Positions 1 through 64,000 of a stretch of DNA of 64,000 bases are shown here, piece by piece. The position numbers and the translations under genes are program-made. The stretch's first letter is position 1. Each line of letters starts with the position of its first letter. The DNA comes from Treponema denticola (lineage in GTDB: Bacteria > Spirochaetota > Spirochaetia > Treponematales > Breznakiellaceae): NCBI GenBank assembly GCA_020719845.1, contig DYPP01000001.1, forward strand, positions 101,509-165,508, written 5' to 3'. The notes beneath the pieces were generated by a model that worked only from the letters and a program-made list of their open reading frames with translations, was not told the DNA's origin and searched no databases.

Positions 1-3000
1 GTGGACGCCGACCGGGATCAGGACTTGTTCGACCTTTTTTCCCCCTCCGATTCATCGGCGGAAGAACCGGAGCCGTCCCGGTTGGCGTCCCTGTTCGAGG
101 GACGGATCATTTTTCGCATCCGGGGGGGCAGCGCGACGTTTACCCGGGGCGGCGAACGGCTGCGGGTGGAGGCGATCAACCTGGACGCTGAAACCGCGGC
201 CAAACGGCTGCGGGTGAACGGGTCCTTCGCGGCGGCTACCCAGAGCCAGGGCGACTTGGCCGTGCTGGGCGAGATTCGTTTGCGTACTTCCTTTTCCGGC
301 GACCTGGAATCGTCGCTGCGCCAGGGTTCGCTCACCCTGGCTTTTTCCCAAGTCTCCAGCGCCTTGTTTTCGCTTCGTTCCCTGACCGTCAACCTCAGCC
401 TGGCGGATAATCTGCTGGAACTCCGAAAAATCCAGGACAAACTACCTTTTGACGTTTTTTTTCGCTATCAACCAGCTACCGACCAATGGTCGGGAGAATT
501 CAAGGCCGAAGGCTTTGCGCCCCGGGATATCGTTGAACTCCGCGGACCATGGCGCGCGTCCGACCCCTGGTTGGGGGGCATCCTGAGCGGGTCGGCAACC
601 GCGCGGGCGGGCAAGAATACGCCGCCGTATGTAAGCTGCGACTTGGTCGCGTCGTTGCCGCGCGAGCTCCCCTTCGATCTGACCAGAGCCGCGATCAAAG
701 GGGCGGGCACGGCTTCCCGTTTTCAGGTCGACTCCCTCAGCCTGACCGCCGGGGAGGGGAATGTTTTTTTTGAAGGCGACCTGGCGCTGGCTCCGTTTCA
801 GCCCAGCGGACGGTTGCGGGTGGAACGACTGCCCACGAGCGGCGGCGCCCTGCTGGACGCGGACTTGCGGATCGGCGCGGAGGACGACGCGATCCTCGTC
901 TACGGCGAAAGTTTGACCCTCGGCGGCCTGGTGTTTTCCGCCCTGGATCTGCGTTTGGGTATTGCCCGGGGCGTGGCGACCTATGATTTTTCCGCCCTCA
1001 GTTTTGCGGATCTGGAATCCTACGAAGACGTCGGGATTTCCCGGATTTCCTCCACCGGGACCTACGCCCGTTCGGAGGGCTTGCTGCAGGCTTCCTTGGC
1101 CGTGGACGCCTTCGCGGCCCGGGATATTCTGGAGCTGACCCAGGCTCTGGCCCGCGTACCTCCTTTGTCCGCAGCGCTGCGGCAGATCGTCGATCAGCTG
1201 TACTTTACCACCGAACTGTTCATTTCTGCGGATGCCGACCATTTTTCTTTCAGCGCCCCCCGTTTTGTCGTCGCTTACCAGGGGGACCTGGATATTTTTG
1301 CCGTCGCATCCCTCTCGGGCACGGAATCCCGCTTTGCCCTGGACGAGGGCAACTTGATCTGGTCCGGCGGCAGCGCCGAATTCTCCGGCGGCAGCGATTA
1401 TTCAGATCCGGAGGATATCGAATTCGCGGTGCGCGCTTCGTTTCGGGACGCGGTCTATTACCTGGACGCCATCCTGCTGGAACACCGTCAGCTGAGTCTG
1501 CAGGGTTCCTACGGCTTGTCGGCCAACATGACCGTCGCCGATAGCGGTGCGCTTTCGGGCTATATCGAAACCAGGGGTATGCCCTTGCCCTTCCTGGATC
1601 AGGCGCCGTTGATTTCTCTGGCCGCCCATTTCCGTTATTCCGGGCCCGCTTTTTGGTCGGTAGACCTGAACCGGCTGGAAATAGGCGAAATTCGGCTTCC
1701 GAACTCCCTGGCGGCCCGGGCGCTGCTGCGGGGTTCAGTCGATCAGGAGGGAGCGTCGCTGCAGCTTGATTCTTTTGACGATGGACGCGGCCCCCTCTCC
1801 GGCCGGGTTGAGGCAACCTGGCAGGCGGGCTTTTCGGAAGCCGAACTGACGCTCCGCATCGCCGATGCGGCCGGACAGGAGCGCTACGAAGCGGAAGCCC
1901 GCCGCGGCGCCGGCACGACGGAGCTGCGTTTATACGCGGCCAACGCCCAGTTGCCCCGGCTGGTCAAAGGGCTGAACAGCGCTGTGGCCACGGGTGAACT
2001 GCGGATTGCCTGGGAGTCCTTGTCCAGCTACGCCATGGATCTGCGGTTGTCATCCCTGCAGGCCCGGGTAGGGGAACGAGAAATCGCCCTGACCGGTTCG
2101 GGTTCGCTGGACCCCCGGCGCCTGGACGTGGAGAATCTAAAAATCAGGTACGGAGCATTGCTGACCGAAATACCAGCCTTGCGCCTGGATCGTTCCGCTT
2201 CCCGGGCGCAAGCCAGCACCAGAATCCGCGGAACGGTAATGAATCGCGAGCTGGACGTGACCCTGGAAACGGCGCTGTCCATGGGCGCTTTTGAAAGCTG
2301 GGACCAGATCGCCGCCGCCCTGACCACGATGCAAGGTTCCCTGCTCATCAGCAGCCTGCGCTTCGGCGCTTGGCAGGGAACCGAACCGATCCGGTTGGAC
2401 TTCGAGCGTACGGAACGGCTGTTTACCCTGCGGGGGGGACCGCAGGATTCGCTCCGGGCGCAGTTGTCCACGGATGGCGCCTTCTACGCGGCTTTTTCCC
2501 AACCCGCGCCGCTCCGCGGCGCGGTGACCGGGACGGTCCGGGCGGGAACCATCGACGCCCGCACCGAAAACCTGTACCTGGATTTTTCCGCCCTGTGGAA
2601 AATCCTGCCCCTGCAGCATATCGTGGATTTTACCGGGGGAATTTTTTCCGTATCCGCCCGGATTGCCGGACCCCTCGGAGACCCGGAGTTTTTCGGCCGG
2701 GCGGAGGGCACGAGTGTCCGCGTCCGGGTGCCCGACTGGGTCAACGGGGAACTGGGCCCCAGCGCGGTCCAGGTGGTATTCGACGGCAACCAGATGCGGT
2801 TCGGCCCGGTCCGGATTGCCGCGGAAAGCGGAGCCGGCCAGGTGCAAGGTCAATTTACCTTTGACCGCTGGGTTCCGTCGGTGTTCACCCTGGATATCGG
2901 CATCGAACCGGATCAACCGGTCCCCTTCCGCTTCGACCTGTTCGGCGTCCGCAGCACCGGACTCACCTCGGGCAGCCTCAGCCTCGGCCTGGGGCCGGAT

Positions 3001-3996
3001 GGGTTCCGCCTGGGCGGGGCTCTGGTTCCCCAGAACGCGCTGATTACCCTGGACGCCAAGACGATCGCCGAAAACCGGAACGCACCGGTTGCTGCCCAGG
3101 TGCCCATTTTTGTCGATCTGGGGCTGACCACGGGGAAGAAGGTGGAGTTCGTCTGGCCTTCGGAAGAATTCCCCATCGTCCGGGGGTACGCCGACGTGGG
3201 TACGGGTTTGCGCATCACCGCCGACGGGGCGGCGGGGCGCTTTTCCATGACCGGGCCGGTGTCGCTGCAGGGCGGAGAGGTGTTCTATTTCCAGCGCAGT
3301 TTCTATATTCGAGAAGGGATGCTGGATTTCAACGAAAATGAGTTTCGCTTTGATCCGCACATAGCCGTCCGGGCGGAGCTGCGGGATCAGTCCATCGACG
3401 GGCCGGTCACCATCGCCCTGGTGGTCGACGACGCGCCGCTGAGCGTTTTTACCCCCCGGCTGGAATCGGACCCCGCCCTGTCCCAGGTTGAAATCTTTGC
3501 CTTGTTGGGGCAGAATCTCAACGTCGGCGCCGCGGACAGCACCACCCAGTTCCAGGAGGCGCTGATCACGGCTTCTTCGGACGTCCTGGCCCAATTCAAC
3601 GTGATCCGCGTGTTTGAGCGTTCGGTGCGGGATACCTTGAACCTGGATATGTTCTCGGTCCGTACCCAGGTGATCCAGAACGCGGTGCTGGAAGCCACCG
3701 GACTGCGCACCGCCCCGGTTGACAGGATCACCGCCCTGGGTAACTATTTCGACAATACGACTGTTTTCTTGGGAAAGTACCTGGGACCCGACTTGTTCGT
3801 GCAGAGCATGCTGTCCCTGCGCTATGATGAGACCCGAGCCTACGATCTTTTTGGAGGACTGACGCTGGAACCGGACTTTGGATTGGAGCTCAAAACCCCC
3901 TTGTTCAACCTGCAATGGAATTTTGTTCCCCTCAATCCCCAGAATTTGTTTATCGACGACCATGCTTTCACGCTCAGCTGGAAGTGGTCTTTTTAG
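1..3996 (+). CDS. tamB: TamB-family inner-membrane/periplasmic protein, 5' end outside window
   Basis: This is the C-terminal 1331 residues or more of a TamB (DUF490) protein, the long periplasmic beta-taco that spans from the inner membrane toward the outer membrane and helps deliver outer-membrane proteins or lipids. The visible part is repetitive amphipathic beta-strand sequence, with the conserved DUF490 block in roughly the last 330 residues. The protein ends in Phe, like a beta-barrel C-terminus. There is no signal anchor at the visible start and the frame is open to the window edge, so the gene very probably begins upstream; the GTG at base 1 is not a credible start. bamA follows after 12 bases, which supports a shared operon and a BamA-TamB partnership. 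Confidence 0.88.
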   Translation: MDADRDQDLFDLFSPSDSSAEEPEPSRLASLFEGRIIFRIRGGSATFTRGGERLRVEAINLDAETAAKRLRVNGSFAAATQSQGDLAVLGEIRLRTSFSGDLESSLRQGSLTLAFSQVSSALFSLRSLTVNLSLADNLLELRKIQDKLPFDVFFRYQPATDQWSGEFKAEGFAPRDIVELRGPWRASDPWLGGILSGSATARAGKNTPPYVSCDLVASLPRELPFDLTRAAIKGAGTASRFQVDSLSLTAGEGNVFFEGDLALAPFQPSGRLRVERLPTSGGALLDADLRIGAEDDAILVYGESLTLGGLVFSALDLRLGIARGVATYDFSALSFADLESYEDVGISRISSTGTYARSEGLLQASLAVDAFAARDILELTQALARVPPLSAALRQIVDQLYFTTELFISADADHFSFSAPRFVVAYQGDLDIFAVASLSGTESRFALDEGNLIWSGGSAEFSGGSDYSDPEDIEFAVRASFRDAVYYLDAILLEHRQLSLQGSYGLSANMTVADSGALSGYIETRGMPLPFLDQAPLISLAAHFRYSGPAFWSVDLNRLEIGEIRLPNSLAARALLRGSVDQEGASLQLDSFDDGRGPLSGRVEATWQAGFSEAELTLRIADAAGQERYEAEARRGAGTTELRLYAANAQLPRLVKGLNSAVATGELRIAWESLSSYAMDLRLSSLQARVGEREIALTGSGSLDPRRLDVENLKIRYGALLTEIPALRLDRSASRAQASTRIRGTVMNRELDVTLETALSMGAFESWDQIAAALTTMQGSLLISSLRFGAWQGTEPIRLDFERTERLFTLRGGPQDSLRAQLSTDGAFYAAFSQPAPLRGAVTGTVRAGTIDARTENLYLDFSALWKILPLQHIVDFTGGIFSVSARIAGPLGDPEFFGRAEGTSVRVRVPDWVNGELGPSAVQVVFDGNQMRFGPVRIAAESGAGQVQGQFTFDRWVPSVFTLDIGIEPDQPVPFRFDLFGVRSTGLTSGSLSLGLGPDGFRLGGALVPQNALITLDAKTIAENRNAPVAAQVPIFVDLGLTTGKKVEFVWPSEEFPIVRGYADVGTGLRITADGAAGRFSMTGPVSLQGGEVFYFQRSFYIREGMLDFNENEFRFDPHIAVRAELRDQSIDGPVTIALVVDDAPLSVFTPRLESDPALSQVEIFALLGQNLNVGAADSTTQFQEALITASSDVLAQFNVIRVFERSVRDTLNLDMFSVRTQVIQNAVLEATGLRTAPVDRITALGNYFDNTTVFLGKYLGPDLFVQSMLSLRYDETRAYDLFGGLTLEPDFGLELKTPLFNLQWNFVPLNPQNLFIDDHAFTLSWKWSF

Positions 3997-4008
3997 CAAG
4001 GAGTTTAG

Positions 4009-6510
4009 ATGCGCACACGTAGTACCGCCCTGTTATTGGTGTTTTTAACGGCCATGACGGCTTTTGCCCAGCAGGCGGAGGATTGGTATATCGGCAAGCC
4101 GATCAAAGACATAACCTTTGAGGGATTAAAACACGTCAAGGCTGCCGAGCTGGAAGGGGTTATCGACCCCTATGTCGGGCGGCTGTTCAACGACAATCTT
4201 TTTTGGGAGCTGCAGGGACGGCTCTACGCCCTTGAATATTTTGATCTCATTTCCCCCAGCGCGGTTCCCGCCGACCCGGAAGGCTCGGCGGTGATCATCA
4301 AATTCAAGGTAACCGAAAAAGCGGTGGTCACCAAAATCGACTTTGAGGGCAACGACGGCCTGCGGCGCAGCGAACTGCTGGACGTCATCTCGATCAAGAT
4401 CAACGACGTGGTCAACCAACTCAAGCTCAAGGCCGACGAGCAGGCGCTGCGGGACAAGTATCTGGAACGGGGCTACCCGGACGTAAGCATCCGGTCGGAA
4501 CAGAAAAATAGGGACGATTCTGCCCTGGGCATCACCTTCATCATCGACGAAGGCGAAAAACAAGCCCTGGAAGCCGTCTTGTTTGAAGGCAATACGGTTT
4601 TTTCCGAACGTGCGCTGCGGGGCTTGCTGTCCTTGAAAACCAAAACGCTGCTCAACGACGGCGCGTTCCAGGAAACCAAGCTCATCGCCGACAAGACCGC
4701 CTTGGTGCAGTACTATCGGGATCGCGGCTACGTGGATGCCGCGGTCACCGACGTCGTCCGCACCACCCGGAAGGATGAACAGGGCCGGAACCTCATGACC
4801 ATCACCTTCCGCATCCAGGAAGGCAGCATCTATACCTTTGAAGGCATTTCTTTCGAAGGCAACGTCATTTTCCCGACGGACCAGCTCGCGGCCCTGGTCT
4901 ATTCCAAACCCGGACAGGTCATCAACGCCCGCAAACTGGAATCCGACATGCAGCGGGTAGCGGATTTGTATTATGAAAACGGCTATATTTTCAATTCCAT
5001 CAGCCGTCGGGAGCGACGCAACGAAGAAGCCTCGGGCATTTCCTACACCATATCCATCGTGGAGCGGGAGCGGGCGCACATCGAGAACATCATCATCCGG
5101 GGCAACAAGAAAACCCGGGAATCGGTTATCCTCCGGGAGATTCCCCTGGAGACGGGGGATATCTTTTCCAAGACCAAGGTGATGGACGGCCTGCGGAACC
5201 TCTACAACCTGCAGTACTTTTCCGCCGTCACCCCGGAGACGCCCCAGGGCAGCGCGGACAACCTGATGGACCTGGTCTTCAACGTCGAAGAACAGCCCAC
5301 CGCGGACATCCAGTTCGGCCTAACCTTTTCCGGCTCCTCCGACCCGGACGCATTCCCCGTTTCGGGACTGATCAAATGGAACGACCGCAATTTTCTCGGC
5401 TACGGCAACGTATTCGGGGTCGAGCTGAACGCTTCCCCGGACACCCAGACGCTGTCCATCCAGTACACCCAGCGCTGGCTGTTGGGGCTGCCCCTCTCCG
5501 GCGGTTTTGATTTTACCGCCAAACACACCCTGCGCAACGCGGCCATGGACGGCACGGCGCCCTTCTTCAACGGCGATGAAGAGTACGCCTTCCCGGACGG
5601 ATTTGCCGGCTACGACGACTATGCCGACGCAAGCAGCATTCCCGGCGACGAGTACCTCATGTCCTACGACCAGTGGTACCTGTCCGTCGGTTTCTCCACG
5701 GGCTACCGGTTCACCACCCCCTACGGCAACCTGGGACTGGGCGGCGGCATCCGGTCCGGCTTCATCTATAATTCCTACGACGCGGATCTGTTCCGGCCCT
5801 TCGATCCTACCCTGCGGGACGACAACAACACCTGGACGCCGTCCAACTCGGTATGGACCAGCGTCTCGCTGGACCAGCGGGATATCTATTACGACCCTTC
5901 CAAGGGGTACTACGGCATCCAGCGTCTGGGGTACTACGGTATTCTGCCCTTTGAACGGGAACACTACATCAAATCGGACACGGATCTGGAATTTTTCCAC
6001 ACCCTGTTCAACATCCCCGTGGCGGACAATTTCAGCTACAAGGCGGTCTTCGGCCTCCACTCCGGCGTCTCCCTCATCTATCCGCAATTTCTGGAAGGCG
6101 AACCGCAGATCGAAGACGCCAACCAGCTGGCCATCGACGGCATGTTCACCGCCCGGGGCTGGTACAGCGAACGGCTTTCGTACGGATTGGCGCTGTGGGA
6201 AAGCTGGGCGGAAATCAGAACCCCCCTGGCGCCGGGCATCCTGGCCCTGGACTGGTTTCTGGACGCCGCGGCGGTCAAGGAGACGTCCCAGGAATTCTTC
6301 AGCGGGCTTGCTGCCGAGGATTTCCGGTTCAGCCTTGGGGCGGGGCTGCGGTTCACCATACCCCAGTTTCCGTTCCGGTTCAGCCTGGTCAAGCGGTTCA
6401 AAATCGTGGACGGCGACGTCGAATGGCAAGCCGGCGGTATCGGCCATGACCCGGACAAGCCCGATTCGGGACTGGATTTTGTGATCTCCTTTGCCCTTTC
6501 CACGTATTGA
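4009..6510 (+). CDS. bamA: Outer membrane protein assembly factor BamA
   Basis: BamA is the Omp85 barrel that folds beta-barrel proteins into the outer membrane. The 833-residue product starts with a signal peptide (cleavage probably after AFA, residue 20), followed by five POTRA repeats to about residue 430 and a 16-strand-type barrel to the end. AAGGAG sits just upstream of the ATG. The loop-6 lock motif, usually (V/I)RG(F/Y), reads ARGW near residue 713. The gene lies between tamB and skp with 12- and about 12-base gaps, so all three are probably co-transcribed. The homologue in Treponema pallidum is the antigen Tp92 (recalled, not checked). Confidence 0.95.
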   Translation: MRTRSTALLLVFLTAMTAFAQQAEDWYIGKPIKDITFEGLKHVKAAELEGVIDPYVGRLFNDNLFWELQGRLYALEYFDLISPSAVPADPEGSAVIIKFKVTEKAVVTKIDFEGNDGLRRSELLDVISIKINDVVNQLKLKADEQALRDKYLERGYPDVSIRSEQKNRDDSALGITFIIDEGEKQALEAVLFEGNTVFSERALRGLLSLKTKTLLNDGAFQETKLIADKTALVQYYRDRGYVDAAVTDVVRTTRKDEQGRNLMTITFRIQEGSIYTFEGISFEGNVIFPTDQLAALVYSKPGQVINARKLESDMQRVADLYYENGYIFNSISRRERRNEEASGISYTISIVERERAHIENIIIRGNKKTRESVILREIPLETGDIFSKTKVMDGLRNLYNLQYFSAVTPETPQGSADNLMDLVFNVEEQPTADIQFGLTFSGSSDPDAFPVSGLIKWNDRNFLGYGNVFGVELNASPDTQTLSIQYTQRWLLGLPLSGGFDFTAKHTLRNAAMDGTAPFFNGDEEYAFPDGFAGYDDYADASSIPGDEYLMSYDQWYLSVGFSTGYRFTTPYGNLGLGGGIRSGFIYNSYDADLFRPFDPTLRDDNNTWTPSNSVWTSVSLDQRDIYYDPSKGYYGIQRLGYYGILPFEREHYIKSDTDLEFFHTLFNIPVADNFSYKAVFGLHSGVSLIYPQFLEGEPQIEDANQLAIDGMFTARGWYSERLSYGLALWESWAEIRTPLAPGILALDWFLDAAAVKETSQEFFSGLAAEDFRFSLGAGLRFTIPQFPFRFSLVKRFKIVDGDVEWQAGGIGHDPDKPDSGLDFVISFALSTY

Positions 6511-6522
6511 CGGAGCGTGAAT

Positions 6523-7056
6523 ATGTTGAAGCCAAACCGCGTTTTGATGGTGATTCTTTTTCTGGCCGCCGCCGCAGCGTCGCAAGCCCAGCAGTTGACC
6601 CGCTTTGCCGTCGTCGACCTGCCGAAAGTCTATACGACTTTCTTTCGGGATTCCAAAGCGGTGCGTGATTTTGAGGAACGGAGCGCCCGGGTGCAGTCCG
6701 AGGTGGACCGCATGACCGCCGAGCTGCAGAATCTGCAAACGTCCCGGTTGGACGCCGAAACGGCGGGCAACCAGGATCTGCAGCTGCGGCTGGAGGGAGA
6801 GATATTCAAAAAGTCCGAGTTCCTGAAAGAGTACTACCGCCTGAAAACTGCGGAACTGGAAGACCAGCGTAAAAAGCTGTCCCAGTCGGGTACGTTCTTG
6901 CAGCAGGTGTACGAAGAAATCAAGCTGGTGGCCGAGAGCGAGGGGTTCAGCATCGTGCTCAACCTCAAAGAAAGCGCGGGCATCCTCTGGTACAGCCCGA
7001 CGGTGGACATAACCGCCAAGGTCATCCAGAATCTGATGACCAAAGCCGGACGGTAA
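6523..7056 (+). CDS. skp: OmpH/Skp-family periplasmic chaperone
   Basis: Skp/OmpH proteins hold unfolded outer-membrane proteins in the periplasm before BamA takes them. The product has an N-terminal signal peptide ending in an Ala-rich SQA region. A long Glu/Lys/Gln-rich helical stretch (about residues 45-125) fits the coiled-coil tentacles, and the overall length of about 177 residues is usual for the family. An in-frame GTG lies at 6517, but the GGAG at 6512 is one base from it and seven from the ATG at 6523, so I prefer the ATG. The position directly after bamA is the common arrangement and supports the role. Confidence 0.88.
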   Translation: MLKPNRVLMVILFLAAAAASQAQQLTRFAVVDLPKVYTTFFRDSKAVRDFEERSARVQSEVDRMTAELQNLQTSRLDAETAGNQDLQLRLEGEIFKKSEFLKEYYRLKTAELEDQRKKLSQSGTFLQQVYEEIKLVAESEGFSIVLNLKESAGILWYSPTVDITAKVIQNLMTKAGR

Positions 7057-7085
7057 AATCCGCGCTGTGTCGGACAGACGGCTTT
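7057..7085 (+). terminator. Possible weak terminator after skp
   Basis: A small broken hairpin (CCG/CGG and CTGT/ACAG arms) is followed by five T residues between the skp stop and the convergent STAS gene. The stem is short and bulged, so this is only a candidate. Confidence 0.35.
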
Positions 7086-7568
7086 TTAAGTGTTAAGCTG
7101 TTTTTTCAAGACGCTCTGCAGACCGGAGAACTTTTTCCGGTTGGCCTCGGATAGCTCCATCAGGTTCTCATGGGTAGACAACAACAACTCGGCGTCCGAA
7201 TTGGTCGACTTGACGATATTTTTCATCCCCTGGGGAAAGGCGACGGGCGCGTCGACCAGGTCCACCAGCGCGCTGATGCCCAAACCTTCGAGCAGTTCCC
7301 GGGCCAAGGCGGTCGGTTGAACGAGGGCCAGTCTATGCCCCTGGATCTTGGCGAGCCTCTTGTTGAAGGCCACCAGCAGACCCATGAAGGTGGAATCCAT
7401 ATATTCGCAGGCAGATAGATCGATCCACATTTCTTCAATATCCGGAGCCGCTTCAAAACGGGAAAAAACGAGTTGCCGCAGGTCAGCGCAGAGCGCCGCA
7501 GTGATATGGCCTTGGGCGCGAAGGTACAGCTTGTTGTCCGATTCCAGGAAGTATAAGGCTTCTGACAC
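7086..7568 (-). CDS. STAS-domain protein, anti-sigma-factor antagonist type
   Basis: The first 105 residues or so form a STAS domain like SpoIIAA/RsbV, the small regulators whose phosphorylated Ser controls binding to a kinase-type anti-sigma factor. The expected phosphosite is present in the segment YMDST near residue 57. The remaining 55 residues are polar and probably helical, with no recognised family. The start is a GTG with AGGGGG six bases upstream. The gene stands alone on the reverse strand between skp and mutS, with no anti-sigma kinase or PP2C phosphatase nearby, so its partner must be elsewhere. The STAS fold is clear; the pathway is unknown. Confidence 0.82.
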   Translation of the reverse strand: MSEALYFLESDNKLYLRAQGHITAALCADLRQLVFSRFEAAPDIEEMWIDLSACEYMDSTFMGLLVAFNKRLAKIQGHRLALVQPTALARELLEGLGISALVDLVDAPVAFPQGMKNIVKSTNSDAELLLSTHENLMELSEANRKKFSGLQSVLKKQLNT

Positions 7569-7582
7569 TGATGGCCCCCTTG

Positions 7583-7611
7583 TTGTACTTTAAAACATAC
7601 TACCGTATAAT
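7583..7611 (+). promoter_or_regulatory. Sigma-70-type promoter for mutS
   Basis: A -35 box TTGTAC (7583-7588), a 17-base spacer and a perfect -10 box TATAAT (7606-7611) lie directly before mutS. The expected start of transcription falls at about 7615-7621, so the mRNA would have almost no leader before the ATG at 7621. Confidence 0.7.
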
Positions 7612-7615
7612 GCAA
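7587..7615 (-). promoter_or_regulatory. Possible divergent promoter for the STAS gene
   Basis: On the reverse strand, TTGCAT (7615-7610), 17 bases and TAAAGT (7592-7587) fit a sigma-70 promoter reading into the STAS gene. It overlaps the mutS promoter almost completely, so the two would compete for polymerase. Confidence 0.42.
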
Positions 7616-7620
7616 CTCCC

Positions 7621-10293
7621 ATGTCCGACTCGAGTCCGATGATCGAACAATACCGACGGATCAAACGGGAGCACCGGGACGACGTGCTCTTTTTCCGCTT
7701 GGGCGATTTTTATGAAATGTTCGCCGAAGATGCCCTGGAAATTTCCGCCCTGCTCAACCTGACGCTCACCAGCCGCAACGGCGTGCCCATGTGCGGCATA
7801 CCCTACCACGCGGCTCGATCCTACATCGCCCGCCTGCTGCGCTGCGGCAAGAAGATCGCGGTCTGCGAACAAGTGTCGGAACCCACCCCCGGCAAGGGTT
7901 TGGTTGACCGGCGGGTTGTGGAGGTGATCACTCCGGGCACCACGGTGGAAGAAGATTATCTGGATAAGGGCAGCTTCAACTACCTGGCCGCCTTCGCGTC
8001 GGCCAAAGACGGTTATTCCTTTGCCTACATCGACCTTTCTACTGGTGATTTTCAGGCCACGGCTTTTCCCGAAGCGGGCGGCGGCGAACGGTTGCGCCGG
8101 GAGCTGGAGCGCATCCAGGCCAAAGAGCTGATCGTCCAGGAATCCCTGCTGGAAGAACGCAAGGAACTCGCGGAGGCGATACTGGACCGGAGCGCTCTGG
8201 TGGTCAATCGCTGGGCGGATTGGCTTTTTGACCTCCGTCGCGGTCAAGAACGGCTGGAGCGGCAATTCGGCACCGCCAACCTCAAGGGGTTTGGCCTGGG
8301 GGAAGACGCTGCGGAAATTGTCGCCGCCGCGGCGCTGCTGGACTACCTGGACGATACGGCCCGCAGCCTGCTGCCCCACGTGCGGGGCATCCGCATCTAT
8401 GGCGAAGCCGACTTTGTCGGCATCGATGAGGCTTCCCAGCGCAACCTGGAGCTCGTGCGCAATCTCCGGGATGGAGAGCCGCGCTTTTCGTTGCTGGAAG
8501 TCATGGATGAAACCCGTACCGCCATGGGGCGCCGCAACCTGAAGCAGCGCATCCTGCACCCGCTGTGCGACGTGGACCGCATCAACGCCCGGCTGGACAG
8601 CATCGACCTGCTCTATCACGATCAAAGCCGGCTGGCTGAATTGCGGGAAATCCTGGGCAAGGCTCCGGATCTGGAACGCCTCTGCGCCCGCATCGCCATG
8701 GACCGGGCCCACGCCAGGGATCTGGCCGCGGCGGCGACGGCGCTGGATATCTATGAAAAGATCGACCGAATCGCCCGGGAAATCGGGCTGCGGGATGAGC
8801 CCGAAGCCCGACTGGTCCTCACGCTGGACCCAAGTGCCCTTGAGCGGTTGCGGGGGGTGCGGGAACTGTTGGATCGGGGTATCCGGGAGGATCCTTCCAT
8901 TTTGCTGACCGAAGGCAATATCATCCGGGATGGTTTCAACGCCGAGCTGGACGCGTTGCGGGATCTGCGGGACAACGGTCGGGGACTGCTGGAAGCCTAT
9001 CTGGAAGAAGAACGGGCCGCTACCGGGATCGCCAACCTGAAAATTCGCTATAACCGGCTGATCGGGTATTTTTTTGAGGTCAACAACAACAGCCTTTCCC
9101 AGGTTCCGGTGTATTTTATCCGTCGCCAGGGCGTTGCCGGCGGCGAGCGCTACACCACCGACCGGCTGGCCGGGCTGGAATCGGACATCAACGGCGCCAC
9201 CGACCGGGTGGTCGAGCTGGAAAAAAAGCTGTTTTTAGGGTTGCGGGATCAAGCCAAGGCGCTCATTCCGGAAATGATGGCCGCAGCCAAGCGCATCGCC
9301 GCATGGGACGTCGGCCAGTCCCTGGCCCGGGCCGCCACGGTGCGCGCCTGGGTGCGGCCGGTGGTGGCCGCCCACCAGCGGCTGCGTATCATCGAGGGCC
9401 GGCACCCGGTGGTCGAAGCCCACCTGGCCCGGGGCGAGTTTGTCCCCAACGACCTGGACCTGGACGCGGCGGCGCTGCGGTTCGCCCTGATCACCGGACC
9501 CAACATGGCCGGCAAATCCACCTACCTGCGTCAGGCGGCGCTCATCTGCCTCATGGCGCAGACGGGCAGTTTTGTGCCCGCCCAGAGCGCCGAGATCGGC
9601 ATCGTCGACCGGATCTTCTGCCGCGTCGGCGCCTCGGACAACCTGGCCCGGGGGGAATCCACTTTTCTGGTGGAAATGAACGAAACCGCCCACATCCTGC
9701 ATTCGGCCACCCAACGGAGCCTGGTCATCATGGACGAGGTGGGCCGAGGCACGGGAACCAACGACGGGCTTTCCCTGGCCTGGGCGGTGTGCGAAGAATT
9801 GCTGGACGGTATCGGCTGCCGTACGCTTTTTGCCACCCATTTTCACGAACTTTCCCGCCTTTCCCACCCTGGCCTGGCCCACCGCTCCATGGAAGTGCTG
9901 GAGCAGGACGGCGAGATCGTGTTCATCCGTAAAATCCGGGAAGGCGCGGCCGCCGAATCCTACGGGCTCCACGTGGCGCGTCTGGCGGGTCTCGGCGATC
10001 GCGTCGTCCAGCGAGCCGCCTATATCATGGATCGACTGCGGGAAAAAGAGCTGGTGCTTCAAGATACGGTTCCGGCCGCCGTCCCGCAAAATCCCATTCC
10101 CGCCGCTCCGGAAAACCCGCGGCTGGCGGAAATCATCAAGGATTTAGCCTTTCTGGACGTGGACCGATTGACGCCCCTGGAAGCCTTGAACCGCATTCAT
10201 GGGTGGCGTCGTTCGCTGTCGAATACAAAATCCGCGTCTGCCCGAATAAAAAACCGTCCGCAAGTTGAAAAGGGTCTTTCCCTGTTTGATTGA
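7621..10293 (+). CDS. mutS: DNA mismatch repair protein MutS
   Basis: MutS recognises mismatches and starts methyl-independent or MutL-dependent repair. The 890-residue length is usual for MutS1. The mismatch-reading Phe-x-Glu is visible as FYE (residues 30-32) in GDFYEMF. The ATPase has a Walker A of GPNMAGKST near residue 625, then the Walker B/signature region with DEVGRGT, and the C-terminal dimer region follows. There is no Shine-Dalgarno sequence before the ATG at 7621; a second in-frame ATG at 7639 has only a weak GAG ahead of it. The gene follows the tamB-bamA-skp group as in other treponemes (recalled). mutL is not in this window. Confidence 0.96.
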   Translation: MSDSSPMIEQYRRIKREHRDDVLFFRLGDFYEMFAEDALEISALLNLTLTSRNGVPMCGIPYHAARSYIARLLRCGKKIAVCEQVSEPTPGKGLVDRRVVEVITPGTTVEEDYLDKGSFNYLAAFASAKDGYSFAYIDLSTGDFQATAFPEAGGGERLRRELERIQAKELIVQESLLEERKELAEAILDRSALVVNRWADWLFDLRRGQERLERQFGTANLKGFGLGEDAAEIVAAAALLDYLDDTARSLLPHVRGIRIYGEADFVGIDEASQRNLELVRNLRDGEPRFSLLEVMDETRTAMGRRNLKQRILHPLCDVDRINARLDSIDLLYHDQSRLAELREILGKAPDLERLCARIAMDRAHARDLAAAATALDIYEKIDRIAREIGLRDEPEARLVLTLDPSALERLRGVRELLDRGIREDPSILLTEGNIIRDGFNAELDALRDLRDNGRGLLEAYLEEERAATGIANLKIRYNRLIGYFFEVNNNSLSQVPVYFIRRQGVAGGERYTTDRLAGLESDINGATDRVVELEKKLFLGLRDQAKALIPEMMAAAKRIAAWDVGQSLARAATVRAWVRPVVAAHQRLRIIEGRHPVVEAHLARGEFVPNDLDLDAAALRFALITGPNMAGKSTYLRQAALICLMAQTGSFVPAQSAEIGIVDRIFCRVGASDNLARGESTFLVEMNETAHILHSATQRSLVIMDEVGRGTGTNDGLSLAWAVCEELLDGIGCRTLFATHFHELSRLSHPGLAHRSMEVLEQDGEIVFIRKIREGAAAESYGLHVARLAGLGDRVVQRAAYIMDRLREKELVLQDTVPAAVPQNPIPAAPENPRLAEIIKDLAFLDVDRLTPLEALNRIHGWRRSLSNTKSASARIKNRPQVEKGLSLFD

Positions 10294-10299
10294 AAAATG

Positions 10300-10337
10300 A
10301 GTCCGCTCCAAAAAACCGGTTATTTTTAGAGCGGACT
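10300..10337 (+). repeat. Solo long hairpin of the 109-bp repeat family
   Basis: Seven bases after the mutS stop lies a near-perfect inverted repeat with arms beginning AGTCCGCTC and ending GAGCGGACT around an AT-rich centre containing ACCGGTTA. It matches the largest hairpin of the 109-bp element, in the same orientation as the copy at 13374. The other two hairpins are absent or decayed. It may also act as a transcript end for mutS, but no T-run follows on the forward strand. Confidence 0.75.
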
Positions 10338-10349
10338 TAAAAAATCTTC

Positions 10350-11144
10350 TTGCTTTTCCGCTTTTCACTGATGCATCCGCCGATCCCGGGCCGTACTATG
10401 GGCATGGGAAAAATCGCTCAAATCACGGCGGTGGTCGCCGAGATCCTGTTGCCCACGGGCTGCGCCCTGTGCGGTGCGGATCTGTTCGGATCCGCCGCAT
10501 CCGGCGTCGGTCTCTGCGCCGTCTGCGCGGCCAGACTGGAACCCGAAGCTGGTCGGCGCTGCCCATCCTGCGGTCGTCCGCTGATCTCCGAACGGGACGT
10601 CTGTATGGAATGCCGATCCGCCGAACCGCCGGGCTGTGACCGAACCCACGCCCTCTACCGGTACGGCGGCGACGGCGCCACGGTGCTGCGGGCCTTCAAG
10701 TTCGGCGCGAATCGTGCTTTGGCCGCCTTTTTTGCCCTCCGGCTGATCGAAGCCGCCACGAGCCTGGCGTCCGAAACCGGGCCGATTGAAGCCTGGGTTC
10801 CCGTACCCCCGCGACCCGGCAAAATACGGAAGACCGGGTGGGATCAAGTGGAAGCCATTGCCCGAATTCTGGAACAATTATATAACGGACGCCGCACCGA
10901 AGCGGGGACGCTGCCCGTGCGGCGTTGCCTGGAACGACTGCCGTCCCGCAGCCAGAAGGAACTGAACCGCGGCGAGCGGGGCAAAAACCTGATTGGGAAG
11001 ATTCGCTGCGTCCGGCCGGCGCCGACGTCCGCCCTGGTCTTTGACGACGTCATCACCACCGGGGCTACGCTCAACGCCTGCGCTGGTGCCCTCAAAAAAG
11101 CCGGAACCCTGCGGGTATACGCGATAGCCCTGTTTTATGATTGA
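10350..11144 (+). CDS. comF: ComF-family phosphoribosyltransferase-like protein
   Basis: ComF proteins contain a PRTase fold and are linked to DNA uptake in competent bacteria; in most bacteria the substrate is unknown. The product has two CxxC pairs near its N-terminus, as expected for the zinc-binding region of the family, and the PRPP-binding loop VFDDVITTGAT near the C-terminus. The start is unclear: the longest frame begins with TTG at 10350, but ATGs at 10371, 10398 and 10404 are all possible and none has a convincing ribosome site. No other competence gene is present here. The stop codon overlaps the left end of a 109-bp repeat. Confidence 0.85.
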   Translation: MLFRFSLMHPPIPGRTMGMGKIAQITAVVAEILLPTGCALCGADLFGSAASGVGLCAVCAARLEPEAGRRCPSCGRPLISERDVCMECRSAEPPGCDRTHALYRYGGDGATVLRAFKFGANRALAAFFALRLIEAATSLASETGPIEAWVPVPPRPGKIRKTGWDQVEAIARILEQLYNGRRTEAGTLPVRRCLERLPSRSQKELNRGERGKNLIGKIRCVRPAPTSALVFDDVITTGATLNACAGALKKAGTLRVYAIALFYD

Positions 11145-11251
11145 GCCAAATCCAAAAACATCAGTTTTTAGATTTGTACCGATAAAAAAGCGATTCCTGT
11201 AAGGAATTGCCTAAGTCCGCCCTAAAAACAACCGGTTTTCGGAACGGACTC
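11143..11251 (+). repeat. 109-bp three-hairpin repeat, copy 1
   Basis: The copy runs from GAGCC, inside and after the comF stop, to GACTC. Hairpin 1 is at 11147-11176 with loop ATCA. Hairpin 2 (GCGATTCC/GGAATTGC) is at 11190-11210. Hairpin 3 is at 11214-11250 with a CAACCGG loop. This is the least perfect copy, with mismatches in all three stems. It has the same orientation as the copy at 18410. Confidence 0.88.
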
Positions 11252-11312
11252 ATGATGAGCGGCGTCGGGAAAAGGCTCTTCCTGCGGCGCAATGGACGGC
11301 TGGATTGGCAGG

Positions 11313-11341
11313 TTGACAAAGAATCAGGCAACGGATACAGT
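11313..11341 (+). promoter_or_regulatory. Promoter of the rimP-nusA-infB operon
   Basis: A consensus -35 TTGACA (11313-11318) and TACAGT (11336-11341) are separated by exactly 17 bases. Transcription would start near 11348, leaving a leader of about 79 bases before rimP that contains a terminator-like hairpin. Confidence 0.68.
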
Positions 11342-11385
11342 AATGCGACAGTCGAAGATTCGGCGAATCGTGGATTCGTAGTACA

Positions 11386-11414
11386 AAAGGAGTCGTTCGA
11401 ACGACTCTTTTTTT
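11386..11414 (+). terminator. Intrinsic terminator in the rimP leader (attenuator candidate)
   Basis: A perfect inverted repeat, GAGTCGT-TCGA-ACGACTC (11390-11407), is preceded by four A and followed by seven T. It lies about 40 bases after the predicted transcription start and 13 bases before the rimP start. Smaller alternative stems upstream (GATTCG/CGAATC at 11357-11369 and CGAATC/GATTCG at 11364-11378) share an arm and exclude each other. Confidence 0.72.
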
Positions 11415-11426
11415 ATAGGTGGTGCC

Positions 11427-11891
11427 GTGCAGTTCAGTCCCAAGAGGGATGATCCGATTTTCGATAGCCTGGAGCCGGTAGTACGCGGGCTGGGGCTGTC
11501 GTTGGTTGAATTGACCGTATCACGGCACCGGGGTGCCGTGCAGGTGCGCCTGACGGTCAACAAAGCGGGCATCGTTGGTGTCAGCGACTGTTCCAAGGTG
11601 CACCGTGCGGTGGTGCCCCGTCTGGATCTGGCTTTTCCCGACCAGGAAATGTCCGTGGAAGTCGCTTCCCCGGGTATCGATCGCGTTCTGAAAGACGCTT
11701 CGGAGTTTTTGATGTACCGGGGACGGGGCGTACGGTGCTACCGCACGGATCTGTCCGACTGGGTCGCGGGCATCGTCGTGGAAGCGGACGAGCGCCGGCT
11801 GGTGTTGCGTGGATCGGGAGGAATTGTGGAATTGCCCTATGATATCATCGCCAAGGCGCGGTTAGACTATTCACAGGAGGTTGGAGACTGA
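11427..11891 (+). CDS. rimP: Ribosome maturation factor RimP
   Basis: RimP assists 30S subunit assembly. The 154-residue product has the two-domain RimP pattern: an N-terminal alpha/beta domain with a VELTVSR-type strand and the VEVASPGIDR motif near residue 75, then an Sm-like C-terminal barrel. The GTG start has AGGTGG four bases upstream. The stop shares one base with the nusA ATG. The gene heads the nusA operon, as in most bacteria. Confidence 0.93.
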   Translation: MQFSPKRDDPIFDSLEPVVRGLGLSLVELTVSRHRGAVQVRLTVNKAGIVGVSDCSKVHRAVVPRLDLAFPDQEMSVEVASPGIDRVLKDASEFLMYRGRGVRCYRTDLSDWVAGIVVEADERRLVLRGSGGIVELPYDIIAKARLDYSQEVGD

Positions 11892-13372
11892 TGGCATCGG
11901 ATATGTCCGAAGCGATCCGCCAACTAGTACAGGATCGTGGTATTTCTGAAGAACTAGTCCTCAAAACCATCGAAAACACCCTCTTTGCGGCGTATAAGCG
12001 TCGTTTTGGGAACGCGGACAACGCGGTCGTCCGTTTTGACGAAGAAAACACCGAAGTGGCCATATTCGCCAAGAAAAAAATTGTGGATGGCGTCTATGAT
12101 CCGGCAAGCGAAATAGATTTGGAGGAAGCAAAACTCCTGGATCCGGAGGCGGATATCGGCGATGAGCTGCTGATCGAAATCGATCCCAAAGAATTCGATC
12201 GCATCTCGGTGCAGAGCGCCAAGCAGACCGCCCATCAATCGATCAGGGAAATCCAAAAGGATAGTCTCTACTCCGAATACAAGGACAAGGTCGGCGAGAT
12301 CATCATCGGCTACTATCAGCGGGAACGGAACGGTACCATTTATGTCGATCTCGGCAAGGTGGAAGGCATTTTTCCCCGCAAGTACCAGTCGCCCCGGGAA
12401 TCTTACCACGTCAACGATCGCATCAAGGCTCTGATAACCGAGGTCAACAAGTCGCCCACGGGCTTGCAGGTGGTGCTTTCGCGCACGCACACCGACTTTG
12501 TCCGGGCCATTTTTGAGCTGGAAGTGCCCGAAGTCTACGACAAGACCGTTGAAATCCATAAAATCGTCCGCGAGCCCGGCTACCGGACCAAGCTGGCGGT
12601 GTATTCCAATCGGGATGACGTCGATCCCGTCGGCGCCTGCGTCGGCTTGAAGGGCGTGCGCATCCAGTCCATAATCCGGGAGCTGGAAGGCGAAAAGATC
12701 GATATTCTCAAATACGATCCGGACCCGAGGCGCTTTATCAAGAACGCCCTTTCCCCGGCGGAAGTGCGGGACGTCATCATTCTGGATGAAGGCAAGCGGC
12801 AGGCTCTGGCGGTGGTGAGCGAATCCCAGCTTTCGCTGGCCATCGGCAAGCAGGGCTTGAACGTCCGCCTGGCCAATCGTCTGGTGGATTGGAATATCGA
12901 CGTAAAGACCGACTCCCAGTACTCGGAAATGGACGTTTCTTCCGAATCCCGGCGCGCGGTGTCCGAGTTGTTCGGCGATGCCGAGGAATACGAAGAAGAA
13001 ATTACCCGGGTCGTCGAGTTGCCCGGACTGGATCCCGCAGTTGCCGCCGCGCTGAACGCCAACGGCATAGAATACATAGAAGATTTCCTGGCGCTTTCGG
13101 ATGAGGAATTGTCGAACCTGAAGGGCGTTGAAGCCGAGCAACTTGAAGCTCTACGGAAAATCATTGAAGAGAACGTGGAAATCGTAGAGGAAGAATCCTA
13201 CGCCGGAGAAGAACAGGATTCGGAGCAGGAAGCCGTGGTGGAAGAAGAGCCGGTGGCTGAAGAAGCCGAAGAATATCTTTGCCCGGAATGCGGCGCCAAG
13301 ATAACCGTCGACATGACTTCCTGTCCGAACTGCGGCATCGGCTTGAGCTTTGAATACGAGGACGAAGAATAA
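11891..13372 (+). CDS. nusA: Transcription termination/antitermination factor NusA with C-terminal zinc ribbon
   Basis: NusA binds RNA polymerase and nascent RNA and modulates pausing, termination and antitermination. In order there is an N-terminal polymerase-binding domain (about 1-125), an S1 domain (about 135-200), two KH domains (about 230-345) and a helix-hairpin-helix-like domain (about 395-435). An acidic linker follows, then a short zinc ribbon with Cys464, 467, 478 and 481 in two CPxC motifs. The zinc ribbon is not part of the standard NusA of Escherichia coli or Bacillus. The gene is preceded by rimP with a one-base overlap and followed by a 109-bp repeat and infB. Confidence 0.95.
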   Translation: MASDMSEAIRQLVQDRGISEELVLKTIENTLFAAYKRRFGNADNAVVRFDEENTEVAIFAKKKIVDGVYDPASEIDLEEAKLLDPEADIGDELLIEIDPKEFDRISVQSAKQTAHQSIREIQKDSLYSEYKDKVGEIIIGYYQRERNGTIYVDLGKVEGIFPRKYQSPRESYHVNDRIKALITEVNKSPTGLQVVLSRTHTDFVRAIFELEVPEVYDKTVEIHKIVREPGYRTKLAVYSNRDDVDPVGACVGLKGVRIQSIIRELEGEKIDILKYDPDPRRFIKNALSPAEVRDVIILDEGKRQALAVVSESQLSLAIGKQGLNVRLANRLVDWNIDVKTDSQYSEMDVSSESRRAVSELFGDAEEYEEEITRVVELPGLDPAVAAALNANGIEYIEDFLALSDEELSNLKGVEAEQLEALRKIIEENVEIVEEESYAGEEQDSEQEAVVEEEPVAEEAEEYLCPECGAKITVDMTSCPNCGIGLSFEYEDEE

Positions 13373-13373
13373 A

Positions 13374-13482
13374 GAGTCCGGTCTAAAAACCGGTTGTTTT
13401 TAGACCGGACTTAAGCAATTCCTTACAGGAATTGGTTTTTAAGCGGAACAACTCTAAAAACTGAAGTTTTTGGAGTTGACTC
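13374..13482 (-). repeat. 109-bp three-hairpin repeat, copy 2 (inverted)
   Basis: The copy begins two bases after the nusA stop and runs from GAGTC to GACTC. It is the reverse complement of the other two. Hairpin 3 is at 13375-13411, hairpin 2 (CAATTCC/GGAATTG) at 13416-13434 and hairpin 1 at 13449-13478 with loop TGAA. Stem differences from the 18410 copy are mostly paired changes. The infB ribosome site AAGGTGGA follows five bases after the element. Confidence 0.9.
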
Positions 13483-13495
13483 ATAAAGGTGGATC

Positions 13496-16357
13496 ATGGC
13501 TGAGGAATTGGATACTACGCAGAAACCCAAGGTGGAACTCATAAAACACGCCAAGAGCGTCGCGGAATCGACGGAAGGGGCGGAAGCTCCGACGCAGGCT
13601 GCGGGTGTTCAGAAGGACCACGTGGAACGAAGGAAAGTGGTCGTAGTCAAGAAAAAACCCCCGCTCGTGGTCCCCCCGGCGGAGCCGCCTCCGGCGGCTC
13701 CCAAAAAGCTTCAACCCAAAGTGGTTGTCGCGCACGCTTCTCCGGATGTTGCGGCGCCGGCTACTGCGGTGCAAGCCAAAGAAGAACCCGGCGTCGCGTC
13801 ATCCGGCGGACAGCCGGTCGCGTCGGCGGATACAAGGAAAGACATTCCTGCGGGCGATGCAGCCGCGGCGCCCGCAGCGGAAACGCCCCGGGCTCCGTCG
13901 ATGCCCAATACCCAGCGGCCCGCCGCGGCGGCGGGTAGGGTCGGCGGTCGTCCGGTGGGTCCGCAAGCCCCGCGCGAGGGTGCGCCCCGGTCTGAGCCGG
14001 GGTTCAACCGTTCCACGTCCTCCCCGTTCCCGCAGCGCCCTGCGGCGGCGGCCGGACGCGTCGGCGGCCGGCCGGTGGGCAATCGCAACGCCGGTCCCGG
14101 CGGATACAATGGTCCGTCCAGCCAGGGGGGGTACAATGGTCCTCCCGGCGGTTCTGGCGGCTATAACGGTCCCAGCAGTCAGGGAGGCTACAATGGTCCT
14201 CCTGCGCAAGGCGGCCCGGGCGGTTATCCCAACCGGACGAACCAGGGTCCCCGTCCGCCCTACAACCAGGGTGGTCCCGGCGGGTATCGCGGACCTGGTG
14301 GTCCCGGGGGACCCAGTTCCGGTTATCGGGGTCCCGGCGGCCCGCCGGGTTCCCGTCCGCCTTTTGGTGCGCGACCCGGTTTTGGTCCCCGGCCCGGTGG
14401 CCCGGGCCGTCCCGGCGGTCCCGGTCGGCCCGGTGGCCCCGGCGGTCGGCCCGGCGCGCCCACGCCGCCACTGGCAGAAGGTAAAGGCCCGATAAAGAAG
14501 ACTTTCAAGGCTAAAAAACCGGTCTATCAGCGGAAAGATCAGGAAATGGAGGAAAAACTCCTCCAGATGAAGAAAAAGTCCGCCCGCATGGCCAACCCGG
14601 TGCCCAAGTCCATCGACATCATGGAAGTGGTATCCGTATCCGAATTGGCGCGGAAGATGAATTTGAAGGCTTCCGACCTGATCCAGAAACTCATGTCCAT
14701 GGGCATGATGGTTACCATAAACCAGCAGATCGACGCCGAAACCGCCACCATCCTGACTTCCGAGTTCGGTTGCGCCGTCAATATCGTCAGTTTGTACGAT
14801 GAAACCGTCATCGAGACGGTCAAGGACGAACTGGCCGACCGCAGCCACCGACCGCCGGTGGTTACCGTCATGGGACACGTCGATCACGGCAAAACCAAAC
14901 TTTTGGACGCCATCCGGAGCGCCGACGTGGCTTCCGGCGAGTTCGGCGGCATTACGCAGCACATCGGCGCGTATATCGTCGACACTCCCCACGGAGCGAT
15001 AACCTTCCTGGATACTCCTGGTCACGAAGCTTTTACCCGCATGCGCGCCCGGGGCGCCCAGGTTACGGATATCGTCGTCCTGGTCGTCGCGGCGGACGAC
15101 GGCGTCATGCCCCAAACGGTGGAAGCCCTCAACCACGCCAAAGAAGCCGGGGTCCCCATCATCGTGGCGGTCAACAAGATAGACAAGCCGGACGCCAATC
15201 CCGACAAGGTCAAGAACAAGCTTTCCGAAATGGGGTTCATGCCCGAAGACTGGGGCGGAACGACCATGTTCGTAGAGATTTCAGCCCTTAAAAAGCTGGG
15301 CATAGACAAGTTGATCGACGCCATCCTGCTGCAGGCGGAAGTGTTGGAACTGTCGGCCAACTACGATTGCAAGGCGGAAGGCAAGGTGCTGGAATCCCGG
15401 ATCGACCATGGCCGGGGCATCGTCTCCACCATCATGGTGCAGCGGGGCACGCTGCGCGTCGGCGATTCCTTCGTGGCCGGCGTTTGGCCGGGCAAGGTGC
15501 GCGCCCTGTTCAACGACAAGGGCGACAAGATCGACGTCGCCACGCCGTCCATGCCGGTGGAAGTGCTGGGCTTTGAGGGCATACCCAACGCCGGCGACCC
15601 GATTCAGGTGGTCGAAGACGAGCGCACCGCCCGGGGAATCTCCGATAAGCGGCAAGAGCTCAAGCGTTTTGAGGATGCCAAGAACGTCAAGAAAATTACT
15701 TTGGACAATCTGTACGACACCATCAACGACGGCGGCATCCAGGAACTCAAGGTGATCATCAAAGGCGATGTACAGGGCTCGGTTGAAGCCGTACGCGCCA
15801 GTCTGGAAAAACTTTCCACCAAGGAAGTGCGCCTGACGGTCATCCAGTCCCTGCCGGGGGCCATCAACGAGGGCGACGTCAGCCTGGCGGCCGCTTCCAA
15901 CGCCATCATCATCGGCTTCAACGTGCGTCCGACCGCCCAAGCCAAGTCCCTGGCGGACCAGGAGAAGGTGGACATCCGCAAGTACAACGTCATCTACAAG
16001 GCGGTGGAAGAAATCCAGCAGGCCATGGAAGGCATGCTCAAGCCGGACACCAAAGAAGAAGTCATCGCTTCCGTTGAAGTCCGGAATACTTTCAAGGTGC
16101 CGAAAATCGGTACTATCGCCGGTTGTTACGTCCTTTCGGGTACGGTCAAACGCAGCGCCAGCATCAACGTCATCCGGGACGGCATCGTACTGCATACGGG
16201 CAAAATTTCATCCCTGCGTCGCTTCAAGGACGACGCCCGGGAAGTCGCCGCCGGTTATGAATGCGGTATCGGCCTGGACGGATTCGATCAACTCGAAGTC
16301 GGCGATCAATTTGAAGTGTTTGAGATCGTCGAGGTCGCGCGCAAGCTTGGTTCTTAA
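13496..16357 (+). CDS. infB: Translation initiation factor IF-2
   Basis: IF-2 is the GTPase that brings initiator tRNA to the ribosome. The 953-residue product has a long low-complexity N-terminal part (1-330) that is Pro/Ala-rich and then Gly/Pro/Tyr/Arg-rich. The IF2_N domain follows (about 370-435). The G domain starts near residue 458 with G1 GHVDHGKT, G3 DTPGH, G4 NKID and G5 SALK, and domains II, III and IV come after it. A 14-residue block beginning [10 protein letters not shown] occurs twice in the linker. The ATG is preceded by AAGGTGGA, which lies just outside the inverted 109-bp repeat. Confidence 0.97.
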
Positions 16358-16368
16358 AAGGCGACGCC

Positions 16369-16722
16369 ATGTCTGAATATCGTCTCGAACGGATGGGGCA
16401 CCTGATTCAAGAAAGGATCGGCGCGCTGATCGTGGCGGGGAAAATAAAAGACCCCCGGGTGGATTCATTCATTTCCGTTACCCGGGTGGAAGTTTCCCGC
16501 GACCTGTCCTACGCGGACGTGTACGTATCCGGTTTTCAAGCCGATGAAAAGTTGCGGCGTGGGATTGATGGACTCAAGAGCGCCGCAGGCTTTATCCAGG
16601 CGCAGCTGGATCTGCACAGTCGTCAGACGCCGAAGTTGCGCTTCCACGAGGATACGGGCCTGCGCCAGAGCTTTGACTTGGTCCAAAAGATCGAGGACTT
16701 GACGAGTGAAGCCGGTCGGTGA
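16369..16722 (+). CDS. rbfA: 30S ribosome-binding factor RbfA
   Basis: RbfA is a small KH-fold protein needed for late 16S rRNA processing and cold adaptation. The 117-residue length is typical. The N-terminal RLERMGHLIQERIGALI segment and the SVTRVEVSRDLSYADVYVS block are the family landmarks. The gene sits 11 bases after infB and overlaps the truB start by 17 bases, so it is translationally coupled within the operon. Confidence 0.94.
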   Translation: MSEYRLERMGHLIQERIGALIVAGKIKDPRVDSFISVTRVEVSRDLSYADVYVSGFQADEKLRRGIDGLKSAAGFIQAQLDLHSRQTPKLRFHEDTGLRQSFDLVQKIEDLTSEAGR

Positions 16723-17620
16723 CGCCGACGGCTATATCCTTCTTAAGAAAAACCCCGGGGTCACCTCGTTCGAAGCGTTGTCTTTGGTTAAAAAAGCCCT
16801 GGGAACGGGTAGGGTGGGCCACGCGGGCACGCTGGATAAATTTGCCGAAGGGCTCTTGATCGTCTTGGTGGGCAGAGCGACCCGGCTGGTGCAGTGGTTC
16901 TCGGGCAGCGATAAACTCTACGAGGGCGTCATTCTGTTCGGCGCCGAAACGGATACGCTGGATCCGGAAGGACGTATCGTCGCCGAGGCTCCGCCGCCGA
17001 CTCACGCCGTGCTGACCCAGTGCGTCCCCCGCTTCCTCGGCCCGCAGCTGCAGACGCCGCCTGAGTATTCCGCCGTCCACGTGGACGGGCATCGGGCCCA
17101 TGAGCTGGCCCGGTCGGGCGTGGTCCCGGAAATGAAACCCCGTCCGGTCTGGATACACGAGCTGGATCTGCTCGCCTACGATCCTCCCCTCGCCAGGATT
17201 CGGGTACGGTGTTCCAAGGGAACCTATATACGATCCCTGGCCCGGGACATCGCCCTGGCCGCCGCCTCCCGGGCGCACCTGACCGCCCTCAACCGCCTGG
17301 AGATAGCCGGATTCAAGGTGGCGGACTCAGTCGATCCCGCCGGTGCCGATGATCCCCTGGCTGCCCTGCGGGCAGCGCTCAAACCCATCGGTCTGAGCGC
17401 CTTCAAAGCTTTGGGATCCTCTTGTTTTCAGGCTGATGACCGGGGCGTCGCCGATCTGGTCAACGGTCGCGGGATAGACGCCGACCGCTTCCTGCTGCTC
17501 GATGAAGGCACCCAAGAAAACGCCCCCGCCGCCGTGTTTGCCGAAGATGGGCATTTTGTGGCCTTGGTTGAAAAAACCGCCGACGCATGGCGCTACGGAT
17601 TGGTGTATGACCGTCGTTGA
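16706..17620 (+). CDS. truB: tRNA pseudouridine-55 synthase TruB
   Basis: TruB makes the universal pseudouridine 55 in the T-loop of tRNA. The catalytic Asp is visible in GHAGTLDKFAEGLL near residue 44, and a KGTYIRSLARDI motif appears later in the fold. The 304-residue length is normal and includes a short PUA-like C-terminal part. The GTG start lies inside rbfA. The C-terminus overlaps ribF by 14 bases. Confidence 0.95.
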   Translation: MKPVGDADGYILLKKNPGVTSFEALSLVKKALGTGRVGHAGTLDKFAEGLLIVLVGRATRLVQWFSGSDKLYEGVILFGAETDTLDPEGRIVAEAPPPTHAVLTQCVPRFLGPQLQTPPEYSAVHVDGHRAHELARSGVVPEMKPRPVWIHELDLLAYDPPLARIRVRCSKGTYIRSLARDIALAAASRAHLTALNRLEIAGFKVADSVDPAGADDPLAALRAALKPIGLSAFKALGSSCFQADDRGVADLVNGRGIDADRFLLLDEGTQENAPAAVFAEDGHFVALVEKTADAWRYGLVYDRR

Positions 17621-18386
17621 ATGGGAAAAATTTGTCGCCGGTTCCCGCTGGGAGGATCGGACCGCCATGACCATCGGCGTGTTCGACGGCGTGCACCGGG
17701 GCCATCAGGCGCTGATCCGTAATATTACTTCTCCCCGCCTCTCCGCCCTGCCGGTGGCCATCACCTTTCGATCCAATCCCAAATCCGTCCTGCGGCCGGA
17801 ACAGTACGAGGGGGATATCACCAGCCTGGACCGTAAATTATCCCTGCTTGAAGCCTACGGGGTGCGCATCGTTGTGCTGATTGACTTTTCCGGGAATTTC
17901 AGTAAACTGGGAGGAAAGGAATTTGTCGATCTATTAAAGGATCGGGGAAATCTGCGTTATTTGACGGTGGGCAGTGATTTTCGCTGCGGACATCGGCTGG
18001 ATACGGATGCGGGGCTTATTCAGCGCCTGAATGAGCGGAACCGCATCCCTACTGACGTGGTCGCGCCGGTCTTGATGGACGGTTTGCCGATCAGTTCCAG
18101 CCGCATCCGCTCCGCGATTGCGGTCGGCGACCTCGTCGAGGCGACGGCTCTTCTCGGGCGAAACGTGGATATTGATCTTGCCGATGTGCCCACTACCCCG
18201 GGCCCCGGGAGGGTTTTGTTCGACGTCCGCGCCGCTCACCGGATAACGCCGCCCAGCGGCCGGTATTCCGCTGTCCTGTACGGAAGACAACCCTTGGAGC
18301 GGGCTTCAACCCAGATAGACATCGAGAGTGGCGTCGTGGCGATCCCTGCGGGTGTCGACGCGCGCCGCGTTGAGTTCATCCTATGA
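17607..18386 (+). CDS. ribF: RibF-type FAD synthetase lacking a recognisable flavokinase domain
   Basis: The N-terminal 180 residues match the FMN adenylyltransferase (FAD synthetase) half of RibF: GVFDGVHRGHQALI near residue 20 carries the HxGH-type nucleotidyltransferase motif, and ISSSRIRSAI comes later. A full RibF is about 310 residues, with a riboflavin kinase domain carrying a GFPTAN signature. Here only about 75 residues remain after LLGRNV and no such signature is seen. A longer frame extends upstream to 17502, but the ATG at 17607 (MTVVEW) gives the normal N-terminus and a 14-base overlap with truB. The adenylyltransferase call is firm; loss of kinase activity is inferred. Confidence 0.88.
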   Translation: MTVVEWEKFVAGSRWEDRTAMTIGVFDGVHRGHQALIRNITSPRLSALPVAITFRSNPKSVLRPEQYEGDITSLDRKLSLLEAYGVRIVVLIDFSGNFSKLGGKEFVDLLKDRGNLRYLTVGSDFRCGHRLDTDAGLIQRLNERNRIPTDVVAPVLMDGLPISSSRIRSAIAVGDLVEATALLGRNVDIDLADVPTTPGPGRVLFDVRAAHRITPPSGRYSAVLYGRQPLERASTQIDIESGVVAIPAGVDARRVEFIL

Positions 18387-18409
18387 ACTTCTCTACGGAA
18401 TGCAAGAAG

Positions 18410-18518
18410 GAGTCAAATCTAAAAACATCAGTTTTTAGATTTGTACCGATAAAAAAGCAATTCCTGTAAGGAATTGCTTAAGTCCGCTCCAAAAACAACC
18501 GGTTTTTGGAGCGGACTC
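18410..18518 (+). repeat. 109-bp three-hairpin repeat, copy 3 (most perfect)
   Basis: The copy runs from GAGTC to GACTC. Hairpin 1 (18414-18443) has a perfect 13-bp stem, CAAATCTAAAAAC against GTTTTTAGATTTG, with loop ATCA. Hairpin 2 (18455-18479) has a 10-bp stem around TGTAA. Hairpin 3 (18481-18517) has a perfect 15-16-bp stem with arms starting AGTCCGCTCC. The rpsO ribosome site AAGGAG begins immediately after the element. Confidence 0.92.
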
Positions 18519-18533
18519 AAGGAGTGAAAAGAA

Positions 18534-18803
18534 ATGGCTTTGAACAAACAGGACGCGGCATCCATCGTCGCCAAATTCGGTAAGGGTGAAAAGGATACGG
18601 GTTCCTCTTCAGTACAGGTAGCCTTGCTCACCGAACGGATCAATCAGCTGACCGAGCACTGCAAGACCTTCAAAAAGGACAAATCCAGCCAGCGCGGCTT
18701 GCTGATGCTGGTCGGTCAACGCCGCCGGATGCTCAAATACATCCAGCGTTCGGATCTTGATTCGTACCGGACGCTGATCAAGGAATTGGGACTCCGCAAA
18801 TAG
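18534..18803 (+). CDS. rpsO: 30S ribosomal protein S15
   Basis: S15 binds 16S rRNA early in assembly of the 30S platform. The 89-residue length is standard. Recognisable blocks are the GSSSVQVALLTERI segment and the C-terminal RRMLKYIQ region. AAGGAG lies ten bases before the ATG and directly abuts the 109-bp repeat. A strong terminator follows, then pnp, the usual rpsO-pnp pairing. Confidence 0.97.
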   Translation: MALNKQDAASIVAKFGKGEKDTGSSSVQVALLTERINQLTEHCKTFKKDKSSQRGLLMLVGQRRRMLKYIQRSDLDSYRTLIKELGLRK

Positions 18804-18810
18804 CGGTACG

Positions 18811-18877
18811 GAGCCCGGATCGTCGCCGACCAGGCGCGCAGCGCGCCGGCAGCGATCGTCGCCGGGCTCTTTTTTTT
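18811..18877 (+). terminator. Intrinsic terminator after rpsO
   Basis: Arms GAGCCCGG (18811-18818) and CCGGGCTC (18862-18869) enclose an inner hairpin (GGCGCGC-AGC-GCGCC). Eight T residues follow (18870-18877). Confidence 0.8.
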
Positions 18878-18879
18878 AC

Positions 18880-18932
18880 CGGCGCCGCTTGATGGGGCGC
18901 CGACCCGTAGACCTTGCGGCCGGCGGGTTTTT
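18880..18932 (+). promoter_or_regulatory. Two further hairpins in the pnp leader
   Basis: A GGCGCC/GGCGCC hairpin (18880-18902) is followed by a second stem (ACCCG at 18903 with CGGGT at 18924) that runs into a T5 tract. The second ends about 14 bases before the pnp ATG and could act as another terminator or as a processing site. In E. coli the pnp leader is an RNase III target; a similar role here is inference. Confidence 0.5.
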
Positions 18933-18946
18933 ACGGACAGGAATAT

Positions 18947-21094
18947 ATGATTCAAAGAGTGACCATGAAAGTCGGCGACGAGGACCTGATCCTCGAAACG
19001 GGTCGGATGGCCAAGCAGGCCAATGGAGCCGTATTCGCCCAGTTTGCCGGTTCGGCGGTGCTTGCCACGGTGTGCACCTCCAGCAGCGCCGAGGAAGACC
19101 TGGACTACGTGCCCCTTACCGTCGATTACAACGAAAAATACTACGCCGCAGGAAAAATCCCCGGCGGTTTCATCAAGCGCGAAAGCCGCCCCAAGGATAA
19201 GGAAGTCCTGGTTTCCCGGCTGATAGACCGCCCGATGCGGCCGCTGTTCGACAAGCGGTTCGGACGCGACATCCAGGTAGTGCCCACCACCGTTTCCGCA
19301 GATATGGTCAATCCCCCGGATATGCTGGCCATCGTCGCCTCGTCCGCGGCGGTCCACATTTCGGACATTCCCTTCGGCGGTCCGATCGCGGGCGTGCGCA
19401 TCTGCGCCGTGGGTGATCAGCTGATCGTCAATCCTACGTACGAAGAAATAGCCAAGTCGCGTCTGGAAATCGTGGTAGCCGGAACCAAGAACGGCATCAC
19501 CATGGTGGAAGGCGGCGCCAGGGAAGTGGGCGAAGACATCATGATCGAAGCCCTGGAAAAGGCGCACAAGGTCATCATTCAGCTCTGCGAACTGCAGGAA
19601 AAACTGCGGGAACTCGTCGGCCTGCCCAAACTGCCGCTGAACGACAGCAAGAACGTGCTGGAAAACAAGGATGCCATTCGCTCCGCCGCCTATCCCCGAC
19701 TGCAGGAAGCGCTCTTCGTCAAGGGCAAGCACGAACGGGGCGACGCTATACGGGCGGTCAAGACCGATCTTGCTACCCAGTACGCCGCCCAGTTGGCCGA
19801 CGAAAAGCAGTCCAAGCTGTTCAACGCCCTTTTTGAAGACATGGAGTACCAAATCCTGCGTTCCTCGATCCTGGACAAGGGCATCCGCGTCGACGGCCGG
19901 GGCACGGAAGACATCCGGGCCATCAGCTGCGAAATCGGACTGCTCCCCCGGACGCATGGGTCGGCCCTGTTTACCCGGGGCGAGACTCAAGCCTTGGCCG
20001 TGACCACCCTCGGCACCGTTTTCGACGAGCAGATATTCGACGACATCGAAGGGGATAAGCGGGAAAGCTTTATCCTGCACTACAACTTCCCGCCGTTCTC
20101 GGTGGGCGAAGTCGGGCGCATGGGCACGGGGCGCCGGGAGATCGGCCACGGCAACCTGGCGCGGCGTTCGCTCGAAGCCATGGTGCCCACCAAGGCGGAG
20201 TTCCCCTATACCATCCGGGTGGTCTCGGAAATCCTGGAATCCAACGGCTCGTCTTCCATGGCCTCCGTCTGCGGCGGAACGCTTTCCATGCTGCACGCCG
20301 GCGTGCCGATGAAGAAACCCGTCGCCGGCATCGCCATGGGCCTGATCACCGAAGGCGATCGCTACGCGGTGCTCTCGGACATTTTAGGCGAAGAAGACCA
20401 TCTGGGGGATATGGACTTCAAGGTGGCGGGTACGGATGAAGGCATCACGGGCTTTCAGATGGACATCAAGATCGCCGGCGTCAGTCCCGAAGTAATGAGG
20501 AAAGCCCTTGACCAGGCTAAACGCGGCCGTCTGCACATCCTTGCCATCATGAACAAAACCCTGTCCAAACCGACGGAAAAAATCAGCGACTACGCGCCCA
20601 AAATCGTCACCATGCGCATCGATACGGACAAGATCGGCGCCCTGATCGGACCGGGGGGCAAGAACATCAAAGCCCTCTGCGAACAGTACAGCGTGACCAT
20701 CAACACCGAAAACGATGGGACGGTTACCATCTACGGCAAGAACGCCAAAGATGCGGAAGCGGCTAAAACTGCGGTGGTGGGTATCGTCATGGACCCTGAA
20801 GTCGGCCGCGTCTACGACGGTTTGGTCAAACGGATTATGGACTTCGGCGCTTTTGTGGAGATTCTGCCCGGCAAAGAAGGCCTCTGCCATATTTCCAAGT
20901 TGTCCCGCCAACGGATCACCAACGTCGGCGACGTGGTCCAGGAAGGCCAGCGGATTCCGGTCAAGCTGCTGGAAGTCGACAAGATGGGCCGCCTGAACCT
21001 GTCCTACATCGACGCGATCGATCCTTCCGGGGAAGAAGCGTCGCGTCCGCCCCGCCGCGAGGAGGACCCGAGCCGGGGACGGAGAGACGTTTGA
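18947..21094 (+). CDS. pnp: Polyribonucleotide nucleotidyltransferase (PNPase)
   Basis: PNPase degrades RNA 3'-to-5' by phosphorolysis. The product, about 715 residues, has two RNase PH domains (about 1-230 and 300-540), a KH domain (about 545-610) and an S1 domain (about 615-690), ending in an acidic/Arg tail. A longer frame starts at 18914, but the ATG at 18947 has AGGA upstream and gives the normal N-terminus. The stop overlaps the TTG start of the M16 peptidase gene by four bases. Confidence 0.97.
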   Translation: MIQRVTMKVGDEDLILETGRMAKQANGAVFAQFAGSAVLATVCTSSSAEEDLDYVPLTVDYNEKYYAAGKIPGGFIKRESRPKDKEVLVSRLIDRPMRPLFDKRFGRDIQVVPTTVSADMVNPPDMLAIVASSAAVHISDIPFGGPIAGVRICAVGDQLIVNPTYEEIAKSRLEIVVAGTKNGITMVEGGAREVGEDIMIEALEKAHKVIIQLCELQEKLRELVGLPKLPLNDSKNVLENKDAIRSAAYPRLQEALFVKGKHERGDAIRAVKTDLATQYAAQLADEKQSKLFNALFEDMEYQILRSSILDKGIRVDGRGTEDIRAISCEIGLLPRTHGSALFTRGETQALAVTTLGTVFDEQIFDDIEGDKRESFILHYNFPPFSVGEVGRMGTGRREIGHGNLARRSLEAMVPTKAEFPYTIRVVSEILESNGSSSMASVCGGTLSMLHAGVPMKKPVAGIAMGLITEGDRYAVLSDILGEEDHLGDMDFKVAGTDEGITGFQMDIKIAGVSPEVMRKALDQAKRGRLHILAIMNKTLSKPTEKISDYAPKIVTMRIDTDKIGALIGPGGKNIKALCEQYSVTINTENDGTVTIYGKNAKDAEAAKTAVVGIVMDPEVGRVYDGLVKRIMDFGAFVEILPGKEGLCHISKLSRQRITNVGDVVQEGQRIPVKLLEVDKMGRLNLSYIDAIDPSGEEASRPPRREEDPSRGRRDV

Positions 21095-22347
21095 TCCGGG
21101 ATTTTGGACTCGACGGAGGCTTGCGCCTCCTGGTCGAACCGACGGCCGCGGCTGAAGTCGCGGCCGTCGGCGTCTGGTACGACCGGGGGTCCCGGGACGA
21201 AGCGGAGCTGGACGCCGGGGCTACCCACTTTGTCGAGCATATGCTGTTCAAAGGAACGGAGACCCGTTCGGCGGCGGCCATCGCCCGTCAAATAGACGCC
21301 CTGGGCGGGACGATCAACGCTTTTACCGAACGCGAGACCATGGCCCTGCACGCGGTTGTGCCCGGCGAATTTTTGGCCGAGGCGGTGGAAATTCTTTGCG
21401 ACCTGGTCATGAACGCCCGTTTTGACCCGGCGGACTTTGAAATAGAACGGACCGTCATCGAAAACGAAATCGAAGCCGCCGATGACGATCCGGAAGAAGC
21501 CGCGGCGGATGCTTTTGCGCACCGCTTATGGGGCTCCCATCCGGTGGCGCGCAAGATCGGCGGCGAGGCGACCGCGGTGCGTACTCTTCGGCCCGAACAG
21601 GTGCGCAGTTGGTACGAAAGTCACTTTCAGGGTCGGGCTACGGTACTCTCTGTGGCCGGCGGCGTTGAACCCGACCGGGTGGCCGAGGTGGTTTCCCGTA
21701 TCGCCGCCCAGGGTCGGCGCTGCCTGCCGACGGAAAAAGCGCCGCGCCTGCCCCCGCCGCCGGACAGAATGGACGGTCCGAAGTACCAGGTTTTGAAGGG
21801 ACAGTACGTGCAGCTTTTTTATGGCCTGCACGGGCAGGGCCGGCTACCCCAGGATCTCTATTATCCGCTGGCGGTGGCCGATGCGGCCATCGGCGATTCC
21901 ATGGGCTCCCGCCTTTTTCAGGAACTGCGCGAACAGCGGGGCCTCTGCTATTCCGTATACAGTGCGCCGACGCTCTTATCCGATTCCTCGCTCTGGTCCG
22001 CCTACGCTACCAGCTCCGTCGCCAATGGAAGCGAACTGAAGGATCGCCTGAGCGCAACAATCCAGCAGATCGCCGCGCAGGGACTGAAGGAAGGTGAATT
22101 GGCGACGGCCAAGGCACACGTCAAGGGGATGATCAGGATCGCCTCCCAGGATACGGAGTACCACATGCGGCGCATCGCGCGGCAGGCGCTCTCGGAAAGC
22201 CCCCTGCTGACCTGCGCCCAGTCCATCCAAAAAATCGAAGCCGTAACGGCGGAAGACGCCCGCCGGGCCATGGACTGGTTCTTTAAAAGCAAGCCTGTTA
22301 TATTTGCCGTAGGTCCAAAAGGTGGAAGAAGGGCTTTTAATGAATGA
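21091..22347 (+). CDS. M16-family zinc metallopeptidase (processing-peptidase-like)
   Basis: The inverted zinc motif HxxEH appears as HFVEH (His46, Glu49, His50). A Glu-rich ENEIEAADDDPEE segment near residue 125 supplies the third zinc ligand. The 418-residue length matches the single-module bacterial homologues of mitochondrial processing peptidase beta. The pnp-M16-dut order is common in several phyla, but the natural substrate is unknown. The TTG start overlaps the pnp stop, indicating coupling. Confidence 0.92.
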   Translation: MIRDFGLDGGLRLLVEPTAAAEVAAVGVWYDRGSRDEAELDAGATHFVEHMLFKGTETRSAAAIARQIDALGGTINAFTERETMALHAVVPGEFLAEAVEILCDLVMNARFDPADFEIERTVIENEIEAADDDPEEAAADAFAHRLWGSHPVARKIGGEATAVRTLRPEQVRSWYESHFQGRATVLSVAGGVEPDRVAEVVSRIAAQGRRCLPTEKAPRLPPPPDRMDGPKYQVLKGQYVQLFYGLHGQGRLPQDLYYPLAVADAAIGDSMGSRLFQELREQRGLCYSVYSAPTLLSDSSLWSAYATSSVANGSELKDRLSATIQQIAAQGLKEGELATAKAHVKGMIRIASQDTEYHMRRIARQALSESPLLTCAQSIQKIEAVTAEDARRAMDWFFKSKPVIFAVGPKGGRRAFNE

Positions 22348-22792
22348 CCAGGTGCAACCGACGGTCAAAGTGCTGAAACTCCATCCCGCCGCTGAGCTGC
22401 CGACCTACGCGGGGCCCGGCGCCGCCGGGGCGGACCTGCGGGCTTGCCTTACGGAAAACATGGTTATTCCGCCCCAGAGCAGAGCCTTGGTGCCCACGGG
22501 ACTTTCCATTGAACTGCCCGACGGCTATGAAGCCCAGGTACGTCCGCGTTCCGGGTTGGCGTTCAAGTACGGAGTGAGCGTTTTGAACGCCCCGGGAACC
22601 ATCGACGCCGACTATCGGGGCGAGTTGAAGGTCTTGTTGATCAATCTTGGTTCCCAAACCTATACCATAGCCCCGGGGGAACGGATCGCCCAGCTGGTCG
22701 TCGCGCCGGTAGCCCGCTCCCTTTTCCAGGAAGCGGTACGGCTATCGCCTACGGAAAGGGGCGCCGGCGGTTTCGGTTCGACGGGGATCTAG
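22340..22792 (+). CDS. dut: Deoxyuridine 5'-triphosphate nucleotidohydrolase
   Basis: dUTPase hydrolyses dUTP to dUMP, keeping uracil out of DNA. The trimeric-family motifs are all present: AGADLRA, RPRSGLAFK, a GTIDADYRGE block holding the catalytic Asp and the uracil-binding Tyr, GERIAQLV, and the C-terminal RGAGGFGSTG P-loop-like arm. The length is about 150 residues. The ATG at 22340 overlaps the M16 gene by eight bases; an in-frame GTG at 22322 would add an atypical extension. Confidence 0.95.
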   Translation: MNDQVQPTVKVLKLHPAAELPTYAGPGAAGADLRACLTENMVIPPQSRALVPTGLSIELPDGYEAQVRPRSGLAFKYGVSVLNAPGTIDADYRGELKVLLINLGSQTYTIAPGERIAQLVVAPVARSLFQEAVRLSPTERGAGGFGSTGI

Positions 22793-22793
22793 C

Positions 22794-24065
22794 ATGCCGC
22801 ATTCCAATCGCCGGCAGTCGGGCATCCTGTTCCGCTACGTTATCCGGGAGACGGCGTTTTCTTTCTTCATCGCTTTCCTGTTTTTCTTCCTGATATTTTT
22901 TATCAACCAGCTGCTCTTGATGGCCGAAGAGATTTTATCCAAACGGGTTCCCCTTGGCCAGGTATTGCTGCTGATCTTTTATTCATTGCCCGCCATCGTC
23001 GCCATGGCAGCCCCCTTCGCGTCCCTGGTGGGCACCCTGATGGCCATCGGCCGCTTGTCGTCGGACAACGAGGTGCTGGTGATCCTGTCTTCCGGCCTGT
23101 CCTATCTGACTTTGTACCTCCCTGCGCTGGCGGCGGGTGTAGTTATTTCGTTGTTGTCCTTTGTGGCCAACGATATCTTGTTGCCCGCCGGAACCATTGA
23201 ATTCGGACGACTCTACCGAAAGATACTCGTCGCCAATCCAACCCTCGAACTGGAGGGCAACGCGGTGAAACGGTACAAGGATACGATCATCGTAACCGGC
23301 GATCCAGAGGGTACGGGCTTGCGGGACATCCTGATCATGGATCGCACGCCCAACGGCGAACGCCGCTTGATCACCGCCGGCCACGCCGAAATAAACGAGA
23401 ACGCCCGTTCCTTGCTGAGCCTGGATCTCAGCGCCGCGTTTATCCATTCGTACAAAGAGAATACCCTCAACGACTATGACTACGTCTCCAGCGCCAAACT
23501 GGGCTACTCGATCAGCCAGCAAGACTTGATTCAGTCGGCGGGAACTCCTGGTCCACGGGAAATGAGTTCCGCCGACGTAGGGCGCGAGATGGCGCGCAAG
23601 GAGGCAGCCCTGGAGGCGCAGCTTGAGGAGCGCAAACAGCGACTTTTCCGCGCTGCGGCGCAGCTCGAGGAAGCCCAGCGCGCCGCCGACACCTCCGCTC
23701 AGGCTAATCGGCGGCGGTCGCTGCTGGTAGCCTTCAATCGGGATCGTGAATCTCTGCAAAAGGCGCGCAAAGACCGCACCCTGCAGATTTATCGGCTGGA
23801 GTACTACAAAAAATTTTCCATCCCCTTCGGCGCGGCATCCTTTGTATTTCTGGCGCTGCCGCTGGGGTTGTTCGCCCGGAAGAGCGGCCAATCCGTCGGT
23901 TTTGCGCTGGGCTTGATCATCGCGGTACTCTACTGGGCCTTGCTGATCGCCGGACAGACGATGGGCGTCCGGTTCGGGTATTCACCCCTGTGGGTCATGT
24001 GGCTGCCTAATTTCTCCGCGCTGCTGCTGGGGATCGTCCTGACTGCCGTGAGGGTGGCGCGTTGA
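22794..24065 (+). CDS. lptF: LPS-export-type permease LptF (YjgP/YjgQ family)
   Basis: LptF and LptG form the transmembrane part of the LptB2FG exporter that lifts lipopolysaccharide-type lipids out of the inner membrane. The 423-residue product has three N-terminal membrane segments, a periplasmic domain (about 135-320) with a coiled, Glu/Arg-rich insertion, and three C-terminal membrane segments. The F/G assignment rests on order and is tentative. Treponemes are generally thought to lack classical LPS, so the cargo may be another glycolipid. The gene begins two bases after dut and overlaps its partner by four. Confidence 0.85.
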   Translation: MPHSNRRQSGILFRYVIRETAFSFFIAFLFFFLIFFINQLLLMAEEILSKRVPLGQVLLLIFYSLPAIVAMAAPFASLVGTLMAIGRLSSDNEVLVILSSGLSYLTLYLPALAAGVVISLLSFVANDILLPAGTIEFGRLYRKILVANPTLELEGNAVKRYKDTIIVTGDPEGTGLRDILIMDRTPNGERRLITAGHAEINENARSLLSLDLSAAFIHSYKENTLNDYDYVSSAKLGYSISQQDLIQSAGTPGPREMSSADVGREMARKEAALEAQLEERKQRLFRAAAQLEEAQRAADTSAQANRRRSLLVAFNRDRESLQKARKDRTLQIYRLEYYKKFSIPFGAASFVFLALPLGLFARKSGQSVGFALGLIIAVLYWALLIAGQTMGVRFGYSPLWVMWLPNFSALLLGIVLTAVRVAR

Positions 24066-25126
24066 CCCTGGACCGGTATCTTCTTCGCCACTATATCCCC
24101 GTCTTTTTGGTCGCCCTGGCCATGTTCGTGGTTCTCCTTTCGCTCATCGATCTGTTCGCCAACCTGTGGCGCTATCTGTCCTACGAAGCGCCGGGCGCGG
24201 AGATCCTCAAGGTCGTCCTCCACTATCTGCCCAAATGCGTCTCCTACGCGCTCCCCATTTCCCTGCTTTTTGCTTCCGCGTACACCATCGGAACGCTGTA
24301 TAGCCAGCACGAGCTGACGGTGGTATTCATCTCCGGCATTCCGCTCTGGCGTTTCACGTTTCCCCTCTTGCTGCTGGGCGGCCTCGTCTCCCTGGGCTCG
24401 TTTTTCTTTGAAGACCGAATCGTCATCCCCCAGTACGCCTTGAAAAAAGAACTGAGCCGGACCCTGCTCAAACAGAAACGGAGCGGCAATAATTCGGATA
24501 TCGTGGTAAAATCCGACCAGGGCCGCCTGGTCTACGCGGTGGATTTCTACAATGATATCGATACGAGTTTGAACGGGTTGAGCATCATCCAGCGCGATCC
24601 GGAGGGCAAACTTTCAGCATTGATCCGGGCCCGGAAAGCGTCCTGGGAGTCCGGCGTCTGGAAGCTGGAAAACGCCACCGCCTATACCTGGGATCAGGGC
24701 GTGCTGGTCAGCAAAACCTACCAGGATTCGCTGGGATACACCGAAAATCCGGCCATATTCCGACGCAACGCGGTAGAAGTTGGGGAATTGTCCGTACGGG
24801 ACGCGGGCTTGTTCATCGCCGACCTGCGCACCGCCGGGTTGCCCTACTACGGCGCCCTGGCGGACTACTACAAACGGTACGCTTTTTCGGTCACCCCGTT
24901 GGTGGTGCTGTTGCTCTCCATTCCCATGGGCGGAAGGTTCCGTAAAAACATTTTGCTCATGAGCCTGCTGAGCAGTCTGATGGCGGCGGTTCTCTTTTAC
25001 GTCGCCCAGATGCTGACCATGATGTTGGCCAAGTTAGGCTACATCCCCGCTTTCTGGGGCGCTTGGACGCCGGTTTTTTTATTTATCATCATCGGTTCTG
25101 GCATGGTGCGCAGCGCCAGAACCTAA
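24062..25126 (+). CDS. lptG: LPS-export-type permease LptG (YjgP/YjgQ family)
   Basis: This is the second member of the paired permease: 354 residues with the same 3+3 membrane-segment plan around a periplasmic domain, and an N-terminal LDRYLLRHYIPVFLVAL segment typical of YjgQ. Its TTG start overlaps the stop of the previous gene (TTGA), which fits production of the two subunits in equal amounts. The periplasmic LptA/C/D partners and the LptB ATPase are not in this window. Confidence 0.86.
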   Translation: MTLDRYLLRHYIPVFLVALAMFVVLLSLIDLFANLWRYLSYEAPGAEILKVVLHYLPKCVSYALPISLLFASAYTIGTLYSQHELTVVFISGIPLWRFTFPLLLLGGLVSLGSFFFEDRIVIPQYALKKELSRTLLKQKRSGNNSDIVVKSDQGRLVYAVDFYNDIDTSLNGLSIIQRDPEGKLSALIRARKASWESGVWKLENATAYTWDQGVLVSKTYQDSLGYTENPAIFRRNAVEVGELSVRDAGLFIADLRTAGLPYYGALADYYKRYAFSVTPLVVLLLSIPMGGRFRKNILLMSLLSSLMAAVLFYVAQMLTMMLAKLGYIPAFWGAWTPVFLFIIIGSGMVRSART

Positions 25127-25135
25127 GGAAGCACG

Positions 25136-26266
25136 ATGGCGGAATCACTGTTTGTTCAACATCACCGGGACGCATCATCCCGTGCCCGCACGGGCACCCT
25201 GACGCTGCCCCACGGCCCGGTATCCACGCCGGTATTCATGCCCGTGGGGACCAACGGTACGGTCAAGGCAATTACCACCGACGATCTTAGAGAAATCGGA
25301 TTCGAAATCATTCTGGCCAACACGTATCACCTGTACCTCCGTCCCGGAACGGGGGTCATCGGCGCCGCGGCGGGCTTGCATCGGTTTATGCACTGGGATC
25401 GGAATATTTTAACCGACTCCGGCGGTTTCCAGGTTTTTTCCCTGGCGCCGTTCCGGAAGATTACCGCCGAGGGTGTCACCTTCCGTTCCCACATCGACGG
25501 ATCAACGCACATTTTAAGTCCCGAAAAGGTCGTGGAGATCCAGACCATTCTGGGGAGCGACATCCAAATGCAATTGGACGTCTGCACCAGCTGGGGCACG
25601 GAGTACGGAGAAGCGGAAAAGGCACTCCGGATAACCGATCAATGGCTGTTGCGGGCCAAAAAAGCCTGGGAAATGAGACCCGACACCTATCAGGGTCAGC
25701 TGTTCGCCATCGTGCAGGGTAATTTCTATCCCGACCTGCGCCGGCGGAGCGCGGAAGCCGTCCTGGCCGCCGATACGCCGGGCATCGCCATCGGCGGTCT
25801 CTCCGTGGGCGAACCGTTTGCGGTTTTTGCGGAATTTCTGGCTGCCGCCGCGGCTTTGCTTCCGGATCATAAGCCGCGCTACGTCATGGGAATCGGTACG
25901 CCGGAGTTCATTCTGGAAGCCATCGACCAGGGTATCGATATGTTCGATTGCGTATTTCCCACGCGCACCGCCCGCAACGGGCTTTATTTTAGCCGCCGGG
26001 GTCCGATCAACATCAAGAAGGAACGATTCGAATACGATCTTGCGCCGATCGATGCGGAATGCGGCTGTAAAGTCTGCCGCAACTACAGTCGTTCCTACCT
26101 GCGTCATCTGTTCAAAAGCGGCGAAATCCTGAGCTCCATGCTGGCGACCTACCATAACCTGCACTTCTTGAACGATATGGTGCGGGAAGCCCGCCGGGCC
26201 ATCCAGGATGATGGCTTTGCGGTTTTCAAGAAAGCCTTTCTGGACCGTTACAAGGAGGGGGTATGA
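25136..26266 (+). CDS. tgt: Queuine/preQ1 tRNA-ribosyltransferase
   Basis: Tgt swaps guanine 34 for the queuosine precursor in tRNAs with GUN anticodons. The 376-residue protein contains LTDSGGFQVFSL, the GGLSVGEP region and the C-terminal zinc site CGCKVCRNY plus a His about 25 residues later. ATG is preceded by a GGAAG ribosome site. Its position directly after lptG and a four-base overlap with the next gene suggest one long transcript. Confidence 0.97.
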   Translation: MAESLFVQHHRDASSRARTGTLTLPHGPVSTPVFMPVGTNGTVKAITTDDLREIGFEIILANTYHLYLRPGTGVIGAAAGLHRFMHWDRNILTDSGGFQVFSLAPFRKITAEGVTFRSHIDGSTHILSPEKVVEIQTILGSDIQMQLDVCTSWGTEYGEAEKALRITDQWLLRAKKAWEMRPDTYQGQLFAIVQGNFYPDLRRRSAEAVLAADTPGIAIGGLSVGEPFAVFAEFLAAAAALLPDHKPRYVMGIGTPEFILEAIDQGIDMFDCVFPTRTARNGLYFSRRGPINIKKERFEYDLAPIDAECGCKVCRNYSRSYLRHLFKSGEILSSMLATYHNLHFLNDMVREARRAIQDDGFAVFKKAFLDRYKEGV

Positions 26267-27618
26267 GCCAGAACCGTACCCGTCTCTGGCCGGCGATCGC
26301 GCTGGCTTGCGCTTTCCAGCTGGGACTGGGCGCCGAAGAATCCGCCGCCAACCGGACCGAACAGCGGCGGGATGCGATCAAGTACGGTACAGAAGCGGAG
26401 ATCGGCAACCTGATCAAGGTTTTGGCGGCGGAAAAGTCGGAAGAACTGGATCAGGAATTGGTCGCCCTCGTCCAGGGTTCGGGAAACGAAAAAGTGATGC
26501 AAAGCGTATTTGCATTCTTTGCGGAACGGAAAAAGGTGGGGCTGGAAGAACGGGCTAAAAAGATCCTTGAAGAATGGGACCAGGAAGAAAATGGAACCAT
26601 ACTGGTCGCCGTGGACTACCTGGGTAAAATGGGGGATGCATCGGCGCTGGCACCGATCACCAGCCTGTTGGATACCAAAGAAAAACGTTTTCAGAACGCC
26701 GCGCTGCGCGCTCTTGGGCGGGTAGGGGGAGGGGCCACCGCACCGGAGACCGCCCGTTACCTGATGGATTTTTATCAGGGGATCGACGACGACGATGACA
26801 ACCGGCGGGAAATCATTTCCGCCCTGGGTGAGCTGCGGCACAACGAAGCCCTTGGTTTTCTGGCTGAGAAAGCGGCCGACCCGGAAGAACGCCCGGTCCG
26901 GCGCATGGCCGCAGTGGAGGCGCTGGCCAAAATCGGCGATCAAGCCGGGCTGGATAGCGTGATCAAGGCCGTCGACGCTGTCGACCCGAACCTGCGCGCC
27001 GCCGCCGTCGGCGCGCTGTATCCGTTCCAAGGGGAACAGGCGGACCAAGCCATCCTGGAAGCTTTCCGGGATTCCTACTACAAAACCCGTCTGGCTGCGG
27101 CCAAGGCGGCGGGTGAGCGGGGGCTCGCGGCAGCCGTACCCTTTTTACGCTACCGAGCCGAACGGGACGATGTTCCCGCGGTCCGGGATGAAGCCCTGCG
27201 GGCATTGGGAAAAATCGGCAGCTCCGATGCTTTGGAGGTAATGGCGGCGCTTTTTGCGGACAAGAAAACGACGGAACGCGCCCGGGTCGTCGCGGTGGAA
27301 GAATTGTTGCGCATCGACGCCGATCAGTACGCGCCGCGGATCGTCGCGGCCCTGGATGAAGCCAAAGCCGCCAGGCAGACGACGCTCTACAACAGCCTGG
27401 CCAAAGCGCTGGCTGCGGCCTGCACGACAAAAATTCAGGCCCTGGCTTCCCGCTTTTTGGCTTCAACCGACGTAATCGAAAAATCATACGGCCTGGACAT
27501 GGTCAAAAACAACGCCTTTGCGGATCTGGCTGAACAGGTAAAAGCGCTGCAGGATGAAAAGAACGAAGGAATTTCCCGCAAGGCGCGTGCGATCCTGGAG
27601 TCCCTGGGAATAAAATAG
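26263..27618 (+). CDS. Secreted HEAT-repeat protein
   Basis: The 451-residue product begins with a signal peptide (hydrophobic stretch around residues 9-23, then GAEES). At least seven HEAT/PBS-lyase-like helical repeats follow, with recurrent ALRALGxIG and AAVGAL segments from about residue 100 to 430. Such solenoids bind other proteins; no catalytic site is visible. It overlaps tgt by four bases. It is probably periplasmic or envelope-associated. The partner is unknown. It converges with the VWA gene across a four-base gap. Confidence 0.8.
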   Translation: MSQNRTRLWPAIALACAFQLGLGAEESAANRTEQRRDAIKYGTEAEIGNLIKVLAAEKSEELDQELVALVQGSGNEKVMQSVFAFFAERKKVGLEERAKKILEEWDQEENGTILVAVDYLGKMGDASALAPITSLLDTKEKRFQNAALRALGRVGGGATAPETARYLMDFYQGIDDDDDNRREIISALGELRHNEALGFLAEKAADPEERPVRRMAAVEALAKIGDQAGLDSVIKAVDAVDPNLRAAAVGALYPFQGEQADQAILEAFRDSYYKTRLAAAKAAGERGLAAAVPFLRYRAERDDVPAVRDEALRALGKIGSSDALEVMAALFADKKTTERARVVAVEELLRIDADQYAPRIVAALDEAKAARQTTLYNSLAKALAAACTTKIQALASRFLASTDVIEKSYGLDMVKNNAFADLAEQVKALQDEKNEGISRKARAILESLGIK

Positions 27619-27622
27619 ACCC

Positions 27623-29470
27623 TCAGCCCGGAAACTCGATGGAATGCAGGAACCGGTTGAGTTTTTCCAGGGGGTCTTGGTATTGGTCCAGCCGGATCTT
27701 CAATTCATAGCCCTTGTCGGAGATCATCCGGACCGTTTTGCCGACACAATCGTCCAGGGGTCGGGTATCCAGATCCGGGAAATACCCGCCGCGCCGGGGG
27801 ATCAAAAGGCATTTTTTCCCGTCAAAACGAACCTCCGCCACGTGAGCCGGAATCGGTACCAGAAATACCAGAAAATCCGAATGTCCGCCGCCCAGCGTGA
27901 GCGTATGCCCCGCTTTGAGCAGGTGGACGTTGCGCCTGCCGATAGCCGTATTTTGATCTTCAACGAACAAGGAAAGCGTGATGCGCGCCTGTTCGTCGTA
28001 CACCGGGTAGGGGGGAAGGGGACTGACCGATGTGCCGCCGGACCCAGCCGACGCAGACCGGGACGGTTTTATGACCGGAGCGGGGACCACGCCCGGGTGG
28101 TCCATCATGGTCTGCTGCATGGACCCGTCCCGGGGTGCGGCCGAAACGACGCCGGCGGGCAAACTTCGTTCTTTCTGATTCTGCGCCGCAAAGCCTGCCG
28201 GCAATTCCGCGTCCGCCGTGGAAGCGCCGGGGCTAGCTTTCTTTCTTTCTTCCACAGCCGCCAGCCGGTTGGGAGCGGCGTGCAGACGCCGGGAGATGAG
28301 CAGGATCAGGATCGCCAGTACACCCGCAACGATCAGGCCCAGCACAAAAATCAGCACCGGAAAGACGCCGGCGACAAAATTACGCAAGGGCGCGTCGACC
28401 AGGGTCAGCGCGACCGGAGCCGCAGCGGGAGAAATGCGGATATTGCCGGAGAAGACGGGTTCGACCTCCATGGTATTGACGCCGAGGGGAAAATCAGCCG
28501 GCAGCTGGACGACCAGATCCAGGGTTCCGTCGGACCTGGCTTTCAGGTTCCGGAAGGCGCGCTTGACCATACGGTCCGTTCCGTCGATCAATATGGCGGT
28601 GGTTTCCAGGTATATCGCCTGGGGCGACGGGTTGCTGAGCGAAAGGGGAATGCGCACCCGGCGGCCGGTATTTCCGATGTCCGCCGGAAAGGCTACGGAC
28701 AGCGCGCCGACGGCGATGGAAACGGCATCGGCGGCATCGCTGCCTGAGTATTCTATGACCGGCGCGTTCAGGACGCGGGACACCGTGTCGGAGACGTCCG
28801 CCTCGTCCGTAGCCGCGGCATCCGCTACAGCGGCGGCGTCGGGATCATCCTGCGCCCCGGTCTGCGCATCCCCAGTCGCGGCGCCGGGGGCCGCCGTTTC
28901 CCGGGCCGGGAGTCCGGCCGTGGGGTCAGCTGCGGCGGCAACCGGCACCTGGATAAAATAGAACGACCACCCGTTCCCTTTCAGCCGGGCGGCGGTTTCC
29001 GTCAGCCGTTGGTCAACCGCTTCCCGGGACAGTCCGTAGTTGGGGCTGCCCGCAGCGGGTTCGTGCCGCCCATCGCTGACGAACAGCACCGTTTTGCGCC
29101 GCGTTTCCGGAAGGTCGTTCAGATAGCGGGCTACGTAGTCAAGGGCGGTAATCACGTCGGAATGGGGATTCAGCGGAAACATCAGCAAGGTCCGGCCGAT
29201 GATCGTCTGCACGTCGCCGACGCCTTCGATCCGCCGGGACAATTCGGTTCGGGCCTGGCCGGAAAAAGAGATCAGGTGAAAAGTATCGCCGATACGCAGG
29301 AATTTCTGGAGCAGGGGACCGATGATATAATCCGAAACCTCGCGGTAGCCGTCGTGCATGCTGGAAGAAGTATCCAGAACCACGACCAGGTCGATGGACT
29401 CAGGCTCATCGGAATGAACGGACCCCAAGAGCAGAAATAGGAAACCGAACAGCAGCCACGTTTTTCTCAT
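27623..29470 (-). CDS. VWA-domain membrane protein
   Basis: The 615-residue product has a signal peptide. A von Willebrand A domain (about 25-170) carries the MIDAS motif DTSSSM. An Ala/Asp-rich linker follows (about 185-235), then a beta-rich domain, and a single strong membrane segment near residues 360-385 (VFPVLIFVLGLIVAGVLAIL). A cytoplasmic tail with a low-complexity stretch ends in a beta domain with FHA-like spacing (TLTLGGGHSDFL); that last point is a guess. It lies after the long GreA gene. T. pallidum has an antigen gene next to its greA, as I recall, which may be the homologue. Confidence 0.78.
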   Translation of the reverse strand: MRKTWLLFGFLFLLLGSVHSDEPESIDLVVVLDTSSSMHDGYREVSDYIIGPLLQKFLRIGDTFHLISFSGQARTELSRRIEGVGDVQTIIGRTLLMFPLNPHSDVITALDYVARYLNDLPETRRKTVLFVSDGRHEPAAGSPNYGLSREAVDQRLTETAARLKGNGWSFYFIQVPVAAAADPTAGLPARETAAPGAATGDAQTGAQDDPDAAAVADAAATDEADVSDTVSRVLNAPVIEYSGSDAADAVSIAVGALSVAFPADIGNTGRRVRIPLSLSNPSPQAIYLETTAILIDGTDRMVKRAFRNLKARSDGTLDLVVQLPADFPLGVNTMEVEPVFSGNIRISPAAAPVALTLVDAPLRNFVAGVFPVLIFVLGLIVAGVLAILILLISRRLHAAPNRLAAVEERKKASPGASTADAELPAGFAAQNQKERSLPAGVVSAAPRDGSMQQTMMDHPGVVPAPVIKPSRSASAGSGGTSVSPLPPYPVYDEQARITLSLFVEDQNTAIGRRNVHLLKAGHTLTLGGGHSDFLVFLVPIPAHVAEVRFDGKKCLLIPRRGGYFPDLDTRPLDDCVGKTVRMISDKGYELKIRLDQYQDPLEKLNRFLHSIEFPG

Positions 29471-29544
29471 ACTCTCCGTCCCCTAACGGCCGGGCGGCGG
29501 GGGCCGGGCTTACCGCCGGCGGCTCCCCGATCCGCCCATGTCTT

Positions 29545-32232
29545 TTAGATGGAGGCTACGCTGATAGCCTTGACCAGATAATTGATCGTCTCGTCGTTGA
29601 TGGAAAAGGTGAACTTTTCGCCCACTTTCCTGCTCAGGATGGATCCGCCGAAAGGCGACAGATAGGAGATGACGTTGTTGTTGGGATCCGATTCCCAGGG
29701 ACCCAGGATGGTGTAGCTTTCTTCAACCCCATCCGTCTCGTTCTGCAGGGTAACCACGGTGCCGAAGCCGACGCGGTTGGTATTGATGGTGGAAGGATCA
29801 AAGAGCTGGGCCCGCTCGATCTCATCCTTGAGTTTGGCCACCGTGGCGTTGAGCAGTTCCTGCTTTTCCTTGGCCGCCTTGTACTCCGCATTTTCCCGGA
29901 GATCGCCCAAGGCGATGGCCGAACCGATTTCCCGGGAGTTGGTGGGAACCTCGACTTCCATGATGTGCTGCAGTTGGCGCTGTTTTTCCAGGTACTTGGT
30001 TGAAGTAACCATCAGACCCCGGGTGATGACCGTTTTTTCTTCCCGGCCGTAGAACTTGAAGCTGGCATGTTTATCCAGGATTCGATTGCGCAGATTCATC
30101 TTCAACGCCGGATCCAGGTCCTTGACGTCGTCCACCAGGGTATACAGGCGGGTAATGGTATCCGTATCCGCCTGGTCGATGAAGGCATCGAGCACGCCGT
30201 CCTTGAAAAGAACCGTATGCACCTGTTTGTTGATTTTGCGGTTTTCCGTCGTATCCCGATGGTTTTCAATTTCCCGGTAGGTAAGGTCGAGCACGTGGAT
30301 CAGCGTGATCAGCTGCTTTTCAAAGGAAAGCCCCGTTTTGGCGAATAAGGGATCGTCCTGCAGGTTTTTGAAGATCCAGACCACGGCTTCCCGATATTCC
30401 CGGTAATTGTCAAAGCAGACTTGAACCATGGCGATCAATTTGTCTTCGTAGCCGTCCTCCTTGAGACTGGCTACGATGCTCGGCAACAAGGCGTACGGAA
30501 AGAGCTTGATGTAGATGTCCGGCCAGGCGGGCACGAACAATTTGATGTGATGCAGAAAATCTTCTTTGAGTTTGGCATCTTTGAGGGCGGCAAATATTTC
30601 CGACAAATCGTCGATTTCTTCGAATATTTCCACAAAATTGAACTGGATGCCCGCCGCCAGGTAGGGGTAGTGGGAAATGAGGTCTTTAACCAGCAGGTAC
30701 GAGGCGACAACCTGTTCGTTGACCTGGGTGTAGGATTTCAGATAACCCGCAAAATAGTTGAACATTTCGGCGAAGAACTCCGAGTCCGGTTCGGCGTTCT
30801 TAAGGGCCACGAAGGCCCGGACCGTCTGCAGGCGATCGAAGAAGCTCTTCTCGGCCTTGAATTCGTTGAACAATTTTTCTTCAATGCTGATCGGACGGTC
30901 CCGGACCATGAAGAGGTCGATGTTGTCCGGACTGACGCCGAACGAGGGGTCCGACTGCAGGATGCCCCGGGCTTTTGAACTCCAGGTGGTCCACTCGCCC
31001 GGCGAGAGAATCCCCGGCACCAGTTCGGCCTTGATGCGCTTGATGTCGCAGGAATTGTCGAAGCTGCGGATGACGGTTTTAAGCGCCCAGGTGGGATCAT
31101 CCTTGACCTTCTCATGCAGTTTTTCTTTTTTCTGCGTCGCCTTGAGCACCCAGATATGGTTCTTGGTCAGGGTCTGCAGGGCGTTGACGGCCATTTTGAG
31201 CGACATGGCGTGCCCGCGCTTTTTTGAGAAATCGATGACGATCTCGTCGCCCACGACGCTGGCGATGCGGCCGACGCCCCAGGTACGGTGAAAAACAAAG
31301 TTTCCGGCGTCGAAGGCGATGTGCTTCTCAAAATCGCCGATGGCCTCGTGGACGTTGCGCCAGCTCTGGGACAGGTTGGAAAGACGGATGTATTCTTCCA
31401 GCTGGCTGTGGTTGGCGAATTTTTCCCGGAAACAGTCGATTATTTCTTTCCGGGCCAGAGAATCCCGTTCGTCATATTCCAGGATGATCTTGAGGATCGA
31501 CAGCGCCGTGTCCACGTCGTCCCGGCGGCGGTAGGCTTGGTAGAGTTCCTGCAGCAGGATGGCCGCTTTGTCTTCGCTGATGTTCTTGGCGATCTTCTTC
31601 TGGACGTGCAGGAAAAAGTCGATGTCTTCGGGACAGTGCTCGACCAGCTTGCCCCACAGTTCCCGGACGTTGGTGAACAATTTCTTGTTGACGAAACGAT
31701 GCAGGGCTTTTTTATAGTAATCGATGGCCGTGGCGTGGTCGCCCTGCTTTTCGTAGTGTTCCGCCAGAGCCTTGGCCAGGTCCGCTTCTTCGTAATCCAC
31801 CTTGACCAGGCGTTCCCAGACGGCGTAGATGTCGGCTTCGTTGTTGTCGTTCTTGTAGACCTCGGCCAGCATGCGCAGGGCGTATTTGGATTCGCCGTAG
31901 TCCAGGATGCGTTCGCAGAGGTATTTGACGATGTTCCATTTATGGTTGTCCACAAAAATGGTGATCAGGTTCACCAGCGCGGAATCGTCGATCAACTGCC
32001 GGGACAGGGCGATCATTCCCGAAATATAGAGCCCGATGATGCTGTTCTTGGTATGTCCCAGATGCTCGTCGCACAGATTCTTCAGTTCGTCGTAGGCCCG
32101 GGCATCCCGGGCATCCTTGAGGATCTCATCCAGTTCCTTGAACTGGTTGGTCGAATAGTTGCTGAGCGTGGCGCGGGTCCACTTTTCCTCATTCAGTATT
32201 TCCTGTACGCTTTTCAGGAGGGCTTCCGACAT
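29545..32232 (-). CDS. greA: Long spirochaete-type GreA transcript cleavage factor
   Basis: GreA rescues backtracked RNA polymerase by stimulating transcript cleavage. Only the last 150 residues or so (745-895) are GreA: the coiled coil carries GDLRENAEYKAAKEKQE with the acidic tip residues, and the C-terminal domain has SPFGGSILSRKVGE. The first 740 residues are a helical, partly TPR-like region followed by an RNA-polymerase-associated-type beta segment. Long GreA proteins of about 900 residues are known in Borrelia and Treponema, so this is a family trait and not a misassembly. A strong TGAGGAGT ribosome site precedes the ATG. Confidence 0.92.
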   Translation of the reverse strand: MSEALLKSVQEILNEEKWTRATLSNYSTNQFKELDEILKDARDARAYDELKNLCDEHLGHTKNSIIGLYISGMIALSRQLIDDSALVNLITIFVDNHKWNIVKYLCERILDYGESKYALRMLAEVYKNDNNEADIYAVWERLVKVDYEEADLAKALAEHYEKQGDHATAIDYYKKALHRFVNKKLFTNVRELWGKLVEHCPEDIDFFLHVQKKIAKNISEDKAAILLQELYQAYRRRDDVDTALSILKIILEYDERDSLARKEIIDCFREKFANHSQLEEYIRLSNLSQSWRNVHEAIGDFEKHIAFDAGNFVFHRTWGVGRIASVVGDEIVIDFSKKRGHAMSLKMAVNALQTLTKNHIWVLKATQKKEKLHEKVKDDPTWALKTVIRSFDNSCDIKRIKAELVPGILSPGEWTTWSSKARGILQSDPSFGVSPDNIDLFMVRDRPISIEEKLFNEFKAEKSFFDRLQTVRAFVALKNAEPDSEFFAEMFNYFAGYLKSYTQVNEQVVASYLLVKDLISHYPYLAAGIQFNFVEIFEEIDDLSEIFAALKDAKLKEDFLHHIKLFVPAWPDIYIKLFPYALLPSIVASLKEDGYEDKLIAMVQVCFDNYREYREAVVWIFKNLQDDPLFAKTGLSFEKQLITLIHVLDLTYREIENHRDTTENRKINKQVHTVLFKDGVLDAFIDQADTDTITRLYTLVDDVKDLDPALKMNLRNRILDKHASFKFYGREEKTVITRGLMVTSTKYLEKQRQLQHIMEVEVPTNSREIGSAIALGDLRENAEYKAAKEKQELLNATVAKLKDEIERAQLFDPSTINTNRVGFGTVVTLQNETDGVEESYTILGPWESDPNNNVISYLSPFGGSILSRKVGEKFTFSINDETINYLVKAISVASI

Positions 32233-32285
32233 CTGTACAACTCCTCACCCTATTGGTGCTCGTTACCGAATCGCTCCGGCGATCC

Positions 32286-33233
32286 TCAGTTGATATATCT
32301 CTCGTAAATGACCGGATCCAGAACTTTTATCTTCAGGAGGGTCTCGTCGATCCTCGTTGAATCCTCTCCGACGTTCACGTAGTGATCGATCAACCAGAAA
32401 TAGCGGTTGATCAAGCGCGGCGTCAGGACCGATGCCGCTCCGGGCCGCTCGCGGATCTCGTTCTCCAACGAAAAAATCGACTGTTTGAGCTTGCCCAGTT
32501 CGATGGCCCGCAGTTCCCTTTTGACCGAAAACACGCCCAACAGGACCCCGTACACGGGTATCCATTCTTCCAGCTCCGGGCTTCTATAGCCCAGCTCCCG
32601 CACCCGGGCGCCCAACAGCAGGATCAACTCCGATTCCAGCGATTGCAGCGCTACCCGTTGGGGGTTGCTGAAAAAGGCTTCCCGGAACAAGGCTTTCGCC
32701 GGTCGGCTTTCATCGATCAGCGCGTACACATCAGCCAACTCCGCCAGCGCCTCCGCGTCGTCCCGACGACCGGAAACGGCTTCTTCCAGGTACTTGAGGG
32801 CTTGTTCGTAGTTGCCCACGCCCTTGTAGCAACGACCGACGCGCAACAGGATCTCTCCGTCCGGCTGATCCGGAGTGTCCGCCAGCATCCGCTGGAAGCA
32901 GGTCAAGGCCATCGAAAACACGCACCGCCGGACGGCGTACAGGCAACGATCGTACAGGTACCCGATCCGGTCCAGAAATCCGTAAAAAGATTTCCATTGG
33001 GACAGCAGGTATTCTCCCTGGTCGTAGCATCCCTGGATTTCACCGAGCCGTTTAACCCGTTCAAGCCACCAATTGACGCATTTTAGGGCGTACACCACCT
33101 CGGGATGTTCAAAATCGAGCCTGAGGGCTTCCTCAAGGGCCGCAACGGCCGACGGCGCGTCAGAGGCTTTCAGACTTTCATAGGCTTTCTGAAGGAGCCC
33201 CTGTATCGACGATTCGGTTTCCATGGCTTGCAT
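32286..33233 (-). CDS. TPR-repeat protein upstream of greA
   Basis: This cytoplasmic-looking protein has several tetratricopeptide repeats: LLQKAYESLKASDAPSAVAAL near the N-terminus, then repeats around residues 105-185 including LRVGRCYKGVGNYEQALKYL. There is no signal peptide or catalytic motif. The frame extends to an ATG at 33275, but a consensus -10 box overlaps that codon, so I place the start at ATG 33233 (MQAMETESS); ATG 33224 is also possible. A gap of about 50 bases and a shared strand suggest one transcript with greA. Function is unknown. Confidence 0.75.
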   Translation of the reverse strand: MQAMETESSIQGLLQKAYESLKASDAPSAVAALEEALRLDFEHPEVVYALKCVNWWLERVKRLGEIQGCYDQGEYLLSQWKSFYGFLDRIGYLYDRCLYAVRRCVFSMALTCFQRMLADTPDQPDGEILLRVGRCYKGVGNYEQALKYLEEAVSGRRDDAEALAELADVYALIDESRPAKALFREAFFSNPQRVALQSLESELILLLGARVRELGYRSPELEEWIPVYGVLLGVFSVKRELRAIELGKLKQSIFSLENEIRERPGAASVLTPRLINRYFWLIDHYVNVGEDSTRIDETLLKIKVLDPVIYERYIN

Positions 33234-33273
33234 AAGTGGGACGTTGTTTGATACAAATGGCGTCCGTTTTTCC

Positions 33274-33301
33274 ATTATATCATTTCTTGCCGCTTAGTCA
33301 A
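33274..33301 (-). promoter_or_regulatory. Promoter of the TPR-greA-VWA unit
   Basis: On the reverse strand TTGACT (33301-33296), a 16-base spacer and TATAAT (33279-33274) form a near-consensus sigma-70 promoter. The -10 box covers the first in-frame ATG of the TPR gene, which argues for a start further downstream. Confidence 0.66.
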
Positions 33302-33367
33302 TCGCAACAGACGATTTACGTCCCGCCAACCTTTACAAGGGCGGGCTCGGGAGGCTATCATTTACCT

Positions 33368-34021
33368 ATGAAAAGCACGATAGTCGCTCCTTCGGTATTG
33401 GCCGCCGATTTTACCCGCCTGCCCGAGGCGGTTGCCGAAATAGACGCTGCCGGCGCGGAGTGGACCCACCTGGACGTCATGGACGGGCATTTTGTGCCCG
33501 GTCTGACCTTCGGCCCCAAGATGGTCGCCGATCTGCGGCCCCACACCGCCTCGGTATTCGACGTGCACCTGATGGTGGACAACCCGGAAAGCCTGGTGGA
33601 ACCCTTCGCCGCGGCCGGCGCCGACTATATAACCTTTCATATCGAAGCTTCGCTGCACGCCCACCGCACGGTGCAGACCATCAGGAACCTGGGGAAAAAG
33701 CCGGGCATCAGTCTGGTGCCTTCGACGCCCGTTGCGGCTATTTCCGAATTGTTGCCCTTCGTCGATCTGGTTCTGGTGATGAGCGTCAATCCCGGATTCG
33801 GCGGGCAAACCCTGCTCCCCTTCTGTCTGGATAAGGCCGCCGAACTGGTCCGCCTGCGGCGGGAACGGAACTTGGCCTTTCTGATCGCCGTGGACGGCGG
33901 CATCAACGAAGAAACCGCCGCCCAGGTGCGGGACGCGGGAGTGGACGTGCTGATCGCCGGTTCCGCCTTTTTCGGATCCGATGATAAAAAGCGGACTATG
34001 AGGAAGCTACGCGGGGAATGA
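33368..34021 (+). CDS. rpe: Ribulose-phosphate 3-epimerase
   Basis: Rpe interconverts ribulose-5-phosphate and xylulose-5-phosphate in the pentose phosphate pathway. The TIM-barrel motifs are clear: SVLAADF, HLDVMDGHFVPGLTFGP with its metal/catalytic Asp and His, MSVNPGFGGQ and VDGGIN. From the ATG at 33368 the length is 217 residues, which is standard; an upstream extension of the frame to 33236 runs through the promoter region and is rejected. GGGAGG lies about 13 bases upstream. Confidence 0.95.
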   Translation: MKSTIVAPSVLAADFTRLPEAVAEIDAAGAEWTHLDVMDGHFVPGLTFGPKMVADLRPHTASVFDVHLMVDNPESLVEPFAAAGADYITFHIEASLHAHRTVQTIRNLGKKPGISLVPSTPVAAISELLPFVDLVLVMSVNPGFGGQTLLPFCLDKAAELVRLRRERNLAFLIAVDGGINEETAAQVRDAGVDVLIAGSAFFGSDDKKRTMRKLRGE

Positions 34022-34080
34022 CCCGGGGCGGCTTGAGTATTGGGTTGTTTCTGCCGAAAAACGATGGAGGGGTGCCGTCA

Positions 34081-35127
34081 ATGAATATAAAAGGCCTTGT
34101 TCTGTCTGCCCTGGTCGCGCTGACCGCAGTAACTTTCCCCGGCCGCCTTGCGGCCCAGACTGCGCCGCAGGTTCCGGCAGAGCTGGCTGCGGGCATCGAT
34201 CTGTACGGTCAAGGCCAATGGCGGGAAGCGGTGGTCGAGCTGCGCCGCTACCTCGCGGCATCCTCCGATTCGGCGCCGTCGACCTTGCAGGCGGAAGCCC
34301 ATTACTGGATCGCTTCGGCGGAATTGTCCGCCGGCGAATACGAAGCGGCGGTCCAGGACTTTGACCAGGTCGTAAAAATCGATCCCCGGGGGGCGCGGGC
34401 GGCGGAAGCTCCCTACCAAAAAAGCCGCGCCTTGTATTATCTGGGCCGATACGATCAGGCTTTGATCCTGCTGTCCGCCTACGCCGAAACGGTAAGCGAT
34501 GGCGCCCGAACGTCGGCGGCGCTGTATTGGATGGGTGAATGCCTGTACGCCCTTGGTCGGCTGGACGACGCTCAAGCCCTGTTCTCCACCATAACCGCCA
34601 AATACACGGATAGTTCCAAATTCGAAGCCGCCTCGTATCGGCTGGCTTTGATCGACCAGAAAAACATTGAGTCCGAACTGCTCAAGCTCCTCAAGTGGAG
34701 CCACGAGGAATCCCTGAAAACCGTCGAAGAATACCAGCGCCGGGAACGGTCCTACGAACAAGCCATCGTCGCCTACCAGAAGCGCATCGCCGAAATGCTC
34801 AAAGACACCCGGATGGCCGATCTGGAAAAGGCCAATGACGAACTTGAAAAATCCCTGTCCGAGGCTCAATCCGGCTTGGCGGCGGCCAACGCCGCTTTGG
34901 CCGCCCTGCAGGGGCAAATGGACGCCCTGGCGGCGGCGGAACGGGTGCCCGCGCCGGAGGCGACACCGGTTTTACGGACTTCCGACAACGATTCGGAACG
35001 GATGCAACGGCTCTTGGCGCTCAAAGCTTCGGCCTTGAACGTCAAGAGTTCGCTGTTGAGCATATTGGGCCAGGAAACCGCGGTCTTGCCCAAGGACGGC
35101 GCCACCGAGAAGGAGGCCGCAGAATGA
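34081..35127 (+). CDS. Periplasmic TPR and coiled-coil protein
   Basis: The ATG at 34081 follows GGAGG and opens a clean signal peptide (MNIKGLVLSALVALTAV, then an RLAAQ cleavage region). An in-frame ATG at 34018 would destroy it. Residues 30-190 hold four or five TPR-like repeats of the YbgF/BamD type. Residues 200-290 are a coiled coil rich in Glu, Lys and Ala. This plan, with repeats before the coiled coil, is the reverse of CpoB/YbgF. The stop overlaps the next gene by four bases. It is probably an envelope scaffold; the exact role is unknown. Confidence 0.78.
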   Translation: MNIKGLVLSALVALTAVTFPGRLAAQTAPQVPAELAAGIDLYGQGQWREAVVELRRYLAASSDSAPSTLQAEAHYWIASAELSAGEYEAAVQDFDQVVKIDPRGARAAEAPYQKSRALYYLGRYDQALILLSAYAETVSDGARTSAALYWMGECLYALGRLDDAQALFSTITAKYTDSSKFEAASYRLALIDQKNIESELLKLLKWSHEESLKTVEEYQRRERSYEQAIVAYQKRIAEMLKDTRMADLEKANDELEKSLSEAQSGLAAANAALAALQGQMDALAAAERVPAPEATPVLRTSDNDSERMQRLLALKASALNVKSSLLSILGQETAVLPKDGATEKEAAE

Positions 35128-36161
35128 GCCGGCGACGGAAATCCATAGTTATGATGCTCCTGCTCTGTCTGGGCACCGCCCGGTTGATGGCCGCCGAAAT
35201 AAGGGAAGGCCGGATGAAGCTGGTGCTGGACCAGGATACGGGCCGATTTTCGCTCTACTACCTGACGGACATCAAAAAGGAACGGTATGAATCTCTTTTT
35301 GTCGACCAAGATCCGCGTACCTCCTTTCTGACCCTGCTGGTGGACGATAAAACGTATCGGCTGGGGGATACGTCGGCGTTCCGTTTCCGGATCAGCACGG
35401 ACACGGAAAAGCCGGCCATCGTATTTGAATCCAGCTCGCTGCTGGTTACCCAGGAGTTTTCCTTTATCCGTTCGGGCAACGACAACCTGGCCGATGGCAT
35501 ACGGATGGATGTCCGGATTGAGAACCGGGGCGAGTTGCGGGTGCCCGTGGGTGTACGCTTTCTGCTGGATACCCGCCTGGGGGAAGGCGCGGCGGCGCCC
35601 TTTTCAACGGACGCGCAATCAATTGCGGCGGAGACGCTTATTACTCCGGCCAAGTCCGATCAATGGTGGTTTTCCCGGAATGAAAAATTGGGCCTTATGG
35701 GCAGCATCAAGATCAGCGGCATTGCGCCGCCCGACGCGCTGCATATAGCCAACTGGAAAAGGCTCCACGATGTCCCCTGGAAGACCAACCCCAGCGATGG
35801 GCGCAATTTCAACTTTCTGCCCTATTCCATCGGCGATTCCGCGCTGTGCTATTATTTTGAACCCGCGCCTTTGGAACGGGGCGCTACCCGTACCGTTTCC
35901 CTTTTGCTTTCCGTGGCCGTGGATGCGGGATTTGCGTCCATGGGCCTAGCCCCGGAAGACGACGTCTCCCGCTTGCTCAAAGAGAGCGTAGCCGCGGCCG
36001 CATCGCCGGAGTTGGGGCTCCGTACCGACCTGATTTCGGTCAGCGATCTGATCAACCGGATCGACCGCGCCCTGGAAAGCGGCACTCCCCTTTCGGACGA
36101 AGAATTGACGGCTCTGGAGACGGTCCTGGTTCGCCTGAAGGAACGGAATGGTTTGCGGTAA
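35124..36161 (+). CDS. Conserved exported protein of unknown function
   Basis: The 345-residue product has a signal peptide (MLLLCLGTARLMAAE). A beta-rich domain follows, with recurring strands (KLVLDQDTGRFSLYYL, GIRMDVRIENRGELRVPVG) and a Trp-rich DQWWFS segment, and a short helical tail (about 280-345) comes last. I recognise no enzyme motif. The rpe-TPR-this gene-TPR run overlaps or nearly abuts throughout, so these proteins are probably made together and may form an envelope complex. Confidence 0.7.
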   Translation: MSRRRKSIVMMLLLCLGTARLMAAEIREGRMKLVLDQDTGRFSLYYLTDIKKERYESLFVDQDPRTSFLTLLVDDKTYRLGDTSAFRFRISTDTEKPAIVFESSSLLVTQEFSFIRSGNDNLADGIRMDVRIENRGELRVPVGVRFLLDTRLGEGAAAPFSTDAQSIAAETLITPAKSDQWWFSRNEKLGLMGSIKISGIAPPDALHIANWKRLHDVPWKTNPSDGRNFNFLPYSIGDSALCYYFEPAPLERGATRTVSLLLSVAVDAGFASMGLAPEDDVSRLLKESVAAAASPELGLRTDLISVSDLINRIDRALESGTPLSDEELTALETVLVRLKERNGLR

Positions 36162-36167
36162 GCGGTC

Positions 36168-37286
36168 GTGAAGCTGGACCCGATTTTATCCAAGGCGACG
36201 CGACTGGCCCGGCGCGGCCGGTACGGAGAGGCCATCCATTTGCTGGAACCCGAGGTCGTGCGCTACCATGATTCTTTCCGCTACTACCATCTGCTGGCGG
36301 TTTCGTGCCTCTACTCCGGCGATTTTGGCGGCGCCCACACCTATTTCCGTCGCGCCCGGGAACTGAAAATGCGGGACGGGGACGCCTTGATCGGGCTGGC
36401 GGCGTTGCATCTGCGCCGCGGCGAAACCGATCGGGCCGTAGATTTATACCTGGAAGTACTGGAACGGGACGCGGACCACCGCATAGCAAAAAGGGCGCTG
36501 GGCATCATCCGCAAGCACGGCGACCCGGAAGCGCTTACGGTCTGGATGGAGGCGGGGCGCTTGCCCCGGGTTTATCCGCGCCTCCCCCGCCCGCCGTCTT
36601 CCGGGATGACCCAGCTGTGGGTCGGTACCGCGGCTTGTATCGCGGTGGCGGTTTTGGTGTTTTTTCTGGACCGGTTTTCCGTTGTCCGGCTACCCTTTGC
36701 TGTGCAGCCGGCGCGGTCGGGCGTGGAATACCTGAACAATGAGGAACGGAGCAACCCCGTACAGATCGGCGGTTCATACCGCTACGTGTTGACCCGGGAC
36801 CAGGTAGTGGATACCTACGAAAGGGCCCGGGCGTTCTTTGTGGACTATCGGGACGAAGCGGCAAAGGTCGAGCTGAACCGCTTGTTGGAATCGAACGCTT
36901 CGGAGGCGGTCAAAAACAAGGCCCGCCTGCTGCTCGGCTACGCCGCGGTTCCCGGTTTCGACTCCCTCAAAGACCGATTTGAGTATCCGGAAGTCTATCA
37001 GGACCCGGTGCTCTTCCGGGACGTCCACGTAATCTGGCGCGGCATGGCCACCAACCTGACCGCGGGACAAACCGAAACCGGTTTTGACCTGCTGGTGGGC
37101 TACGATACCCGCAACGCCTTGCAAGGCATCGTGCCGGTGCGTTGCGGCTTTGCCGCCGCCGTGGACGTGGGGCGCCCGATCGAAGTGCTGGGCCGGATCG
37201 TGCCCGGGACCGGTCCGGGCGCCCTGCTGAGACTGGAGGGCTTGGCCATCCATCAAGCGGTCCAGAAGCAGGTTGACCAACCGTGA
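36168..37286 (+). CDS. Membrane-anchored TPR protein
   Basis: Residues 1-125 contain about three TPR repeats (YGEAIHLLEPEV, YYHLLAVSCLYSGDF, RRGETDRAVDLYLEVL). A membrane segment follows near residues 147-166 (QLWVGTAACIAVAVLVFFLD). The part after it (about 170-370) should be outside the membrane; it has a helical stretch and a small C-terminal beta domain. With no signal peptide, the TPR part is predicted to stay in the cytoplasm. The GTG start has a poor ribosome site. The stop overlaps the dtd start. Function is unknown. Confidence 0.72.
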   Translation: MKLDPILSKATRLARRGRYGEAIHLLEPEVVRYHDSFRYYHLLAVSCLYSGDFGGAHTYFRRARELKMRDGDALIGLAALHLRRGETDRAVDLYLEVLERDADHRIAKRALGIIRKHGDPEALTVWMEAGRLPRVYPRLPRPPSSGMTQLWVGTAACIAVAVLVFFLDRFSVVRLPFAVQPARSGVEYLNNEERSNPVQIGGSYRYVLTRDQVVDTYERARAFFVDYRDEAAKVELNRLLESNASEAVKNKARLLLGYAAVPGFDSLKDRFEYPEVYQDPVLFRDVHVIWRGMATNLTAGQTETGFDLLVGYDTRNALQGIVPVRCGFAAAVDVGRPIEVLGRIVPGTGPGALLRLEGLAIHQAVQKQVDQP

Positions 37287-37732
37287 GGGCCGTCGTGCAG
37301 CGGGTCAGCGATGGCCGGGTCACGGTTGGCGGGGAGCTGGTCGGCCAGGTGGCTCAGGGGCTGTTGGTCTATCTGGGCGTAGCCACGGGGGATACCGAAC
37401 AGGACGCCGCGTACCTGGCGGACAAAATCGCGGGCTTACGCATATTCATGGATGCCGAAGAAAAAATGAACCTGTCCGTCCAGGACGTGGGCGGAGGAGC
37501 CCTGGTCATATCCCAGTTCACGCTGCTGGCGGACGCCCGCAAAGGTCGCCGGCCGTCCTACTCGGACGCGGCGGCGCCGGCCCAGGCGGAAGAACTCTAC
37601 CGCCGGTTTATGGATGGCCTCCAGACCCAGGGCGTCCCCGTCGAAGCCGGCGTATTCCAGACGGTCATGCGCGTGTCCTGCACCAACGAAGGGCCGGTCA
37701 CTATTCTGCTGGATTCGCGTAAAACTTTCTGA
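37283..37732 (+). CDS. dtd: D-aminoacyl-tRNA deacylase
   Basis: Dtd removes D-amino acids (and Gly) from mischarged tRNA. The 149-residue product has the two hallmark motifs: SQFTLLAD near residue 75 and NEGPVTILLDS near residue 135, which carries the Gly-cisPro dipeptide that gives chiral selectivity. The start is MRAVVQRV. The GTG start overlaps the stop of the TPR gene by four bases. Confidence 0.95.
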   Translation: MRAVVQRVSDGRVTVGGELVGQVAQGLLVYLGVATGDTEQDAAYLADKIAGLRIFMDAEEKMNLSVQDVGGGALVISQFTLLADARKGRRPSYSDAAAPAQAEELYRRFMDGLQTQGVPVEAGVFQTVMRVSCTNEGPVTILLDSRKTF

Positions 37733-37744
37733 AAAACGTTCGGC

Positions 37745-38854
37745 CTACATCAGGCGGGGGTCCCGGAGATACGCCTCGGCGTCGAAGGGATTGAGCAGGT
37801 TGCCCAGGGATCCGCCTTCGGCGATGATTCCGATCAGCCGCGAACTGAGTTCCGTAGACGGCACCACCTCCAGCAAAGGGATCTGCGCGGTTATCCGATC
37901 CGGGCAGTGCACCGTATCGGTCACCAAAATGTGGTTGAGCAAGCCTGCGGCGGACAGGCTGCCCAGCCGATCGCAAGCGGGGGGCGAAAACACCGCGTGG
38001 ACCGCGATCAGGTTGATTTCCGCGGGCTCCAGCGGCGCCAGGGCCCTGATCAGGCTGTCTACGGACCCGGCGGTATCCACCATGTCGTCCACGATCCAGA
38101 GCACTTTCCCTTTCAGCGGCTCCGCGGAAAGTATGTTGATCGATTCGATGGTGTTGCTTTTGGAATAGTCCCGTTGTTTATGGGCGATTACCAGGGGGGC
38201 GCCGAAGGCGTTGGCGAAACGCCGGGCAAGTTTTTCTCCCCCCGCGTCGACGGAGCAAAAAGCCCAGCGGGGTCGCACGACGTCGATCAGCGTCTTGGGG
38301 TCCCTGATATACACGTCGCACAGCCTTCTCTTCAGCAAGGTCAGCCCGGGGATGTCGTCGATGGCGCAAATGGTGGGATCCAGCATGCTTTTGGATTTAT
38401 CCGAGTGCAGCTGGTAGGTGATGATGTGGTCGACGCCCAAACTGGACAGAATTTTAAAGTGCACCCACAAACCCACCGAATTCCGGCGGTTGGTGCGATC
38501 CGAGCGGGAACTGGATACGAAGGGTTCAAAAACGATGATCCGCTCCGCCTGGGACCGCTTGATGGCGTCCACCGCGTGGTAGAGCTCGATCTTGGCTTCC
38601 TCGACGCCGATCCCCGCGTCGTTGCGCCCGGCGCAGGCAAAAAGGTAGACGTCCTTGCCCCGGATCGATCGCCCCAGGGAAACCTCCAGCTCGCCGTCGG
38701 CAAAACGGTCTACCCGCAGGTCCGTGACCCGGTCCAGGTCTTCGGCGCGGTGGCTGAAGCTGGGATAGCGTTGCAGGTGCTGGACGACGCGGCTCGCGTA
38801 GGCGTGCATGGAGCGGGTAGCAAGGACGACAAAATCGTTCTTCATATACTTCAT
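37745..38854 (-). CDS. prs: Ribose-phosphate pyrophosphokinase, long form
   Basis: Prs makes PRPP from ribose-5-phosphate and ATP for nucleotide, His and Trp synthesis. The RFADGELEVSL motif near residue 50 and the PRPP loop VDDMVDTAGSVDSL near residue 267 identify the family. At 369 residues it is longer than the usual 315, with extra segments in the middle and at the C-terminus. The flexible-loop region after FEPFVSSSRSDR is diverged. The start is probably ATG 38854 or 38845. It reads alone, converging with dtd across 12 bases. Confidence 0.88.
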   Translation of the reverse strand: MKYMKNDFVVLATRSMHAYASRVVQHLQRYPSFSHRAEDLDRVTDLRVDRFADGELEVSLGRSIRGKDVYLFACAGRNDAGIGVEEAKIELYHAVDAIKRSQAERIIVFEPFVSSSRSDRTNRRNSVGLWVHFKILSSLGVDHIITYQLHSDKSKSMLDPTICAIDDIPGLTLLKRRLCDVYIRDPKTLIDVVRPRWAFCSVDAGGEKLARRFANAFGAPLVIAHKQRDYSKSNTIESINILSAEPLKGKVLWIVDDMVDTAGSVDSLIRALAPLEPAEINLIAVHAVFSPPACDRLGSLSAAGLLNHILVTDTVHCPDRITAQIPLLEVVPSTELSSRLIGIIAEGGSLGNLLNPFDAEAYLRDPRLM

Positions 38855-38910
38855 CCTAACCCGGCTTTAACGAATCGTCGAGTTGTCCAGGCTATTAAAT
38901 CGCTTTCTTG

Positions 38911-38940
38911 TTGAAAGTTTCGTTGATTTATGTGTATTGT
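38911..38940 (+). promoter_or_regulatory. Possible recA promoter
   Basis: TTGAAA (38911-38916) and TATTGT (38935-38940) are 18 bases apart in the prs-recA gap. A short hairpin (ACGGGC-TGG-GCCCGT, 38953-38967) follows. I see no palindrome resembling a known LexA box. Confidence 0.38.
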
Positions 38941-38985
38941 CGAAGCGCGGCACGGGCTGGGCCCGTAGGGTAGGGGGAGGATAAT

Positions 38986-40236
38986 GTGGCCAAAATGAAC
39001 GAAAACGATGCCAATAGACCGGGACACAACGCGACCAACGAAGAAAAAATGAAGGCTCTGGAGGTAGCGCGCCTGCAGATTGAAAAACAGTTCGGCGTCG
39101 GCTCGCTGATGAAGCTGGGAACCCACTTCAACTCCGCCGGCATCGAGACCATTCCGTCGGGTTCGATCCTGCTGGATGAAGCGCTGGGGATCGGCGGATA
39201 CCCCCGGGGCCGGATCATCGAGATCTACGGACCCGAATCGTCGGGCAAGACGACCCTGGCCCTGCACGCCATCGCCGAAGCGCAGAGGACGGGGGGCATC
39301 GCCGCCTTCGTGGACGCCGAACACGCGCTGGACCCGGTGTACGCCAAAAACCTGGGAGTCAACATCGATGATCTGTGGATTTCCCAACCCGATACGGGCG
39401 AACAGGCCCTGGAAATCACCGAAAGCCTGGTGCGGTCCGGAGCGGTGGACGTCATCGTCGTCGACTCGGTGGCCGCCCTGACGCCCCAGGCGGAGATAGA
39501 GGGCGAAATGGGCGATGCCCATATGGGCCTTCAAGCCCGCCTCATGAGTCAGGCCTTGCGCAAATTGACCGCCACCATCGGCAAATCCAAGACGTTGCTG
39601 ATCTTCATCAACCAGATCCGGATGAAAATCGGCGTCATGTTCGGCAATCCGGAAACCACTACCGGCGGCAACGCGCTTAAATTCTACGCTTCCCTGCGCC
39701 TGGAAGTCCGCAAAATGGAGACCATCGAAAAAGGGGATGCCGACGCCATCGGCAACCGGGTGCGGGTAAAGGTAGTCAAAAATAAGGTAGCGCCGCCCTT
39801 CCGGAAGGTGGAACTGGAAATCATGTTCGGCAAAGGCGTGTCCGCTTCGGGCAGCATACTCGACGCGGCGGTCAAGTACGAATTGATCGACAAGAAGGGA
39901 GCCTGGTACGCCTACGGTGAAGAAAAGATCGGCCAGGGCCGGGACAACGCCAAGGCGTTCCTGGAAACCAATCCGGCCATGGCGGTGGACCTGGAAAAGA
40001 AACTGCGGGCCCTCATGTTCCCGGGACGGGACGCGGACATAGCCGCCGCCCACGCGCGGGTCGCGGGGAACGCCGGAACCGCCGATTCCCGAACCGTCCC
40101 GCCGGTGCCCAAATCGGTTCCCGTGGCTCCGAAGCCCAGAGAAACAGATGAAGCGGAGGAAGAGAAAGTCCCGCCCCGCAAGGCGCAGGCGGCGCGTCCT
40201 GCGGCGCTGGAGCCGGAGGACGATGGCTTATTCTGA
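38986..40236 (+). CDS. recA: Recombinase RecA with long C-terminal tail
   Basis: RecA drives homologous recombination and repair. Walker A is GPESSGKTT near residue 84; the VDSVAALTP and [14 protein letters not shown] blocks also identify it. The 416-residue length exceeds the usual 345-355, and the extra 60 residues or so form a Pro/Arg/Glu-rich tail. The GTG start has a strong GGGGGAGG ribosome site. The tail coding region contains the folK ribosome site and start, overlapping by 14 bases. Confidence 0.97.
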
Positions 40237-40735
40237 AGTCGTTCTGGGACTGGGGTCCAACCGGGGCGACAGCGACCGCATCTTGATCGATGCGGCCGCC
40301 GTTCTGGGTACTATTCTGGGAGAAGCGCGTCGGTCCTCGCTGTACCGCACCGCGCCCTTGTACGTCACGGATCAGGCCGCGTTCTTGAACGCCGCGCTGT
40401 GCGGGACCTACGACGGCGGCCCCCGGGACTTGCTGGCGCTCATTCACCAGGTGGAAGTCCGTTTCGGCCGCGACCGCAGTCGCGAGCGGCGCCGCGGGGA
40501 GCGGACCCTGGACATCGACATCCTGCTCTTTGCCGATCTGGTCGTCGCCGATGAGCCTATCCTGATCATTCCCCATCCGGGTCTGCTGGAGCGCAAGTTT
40601 GCCCTGTTGCCGCTCCTGGAACTTTTGCCCGAAGCCGTGGACCCCCGCAGCCGGCGACCGCTGTGGGAAAACTATCTGGCCCTGCCTGAGCAGGGTATTT
40701 ACTACGCCGGACTGGCCGACTATAATCAGCGCTAA
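40223..40735 (+). CDS. folK: 2-amino-4-hydroxy-6-hydroxymethyldihydropteridine pyrophosphokinase
   Basis: HPPK activates the pterin precursor of folate. Diagnostic segments are LGSNRGD at the N-terminus and the [13 protein letters not shown] motif carrying the metal-binding Asp pair. The ATG at 40223 follows GGAGGA and overlaps the recA end; an upstream in-frame ATG at 40148 would add an Arg-rich extension read from recA and is rejected. No other folate gene is in view. The stop shares one base with the scpA ATG. Confidence 0.93.
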
Positions 40736-41508
40736 TGGACTCCACGAACAAAACGGCGGCGTATAACATCCGGCTCAAGGAGTTCGAGGGTCCTCTCGAT
40801 CTGCTCCTCTTTTTGATCAAAAAAAACGAAGTCAATATCTACGATATCCCCATCGCCCAGATTACCGAGCAGTACCTGGATTACCTGACCTACGCCACCG
40901 AATTGGACCTGGACGATCTGACCGAGTTCCACGTGCTGGCCGCGACGCTGCTCTACATCAAGTCGCGCATGTTGTTGCCGGTAGAAATGGATCTGGACGA
41001 TGAAAATGAAGATCCCCGACAAGAACTGGTGACAAGACTGATCGAATATCAAAAATACAAAAAATTGTCCGAGCTGATGGAAGACAAGGAACGGGAATCC
41101 GAATGGGTCATCGAGCGCAAAAAATTGCAACGGGCCTTGCCCTTCGCCGACGAGGGACTGTGGGAAAAGGTCGACGTCTGGGACCTGCTCAAGACCTTTT
41201 CCGGCCTCATGTCCTCCTTGACCGGCGAACGCATCATCGATCTTTACGAAGAAGTCTCGGTGAATGAAAAAATCACCCTGCTCGCGGAATTGCTGGAATC
41301 CCGGGGGGAATGTAATTTTACCGACCTGGTGGTGCATAGCGGTTCGGTGATGGACATCGTCTGCGCCTTCCTGGCCGTCCTCGAAGCGGTCAAGACCCGC
41401 ATGGTCAGCATCTTTCAGAACCGAATGTTCGGTGATATCCTGATACGCCCCTATGAGAGGGTGACCCCCGATGGAGATACGATTGGAGAAGGAAACAGCG
41501 CTGATTGA
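40735..41508 (+). CDS. scpA: Segregation and condensation protein A
   Basis: ScpA is the kleisin subunit that closes the SMC-ScpAB ring. The N-terminal FEGPLDLLLFLIKKNEVNIYDIPIAQI block is the kleisin signature, and the C-terminal winged helix includes TFLAVLEA-type sequence (here AFLAVLEAVKTR). At 257 residues it is of normal size. It overlaps scpB by 38 bases, the usual tight pairing. Confidence 0.95.
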   Translation: MDSTNKTAAYNIRLKEFEGPLDLLLFLIKKNEVNIYDIPIAQITEQYLDYLTYATELDLDDLTEFHVLAATLLYIKSRMLLPVEMDLDDENEDPRQELVTRLIEYQKYKKLSELMEDKERESEWVIERKKLQRALPFADEGLWEKVDVWDLLKTFSGLMSSLTGERIIDLYEEVSVNEKITLLAELLESRGECNFTDLVVHSGSVMDIVCAFLAVLEAVKTRMVSIFQNRMFGDILIRPYERVTPDGDTIGEGNSAD

Positions 41509-42016
41509 GGCCATTCTTTACCTGGAAGCCGATGCGGTCGAAGAAAACCAGCTGGCTCGCTTGTCGGGATTGTCCCGTGAAGTGGTGGAGAAAGCGCTGG
41601 AAGCCCTGGAAGGGAAGTACGGACAGGAAGATTCGGGTCTGGAGCTGGCGCGCATCGGCGGGGGGATCGTCATCGCTCCCAAGAAGGAATACTGGGAAGC
41701 CCTGAAAGAGCGCTACGGCAAAAAGAATGATTCCAAGCTTTCCAAGGCCGCCCTTGAAACCTTATCCATCATCGCCTATTCCCAACCGATAACCCGAGGC
41801 GAGATCGAAGCCATCCGCGGCGTTTCGGCGGACAACATGATCCGCCTGCTGCTGGAACGGGAGCTGGTGCGGGAAGTCGGAAAAAAAGACGTGCCCGGCA
41901 AGCCGGTCCAGTTTGGCACCACCAAGGAGTTCCTCAAATTCTTCCGCCTCGACAGTATCGCGGATCTGCCCAAACTGGACGAAAGCGAAAATGACCGCTT
42001 TGAACTCAACGGATAA
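41471..42016 (+). CDS. scpB: Segregation and condensation protein B
   Basis: ScpB binds ScpA as a dimer of winged helices and completes the condensin-like complex. Typical segments are IEAILYLEADAV near the N-terminus and ETLSIIAYSQPITRGEIEAIRGV in the middle. The length is 181 residues. The ATG lies inside scpA and the 3' end overlaps the pseudouridine synthase gene by 26 bases, so the three are translated as a coupled unit. Confidence 0.94.
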   Translation: MEIRLEKETALIEAILYLEADAVEENQLARLSGLSREVVEKALEALEGKYGQEDSGLELARIGGGIVIAPKKEYWEALKERYGKKNDSKLSKAALETLSIIAYSQPITRGEIEAIRGVSADNMIRLLLERELVREVGKKDVPGKPVQFGTTKEFLKFFRLDSIADLPKLDESENDRFELNG

Positions 42017-42731
42017 ACCCGTACGCCTGCAGGCGTATCTGGCGCATTGCGGCGTCGCTTCCCGGCGCGCTTCGGAAGAGCTCATCCTTTCCGGCCGGGT
42101 ATCGGTGAACGGCCGGCGCGTAACGGAGCTGGGAACCAGGGTCTCGGGCGGGGACCAGGTTCACCTGGACGGACGCCCCGTGGCGGTTGAGCAGGTGCTT
42201 CGCTATATCGCGCTGCACAAACCGCCGGAATACATCTGCTCGGCCAGCGATCCCCAGGGACGCCCCTTGGCCCGAAGTCTGCTCGACCCGGAGGTCACCG
42301 AACGGGTCTATACCGTCGGCCGCCTGGACTATCGATCTTCCGGGTTGATCCTCTTTACCAACGACGGCGATTTTGCCGCCCGGGTAGGCCACCCGTCCAC
42401 GGAGATCGAGAAGGAATACCTGGTGGAAGCGACGGGCGTCATCGCCGATCAGGTTCTGGACGAATTCCGCGCCGGCGTCAACGTGGAAGGCGTGCTTTAT
42501 CGTTGCCGGGATATCGAGCGCCTGGGGCGCAAGTCGGTCCGGGTGGTCCTGGTGGAAGGCAAAAACCGGGAAATCAGACGCGTCTTTTCCCACTTTCACC
42601 TGCATCCGCAGCGCTTGCAGCGGATCCGCATCGGATCGATCTTGCTGGGAAATCTGAAAGAAGGCCGGAGTCGCGCTCTTCAGCCCGCCGAACTGGAGCG
42701 TCTCAACACTGAATTGCGGGAGAAGCGGTAA
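41991..42731 (+). CDS. rluB: RsuA/RluB-family rRNA pseudouridine synthase
   Basis: The product, about 246 residues, has an N-terminal S4 RNA-binding domain (VRLQAYLAHCGVASRR) and the catalytic Asp in VGRLDYRSSGLILFTNDG near residue 110. The family modifies 23S (RluB) or 16S (RsuA) rRNA; scpA-scpB-rluB order is common in bacteria and favours RluB. The frame runs upstream to 41913, but ATG 41991 gives the standard N-terminus. The stop shares one base with the cmk ATG. Confidence 0.9.
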   Translation: MTALNSTDKPVRLQAYLAHCGVASRRASEELILSGRVSVNGRRVTELGTRVSGGDQVHLDGRPVAVEQVLRYIALHKPPEYICSASDPQGRPLARSLLDPEVTERVYTVGRLDYRSSGLILFTNDGDFAARVGHPSTEIEKEYLVEATGVIADQVLDEFRAGVNVEGVLYRCRDIERLGRKSVRVVLVEGKNREIRRVFSHFHLHPQRLQRIRIGSILLGNLKEGRSRALQPAELERLNTELREKR

Positions 42732-43363
42732 TGGTCGTCGCCATCGACGGGCCGGCGGGGTCCGGCAAGAGCACCATAGCCCGGTTGGTGGCCAAAGGCC
42801 TCAACTTCACCTTCGTCAATTCCGGAGCGCTGTACCGAGCTTATACCCTGGCTTGCCTGCGCGCCGGCGTGGACCCCGGGGACGCCGCCGCGGTCATAGC
42901 CTGCGCCGCGTCGGCCCAGGTCGAATTCCGGAACGGAAGGGTCCATCTGGATGGCGAGGACGTCGGCGAACTGCTCCATACCGATCGCATCGACGCCCTG
43001 GTAGCCGGTCTGTCCGCCCTGGTGCCCCTCCGGCACCAGGTCAACGATCTGGTGCGGTCCATCGCCGGGCGGCTGGACGTGGTCGTGGAGGGTAGGGATA
43101 TCACCACGGTGGTATTCCCGGACGCCCGATACCGTTTTTACCTGGACGCGTCGGTGGAATCCAGGGCCAAACGGCGCTACGACCAGGGCACTTCCTTGCT
43201 TGCCCAGGAAGAAATTGCCGACTCGATCCGCCGTCGGGACCATATTGACCGAAATAAAGCCGAGGGCAGTCTCAAACTGGCCCCGGGAGTGGTCTATTTG
43301 GATACCTCGGACTTGACCATACGCCAAGTTTATGACAAATTGTTAGCAGAAATTCAGATATAA
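42731..43363 (+). CDS. cmk: Cytidylate kinase
   Basis: Cmk phosphorylates CMP and dCMP. The P-loop GPAGSGKSTIA lies at residues 7-17, the NMP-binding NSGALYRAYTL region follows, and GRDITTVVFPDA is a further landmark. The length is 210 residues. The cmk-rpsA pair is widely conserved and is intact here, with a nine-base gap. Confidence 0.95.
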   Translation: MVVAIDGPAGSGKSTIARLVAKGLNFTFVNSGALYRAYTLACLRAGVDPGDAAAVIACAASAQVEFRNGRVHLDGEDVGELLHTDRIDALVAGLSALVPLRHQVNDLVRSIAGRLDVVVEGRDITTVVFPDARYRFYLDASVESRAKRRYDQGTSLLAQEEIADSIRRRDHIDRNKAEGSLKLAPGVVYLDTSDLTIRQVYDKLLAEIQI

Positions 43364-43372
43364 GGATCAACA

Positions 43373-45091
43373 ATGGGTCAGATGGAAGTGGAAATGGACG
43401 AGTCGAAGCGCCCCGTCGACAACGTTCAAACACAATTACAGGAAGAATATCTCAAGTCCCTCGAGCAGTTGGAAGAGGGTCAGCTTGTCGACGGTTACGT
43501 CATTCAGGTCACCCAGGACCAGGTTTTTGTCGACGTGGGCTACAAATCGGAGGGTAAGATTCCGATCGCGGAGTTTGCCGAAGTTCCGAAAGTCGGCGAC
43601 ACCGTGTCGGTCATTCTCATCACCAAAGAGAACAAGCACGGCGAAGTAATCGTCTCCAAGCAGAAGGCCGACGTCAAGGTTTTCTGGAAGAACCTGCGCC
43701 AGGCCTTTCAGGATCACGCCGTGGTCGAAGGCACCATCGAAAAGGTGGTCAAGGGCGGCTACGACGTCAATCTCGGCGCCGGAGTCCGGGCGTTCTTGCC
43801 GATAAGCCAGTCGGACGCGCAGAAAGTGGACAAGCCGGAGCGGCTCCTGGATCTCAAATCCAGTTTTTACGTCGAACGGCTGTACTCGGACGGTAAAGTC
43901 AATGTGGTGGTCAACCGCCGCAAGTGGCTGGAAGAAGATATAGAGAAACGGCGGGAAGAATTTTTCGCCAAGACCCAGATCGGCGACGAAGTCATCGGCG
44001 CGGTCAAGAGCTTTACTTCCTTCGGGGCCTTCATCGACCTGGGCGGCTTCGACGGGCTGTTGCATATCAACGACATGAGCTGGGGCCACGTAACCCGGCC
44101 CAAGGACTTCGTCAAGAAAAGCCAGGAAATTCACCTCAAGGTCATCCGCATCGACCCGGTGGAAAAACGCATCAACCTGTCGCTGAAGCATTTTACCGAC
44201 GATCCCTGGGTTCATTTTGAGGACAACTACCACGTCAACGACGTGGTCAAGGGCCATGTGACCAAGCTGACCGACTTCGGCGCCTTCATCGAGCTGCAGG
44301 AAGGTATTGAAGGCCTGGCTCATATTTCCGAGTTCTCCTGGGTTAAGAAGATCCAGAAGCCGGAAGAGGTGCTCAAGATCGGAGACGAGGTCGAGTGCAT
44401 GATCCTGGGCTACGATCTGCAGGCGGGAAGGGTTTCCCTGGGCCTCAAGCAGGTTACGGCCAACCCCTGGACCAACATAGCCGAAAAGTACCCCGTCGGC
44501 ACCCGGCTGACCCGCAAGATCGTCAAGCTGACCAACGCCGGTGCGTTCATCGAGCTGGAAGACGGCATCGACGGCTTTCTGCACGTCGACGACCTTTCCT
44601 GGACCAGGAAAATCAAGCATCCCGGGAGCGAATTGCAGGTCGACCAGGAAATTGAAGTCATGGTCGTGGCCTGCGAACCCGAGAACCGCAGCGTCCGTCT
44701 GGGCGTCCGGCAGCTATCCGACGATCCCTGGAAGACCTTTGCCGAAGCCTGCAAGGTGGGTACCCAGGTCGAGGGTGAAGTCTCGTCGATCACCGACTTC
44801 GGGATCTTTGTCCGGGTAGCCGGGGGGATCGAAGGGTTGATCCATAAATCCAACCTTACCGAGAACCGGGAAGACAATCCGGACGACGCGATGAAGAAGT
44901 ACACCGTCGGCGACAAGATCAAGGCGGTGGTCATCGAGTTGCAGCCGGACAAACAGAAGGTGGCCTTTTCCATCCGGGACTACCAGAAGAAAGTTCAGAG
45001 GGAGGAGCTGTCGCGTTACATGGCCGCCGATGAATCCGACGAGTCCACGTTCACCCTGGGGGATTTCTTGAAATCCAAGGGTCCGCGATAA
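43373..45091 (+). CDS. rpsA: 30S ribosomal protein S1
   Basis: S1 captures mRNA on the 30S subunit. The 572-residue product has six S1 domains, at about 35-100, 118-185, 203-272, 290-358, 375-445 and 462-535. Repeated phrases such as SFTSFGAFIDL, TDFGAFIEL and TNAGAFIEL mark them. The presence of a full six-domain S1 fits normal Shine-Dalgarno-assisted initiation, which makes the SD-poor genes in this window stand out. Confidence 0.96.
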   Translation: MGQMEVEMDESKRPVDNVQTQLQEEYLKSLEQLEEGQLVDGYVIQVTQDQVFVDVGYKSEGKIPIAEFAEVPKVGDTVSVILITKENKHGEVIVSKQKADVKVFWKNLRQAFQDHAVVEGTIEKVVKGGYDVNLGAGVRAFLPISQSDAQKVDKPERLLDLKSSFYVERLYSDGKVNVVVNRRKWLEEDIEKRREEFFAKTQIGDEVIGAVKSFTSFGAFIDLGGFDGLLHINDMSWGHVTRPKDFVKKSQEIHLKVIRIDPVEKRINLSLKHFTDDPWVHFEDNYHVNDVVKGHVTKLTDFGAFIELQEGIEGLAHISEFSWVKKIQKPEEVLKIGDEVECMILGYDLQAGRVSLGLKQVTANPWTNIAEKYPVGTRLTRKIVKLTNAGAFIELEDGIDGFLHVDDLSWTRKIKHPGSELQVDQEIEVMVVACEPENRSVRLGVRQLSDDPWKTFAEACKVGTQVEGEVSSITDFGIFVRVAGGIEGLIHKSNLTENREDNPDDAMKKYTVGDKIKAVVIELQPDKQKVAFSIRDYQKKVQREELSRYMAADESDESTFTLGDFLKSKGPR

Positions 45092-45107
45092 GTTAAAGCC
45101 GATTGAC

Positions 45108-46622
45108 ATGCTGTCAGCGATCGACGTCCGAAAGTTCAATACCCTGATCGAGATCAACACCCTCATCAACTCGAACTACTCGGACGCTCGATCCTTGTTG
45201 ACCAAAATACTCGAATCAGCGACGCGTTTGTGCGAAGGGGAGGCTTCAAGCCTCCTTTTGCTTAACAGCGTCGAGAAAAAACTCTATTTTGAAATAGCCC
45301 TGGGTTCGAAGGGTTCGGACGTCAAAAAGTTCTCCCTCAACGTGGGCGAGGGGATAGCCGGCTGGGTCGCCCAGCATAATACCTCCATCATCGTCAACGA
45401 CGTCGAAAACGATCGCCGCCACCTGGCGGATATTTCCAGGAAAATCGGCTATCCTTCCCGCACCATGCTGGCCGTACCGATGCGCATGAAAGATGAGTGC
45501 ATCGGCGTGATCGAACTGATCAACAAAAAGGACGACAAGTATTTTACCCAGGATGATCTGGAATGGCTGGAAATTTTTGCCAACCAAGCCGCTCTGGCTA
45601 TCCAGAACGCCCGCAGCTATGAAAAAGCCCGGGAAGAAATCCATTTTCTGCAGGACCAGCTGATAACCGACCGGGGCTACCATACGCTGATCGCCAAAAG
45701 CCCGATCGTGCTGGAAAAACTGGAAATGATCGACCGGGTGGCCAAGACGGATTCTTCGGTGCTCATCCTCGGCGAAAGCGGGGTGGGCAAGGAGCTTTTT
45801 GCCGAACAGATCCACCTGCGCAGCCTGCGGCGGGAGGCGGCTTTTGTGCGCGTCAACTGCGCGGCCCTTCCTGAAGGACTGCTGGAAAGCGAGTTGTTCG
45901 GCCATATAAAGGGCGCCTTTACCGACGCCGTCCAGAACAGGCGCGGACGTTTTGAGATGGCCGACGGCGGTACCATTTTTCTGGATGAAATCGGAGATCT
46001 GCCGCTGAAGCTGCAAGCCAAGCTGCTGCGGGTTATCCAACAGAAATCTTTTGAGAAAGTGGGCGCCGACGTATCCCAGAGCGTGGACGTCCGCATCCTG
46101 GCCGCCACCAACCGCGATATAGAGGCGCTGGTGGAGAAGGGGGAGTTCCGCAACGACCTGTACTATCGTTTGAACGTTTTGCCCATCTACATACCGCCGC
46201 TGCGTCAACGGTCCGAGGATATTCCGGAACTGGCCGCTTTTTTTCTGAAGAAATTCAGCCGGGAGACAAAAAAACAATTCGACGGCTTGTCGGACGACGC
46301 CATGGAAACCCTGTTGTCCTACTCGTGGCCCGGAAACGTGCGGGAGTTGGAAAACTGTATCGAACGGGCCTGCGTGATCAGCAAGGATCACTGGATAAAA
46401 GCGCCGGATTTGTTGCTCAACACCCGCCTGGCCGACGCTGCGGTAGCCGACGACGGCAGAAGCTTGAAAACCGCCCTGACCCTGTTCAAGAAGCATTTTA
46501 TCCAGAAACTGCTGGAAGAAAACGGCTGGAACCAAACCGAAACAGCGAAGGCGCTGGATATCCAGCGTACGTATCTGTCCCGGCTGATAAAGGAATTGGA
46601 AATCGCTAACCCCAAGGAGTAA
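45108..46622 (+). CDS. GAF-domain sigma-54-type transcriptional activator
   Basis: The 504-residue protein has an N-terminal GAF domain (about 15-165), an AAA+ sigma-54 activator domain (about 195-425) and a C-terminal Fis-type helix-turn-helix (about 455-500, with NQTETAKALDIQRTYLSRLI). Walker A is GESGVGKE and Walker B is GGTIFLDEIGD. The sigma-54 contact loop, normally GAFTGA, reads GAFTDA near residue 271. The GAF domain would sense a small ligand; which one cannot be told. It lies between rpsA and a TPR membrane protein with 16- and 8-base gaps. Its targets and the presence of rpoN are not visible here. Confidence 0.93.
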   Translation: MLSAIDVRKFNTLIEINTLINSNYSDARSLLTKILESATRLCEGEASSLLLLNSVEKKLYFEIALGSKGSDVKKFSLNVGEGIAGWVAQHNTSIIVNDVENDRRHLADISRKIGYPSRTMLAVPMRMKDECIGVIELINKKDDKYFTQDDLEWLEIFANQAALAIQNARSYEKAREEIHFLQDQLITDRGYHTLIAKSPIVLEKLEMIDRVAKTDSSVLILGESGVGKELFAEQIHLRSLRREAAFVRVNCAALPEGLLESELFGHIKGAFTDAVQNRRGRFEMADGGTIFLDEIGDLPLKLQAKLLRVIQQKSFEKVGADVSQSVDVRILAATNRDIEALVEKGEFRNDLYYRLNVLPIYIPPLRQRSEDIPELAAFFLKKFSRETKKQFDGLSDDAMETLLSYSWPGNVRELENCIERACVISKDHWIKAPDLLLNTRLADAAVADDGRSLKTALTLFKKHFIQKLLEENGWNQTETAKALDIQRTYLSRLIKELEIANPKE

Positions 46623-46630
46623 GGACAACT

Positions 46631-47320
46631 ATGGAGAAAACAGCTGAAAACAAGGAATCGATCCGCGCAGCGGATCGATTGGTGAATTTTATCCAGAAAA
46701 ACCGCAAGGTTCTGCTTGCGGGCACGATTGCCCTCTTTGCCGGGGTGGCCATTGCCGGGGTGGCCATTGCCATCGTCGAGAATAGCCGGGTAAAGGCTAT
46801 CGGGCAGATGGAAACCTACAGCGAGCAGTACGACGCGTTGCGGGCCAAAGCCTCTGATGCGGGCAGCGAGCAGCAGCTTACCCGGTTGATCGCGGATCTG
46901 ACCGCTTTTGCCGACGGTCATACGGGTTACGCGGGGGCCAAGGCGTATTCGCTGTTGGCCGCCATCCAGGCGGACCGCAAAGAATGGGAAGCCGCCAAGA
47001 CGGCATGGCTGGCGGCCGCCGACCTGCTGCCGGAAAGCTATCTGGCTCCGGTTGCGTTGTACAACGCGGCGACGGTAGCCGAGGAGTTGGGAGATACCAC
47101 CGCGGCGCTGACGCTGTATACCCGTTGCGTCGAAGAATACGGAGAGACCTTTCCCCTGGCCCCCCGCGCCTATTTTGCCATCGGCAGACTGCAGGAATCC
47201 TTGAACGAAAAGGCTGCGGCCACGGCGGCGTACCGTAAGATAGTCGACACCTGGCCGAATGACGGTTGGACAAAACCGGCGCAGAACCGTATACTTAGCT
47301 TGGCCGGGACGGAAAAATAA
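46631..47320 (+). CDS. Inner-membrane TPR protein (YfgM-like)
   Basis: The 229-residue product has a short charged N-terminus, one membrane segment near residues 27-50 (VLLAGTIALFAGVAIAGVAIAI), and a C-terminal TPR region (about 95-225, with LYNAATVAEELGDTTAALTLY). The layout resembles YfgM, an inner-membrane chaperone partner in proteobacteria, but similarity is at architecture level only. It lies between the sigma-54 activator and the cyclase. Confidence 0.75.
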   Translation: MEKTAENKESIRAADRLVNFIQKNRKVLLAGTIALFAGVAIAGVAIAIVENSRVKAIGQMETYSEQYDALRAKASDAGSEQQLTRLIADLTAFADGHTGYAGAKAYSLLAAIQADRKEWEAAKTAWLAAADLLPESYLAPVALYNAATVAEELGDTTAALTLYTRCVEEYGETFPLAPRAYFAIGRLQESLNEKAAATAAYRKIVDTWPNDGWTKPAQNRILSLAGTEK

Positions 47321-47342
47321 CCAATTCGCAAGAGAGGGCAGG

Positions 47343-49766
47343 ATGGCGAGAAAGCGGGCGAAGATTTTCGAATCGAAGTATTTCGGATTCATCATCGGTC
47401 TGGTCGTCGTTCTGGCCTTTCTCGGCATCGATGCGGGCACTACCATATTCAAGAACCTCAACGCCAAGGCCGTCGACCTTAATTTTATCCTGAAGGGCCT
47501 GCGCACCGCGACTTCCATCCAGGAAGGCGTTACCGTCACCGCCAAAAACCCTAAAATATCCGACGACATCATCATCGTCGGCATCGATTCCCGCAGTCTG
47601 GCCCGCTTCGGCAAGTGGCCTTTTCCCCGTTCCACCCACGCCAACCTGGTGGATTCCTTTGCCCGGGTCAAAGAGCGGAATGATCGGGAAAGCTCATTGT
47701 TCATCGACGTATTCATCATCGAGCCCGATGGCAAAGCCGCGGAGGACGCACGCTTCGTCAAAAGCATCCTTGAATCCGGCCGGGTAGTCATGGAAACGGT
47801 CCTGGACGTCGGCATCGGGGACTATGATTCGCATGAAAAGATGATGGATCGACAGGCCGTGCTGCTGACCCGGGTGCCGGCTTTTGCGTCGGTCAGCGGA
47901 CCGTGGCAGGAAATGACGGAGTTCAAGAGCGTGCAGGCGCCGCTGAAGCCCTACGCGGAAGCGGTTGCCGGGTATGGCCACGCCAACTACACCCAGGACA
48001 CGGACGAGGTGTACCGCCGGCAAGCCCTGATCGCCAAGCTGGCGGTGGAAACGGAACAGATCCGCTTCGACACCCTGACCCCGGGCTATTCCGTCGACGA
48101 CGCCCGCTTCGAACGTCTGGCTTGGGTCGACCGCAAAGGATTTTCCCACAGCGTCAAGACTCCGTTGACCAAAACGGGGTTGGCCAGATTGCAGAGCCAA
48201 CTGGCCGCTTCGGCGCCCCCGGTGGTCATCGACAACGATGCCGACGGGCAGATAGACGACCAGTTTTTCGTCGTCAAGAAGTACAAAGATGAATTCGTTC
48301 CGGCGGTAACACTATCTTTGGCATTACGGTATTTTGGGGTGCCGGCGGACAAGGTGATCGTTGAGCTGGGCAAACATATCATCATTCCCGGACCCACCGT
48401 TTTCGACCCCGCCACGGGGACCCGCGCTCCCTATGCCATTGCCCTGGGGACGGACGATTACGATGCCGAAGGCAAGCTGGTCAAAGCAGCGGAACGGAAA
48501 ACCCTGGATGAACTGGTTATCCCGATCAATGAAAATGGTGAAATGACCATCAATTTTATGGGCTATCGTTCCTCTGCGGCCATCGACGGCTACAAGACGT
48601 TCCCGGTTCGATCCTACTCCGGATACGCCGACCGGGTACCCGGTCCGGACCCGGAAACCTGGCCGCGGACTAAAGCGGTGGGCAACAAGATACTGATGGT
48701 CGGACCTTTCGCGGACGGCATAGCGCAAGACGAAAAGCCGACGCCCTTCGGGTTGATGTACGGTATCGAAATCCACGCCAACGCGTTGAATACGATTTTA
48801 ATGGACAATTTCATCGTACCCGTGCCGTTGTGGATCGATGTTCTTGTCCTGCTGATTTTGGTACTCACCGTCGCCTTTTTTACTTCCCGCTATTCGACCG
48901 TCTGGGCTTTTCTTTCCGTCGTGCTGGGTATCGGGATCTTCTTTTTGGCGGTATCGTTCATATTTGAATATGAGAACTATATCATCGATTTCCCCAAGCC
49001 GACCATCGGCATGATCTTAGCCTTTATCGCGGTTGTATCCTACCGGGCCATGACCGAGGAACGGGATAAAAAAATCATCAGATCAACTTTTGGAAAATAC
49101 GTAAGCCCCAAAGTGGTGGATCAAATTCTGGAACACCCGCCGGAGCTGGGCGGCGTCGACAAGGAACTGACGGTGCTGTTTTCCGACATCCGCGGTTTTA
49201 CCACGCTGTCCGAGAACATGACGCCCCAAGAATTGGTCAACCATCTCAATATTTACCTGACCGCCATGACCGACCTGATCCTGGAGTACGGCGGAACGCT
49301 GGATAAATACGTCGGCGATGAAGTGATGTGTTTCTGGGGCGCGCCGATTCCCCAGCAGGATCACGCCATATTGGCCTGCAAATGCGCCTTGCGGCAAATG
49401 GAGAAACTGCACGAATTGAACGAAGGCTGGCCGGAATCCAAGCGCATCAATATCGGCATCGGGTTGAATTCGGGCATCATGACCGTCGGAAATATGGGAT
49501 CTCCGGGACGGATGAACTACACCCTCATGGGGGACAACGTCAATCTCGGCGCCCGGCTGGAAGGCACCAACAAACAATACGGGACCAATATCATCATCAG
49601 TGAGTTTACCTACGGGCTGGTCAAGGATCATTTTATCTTCCGTGAGCTGGACAACATCCGGGTCAAGGGGAAAAATAAACCGGTGTTGATCTACGAGTTG
49701 GTGGACGCGATCGAACCGATCCAGCCACCGCCTTTGGTGGCGGACAGGAAGGGGCGGGGAAAATAA
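47343..49766 (+). CDS. CHASE2-domain membrane adenylate/guanylate cyclase
   Basis: The product, about 807 residues, has an N-terminal membrane segment, a CHASE2 extracytoplasmic sensor (about 45-455), three closely spaced membrane segments (about 495-565), and a class III nucleotide cyclase domain (about 605-785). The metal-binding Asp pair sits in LFSDIRGF and in DKYVGDEVM. The Lys in LDKYVG and the NLGARLEG segment fit an active adenylate cyclase; ATP specificity is inferred. The ATG at 47343 has an AGGGCAGG ribosome site; an upstream in-frame start at 47259 is rejected because it reads from inside the TPR gene. Confidence 0.9.
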   Translation: MARKRAKIFESKYFGFIIGLVVVLAFLGIDAGTTIFKNLNAKAVDLNFILKGLRTATSIQEGVTVTAKNPKISDDIIIVGIDSRSLARFGKWPFPRSTHANLVDSFARVKERNDRESSLFIDVFIIEPDGKAAEDARFVKSILESGRVVMETVLDVGIGDYDSHEKMMDRQAVLLTRVPAFASVSGPWQEMTEFKSVQAPLKPYAEAVAGYGHANYTQDTDEVYRRQALIAKLAVETEQIRFDTLTPGYSVDDARFERLAWVDRKGFSHSVKTPLTKTGLARLQSQLAASAPPVVIDNDADGQIDDQFFVVKKYKDEFVPAVTLSLALRYFGVPADKVIVELGKHIIIPGPTVFDPATGTRAPYAIALGTDDYDAEGKLVKAAERKTLDELVIPINENGEMTINFMGYRSSAAIDGYKTFPVRSYSGYADRVPGPDPETWPRTKAVGNKILMVGPFADGIAQDEKPTPFGLMYGIEIHANALNTILMDNFIVPVPLWIDVLVLLILVLTVAFFTSRYSTVWAFLSVVLGIGIFFLAVSFIFEYENYIIDFPKPTIGMILAFIAVVSYRAMTEERDKKIIRSTFGKYVSPKVVDQILEHPPELGGVDKELTVLFSDIRGFTTLSENMTPQELVNHLNIYLTAMTDLILEYGGTLDKYVGDEVMCFWGAPIPQQDHAILACKCALRQMEKLHELNEGWPESKRINIGIGLNSGIMTVGNMGSPGRMNYTLMGDNVNLGARLEGTNKQYGTNIIISEFTYGLVKDHFIFRELDNIRVKGKNKPVLIYELVDAIEPIQPPPLVADRKGRGK

Positions 49767-49795
49767 ACCATTACCCGACGAGTGGGGTAAAGGAC

Positions 49796-50488
49796 ATGCA
49801 ACTCAAAACCAGGCTTTTTTCCCCGGCTTTTATGATAGTCCTGTCGCTGGGGTTTTTGTCCTGCGGAATTGAAAATTACCTCTATCTCAACCCGGTTAGC
49901 TCCTACTCCGCGTACCCTACCTATTTGTCGTTCACGTTGCCCGCCGACCAGCCTTCAGGGTATTTTAAGAATTATAGAATATATTACCGCATCTATACCA
50001 GCGCTACTGGTCCGACGGGAGCTACCATCGGCGTTGCCGATATAGGGAACGCTGCGCTGGTCAGCGACTACAACGCCTTGGCCCCGTATTTCAGCAGTTC
50101 GGAAAATGCCCCGGTGTACGTGCAGAGCCTGCTCGAGGATCAACTCGGATATTACGATCTTGCGCTGGCAGGGGTGGACATTACCGAATTGCTGGCGGAA
50201 AACGACAAGGCCTTGACCCTGGACTTTGATCCGGTAAATATTTTTAATGAGGTTGTGCTGACGATTGATGGTACTGGGTACGCAGCCCGTCGGTCAGTCA
50301 TAAATCCCATTCCGGACAGTACGTTTTATTATTCCAACGACTTGGCGGAGAGCGTCGACGCAGATATTGAAGATGGTGGGGACGGTTACGCCTACGCGGC
50401 TTTCGTCATCGTGGCGGTGGGCATCGACAGCAACGCTTCCATCGTATTCAGCGCTCCGACTTTTCTGGGAACTCTTAATTTACCGTAA
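49796..50488 (+). CDS. Putative lipoprotein of unknown function
   Basis: The 230-residue product starts with a lipoprotein signal peptide ending in LGFLSC, a spirochaete-type lipobox with Ser before the Cys. The rest is Tyr- and Asp-rich, probably beta-structured, with no recognised family. Its base composition looks less GC-rich than its neighbours. It follows the cyclase by about 30 bases on the same strand and converges with the radical SAM gene across 13 bases. It is probably lineage-specific and lipid-anchored in the envelope. Confidence 0.68.
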   Translation: MQLKTRLFSPAFMIVLSLGFLSCGIENYLYLNPVSSYSAYPTYLSFTLPADQPSGYFKNYRIYYRIYTSATGPTGATIGVADIGNAALVSDYNALAPYFSSSENAPVYVQSLLEDQLGYYDLALAGVDITELLAENDKALTLDFDPVNIFNEVVLTIDGTGYAARRSVINPIPDSTFYYSNDLAESVDADIEDGGDGYAYAAFVIVAVGIDSNASIVFSAPTFLGTLNLP

Positions 50489-50501
50489 CCAGAGTAGGCT
50501 A

Positions 50502-52988
50502 TTACGGCAACGGCCTAAATTGCAGGTTTGTCGGCTGCGGTTGGGTATTAAATTTCCCGGATATATCACTATCGATAATGTGCATTCTGTCTACTTTGCC
50601 GTAGTATTGTTTGTAGAGATCAAAATAGGATACCGGGTTTCCTTCCGGATTTTTGGCCAATACGGTATTCCGTTCAAGTCCATAAATGGATCCATCCGGG
50701 GCCAGATGTTCAAGCCGGTATTGTTTTTCATCCTTGGCCGCAACCAGATCCTGACCGTAGGTAAATCCCCACAAGACACTGGAAACAGAACGCTTTTTGG
50801 TGCCCACCGGAATTGATACACCATAAGCTCGGTTGATAAAAAGCCCCTGCGGCATTACCCGGTTGATTGCGGCGAGAAATTCTTCCGTCTCGACGATGGA
50901 TTCGGTATCCACCGTGGCGACCTCTGCCAGGGCGGAAATACCGACCGACAAGGAAGAGGCAAAATCCAGCCTGGGCAAGGGATTGAAGCCTTCGGAATAA
51001 GCGATCGGCAAGCCGGCGCGGACAAAAGCCTTGGCGAATACTTCCACCAACGACAGGTGGGCGATAAAAACAGCGGTTTCCACTTTTTTGTACGAAAAGA
51101 GTATTCGATGCGTAGTCTGATCGTGAGTATGCGCCACGCCAACTTTATCGACTATTGTACCCGGAGCTGCCGCCGAAGCCGTCGAATCAACGGGAGGATG
51201 TATACTATTTTCCACAATCCGGCGATCATCATGGCATACCCCGCAAGGGGTCTTGCAGTCATCGGTACATATTGAAGTCAGTTCGGATCGCTCCGATTTG
51301 GCGAATTCTTTTTTCAAGAAACCCTTGCCGACGCCGGAATCAATGCTGTCCCAGGGTAGCGGTTGATTCAGATCCTGGGGACCGAGAATTGAAGCGATCA
51401 GGTCCGCATTGGCGTCGAACAGTTCAGCCCAGACATCCTTGCGCACGAAGTCGTCCCAGGCGTCCAACCGGCAGCCACGGTTGAAAGCGGCCTCAATGAG
51501 GTCCCCTACCCGCTCATCCCCGCGGGAAAGTACGCCTTCCATTTTGGAAACAAAGGGATCATGGGTACCGATTTTGAATCCCAGCGGTTTTAAGTGGGAT
51601 CTGATGTAGTATAATTTTTCTTGCGCTACGTGATCCGGTATCTGCGGCGCCCACTGATAAGGGGTGTGCGGCTTGGGCACAAAAGCACCGACGTTCACGT
51701 GCAGGGACATACCGGATTTGCGGTAGACGTACTTCAGAAAATCGACAATTTCTTCCTCTTCCCGGTTGGTTTCAAACCCATTCCGGTAATCTCCCACGGG
51801 AAGTCCGATCATGAAATAGAATTTGGCGCTGCGCCACCCCTGCCGTTTCGCTTCCGACAGAATCGCGGCCACCGCATCCCGGGAAACAGGTTTGTTGATG
51901 GACATTTGCCAAGCCTCGACCGGCGTTTCCACGGCGAAGGTGAGGCCGCTCTTGCGGGTCTGGGAAATGCTCGCGATAAGGGGCAATGAAAAGGATGATA
52001 CTTTGAGCGACGGAAGCTGAAACGAAATATGACGGTCCGCGTACTCGGCGTTCAAGAGCGACACCAGCTGGTGAATGTCATGATAGTCCCCGGTGGATAG
52101 GGATGAAAGCGTGATTTCCCGATAGCCGCCGAGCGCGACGAAGGTACTGACTTCGGCCAGGATGTCGGGAATCGATTTTTGACGCATCGGACGATACCAG
52201 ACGCCGGCGTGGCAAAAACGACAGCCGTTGGGACAGCCGCGCATGATTTCTACCGAACCATGGTCCTGGATAATCTTCATGCTCGGCACCGGCAATACTG
52301 CGGCTGAGTTGCCGCGCTCGGCAAAAGTCACGTCCAGGGCGCGGCGGGCTTTTTTTCCAGGGATCCATACGGCTACATCCTGTACGAGCAAGGCCAGCAA
52401 ATCCGCCCTGGTTGCGCCCTGCCTTTTGGCGGAGGCCAGGGAACCGATGAGCTCAAAAAAGGCAGGTTCGGCTTCGCCCAGCCAGACCGCATCCATAAAT
52501 TTGCCGAAAGGCAGGGGATTGGATGCCGCCGGCCCCCCCATGATGACCAGGGGATCGGCTTCGGTTCTATCCTGGGAACGGAGCGGAATAAAAGCCGACT
52601 GCAGTATCGAAAGCACCCCGGTTATGCCCAATTCATAGCCCAGCGAAAAACCCAGCATATCCAGGCTCTTCAGGGGCAGGCCATGATCCAGCGTATAAAG
52701 GGATAGAAGCTGTCTGGACAGGAGCGCTTCAAAATCGGGAGCCGGCGCAAAGACCCGGTCGCAGCTCACTCCGTCCAGGGCGTTCAGGTTTTTATAGAGA
52801 ATGCGCAGAGCCTGGTTGGACATGCCGATCTCGTAGAGGTCGGGGAAGGCAATCGCCAGATGCAGATCCGCTTCCAGCGTTGAAAGCCGGCCGTATTCAC
52901 CGCCCACGTAACGGGCCGGTTTTTCAACTCCCAACAGCAGGGAGCCGAGATCGGCAAGCGGATCGATCAACCGGGTGTTGGGTTTCAA
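50502..52988 (-). CDS. Fused radical SAM protein (TIGR03960-type plus DUF2344/TIGR03936-type)
   Basis: The 828-residue product combines two families often found as neighbouring genes. The first 600 residues or so resemble the TIGR03960 B12-binding radical SAM family, with the iron-sulfur motif CPNGCRFC near residue 251. The last 200 match the TIGR03936/DUF2344 radical SAM-associated domain (FSYKKVETAVFIAHLSLVEVFAKAF, then AYSEGFNPLPRLDFA). Family names are from memory. The reaction is not established to my knowledge. It overlaps rodA by four bases at the end of the mre-mrdA-rodA operon. Confidence 0.85.
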   Translation of the reverse strand: MKPNTRLIDPLADLGSLLLGVEKPARYVGGEYGRLSTLEADLHLAIAFPDLYEIGMSNQALRILYKNLNALDGVSCDRVFAPAPDFEALLSRQLLSLYTLDHGLPLKSLDMLGFSLGYELGITGVLSILQSAFIPLRSQDRTEADPLVIMGGPAASNPLPFGKFMDAVWLGEAEPAFFELIGSLASAKRQGATRADLLALLVQDVAVWIPGKKARRALDVTFAERGNSAAVLPVPSMKIIQDHGSVEIMRGCPNGCRFCHAGVWYRPMRQKSIPDILAEVSTFVALGGYREITLSSLSTGDYHDIHQLVSLLNAEYADRHISFQLPSLKVSSFSLPLIASISQTRKSGLTFAVETPVEAWQMSINKPVSRDAVAAILSEAKRQGWRSAKFYFMIGLPVGDYRNGFETNREEEEIVDFLKYVYRKSGMSLHVNVGAFVPKPHTPYQWAPQIPDHVAQEKLYYIRSHLKPLGFKIGTHDPFVSKMEGVLSRGDERVGDLIEAAFNRGCRLDAWDDFVRKDVWAELFDANADLIASILGPQDLNQPLPWDSIDSGVGKGFLKKEFAKSERSELTSICTDDCKTPCGVCHDDRRIVENSIHPPVDSTASAAAPGTIVDKVGVAHTHDQTTHRILFSYKKVETAVFIAHLSLVEVFAKAFVRAGLPIAYSEGFNPLPRLDFASSLSVGISALAEVATVDTESIVETEEFLAAINRVMPQGLFINRAYGVSIPVGTKKRSVSSVLWGFTYGQDLVAAKDEKQYRLEHLAPDGSIYGLERNTVLAKNPEGNPVSYFDLYKQYYGKVDRMHIIDSDISGKFNTQPQPTNLQFRPLP

Positions 52989-54295
52989 TGTTCATACCTT
53001 CGTACGTAGATGCTCAGGGCCAAACCGATGCCGATCATGGCGGAAAGCAGGGACGAGCCCCCGTAGGACATGAACAACAGGGGGATACCGGTAATGGGCA
53101 TGACGCCCATCACCATGCCGACGTTGATCATGAAATGAAAAGAAAAAATCGCGGAAAGGCCGGCGGCGATATACGTACCGAAGGGATCGGAGGTCGTTTT
53201 CATGATGCGTATCAGGCGCAGGATGATCAACAGGAACAACGAAAAAACCAACAGCCCCCCGACGAAGCCCCATTCCTCGGAAAAAATGGAAAAAATAAAA
53301 TCCGTACTCTGCTGGGGCAAAAAACGGTAGTGGCTCTGCGTCCCCTGCAGATAGCCCTTTCCTAAAAAACCGCCGGAGCCGATGGCGGTGATGGACTGGA
53401 TGATATTCCATCCCGAACCCCGGGGATCGACCTCGGGATCCAGAAATACGATCAGCCGCATGATCTGGTAATCTTTGAGCACCTTGTGGGCCAAAAGCGA
53501 TCCCAGCAGCGAAAATATGCCGATGGAAAAAACATAGGTAATCCAGAAGAAATACCTTTTTTTGTATCTCCGGTGACCGTACAGGGCGATAAGGGCGATC
53601 AGCAAAAATGAAAAGGCCAGCACCAGTACGATACGGACATTGGCGATGATCATCAAGGCGGGGAATGCCCCCCGGGCGATATGGGTCTGCCATAGGGGCA
53701 AAACGGTAAGAAAGCCCGTCAAGGCAATCAGGGCGGTAAAATACAACACGTATCGGATGGCGATGCCGGCAATAAAAGTCATCACCAAAAAAATGGGAAT
53801 GAATACCAGCGCCGTACCCAGATCGGGTTGCAGCAAAATAATGCCCACGGGTATGAACACGATCAGACTGGAAAATAAAAAGCGGTACAAATCGGTGTGG
53901 GATCGGTTGGACGTATCCAGGTACCGGGCCAACAGCAGAATCGTCGCGATCTTGCTGAACTCCGAAGGCTGCACGCCGAAAGCGCCGATGCCGATCCAGG
54001 CGCGGGCTCCGTTCACCATGCGGCCGAAAAATAACGTATACGCCAGAAGGCCAAGGCTTCCCAAATAAAGATACAGGGAAAAATCATAAACCCGCCGGTA
54101 GTCGCCCAAAGAAACCAGCAGGGCGATCACCAGGCCGACGCCGGCCCATACGGATTGCTTGACGTGTTCGTTGGACAAGGATATTCCGGTGGACGTCATG
54201 CCGGAAGAATAAATGAACAGGATGCCGAAGGCGGTCAGGATCAGCGCGGCAAAGAAAAGGGAATAGTCAATTTCGCCCAGTCGCTTCAAGGTCAT
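52985..54295 (-). CDS. rodA: Rod-shape SEDS glycosyltransferase RodA
   Basis: RodA polymerises lipid II glycans during cell elongation. The 436-residue product has about ten membrane segments and conserved SEDS blocks: QPSEFSKIATILLLARYL, LLQPDLGTALVFIPI with the catalytic Asp region, and PQQSTDFIFSIFSEEWGF. The ISFPxxSYGGSS-type C-terminal block appears as LLFMSYGGSSLL. It overlaps mrdA and the radical SAM gene by four bases each, so it is tightly coupled to its transpeptidase partner PBP2. Confidence 0.95.
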   Translation of the reverse strand: MTLKRLGEIDYSLFFAALILTAFGILFIYSSGMTSTGISLSNEHVKQSVWAGVGLVIALLVSLGDYRRVYDFSLYLYLGSLGLLAYTLFFGRMVNGARAWIGIGAFGVQPSEFSKIATILLLARYLDTSNRSHTDLYRFLFSSLIVFIPVGIILLQPDLGTALVFIPIFLVMTFIAGIAIRYVLYFTALIALTGFLTVLPLWQTHIARGAFPALMIIANVRIVLVLAFSFLLIALIALYGHRRYKKRYFFWITYVFSIGIFSLLGSLLAHKVLKDYQIMRLIVFLDPEVDPRGSGWNIIQSITAIGSGGFLGKGYLQGTQSHYRFLPQQSTDFIFSIFSEEWGFVGGLLVFSLFLLIILRLIRIMKTTSDPFGTYIAAGLSAIFSFHFMINVGMVMGVMPITGIPLLFMSYGGSSLLSAMIGIGLALSIYVRRYEH

Positions 54296-56169
54296 TCCCG
54301 ACGCTCCCGCTCCGGCATTAAATACTGCAGACCCAGGGTACGGACCGCGTCTTCATAGGATTGCTGCGCGAACACGCCCTGAAAGATGATGGCCGAGGCG
54401 TAGGGGGCCCACCATTCCCAGGTATTCGCCGCTTCCACGATGATGGACACGACGATCTGTTCCTGGGGATTTTCGGTTTGATAGGGGGCAAAGGCGGCAA
54501 ACCAGGAGTGCCAGCGGTCGGAAAGTCCCACTTCACCCGTGCCGGTCTTTCCGGCGATTTCCACCGCTTTGATGTTCATCGGAAAACGGGCGGTGCCTTC
54601 GGTGATCACCGCCCGCATATTATCCCGTACCGTCCGGAAGACTTCCGGCAGGACATCGCTGCGGTGGATGGCATTGGGTCTGGTGGTTTTGATGACCGCT
54701 CCCGAAAAAGGATCCCGGACTTCCTTGAGCAGGTAGGGCTGGTAGATGACGCCGTCGTTGACGACCATGGCAACCATGTTGGCCATCTGGAGGGGGGTTA
54801 CCAGGGTAAACCCCTGACCGATAGCCATGTTCATCGTATCGCCGCCCAGCCATTTTTCATGAAAGCGACGCTCCTTCCACTGGGGCGTCGGGATAAAGCC
54901 CGCGATCTCGCCGGGTAGATCGATGCCGCTCAGGCTTCCGAATCCGAAATCCTTGGCGTAGGAAACGATACGCTCGACGCCCAGGTGATCCCGGCCGACC
55001 ATCCAGAAATAAATATCGCAGGATTGGGCCAGGGCGCTCTTCAGGTCGAGCGGTCCATGCCCGGGCTTGCGGATATGACAGCGCCATACCCGTTCGCCAT
55101 AGGACATTTCGCCCTTGCAATCGATGGTTTGCTCCGGCGGAAAGGATTTTTCCGCCAGAATTCCCGTCGACATGACCACTTTGAACGTCGAGGCCGGCGG
55201 ATAATGGGACTGTATAGCCCGATTGAGAAGCGGTTTTTCAGGATCATCCAGCAGGGATTGGTAGGCGTTGCCCGCGTCGTTCATGTTGAAGACGTTGGGA
55301 TCGTACCAGGGGTAGGAAACCATGGCCAGGATTTCACCCGTAGCCGGCCGGGTCACGACTACCGCCCCCATCCGCTCTCCCAGCGCCTTTTCGGCCAGGG
55401 TCTGGATAGTGCGATCAATGGTCAGCACGACGTTTTTTCCCATCAGGGGCGGTTCCCGGAGCGCCTCTTCTTCCATCGCGATTTTACGGCCCCGCACGTC
55501 CACGATCCTGGTTTCCTGTCCGTCCTGGCCGCGCAGCAGTTCGTCATACTGTTTTTCAATACCCGCCTTGCCGATGATGTTGCCTTGTTGATAGCCCTTA
55601 TTGTAGAGGATTTTCAGCTCATCCCGGGTAATATCCCCGACGTAGCCGATGATGTGGGCCAGACTGCCCGTATCGACGTAGCTGCGCACCGGTTTGGACA
55701 ACCAGGACACGCCGGGGAGTTCATCGATCCGTTCGGCCAGCATGCCGATCGTTTCAAAGGACACGTGGGCGGCGACCTCGATGGGCTGATAAAGATGGTA
55801 GTACTCCGGAGGCATGCGGCGATGAATCTGGTCGGCTGGAATTTTGAGCAATTCCGCAAGCTTCAGGACCAGTTCGGGAATGTTCTTGTCCGGAATTTCC
55901 GCGGGCGTGATGGCAACCGCAAAAGAGTCGATGTTGAGCACCATCGGCTGGTTGTAATTGCGATCAAAAATTTCGCCCCGCTGGGCGGGCAGAATGGTGG
56001 TTCGGCGGGCAATCTTTTGGGCCCGGGAACGGTATAAATCTACGGATACGATCTGCATGCTGAAGAGCTTGAGGGTGTACACGACGAAGATTCCGATGAA
56101 CAGCCCCTGCAGGACGCGAATTCTGCCCAGCGGCCGCTCTTCCCCGGGGGTATGGATGGAAAAGGGCAT
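54292..56169 (-). CDS. mrdA: Penicillin-binding protein 2
   Basis: PBP2 is the transpeptidase of the elongasome. The 625-residue product has an N-terminal membrane anchor (about 20-40), a dimerisation/pedestal region (60-230), and the transpeptidase domain. The active-site SxxK is visible as STFK in PPASTFKV near residue 326, the SxD as SCD, and KTGT near residue 555. It overlaps rodA by four bases and shares one base with the mreD stop. Confidence 0.95.
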   Translation of the reverse strand: MPFSIHTPGEERPLGRIRVLQGLFIGIFVVYTLKLFSMQIVSVDLYRSRAQKIARRTTILPAQRGEIFDRNYNQPMVLNIDSFAVAITPAEIPDKNIPELVLKLAELLKIPADQIHRRMPPEYYHLYQPIEVAAHVSFETIGMLAERIDELPGVSWLSKPVRSYVDTGSLAHIIGYVGDITRDELKILYNKGYQQGNIIGKAGIEKQYDELLRGQDGQETRIVDVRGRKIAMEEEALREPPLMGKNVVLTIDRTIQTLAEKALGERMGAVVVTRPATGEILAMVSYPWYDPNVFNMNDAGNAYQSLLDDPEKPLLNRAIQSHYPPASTFKVVMSTGILAEKSFPPEQTIDCKGEMSYGERVWRCHIRKPGHGPLDLKSALAQSCDIYFWMVGRDHLGVERIVSYAKDFGFGSLSGIDLPGEIAGFIPTPQWKERRFHEKWLGGDTMNMAIGQGFTLVTPLQMANMVAMVVNDGVIYQPYLLKEVRDPFSGAVIKTTRPNAIHRSDVLPEVFRTVRDNMRAVITEGTARFPMNIKAVEIAGKTGTGEVGLSDRWHSWFAAFAPYQTENPQEQIVVSIIVEAANTWEWWAPYASAIIFQGVFAQQSYEDAVRTLGLQYLMPERERRE

Positions 56170-56672
56170 CAGGTCCCCTTCCTGGGCCGCAGGACGGTCT
56201 TGAAAAAGCTGAGCAGGGCAAACAACACGGGTGCCGTCCCGGTATTGAACGCCAGTTCAATCCACAGCGTGGGAGCCGTAAAGGAATAGCTGGGTACCGC
56301 CCCGGCAAAAAGGAGATCGAGGGCCGCCAAGATGAAGGCTTTGAGCAACGTCGCCAAGGCGCAAAGGACGGCGGGAAGAATGAAGGGGTCCAGAAAAAAG
56401 GTCCCCCGCAAGCGGCCGGCGAGGGCTCCGATGGCGGTGCGCACCAGGGCGTTCAAACCCGGCGGCGCCGCAGATAGAAAGTCCAGGGCAAAACCGGAAA
56501 AGAAGCCCGTCAGCTGACCGGTCATGGTGCCGTTCACGTAGGCGATGTACACCACCACGCCGAGCACCAGATCGGGAACCACCTGATAGACGGCCAGGCG
56601 CGACAGGATCGTCGACTGCAGAATCGCCGCGACCACGGCCAAGATCGTCCCCCAGGCTACGGTCTTGGCCAT
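56169..56672 (-). CDS. mreD: Rod-shape-determining membrane protein MreD
   Basis: This 167-residue protein has five or six hydrophobic segments and a short loop-rich profile typical of MreD, the poorly conserved membrane partner of MreC. Assignment rests on topology and on its place between mreC and mrdA. It starts directly after the mreC stop. Confidence 0.82.
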   Translation of the reverse strand: MAKTVAWGTILAVVAAILQSTILSRLAVYQVVPDLVLGVVVYIAYVNGTMTGQLTGFFSGFALDFLSAAPPGLNALVRTAIGALAGRLRGTFFLDPFILPAVLCALATLLKAFILAALDLLFAGAVPSYSFTAPTLWIELAFNTGTAPVLFALLSFFKTVLRPRKGT

Positions 56673-57536
56673 TTATTCGCTTCCTTCTTTGACGTCGATG
56701 GCAAATACGTATTCCAGGCGGGAAAAATCCACGGCGCTTTCCAGTTCGGCTTCCACCGAGGTTTCATATTCCTGGTCCAGGATCCGTGCAATCCGACCGA
56801 CGATGATATCGCCGGGGTAGACGCCGCCCAAACCGCTGCTGACCACCAGGTCGCCGAAACGCAACTCATCTTTGGCTCTTTTTTTGATGTAGCGCATAAG
56901 GAGCGGGGCATCCGTACTCCCCTGCCCTTCGACGATGCCTTCGTAGCGGGACTCGGCCAGGCGCACAGAGACAAAGGAGCTGACGTCATAGATGGGCATG
57001 ACCAGGCTTTCCAGGCGGCCTACTTGAACCACGCGCCCGGCCAGCCCCTGGATGCCGTCATGATAAGCGATTACCGGCATGTTTTTACGGATGCCGTCCT
57101 TGACGCCCTTGTTGATGACCAGGGCGGAAAAAAGATTATCCGGATCCCGGCCGATGATCTGGGCGGGAACTTGGCGGTACACGATGGTCCGGCTAAATCC
57201 CAGTTGTTCCCGAAGACGCAGATTTTCCTGCTTGATCTCCGCCGCATCCCGTTCCAGACGATCAAAACGTTCTACCCGGGCGACCAATTCGGTATATTCG
57301 CGCCGCAGTTCCGCCAGCTCCCGGATGGACAGTACCGTACGGGAGGCAAAGGACGAAACCACGTGGATGCTGCCCCGGATGCCGGAAAAAAGGGAAAACC
57401 CCACGTCCCGGAAGTTGACCACAAAACTCCGGGTGGAAAGCAACAGCATGGAAAAAGAAACAAACATCAGCGCCGCAAAGACGTACGCCTCGGCAAAGGT
57501 CTTTTTCCGTGTCTGATGTTCCTCCCCGGGCCGCAT
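56673..57536 (-). CDS. mreC: Rod-shape-determining protein MreC
   Basis: MreC links MreB to the PBP2-RodA pair from the periplasmic side. The 287-residue product has one N-terminal membrane segment (about 15-35), a coiled coil (about 75-115, with RELAELRREYTELVARVERF), and the beta-rich MreC core (PAQIIGRDPDNLFSALVINKG, then VVSSGLGGVYPGDIIVGRI). It begins five bases after mreB. Confidence 0.92.
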   Translation of the reverse strand: MRPGEEHQTRKKTFAEAYVFAALMFVSFSMLLLSTRSFVVNFRDVGFSLFSGIRGSIHVVSSFASRTVLSIRELAELRREYTELVARVERFDRLERDAAEIKQENLRLREQLGFSRTIVYRQVPAQIIGRDPDNLFSALVINKGVKDGIRKNMPVIAYHDGIQGLAGRVVQVGRLESLVMPIYDVSSFVSVRLAESRYEGIVEGQGSTDAPLLMRYIKKRAKDELRFGDLVVSSGLGGVYPGDIIVGRIARILDQEYETSVEAELESAVDFSRLEYVFAIDVKEGSE

Positions 57537-57541
57537 GCCGT

Positions 57542-58585
57542 TTATCCGTTCAGGTTGTCATAAATGCTGCGGGTGTTGTTGAAGCCTTTGGCGTACTCAA
57601 AGTACTTGCCCGCGCCCAGAGCGACGCAATCCAGGGGGCGCTCCGCCAGGATGACGGGGACGCCGGTTTCCTTGGAAATGAGCTTGGGCAAACCTTTTAA
57701 AAGCGACCCGCCGCCGGTCATGACGATGCCCCGTTCCACTATATCCGCCGCCAGCTCCGGCGGTGTCTGGCCCAGGGTACGCTTGATTTCGTCGATGATC
57801 TGGGTAATGGGGTCTTTCAAGGCTTCCCGAACCTCAACCGAGTCGATCTCCAGACGCCGGGGCAAACCGGTAATCGCGTCGGTTCCCTTTATTTCCACTT
57901 TTTCAATGGTTTTATCCGGCGATGCATTGCCGATTTCCATCTTGAGCCGTTCCGAGGTCTGTTCGCCGATGATCAGGTTATGCACGCTGCGGACGTGTTT
58001 GATGATCGCTTCGTCAAATTCGTCCCCCCCCAGCCGGATGGCGTTGGTGACCACCATGCCGCCGAGGGATATTACCGATATTTCCGTGGTGCCGCCGCCG
58101 ATATCGCAGATCATATGCCCCGCAGGCTCAAAAATGGGGATATCCGCGCCGATGGCCGCCGCCAGACTTTCTTCAATGACCTTGACGTCCCGGGCGCCGG
58201 CTTTATAGGCGCTTTCTTCCACCGCCCGGCGCTCCACCTCGGTAATGCAGGAAGGCACGCCGATCACCATGCGGGGTTTGATGAACCAGTGCCGGGGCAG
58301 CACCTTGGAAATGAAGTAGCGGATCATTTTTTCCGTCGTTTCCAGATCCGCGATCACCCCATCCCGCAGCGGCCTGATGGCGATGATGTCCCCCGGCGTT
58401 TTCCAGAGCATGCGCTTGGCGTCCGACCCTACGGCGACTACCTTCTTGGTCCCCCGCTCCACGGCGACGACAGAGGGTTCATTGATGACAATGCCCTTGC
58501 CCCGTACATAAATAAGGGTATTGCAGGTCCCCAAATCGATGCCGATATCGGATGAAAGATTCTCGAACCATTTTCCGCCTGCCAT
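57542..58585 (-). CDS. mreB: Actin-like rod-shape protein MreB
   Basis: MreB filaments orient cell-wall synthesis. The phosphate-1 motif [10 protein letters not shown], the DIGGGTTEI motif and the [10 protein letters not shown] adenosine motif are all present. The frame extends upstream to 58630, but ATG 58585 ([10 protein letters not shown]) has GGAGG seven bases before it and gives the usual length of about 347 residues. The gene follows the TPR gene by 13 bases within the rod-shape operon. Confidence 0.96.
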
Positions 58586-58598
58586 GAGCGTCCTCCGC

Positions 58599-59552
58599 TT
58601 ACATACTGAGCCGGCTGCGCGCCGGCCCATGGGTTGGGTCTATTCGGATTGTTTTTCGCCATTCGGAGCGAGCTTTTACCGTATCTCCGGTTTTATCATA
58701 CAATTCGCCTAGTTGAAAATGAGCTTCCGCATTTTGTCCGTCCAGCTGCGTGACCCTGAAGTACTCGGCTTCCGCGCCGGCCAGATCCCCGGATTGGGCC
58801 AGGATGGAACCAAGCAGGAGGCGGGCTTGGGCCACCACGATGGAATCCCTGGATTCTTCGGCGCAGCGGATCAGGTACGGCCGCGCGGAATCGTGCTCAT
58901 TGAGGGCGATATAGGATCGCGCCATGGCAAGCAGCAGCAAGTCCAAGGATTGTTCGGCGGCCCCTTCGGTCGCCCCGGGTTCCAAGGCCAGGCTGAAAGC
59001 GGCGACGCTGCGGCGGAAGTCATGCTTTGCCGCGTAGGACAAACCGAGATATTCCGCCAGATCCGCCGCGGAAAAGCCATCTTTCCGGGACGCTTCAAGA
59101 TAGCGCACCGCCAAATCCGCGTAGGAAGGGCCCTTGTGATAATACGCCTTGCCCAGGACGTAGAACACCCGGGGATCTTTTTGGACCGACCGGATCAGCA
59201 AGGCTTTTCGCAAAGACCAGATGCTTTGGTCGATGTAAGCCAGCCGGTCCTGAGCGCTGAGCTGGGTGGTTGCCAGTTGGTAGGCGGAAAAACCATGGAT
59301 GGTAAGCATCACCGCGTCCAGCGGCTTGGTTTCCAGCTGTCCGCGACTCAAGGCGTACGCCGCCGGGTAGTCGCCGCCGGACCAGAGGCGCAACAGTTCG
59401 GTGCGGTCGCCCTGGGAGTGATTCATGAATTCCGGAAGAAACCGCACCAGGCCGCCCACGGTGAGGGCAAGGGCCAGACCGACAGCCGCGGTTCTCAGGG
59501 CGCGCTTTTTGAGTATCTGTACACCGTAGCTGGAGCGCGGCTTTTTGAACAT
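58599..59552 (-). CDS. Membrane-anchored TPR protein heading the mre operon
   Basis: The 317-residue product has a basic N-terminus with one membrane segment (about 20-40) and a periplasmic TPR solenoid to the end, with clear repeats such as [20 protein letters not shown] and [22 protein letters not shown]. It lies 13 bases before mreB, so it is probably part of the elongasome transcript. A role as an envelope adaptor is inference. The start codon lies only about five bases from the predicted transcription start and lacks a ribosome site. Confidence 0.82.
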
Positions 59553-59563
59553 AATGCCGTATG

Positions 59564-59592
59564 ATATAACCCTTTTAACCGGAAAAAGTCAA
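59564..59592 (-). promoter_or_regulatory. Promoter of the rod-shape operon
   Basis: On the reverse strand TTGACT (59592-59587), 17 bases and TTATAT (59569-59564) fit a sigma-70 promoter. Shifting the -10 box by one base gives TATATC. The predicted start of transcription is near 59557, next to the ATG at 59552. Confidence 0.6.
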
Positions 59593-59668
59593 CGGAGACC
59601 CCCCATTTGAGCTACGAATCGTACCCTGAAGCGTCGCCGCCGGGGTAAAGAGTACGAGTCGCCCCGCC

Positions 59669-60733
59669 CTATTCGTCGACCAAACTATTCCGCACTTCCA
59701 TGATTTGCGGTAATTTTTCCATAAAGCAATCGACCAGATGGGGCGAGAAATGGGTTCCCCGGTTCGTTTTGATGTAATCCACCGCCTCATCCACCGTCCA
59801 CCGTCGTTTATACGGCCGCGTGGAAGTCAGGGCGTCAAAAACGTCGGACACCGCCACGATCTGTCCCGACACGGGGATAGCCTCACCCGCCAAGCCCTTG
59901 GGATAGCCCGTTCCATCCCACTTCTCGTGATGGTTGAGGGCTATTTCTTCCGCAAGGCGCAGGAGTTCCGAATCGTCCCCGGCCAGGATATGGGCGCCGA
60001 TCAAGGTGTGGGTCTTCATCGTTTCCCACTCGGCTCCCTCCAGCTTGCCCGGTTTCAACAGGATGGCGTCGGGAATCCCGATCTTGCCGACATCGTGCAT
60101 CGGCGCGGCGTGCAGCAGGTTCTCCAGTGCCTGATCGTTCCAGCCCAGGGACTGGGCCAGAATTACCGCCGTGCGGCTTACCCGCAGGATATGCCGCCCG
60201 GTTTCGTTATCCCGGTACTCCGAGGCGCGTCCCAGCCGCTGAACGATCTGCATACGGGTTTCCAGCAATTTCGAGGTCCGTTGCCGCACCATGAGCTCCA
60301 GCGTTTCTTTTTCCGCGTTCATCAGGCGATACGCCGTATAGGCTTCGAGCATGGTTCGGACCCGGGCAAGCAACTCGTGCATATCAAAGGGTTTGGTGAT
60401 ATAGTCCCTAGCGCCGCTCTCCAATGATTTGAGGATGAATTCTTTACCGTGCTGCGCGGTCAGCATGATCACCGGCGGCAAAAGGGGGTCATTGAGAGCC
60501 CTCAGCTGATCCAGAATCTCCAACCCGCTCAGATGCGGCATGTTGATATCCAAAAGGATCAGATCGGGACGGCTCGTTGCGTACAGTGGCAGAACGGTGC
60601 GGGGATCCTGCACCGCGATAAGGTTGGTATATCCCTTGCTCTCCAGCATTTTTCCGAGGACTTTCAGGTTTACCGCCTCGTCATCCACCATCATGATCCG
60701 CGACGATGACAAATATTCCCACAGCGCATCCAT
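59669..60733 (-). CDS. Response regulator with HD-GYP cyclic-di-GMP phosphodiesterase domain
   Basis: The product, about 354 residues, has an N-terminal receiver domain (about 10-130; the phospho-acceptor Asp lies in LLDINMP, with the conserved Lys in TKPFD). A helical linker follows, then an HD-GYP domain (about 165-345) with HD in MHDVGKIGIPD and HHEKWDGTGYPKGL. HD-GYP enzymes break down cyclic di-GMP. ATG 60733 has an AGGGGGA ribosome site. An in-frame ATG at 60772 overlaps the upstream gene as ATGA and has no ribosome site, but could allow coupling. It is the likely output of the two kinase-type genes upstream. Confidence 0.92.
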   Translation of the reverse strand: MDALWEYLSSSRIMMVDDEAVNLKVLGKMLESKGYTNLIAVQDPRTVLPLYATSRPDLILLDINMPHLSGLEILDQLRALNDPLLPPVIMLTAQHGKEFILKSLESGARDYITKPFDMHELLARVRTMLEAYTAYRLMNAEKETLELMVRQRTSKLLETRMQIVQRLGRASEYRDNETGRHILRVSRTAVILAQSLGWNDQALENLLHAAPMHDVGKIGIPDAILLKPGKLEGAEWETMKTHTLIGAHILAGDDSELLRLAEEIALNHHEKWDGTGYPKGLAGEAIPVSGQIVAVSDVFDALTSTRPYKRRWTVDEAVDYIKTNRGTHFSPHLVDCFMEKLPQIMEVRNSLVDE

Positions 60734-60768
60734 TATGTCCCCCTGTCTTTGTGTCCGACGCTCTTTTG

Positions 60769-62214
60769 TCATGAAGAATAATCCAGCAAGGTATCGACCA
60801 GCTTTTGCAAGTGCCGCCCCGCCGACATTATTTCCATAATTGAGTCCCTTTGATCCCTGGGCAAAGCAGGGTTCGTTTCCGCCTCGAGCAACTGGGTAAA
60901 CCCGAGAATGCTGTTCAACGGCGTATATAATTCATGGCTCATGCGTTCATAGAAAGAAGATTTTTCTCTATTGGCGGTCTCCGCGGCAAACAGAGCCGCC
61001 CGTAATTCATCGGTCCTTTGATCCACCATCTGCTCCAGGCGGCTTGAGTATTCCTCAAGACGCTTCTTCTGGTTGACCTGATCGGTAACATCCTGAACCG
61101 TACCGATGGAGCGCTCCGCTTTACCCTGCTCGTCGTACGAGGATTGCCCCTGGGCGTGAATATGCTTTGTCCGCTGATCGGGAAACACCAAACGGTACGC
61201 CATATCGTATGCCGTGTGGCCCCGAACAGAGTCCCTAAACGCGTTGAACGCCCGTTTCCGATCCTCCGGGTGGAGGCGGTCATGGATGATTTTTTCCAAT
61301 TGCCCGGCGGCGAGGGGGCTTTTCATCGGATCAAATTCGAATATCCGGGCGGCTTCTTGCGAATACACCGCCAATTCGGTGCTATGGTTGATCTCCCAAT
61401 GCCCGATGTGGGCCAGCCGTTGGGCTTCCAGCAACCGGGCCTCGTTCAGGGCAAGCGTATCCCGCAGGGACCGCGCTTCCTGGATATCGCGCATGCTGGT
61501 CGAAAAATATTCCGGAATTCCCTTGGCGTTCTTATGGACCATGAGCACCTGGGAAACGGGAATCTCCGTACCATCTTTGGTCAGTATCGCCGATTCCCCC
61601 GACCAGGAACCCTCTTCAAGCGCCTGGGGAATGGCGGTCTCGATCACTATCTTGGCGGCCCACGCGGGGTGAACGTCGGGGATGCGGTGATCCGAGGGAT
61701 CCTCATCGTTCGGCCATCCCAACACGCGCCGACCGGATGCGTTCATATACGTTATCTGCAAATCCATGGTCGCCGTCGATATGAGGTCGGCGGTGGTCCT
61801 GAGGATCGCGTTCAGACGCGTTTGCTCGCTTCGGTGATGCCATTCCTCGGTAATATCTTCAATATCGCCCATGATGCCGATGGGGCGATTGTTTTCATCC
61901 CGATAGGTCGATTTGGTGATCCGCACCCAGCGCAGGGAACCATCGGCCTGGAGGGGATGGGCTTCTATCGTTTTGGGAATCCCCAACCGAAGCACCTCTC
62001 CATCTTCTTCCCGGAACGAGCGGGCGATTTCTTCCGGGAAAAGGTCGTAGTCGGTTTTGCCGAAGATTCCCTCTTGTTCCAATCCCAGCACCCGCGCGTA
62101 GGCGTTGGTGCAGAAAACGTAGGTGGACTCAAGGTCCTTTAGAAACATCCAGCGGGGATAGGATAGAAAACCCCGCAAACCGGCTATGACCTGGGCCCAC
62201 TGCCTGGGATCCAT
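60769..62214 (-). CDS. Three-PAS protein with HisKA domain but no ATPase domain
   Basis: The 481-residue product contains three PAS domains (about 20-125, 130-250 and 265-390), then a coiled coil and a HisKA dimerisation domain with the phospho-His in ERMSHELYTPLN near residue 435. It stops about 45 residues later, at LLDYSS, and the next gene starts immediately. No HATPase_c motif (N, G1, F or G2 box) follows in any frame I could see. It therefore cannot phosphorylate itself alone. It abuts the hybrid kinase with no gap. Confidence 0.88.
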   Translation of the reverse strand: MDPRQWAQVIAGLRGFLSYPRWMFLKDLESTYVFCTNAYARVLGLEQEGIFGKTDYDLFPEEIARSFREEDGEVLRLGIPKTIEAHPLQADGSLRWVRITKSTYRDENNRPIGIMGDIEDITEEWHHRSEQTRLNAILRTTADLISTATMDLQITYMNASGRRVLGWPNDEDPSDHRIPDVHPAWAAKIVIETAIPQALEEGSWSGESAILTKDGTEIPVSQVLMVHKNAKGIPEYFSTSMRDIQEARSLRDTLALNEARLLEAQRLAHIGHWEINHSTELAVYSQEAARIFEFDPMKSPLAAGQLEKIIHDRLHPEDRKRAFNAFRDSVRGHTAYDMAYRLVFPDQRTKHIHAQGQSSYDEQGKAERSIGTVQDVTDQVNQKKRLEEYSSRLEQMVDQRTDELRAALFAAETANREKSSFYERMSHELYTPLNSILGFTQLLEAETNPALPRDQRDSIMEIMSAGRHLQKLVDTLLDYSS

Positions 62215-64000
62215 CTACGCGCCTGGGCCCTGTTTTTGGGGGGCGCATTCCTTCAGGGCATCATTTATCGCTTCGATGAAGACCGGAAGGTCCAGGGGTT
62301 TGGTAAGGTATTTGTCGAACCTGGCATTTTTACCCTTGTCCAGATCGGCGGGCATGGCGCGGGCGCTGAGCGCCATAACCGGAATCGAGTGCCCCCACTG
62401 GCTTTCCCGGATCATCCGCAGGACTTCGTATCCATCCATTTCCGGCAAGCCCAAATCGAGCAATACCAGATCGGGGATATGGATCGCCGCCAACTCCAGA
62501 CCCAGGGACGGGGTATGGGCCGTGAGCAGGCGGATATGGCTCTGCTTTTCAAAAATACGCCCCATCAGTCTTAGGTTCGCGGGGTTGTCCTCTATGTACA
62601 AAACCGTATGCCCGGCGTCCGCGCACTGGACAAAGTCCAGGCTGTCCGGAGGAAGCTCGGGATCGAAGGAATTGGCTTCGGCTGCCCGTTGCGGCAGGGT
62701 AATCCAGAATCGGCTCCCCTTGCCGACCTGGCTTTCCGCTTCTATGGTTCCGCCCATCAATTCCACCAGACGCTTGCTGATCGTCAGCCCTATGCCGGTG
62801 CCTTCGATTTCGCTCCCTTCGGCGCCCAGACGGTTGAAGGGAGTAAACAACTCCGGCATTTTTTCCGGGGAAATCCCCTGGCCCGTATCCTCCACGATGA
62901 AGCGGAGGGAGCCATCCTGTACCGCCACCGAAACGTGTACCCACCCATCGGGGCGATTGTACTTTATGGCGTTGGAAAGAAGATTCACCAGGATTTGTTT
63001 CAGCCGTACCCGATCGGCGTAGACGTACAGCCCCGTGTCGGGACAAGCCTTGTCGACATGAACACCGTGTCTGGCGGCGATGGGCGCCACCAGATTGAGA
63101 CAATCGTCCACCAGGGAGTCACAAAGTACCGATTCGGGGGACAAATCTATCCTGCCGCTTTCAATTCTGGAAAGATCCAGCACTTCATTGATAAGTTCCA
63201 GCAGGTGCTTGCCGGCTTTCAGAATTTCTTGAATGAAGTCAATATTGGTCGGAGACAGGGACGCTTCCAGTTCGAGCAGCTGACCAAACCCCAGGATGGC
63301 GTTGAGGGGCGTCCGCAGTTCATGACTCATGGATGAAAGAAACTCGCTCTTGGCCCGGTTCGCCTCCCGGGCGTTTCCCTCGCTTGCCCGCAGCGCTGTT
63401 TCCGCATTTTTGCGCTCCGTGATATCCTGAACCAGCCCGAGCATGCGGGAGGGATTCCCTGCGGCATCCGATACAACGTTGCCGTTTCCTTGCAGCCAGC
63501 GGATCTGCCCGTCCGGCCAGACGCAACGGTACTCGATTTTGCGCTGTTGCCCGGTTTCAACGCAGTTTTGGACCGCATCGGCCACCATCTGCCGATCCTC
63601 GGGATGTACGGAGTTCAAAAAGTTATCGTAGGAGGTTTCCAGGATCCCATCGGGGTATCCGAAAAGGGGCGCGATGCGTTCCGACCATACCGTTTCGCCG
63701 GTTTTGAAATTCAAGTCCAAGGTGCCGATATCCGCGTACTCCTGGGCCATGCGGAGCCTGCGTTCGTTTTCCTTGAGTCTTTCCTGAGTGGCCACCAGCT
63801 CGGTAACCACGTTTGAAATGCCGATGTAATGGGTCAGTTTGCCCGCATCGCTCCAGACCGGGGCGATGCGGATATCGTTCCAGAACAGGGAGCCGTCTTT
63901 TCGATAATTGCGAATGAGGTTTTGTGTGGGCCGTTTCTCATCGATGCCCTTTCGGATTTCCCGCAGACCCTCTTGATTTTTATCGTCTCCTTGTAAAAAT
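62215..64000 (-). CDS. Hybrid histidine kinase with LOV-like PAS domain, 5' end outside window
   Basis: The visible 595 residues run from the window edge. First is a PAS domain with LOV-family wording (FLQGDD at the edge, then NYRKDGSLFWND, then HYIGISNVVTE). A second PAS domain follows. The HisKA domain has FLSSMSHELRTPLN, and the HATPase_c domain has a complete N box (NLLSNAIKYN), G1 (VEDTGQGIS) and G2 (GTGIGLTISKRL). A C-terminal receiver domain carries the phospho-acceptor Asp in LLDLGLPEMDG. The frame is open at base 64000. The photo-adduct Cys of a LOV domain would lie just beyond the edge, so light sensing cannot be confirmed. Confidence 0.88.
   Translation of the reverse strand, partial: FLQGDDKNQEGLREIRKGIDEKRPTQNLIRNYRKDGSLFWNDIRIAPVWSDAGKLTHYIGISNVVTELVATQERLKENERRLRMAQEYADIGTLDLNFKTGETVWSERIAPLFGYPDGILETSYDNFLNSVHPEDRQMVADAVQNCVETGQQRKIEYRCVWPDGQIRWLQGNGNVVSDAAGNPSRMLGLVQDITERKNAETALRASEGNAREANRAKSEFLSSMSHELRTPLNAILGFGQLLELEASLSPTNIDFIQEILKAGKHLLELINEVLDLSRIESGRIDLSPESVLCDSLVDDCLNLVAPIAARHGVHVDKACPDTGLYVYADRVRLKQILVNLLSNAIKYNRPDGWVHVSVAVQDGSLRFIVEDTGQGISPEKMPELFTPFNRLGAEGSEIEGTGIGLTISKRLVELMGGTIEAESQVGKGSRFWITLPQRAAEANSFDPELPPDSLDFVQCADAGHTVLYIEDNPANLRLMGRIFEKQSHIRLLTAHTPSLGLELAAIHIPDLVLLDLGLPEMDGYEVLRMIRESQWGHSIPVMALSARAMPADLDKGKNARFDKYLTKPLDLPVFIEAINDALKECAPQKQGPGA

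Follow-up and report, generated by a model that had tools for sequence, protein, structure and literature searches.

A three-PAS HisKA gene without an ATPase domain, probably a lineage-specific loss beside its likely parent kinase

Within the window, the whole 64,000-nucleotide stretch of Treponema denticola DNA analysed here, a gene for a three-PAS protein with a HisKA domain stops before any HATPase domain, at a position between a hybrid histidine kinase gene and one encoding a REC-HD-GYP response regulator. Is this middle gene a component that the operon keeps in truncated form, or a kinase that has lost its catalytic domain, and would what remains still act on its neighbours? The locus is made up of the following features:

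62215..63999, reverse strand: hybrid histidine kinase PAS-HisKA-HATPase-REC, 767 aa to the contig end, running off the window (Pfam)
60769..62214, reverse strand: coding sequence of the PAS-PAS-PAS-HisKA protein without HATPase, 481 aa (open reading frame and Pfam)
61846..62160, reverse strand: PAS 1, aa 19–123 (Pfam PAS_4; predicted fold)
61477..61794, reverse strand: PAS 2, about aa 141–246 (comparison with the G258 orthologue described below; predicted fold)
61090..61413, reverse strand: PAS 3, about aa 268–375, PAS_3 type (Pfam; predicted fold)
60967..61086, reverse strand: coiled signalling helix, about aa 377–416, running into HisKA (AlphaFold2 helix 377–445)
60778..60966, reverse strand: HisKA/DHp, aa 417–479, with H427 within SHELYTPLN (Pfam HisKA; predicted helices 377–445 and 453–480)
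60734..60768, reverse strand: spacer with a likely Shine-Dalgarno AGGGGG (60744–60739), before the likely HD-GYP start at 60733 (sequence; orthologue N-termini)
59669..60733, reverse strand: REC-HD-GYP response regulator, start corrected from 60772 (Pfam Response_reg and HD_5; alignment)

The HisKA domain of the middle gene matches its Pfam profile over positions 2–61 of 66 (49.7 bits against a cut-off of 26.9), and its phospho-acceptor box SHELYTP is intact, as an earlier sequence-only reading had stated: the phospho-histidine is H427, and E428 and T431 are both in place. The same residues (H427-E-L-Y-T431) make up the HE/DxxN/T phosphatase motif. The C-terminus lies 54 residues past H427, where the second DHp helix ends; the distance of 45 residues given previously holds for a count that begins where the H-box ends, but not at the histidine itself. 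AlphaFold2, supplied with a seven-sequence alignment, predicted three PAS folds, in line with the three PAS sensors proposed earlier and the three PAS-type regions seen by Pfam, followed by helices 377–445 and 453–480, which comprise both DHp helices (mean pLDDT 82.1 and pTM 0.42, with about 57–76 for the hairpin). As modelled, the DHp hairpin is complete. Pfam found no HATPase match on the 481-aa protein, which accordingly falls outside the definition of a functional sensor histidine kinase (HisKA plus HATPase).

The absence of the ATPase domain extends beyond the protein itself. No HATPase sequence was found between the end of HisKA and the next gene, bearing out the statement that none is left over, and the only HATPases on the contig are that of the hybrid kinase and one belonging to an unrelated kinase at a distance of 120 kb. 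Across the genome (G000), 23 of the 24 HisKA matches have a HATPase close by on the same strand, the middle gene being the sole exception; the ATPase-less HisKA gene is thus real, and unusual within its own genome. No stand-alone HATPase gene was found near it, and the adjoining hybrid kinase could supply a HATPase. Outside the window, the HisKA and HATPase of one other kinase lie in different open frames, resembling a frameshift (G000:C80:17399-17945). The HATPase part might have been dropped from the contig during assembly, which the draft state of the genome (252 contigs) and the closeness of the locus to a contig end (about 3.7 kb) would favour; however, the junction is clean, both flanking genes are intact, a good ribosome site is in place and the contig carries no stray HATPase fragment, so that we regard such an artefact as very improbable.

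The three genes are ordered hybrid kinase, DHp protein and REC-HD-GYP output. The stop codon of the hybrid kinase directly adjoins the ATG of the middle gene, which makes this a tight tandem, presumably read as one transcript. The four-base ATGA overlap described earlier with the downstream gene exists if that gene starts at 60772, but AGGGGG stands five bases ahead of an in-frame ATG at 60733, and in the alignment the orthologue N-termini begin near this codon. The HD-GYP gene therefore probably starts at 60733, leaving a 35-base gap after the middle gene and no overlap. We rejected a fusion of the two products through frameshifting or readthrough, as the frames differ, no slippery site was seen and the HD-GYP gene has its own ribosome site.

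The operons of relatives, gathered by searches with the HD-GYP regulator at family, order and phylum level, place the middle gene in context. Identity of the HD-GYP proteins to that of the window is 73% in G262, 66% in G258, 63% in G142, 60% in G237, 58–59% in G507 and G497, and 54% in G889. The slot is empty in G262 and G142, where the hybrid kinase directly precedes the HD-GYP gene, and in G237 it holds a full-length CHASE-HisKA-HATPase kinase (L059:2008-3897), suggestive of a second, independent duplication into the same operon slot. The HATPase of this G237 kinase groups with that of the genome's own hybrid kinase (0.97). G497 and G507 keep the HD-GYP gene with neither a hybrid nor a middle kinase before it; in G889 no middle gene was seen beside the HD-GYP gene, whose upstream side is the contig start. 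Elsewhere in G142, contig C100 encodes a protein of 220 aa that combines CBS-like sequence with a HisKA-like segment (HNIKNPLQ) and has no HATPase behind it (L060:3283-3945). Among the HisKA matches of that genome it alone lacks a nearby HATPase, and a convergent HD-GYP gene faces it.

The informative relative is G258, which belongs to the same order but a different family and is also deposited as MAG BP7.bin59 (L061). Its operon has, in the same slot between hybrid kinase and HD-GYP regulator, a 658-residue protein (L058:5871-7847) with a HATPase at residues 541–648 (90.2 bits). This protein is 47.7% identical to the window gene over residues 4–246 (PAS 1 and 2) and 53% over residues 370–480 (signalling helix and HisKA), and the two have the unusual H-box SHELYTP in common. 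Judged by position and similarity, it is the syntenic orthologue of the window gene in the form of a full-length kinase. The two differ in the complete HATPase and in the third PAS of G258, which cannot be aligned with PAS 3 of the window gene; the sensor part would thus have been rearranged as well, as if by a domain swap or a separate gain between PAS 2 and the signalling helix.

That the truncated form might be a kept design had been hinted at, and an orthologue with a complete HATPase had been named beforehand as the finding to count against it. With G258 providing one, another full-length kinase in the G237 slot and nothing in those of G262 and G142, that idea is not supported, and the ATPase-less state is very probably a derived, lineage-specific loss. 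Its direction is argued by parsimony from two sequences: the joined HisKA and HATPase of G258 are the usual arrangement and truncation has been seen once, which favours loss over gain. Searches at family, order and class level turned up no second truncated copy, nor any other copy of the middle gene beyond that of G258, and the families of G258 and G262 yielded no further operon. Pattern scanning of contigs from GTDB genomes gave no relative for the single protein as query; with the two-sequence alignment as query it recovered the G258 locus once more, and otherwise just distant PAS or HisKA kinases. G497, G507 and G889 came from the phylum search, and in none of the three was a middle gene seen adjoining HD-GYP.

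Where did the transmitter come from? The likeness of its HisKA to that of the adjoining hybrid kinase, remarked upon earlier, stood up to comparison: the two agree at 56% of 64 residues, while no other HisKA compared from this genome exceeds 38%. In the HisKA tree the window and G258 middle genes group together (support 0.95) and are nested inside the clade of the hybrid-kinase HisKAs of these operons, at a clear distance from the other compared HisKAs of the genome, from which we infer that the middle-gene transmitter probably arose by duplication from the hybrid kinase within such an operon. The copy probably diverged quickly in both lineages, and an R-to-Y change in the H-box, being common to G258, would be older than the ATPase loss.

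Loss of the ATPase domain leaves two broad outcomes. The gene may be a dispensable remnant, in which a middle kinase that was not essential recently lost its HATPase by deletion and its remaining 5' part is drifting, a reading to which we give a substantial probability, somewhat under even. The variable occupancy of the slot among orthologous operons and the full-length orthologue in G258 fit with this, as does a third-position GC of 0.59 in the HisKA segment compared to 0.67–0.73 in surrounding genes, a difference within noise for 73 codons. Less expected of a remnant are the 481 open codons, the three PAS folds, the intact H-box and the lack of any ATPase debris, and also the evolutionary rate: the window HisKA evolves no faster than that of the ATPase-bearing orthologue (Tajima chi-square 0.06–1.5), although after a recent loss no acceleration would yet show. 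We lean slightly towards a functional accessory over a dead remnant, the latter being nearly as likely.

On the functional reading, the transmitter of the hybrid kinase would have been copied next door to give a separate three-PAS kinase, still full-length in G258, and the HATPase would then have been cleanly removed in the window lineage. The middle protein should consequently be unable to autophosphorylate, and what is left would be a PAS-controlled four-helix DHp dimer that keeps the receiver-contact and phosphatase residues. Its likeliest targets would be the receivers of the operon (the REC domains of the hybrid kinase and the HD-GYP regulator), on which it could act as a PAS-gated phosphatase, a phosphate sink or a relay, or alternatively it might pair with the hybrid kinase; the predicted outcome is a tuning of c-di-GMP breakdown. 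The related HisKA, the complete DHp hairpin and the tight tandem make interaction with the hybrid kinase and the HD-GYP regulator plausible. An ATPase-lost kinase serving as accessory sensor on the operon receivers is our best overall explanation, at about even confidence, with its partners and every biochemical step proposed from sequence. This functional reading takes in phosphatase, relay and mixed dimers as variants, so the confidences attached to them overlap.

The likeliest single activity is that of a phosphatase. In EnvZ and NtrB the DHp by itself suffices for phosphatase activity (PMC3510030), and the T/N residue needed is present here as T431, making a DHp-only phosphatase possible. 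EnvZ specificity has been reprogrammed at T250/L254/A255 (PMC2991266). The equivalent positions, H+7, H+11 and H+12, are N, G and F in the middle gene and the hybrid kinase alike, and the other aligned HisKAs of the genome mostly carry a different residue at H+12. N, G and F are common at these positions among hybrid kinases, and the match hints only weakly that the two proteins may serve the same receivers. Against a functional role count the single sequence from which the truncated form is known, the weaker phosphatase activity of DHp alone than of DHp with CA (PMC3510030), and the fast evolution of a HisKA only 56% identical to its presumed partner.

As for a relay, the DHp could stand in for an Hpt between the two REC domains, for which the gene order speaks. 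The genome has no small free-standing Pfam Hpt (its 10 Hpt matches all lie in open reading frames of at least 344 aa), which leaves room for such a role, and DHp-like phosphotransferases are known, for example ChpT (PMC3433190). A designed carrier is nevertheless unlikely: the gene is missing from the operons of G262 and G142, and, its orthologue in G258 being a complete kinase, the slot did not originate as an Hpt. With the hybrid kinase and HD-GYP working as a pair in G262 and G142, and HD-GYP kept without either kinase in G497 and G507, an essential relay step is not implied; on synteny, both the conserved-truncation and the essential-relay readings were dropped. Equally improbable are mixed dimers, in which the DHp would pair with that of the hybrid kinase and be phosphorylated by, or poison, the ATPase of its partner. 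Common descent at 56% DHp identity and a precedent, the ChrS form whose frameshifted CA leads to heterodimers with the paralogue HrrS and a changed output (PMC9491836), are in its favour, but the identity is moderate and both middle-gene HisKAs have sharply diverged from the hybrid kinase, as expected of insulated dimers.

Returning to the accessory-sensor reading, its most novel form, in which transmitter duplication followed by ATPase loss turned this three-PAS DHp protein into a sensory switch between hybrid kinase and HD-GYP phosphodiesterase, remains tentative and rather doubtful. If true, it would be a natural case of a kinase converted, inside the operon to which it belongs, to work solely as phosphatase or relay; in other respects the gene is an ordinary lineage-specific truncation. 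G258 and the window genome form a natural before-and-after pair, in which a switch from kinase to phosphatase or relay is testable.

Several known systems bear comparison. ChpT and Spo0B are dimeric DHp bundles whose phospho-histidine can serve receivers, and the middle protein resembles them in its predicted DHp dimer with a phospho-histidine; both retain a degenerate CA-like domain and lack PAS sensors, whereas the middle protein has PAS domains and nothing after the DHp. In a SMART survey, 1556 of 42417 HisKA proteins (3.66%) lacked HATPase, with 711 showing the HE/DxxN/T motif; such proteins were termed 'potential split bifunctional kinases' (PMC3591291). The middle gene belongs to this recorded class, as its chain carries HisKA with an HExxT motif but lacks a HATPase; in its case no separate HATPase partner gene was identified and the neighbour is a complete hybrid kinase. 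The ChrS pseudokinase of Corynebacterium glutamicum (PMC9491836) likewise had its CA domain destroyed and is the paralogue of a working kinase; there, however, a laboratory frameshift struck a classical kinase, while in the window gene a PAS kinase next to a hybrid kinase would have lost the domain naturally and cleanly. To these systems the locus adds an example, placed by its relatives, of a kinase that appears to have lost its ATPase while keeping its sensors and phospho-acceptor beside its probable parent kinase.
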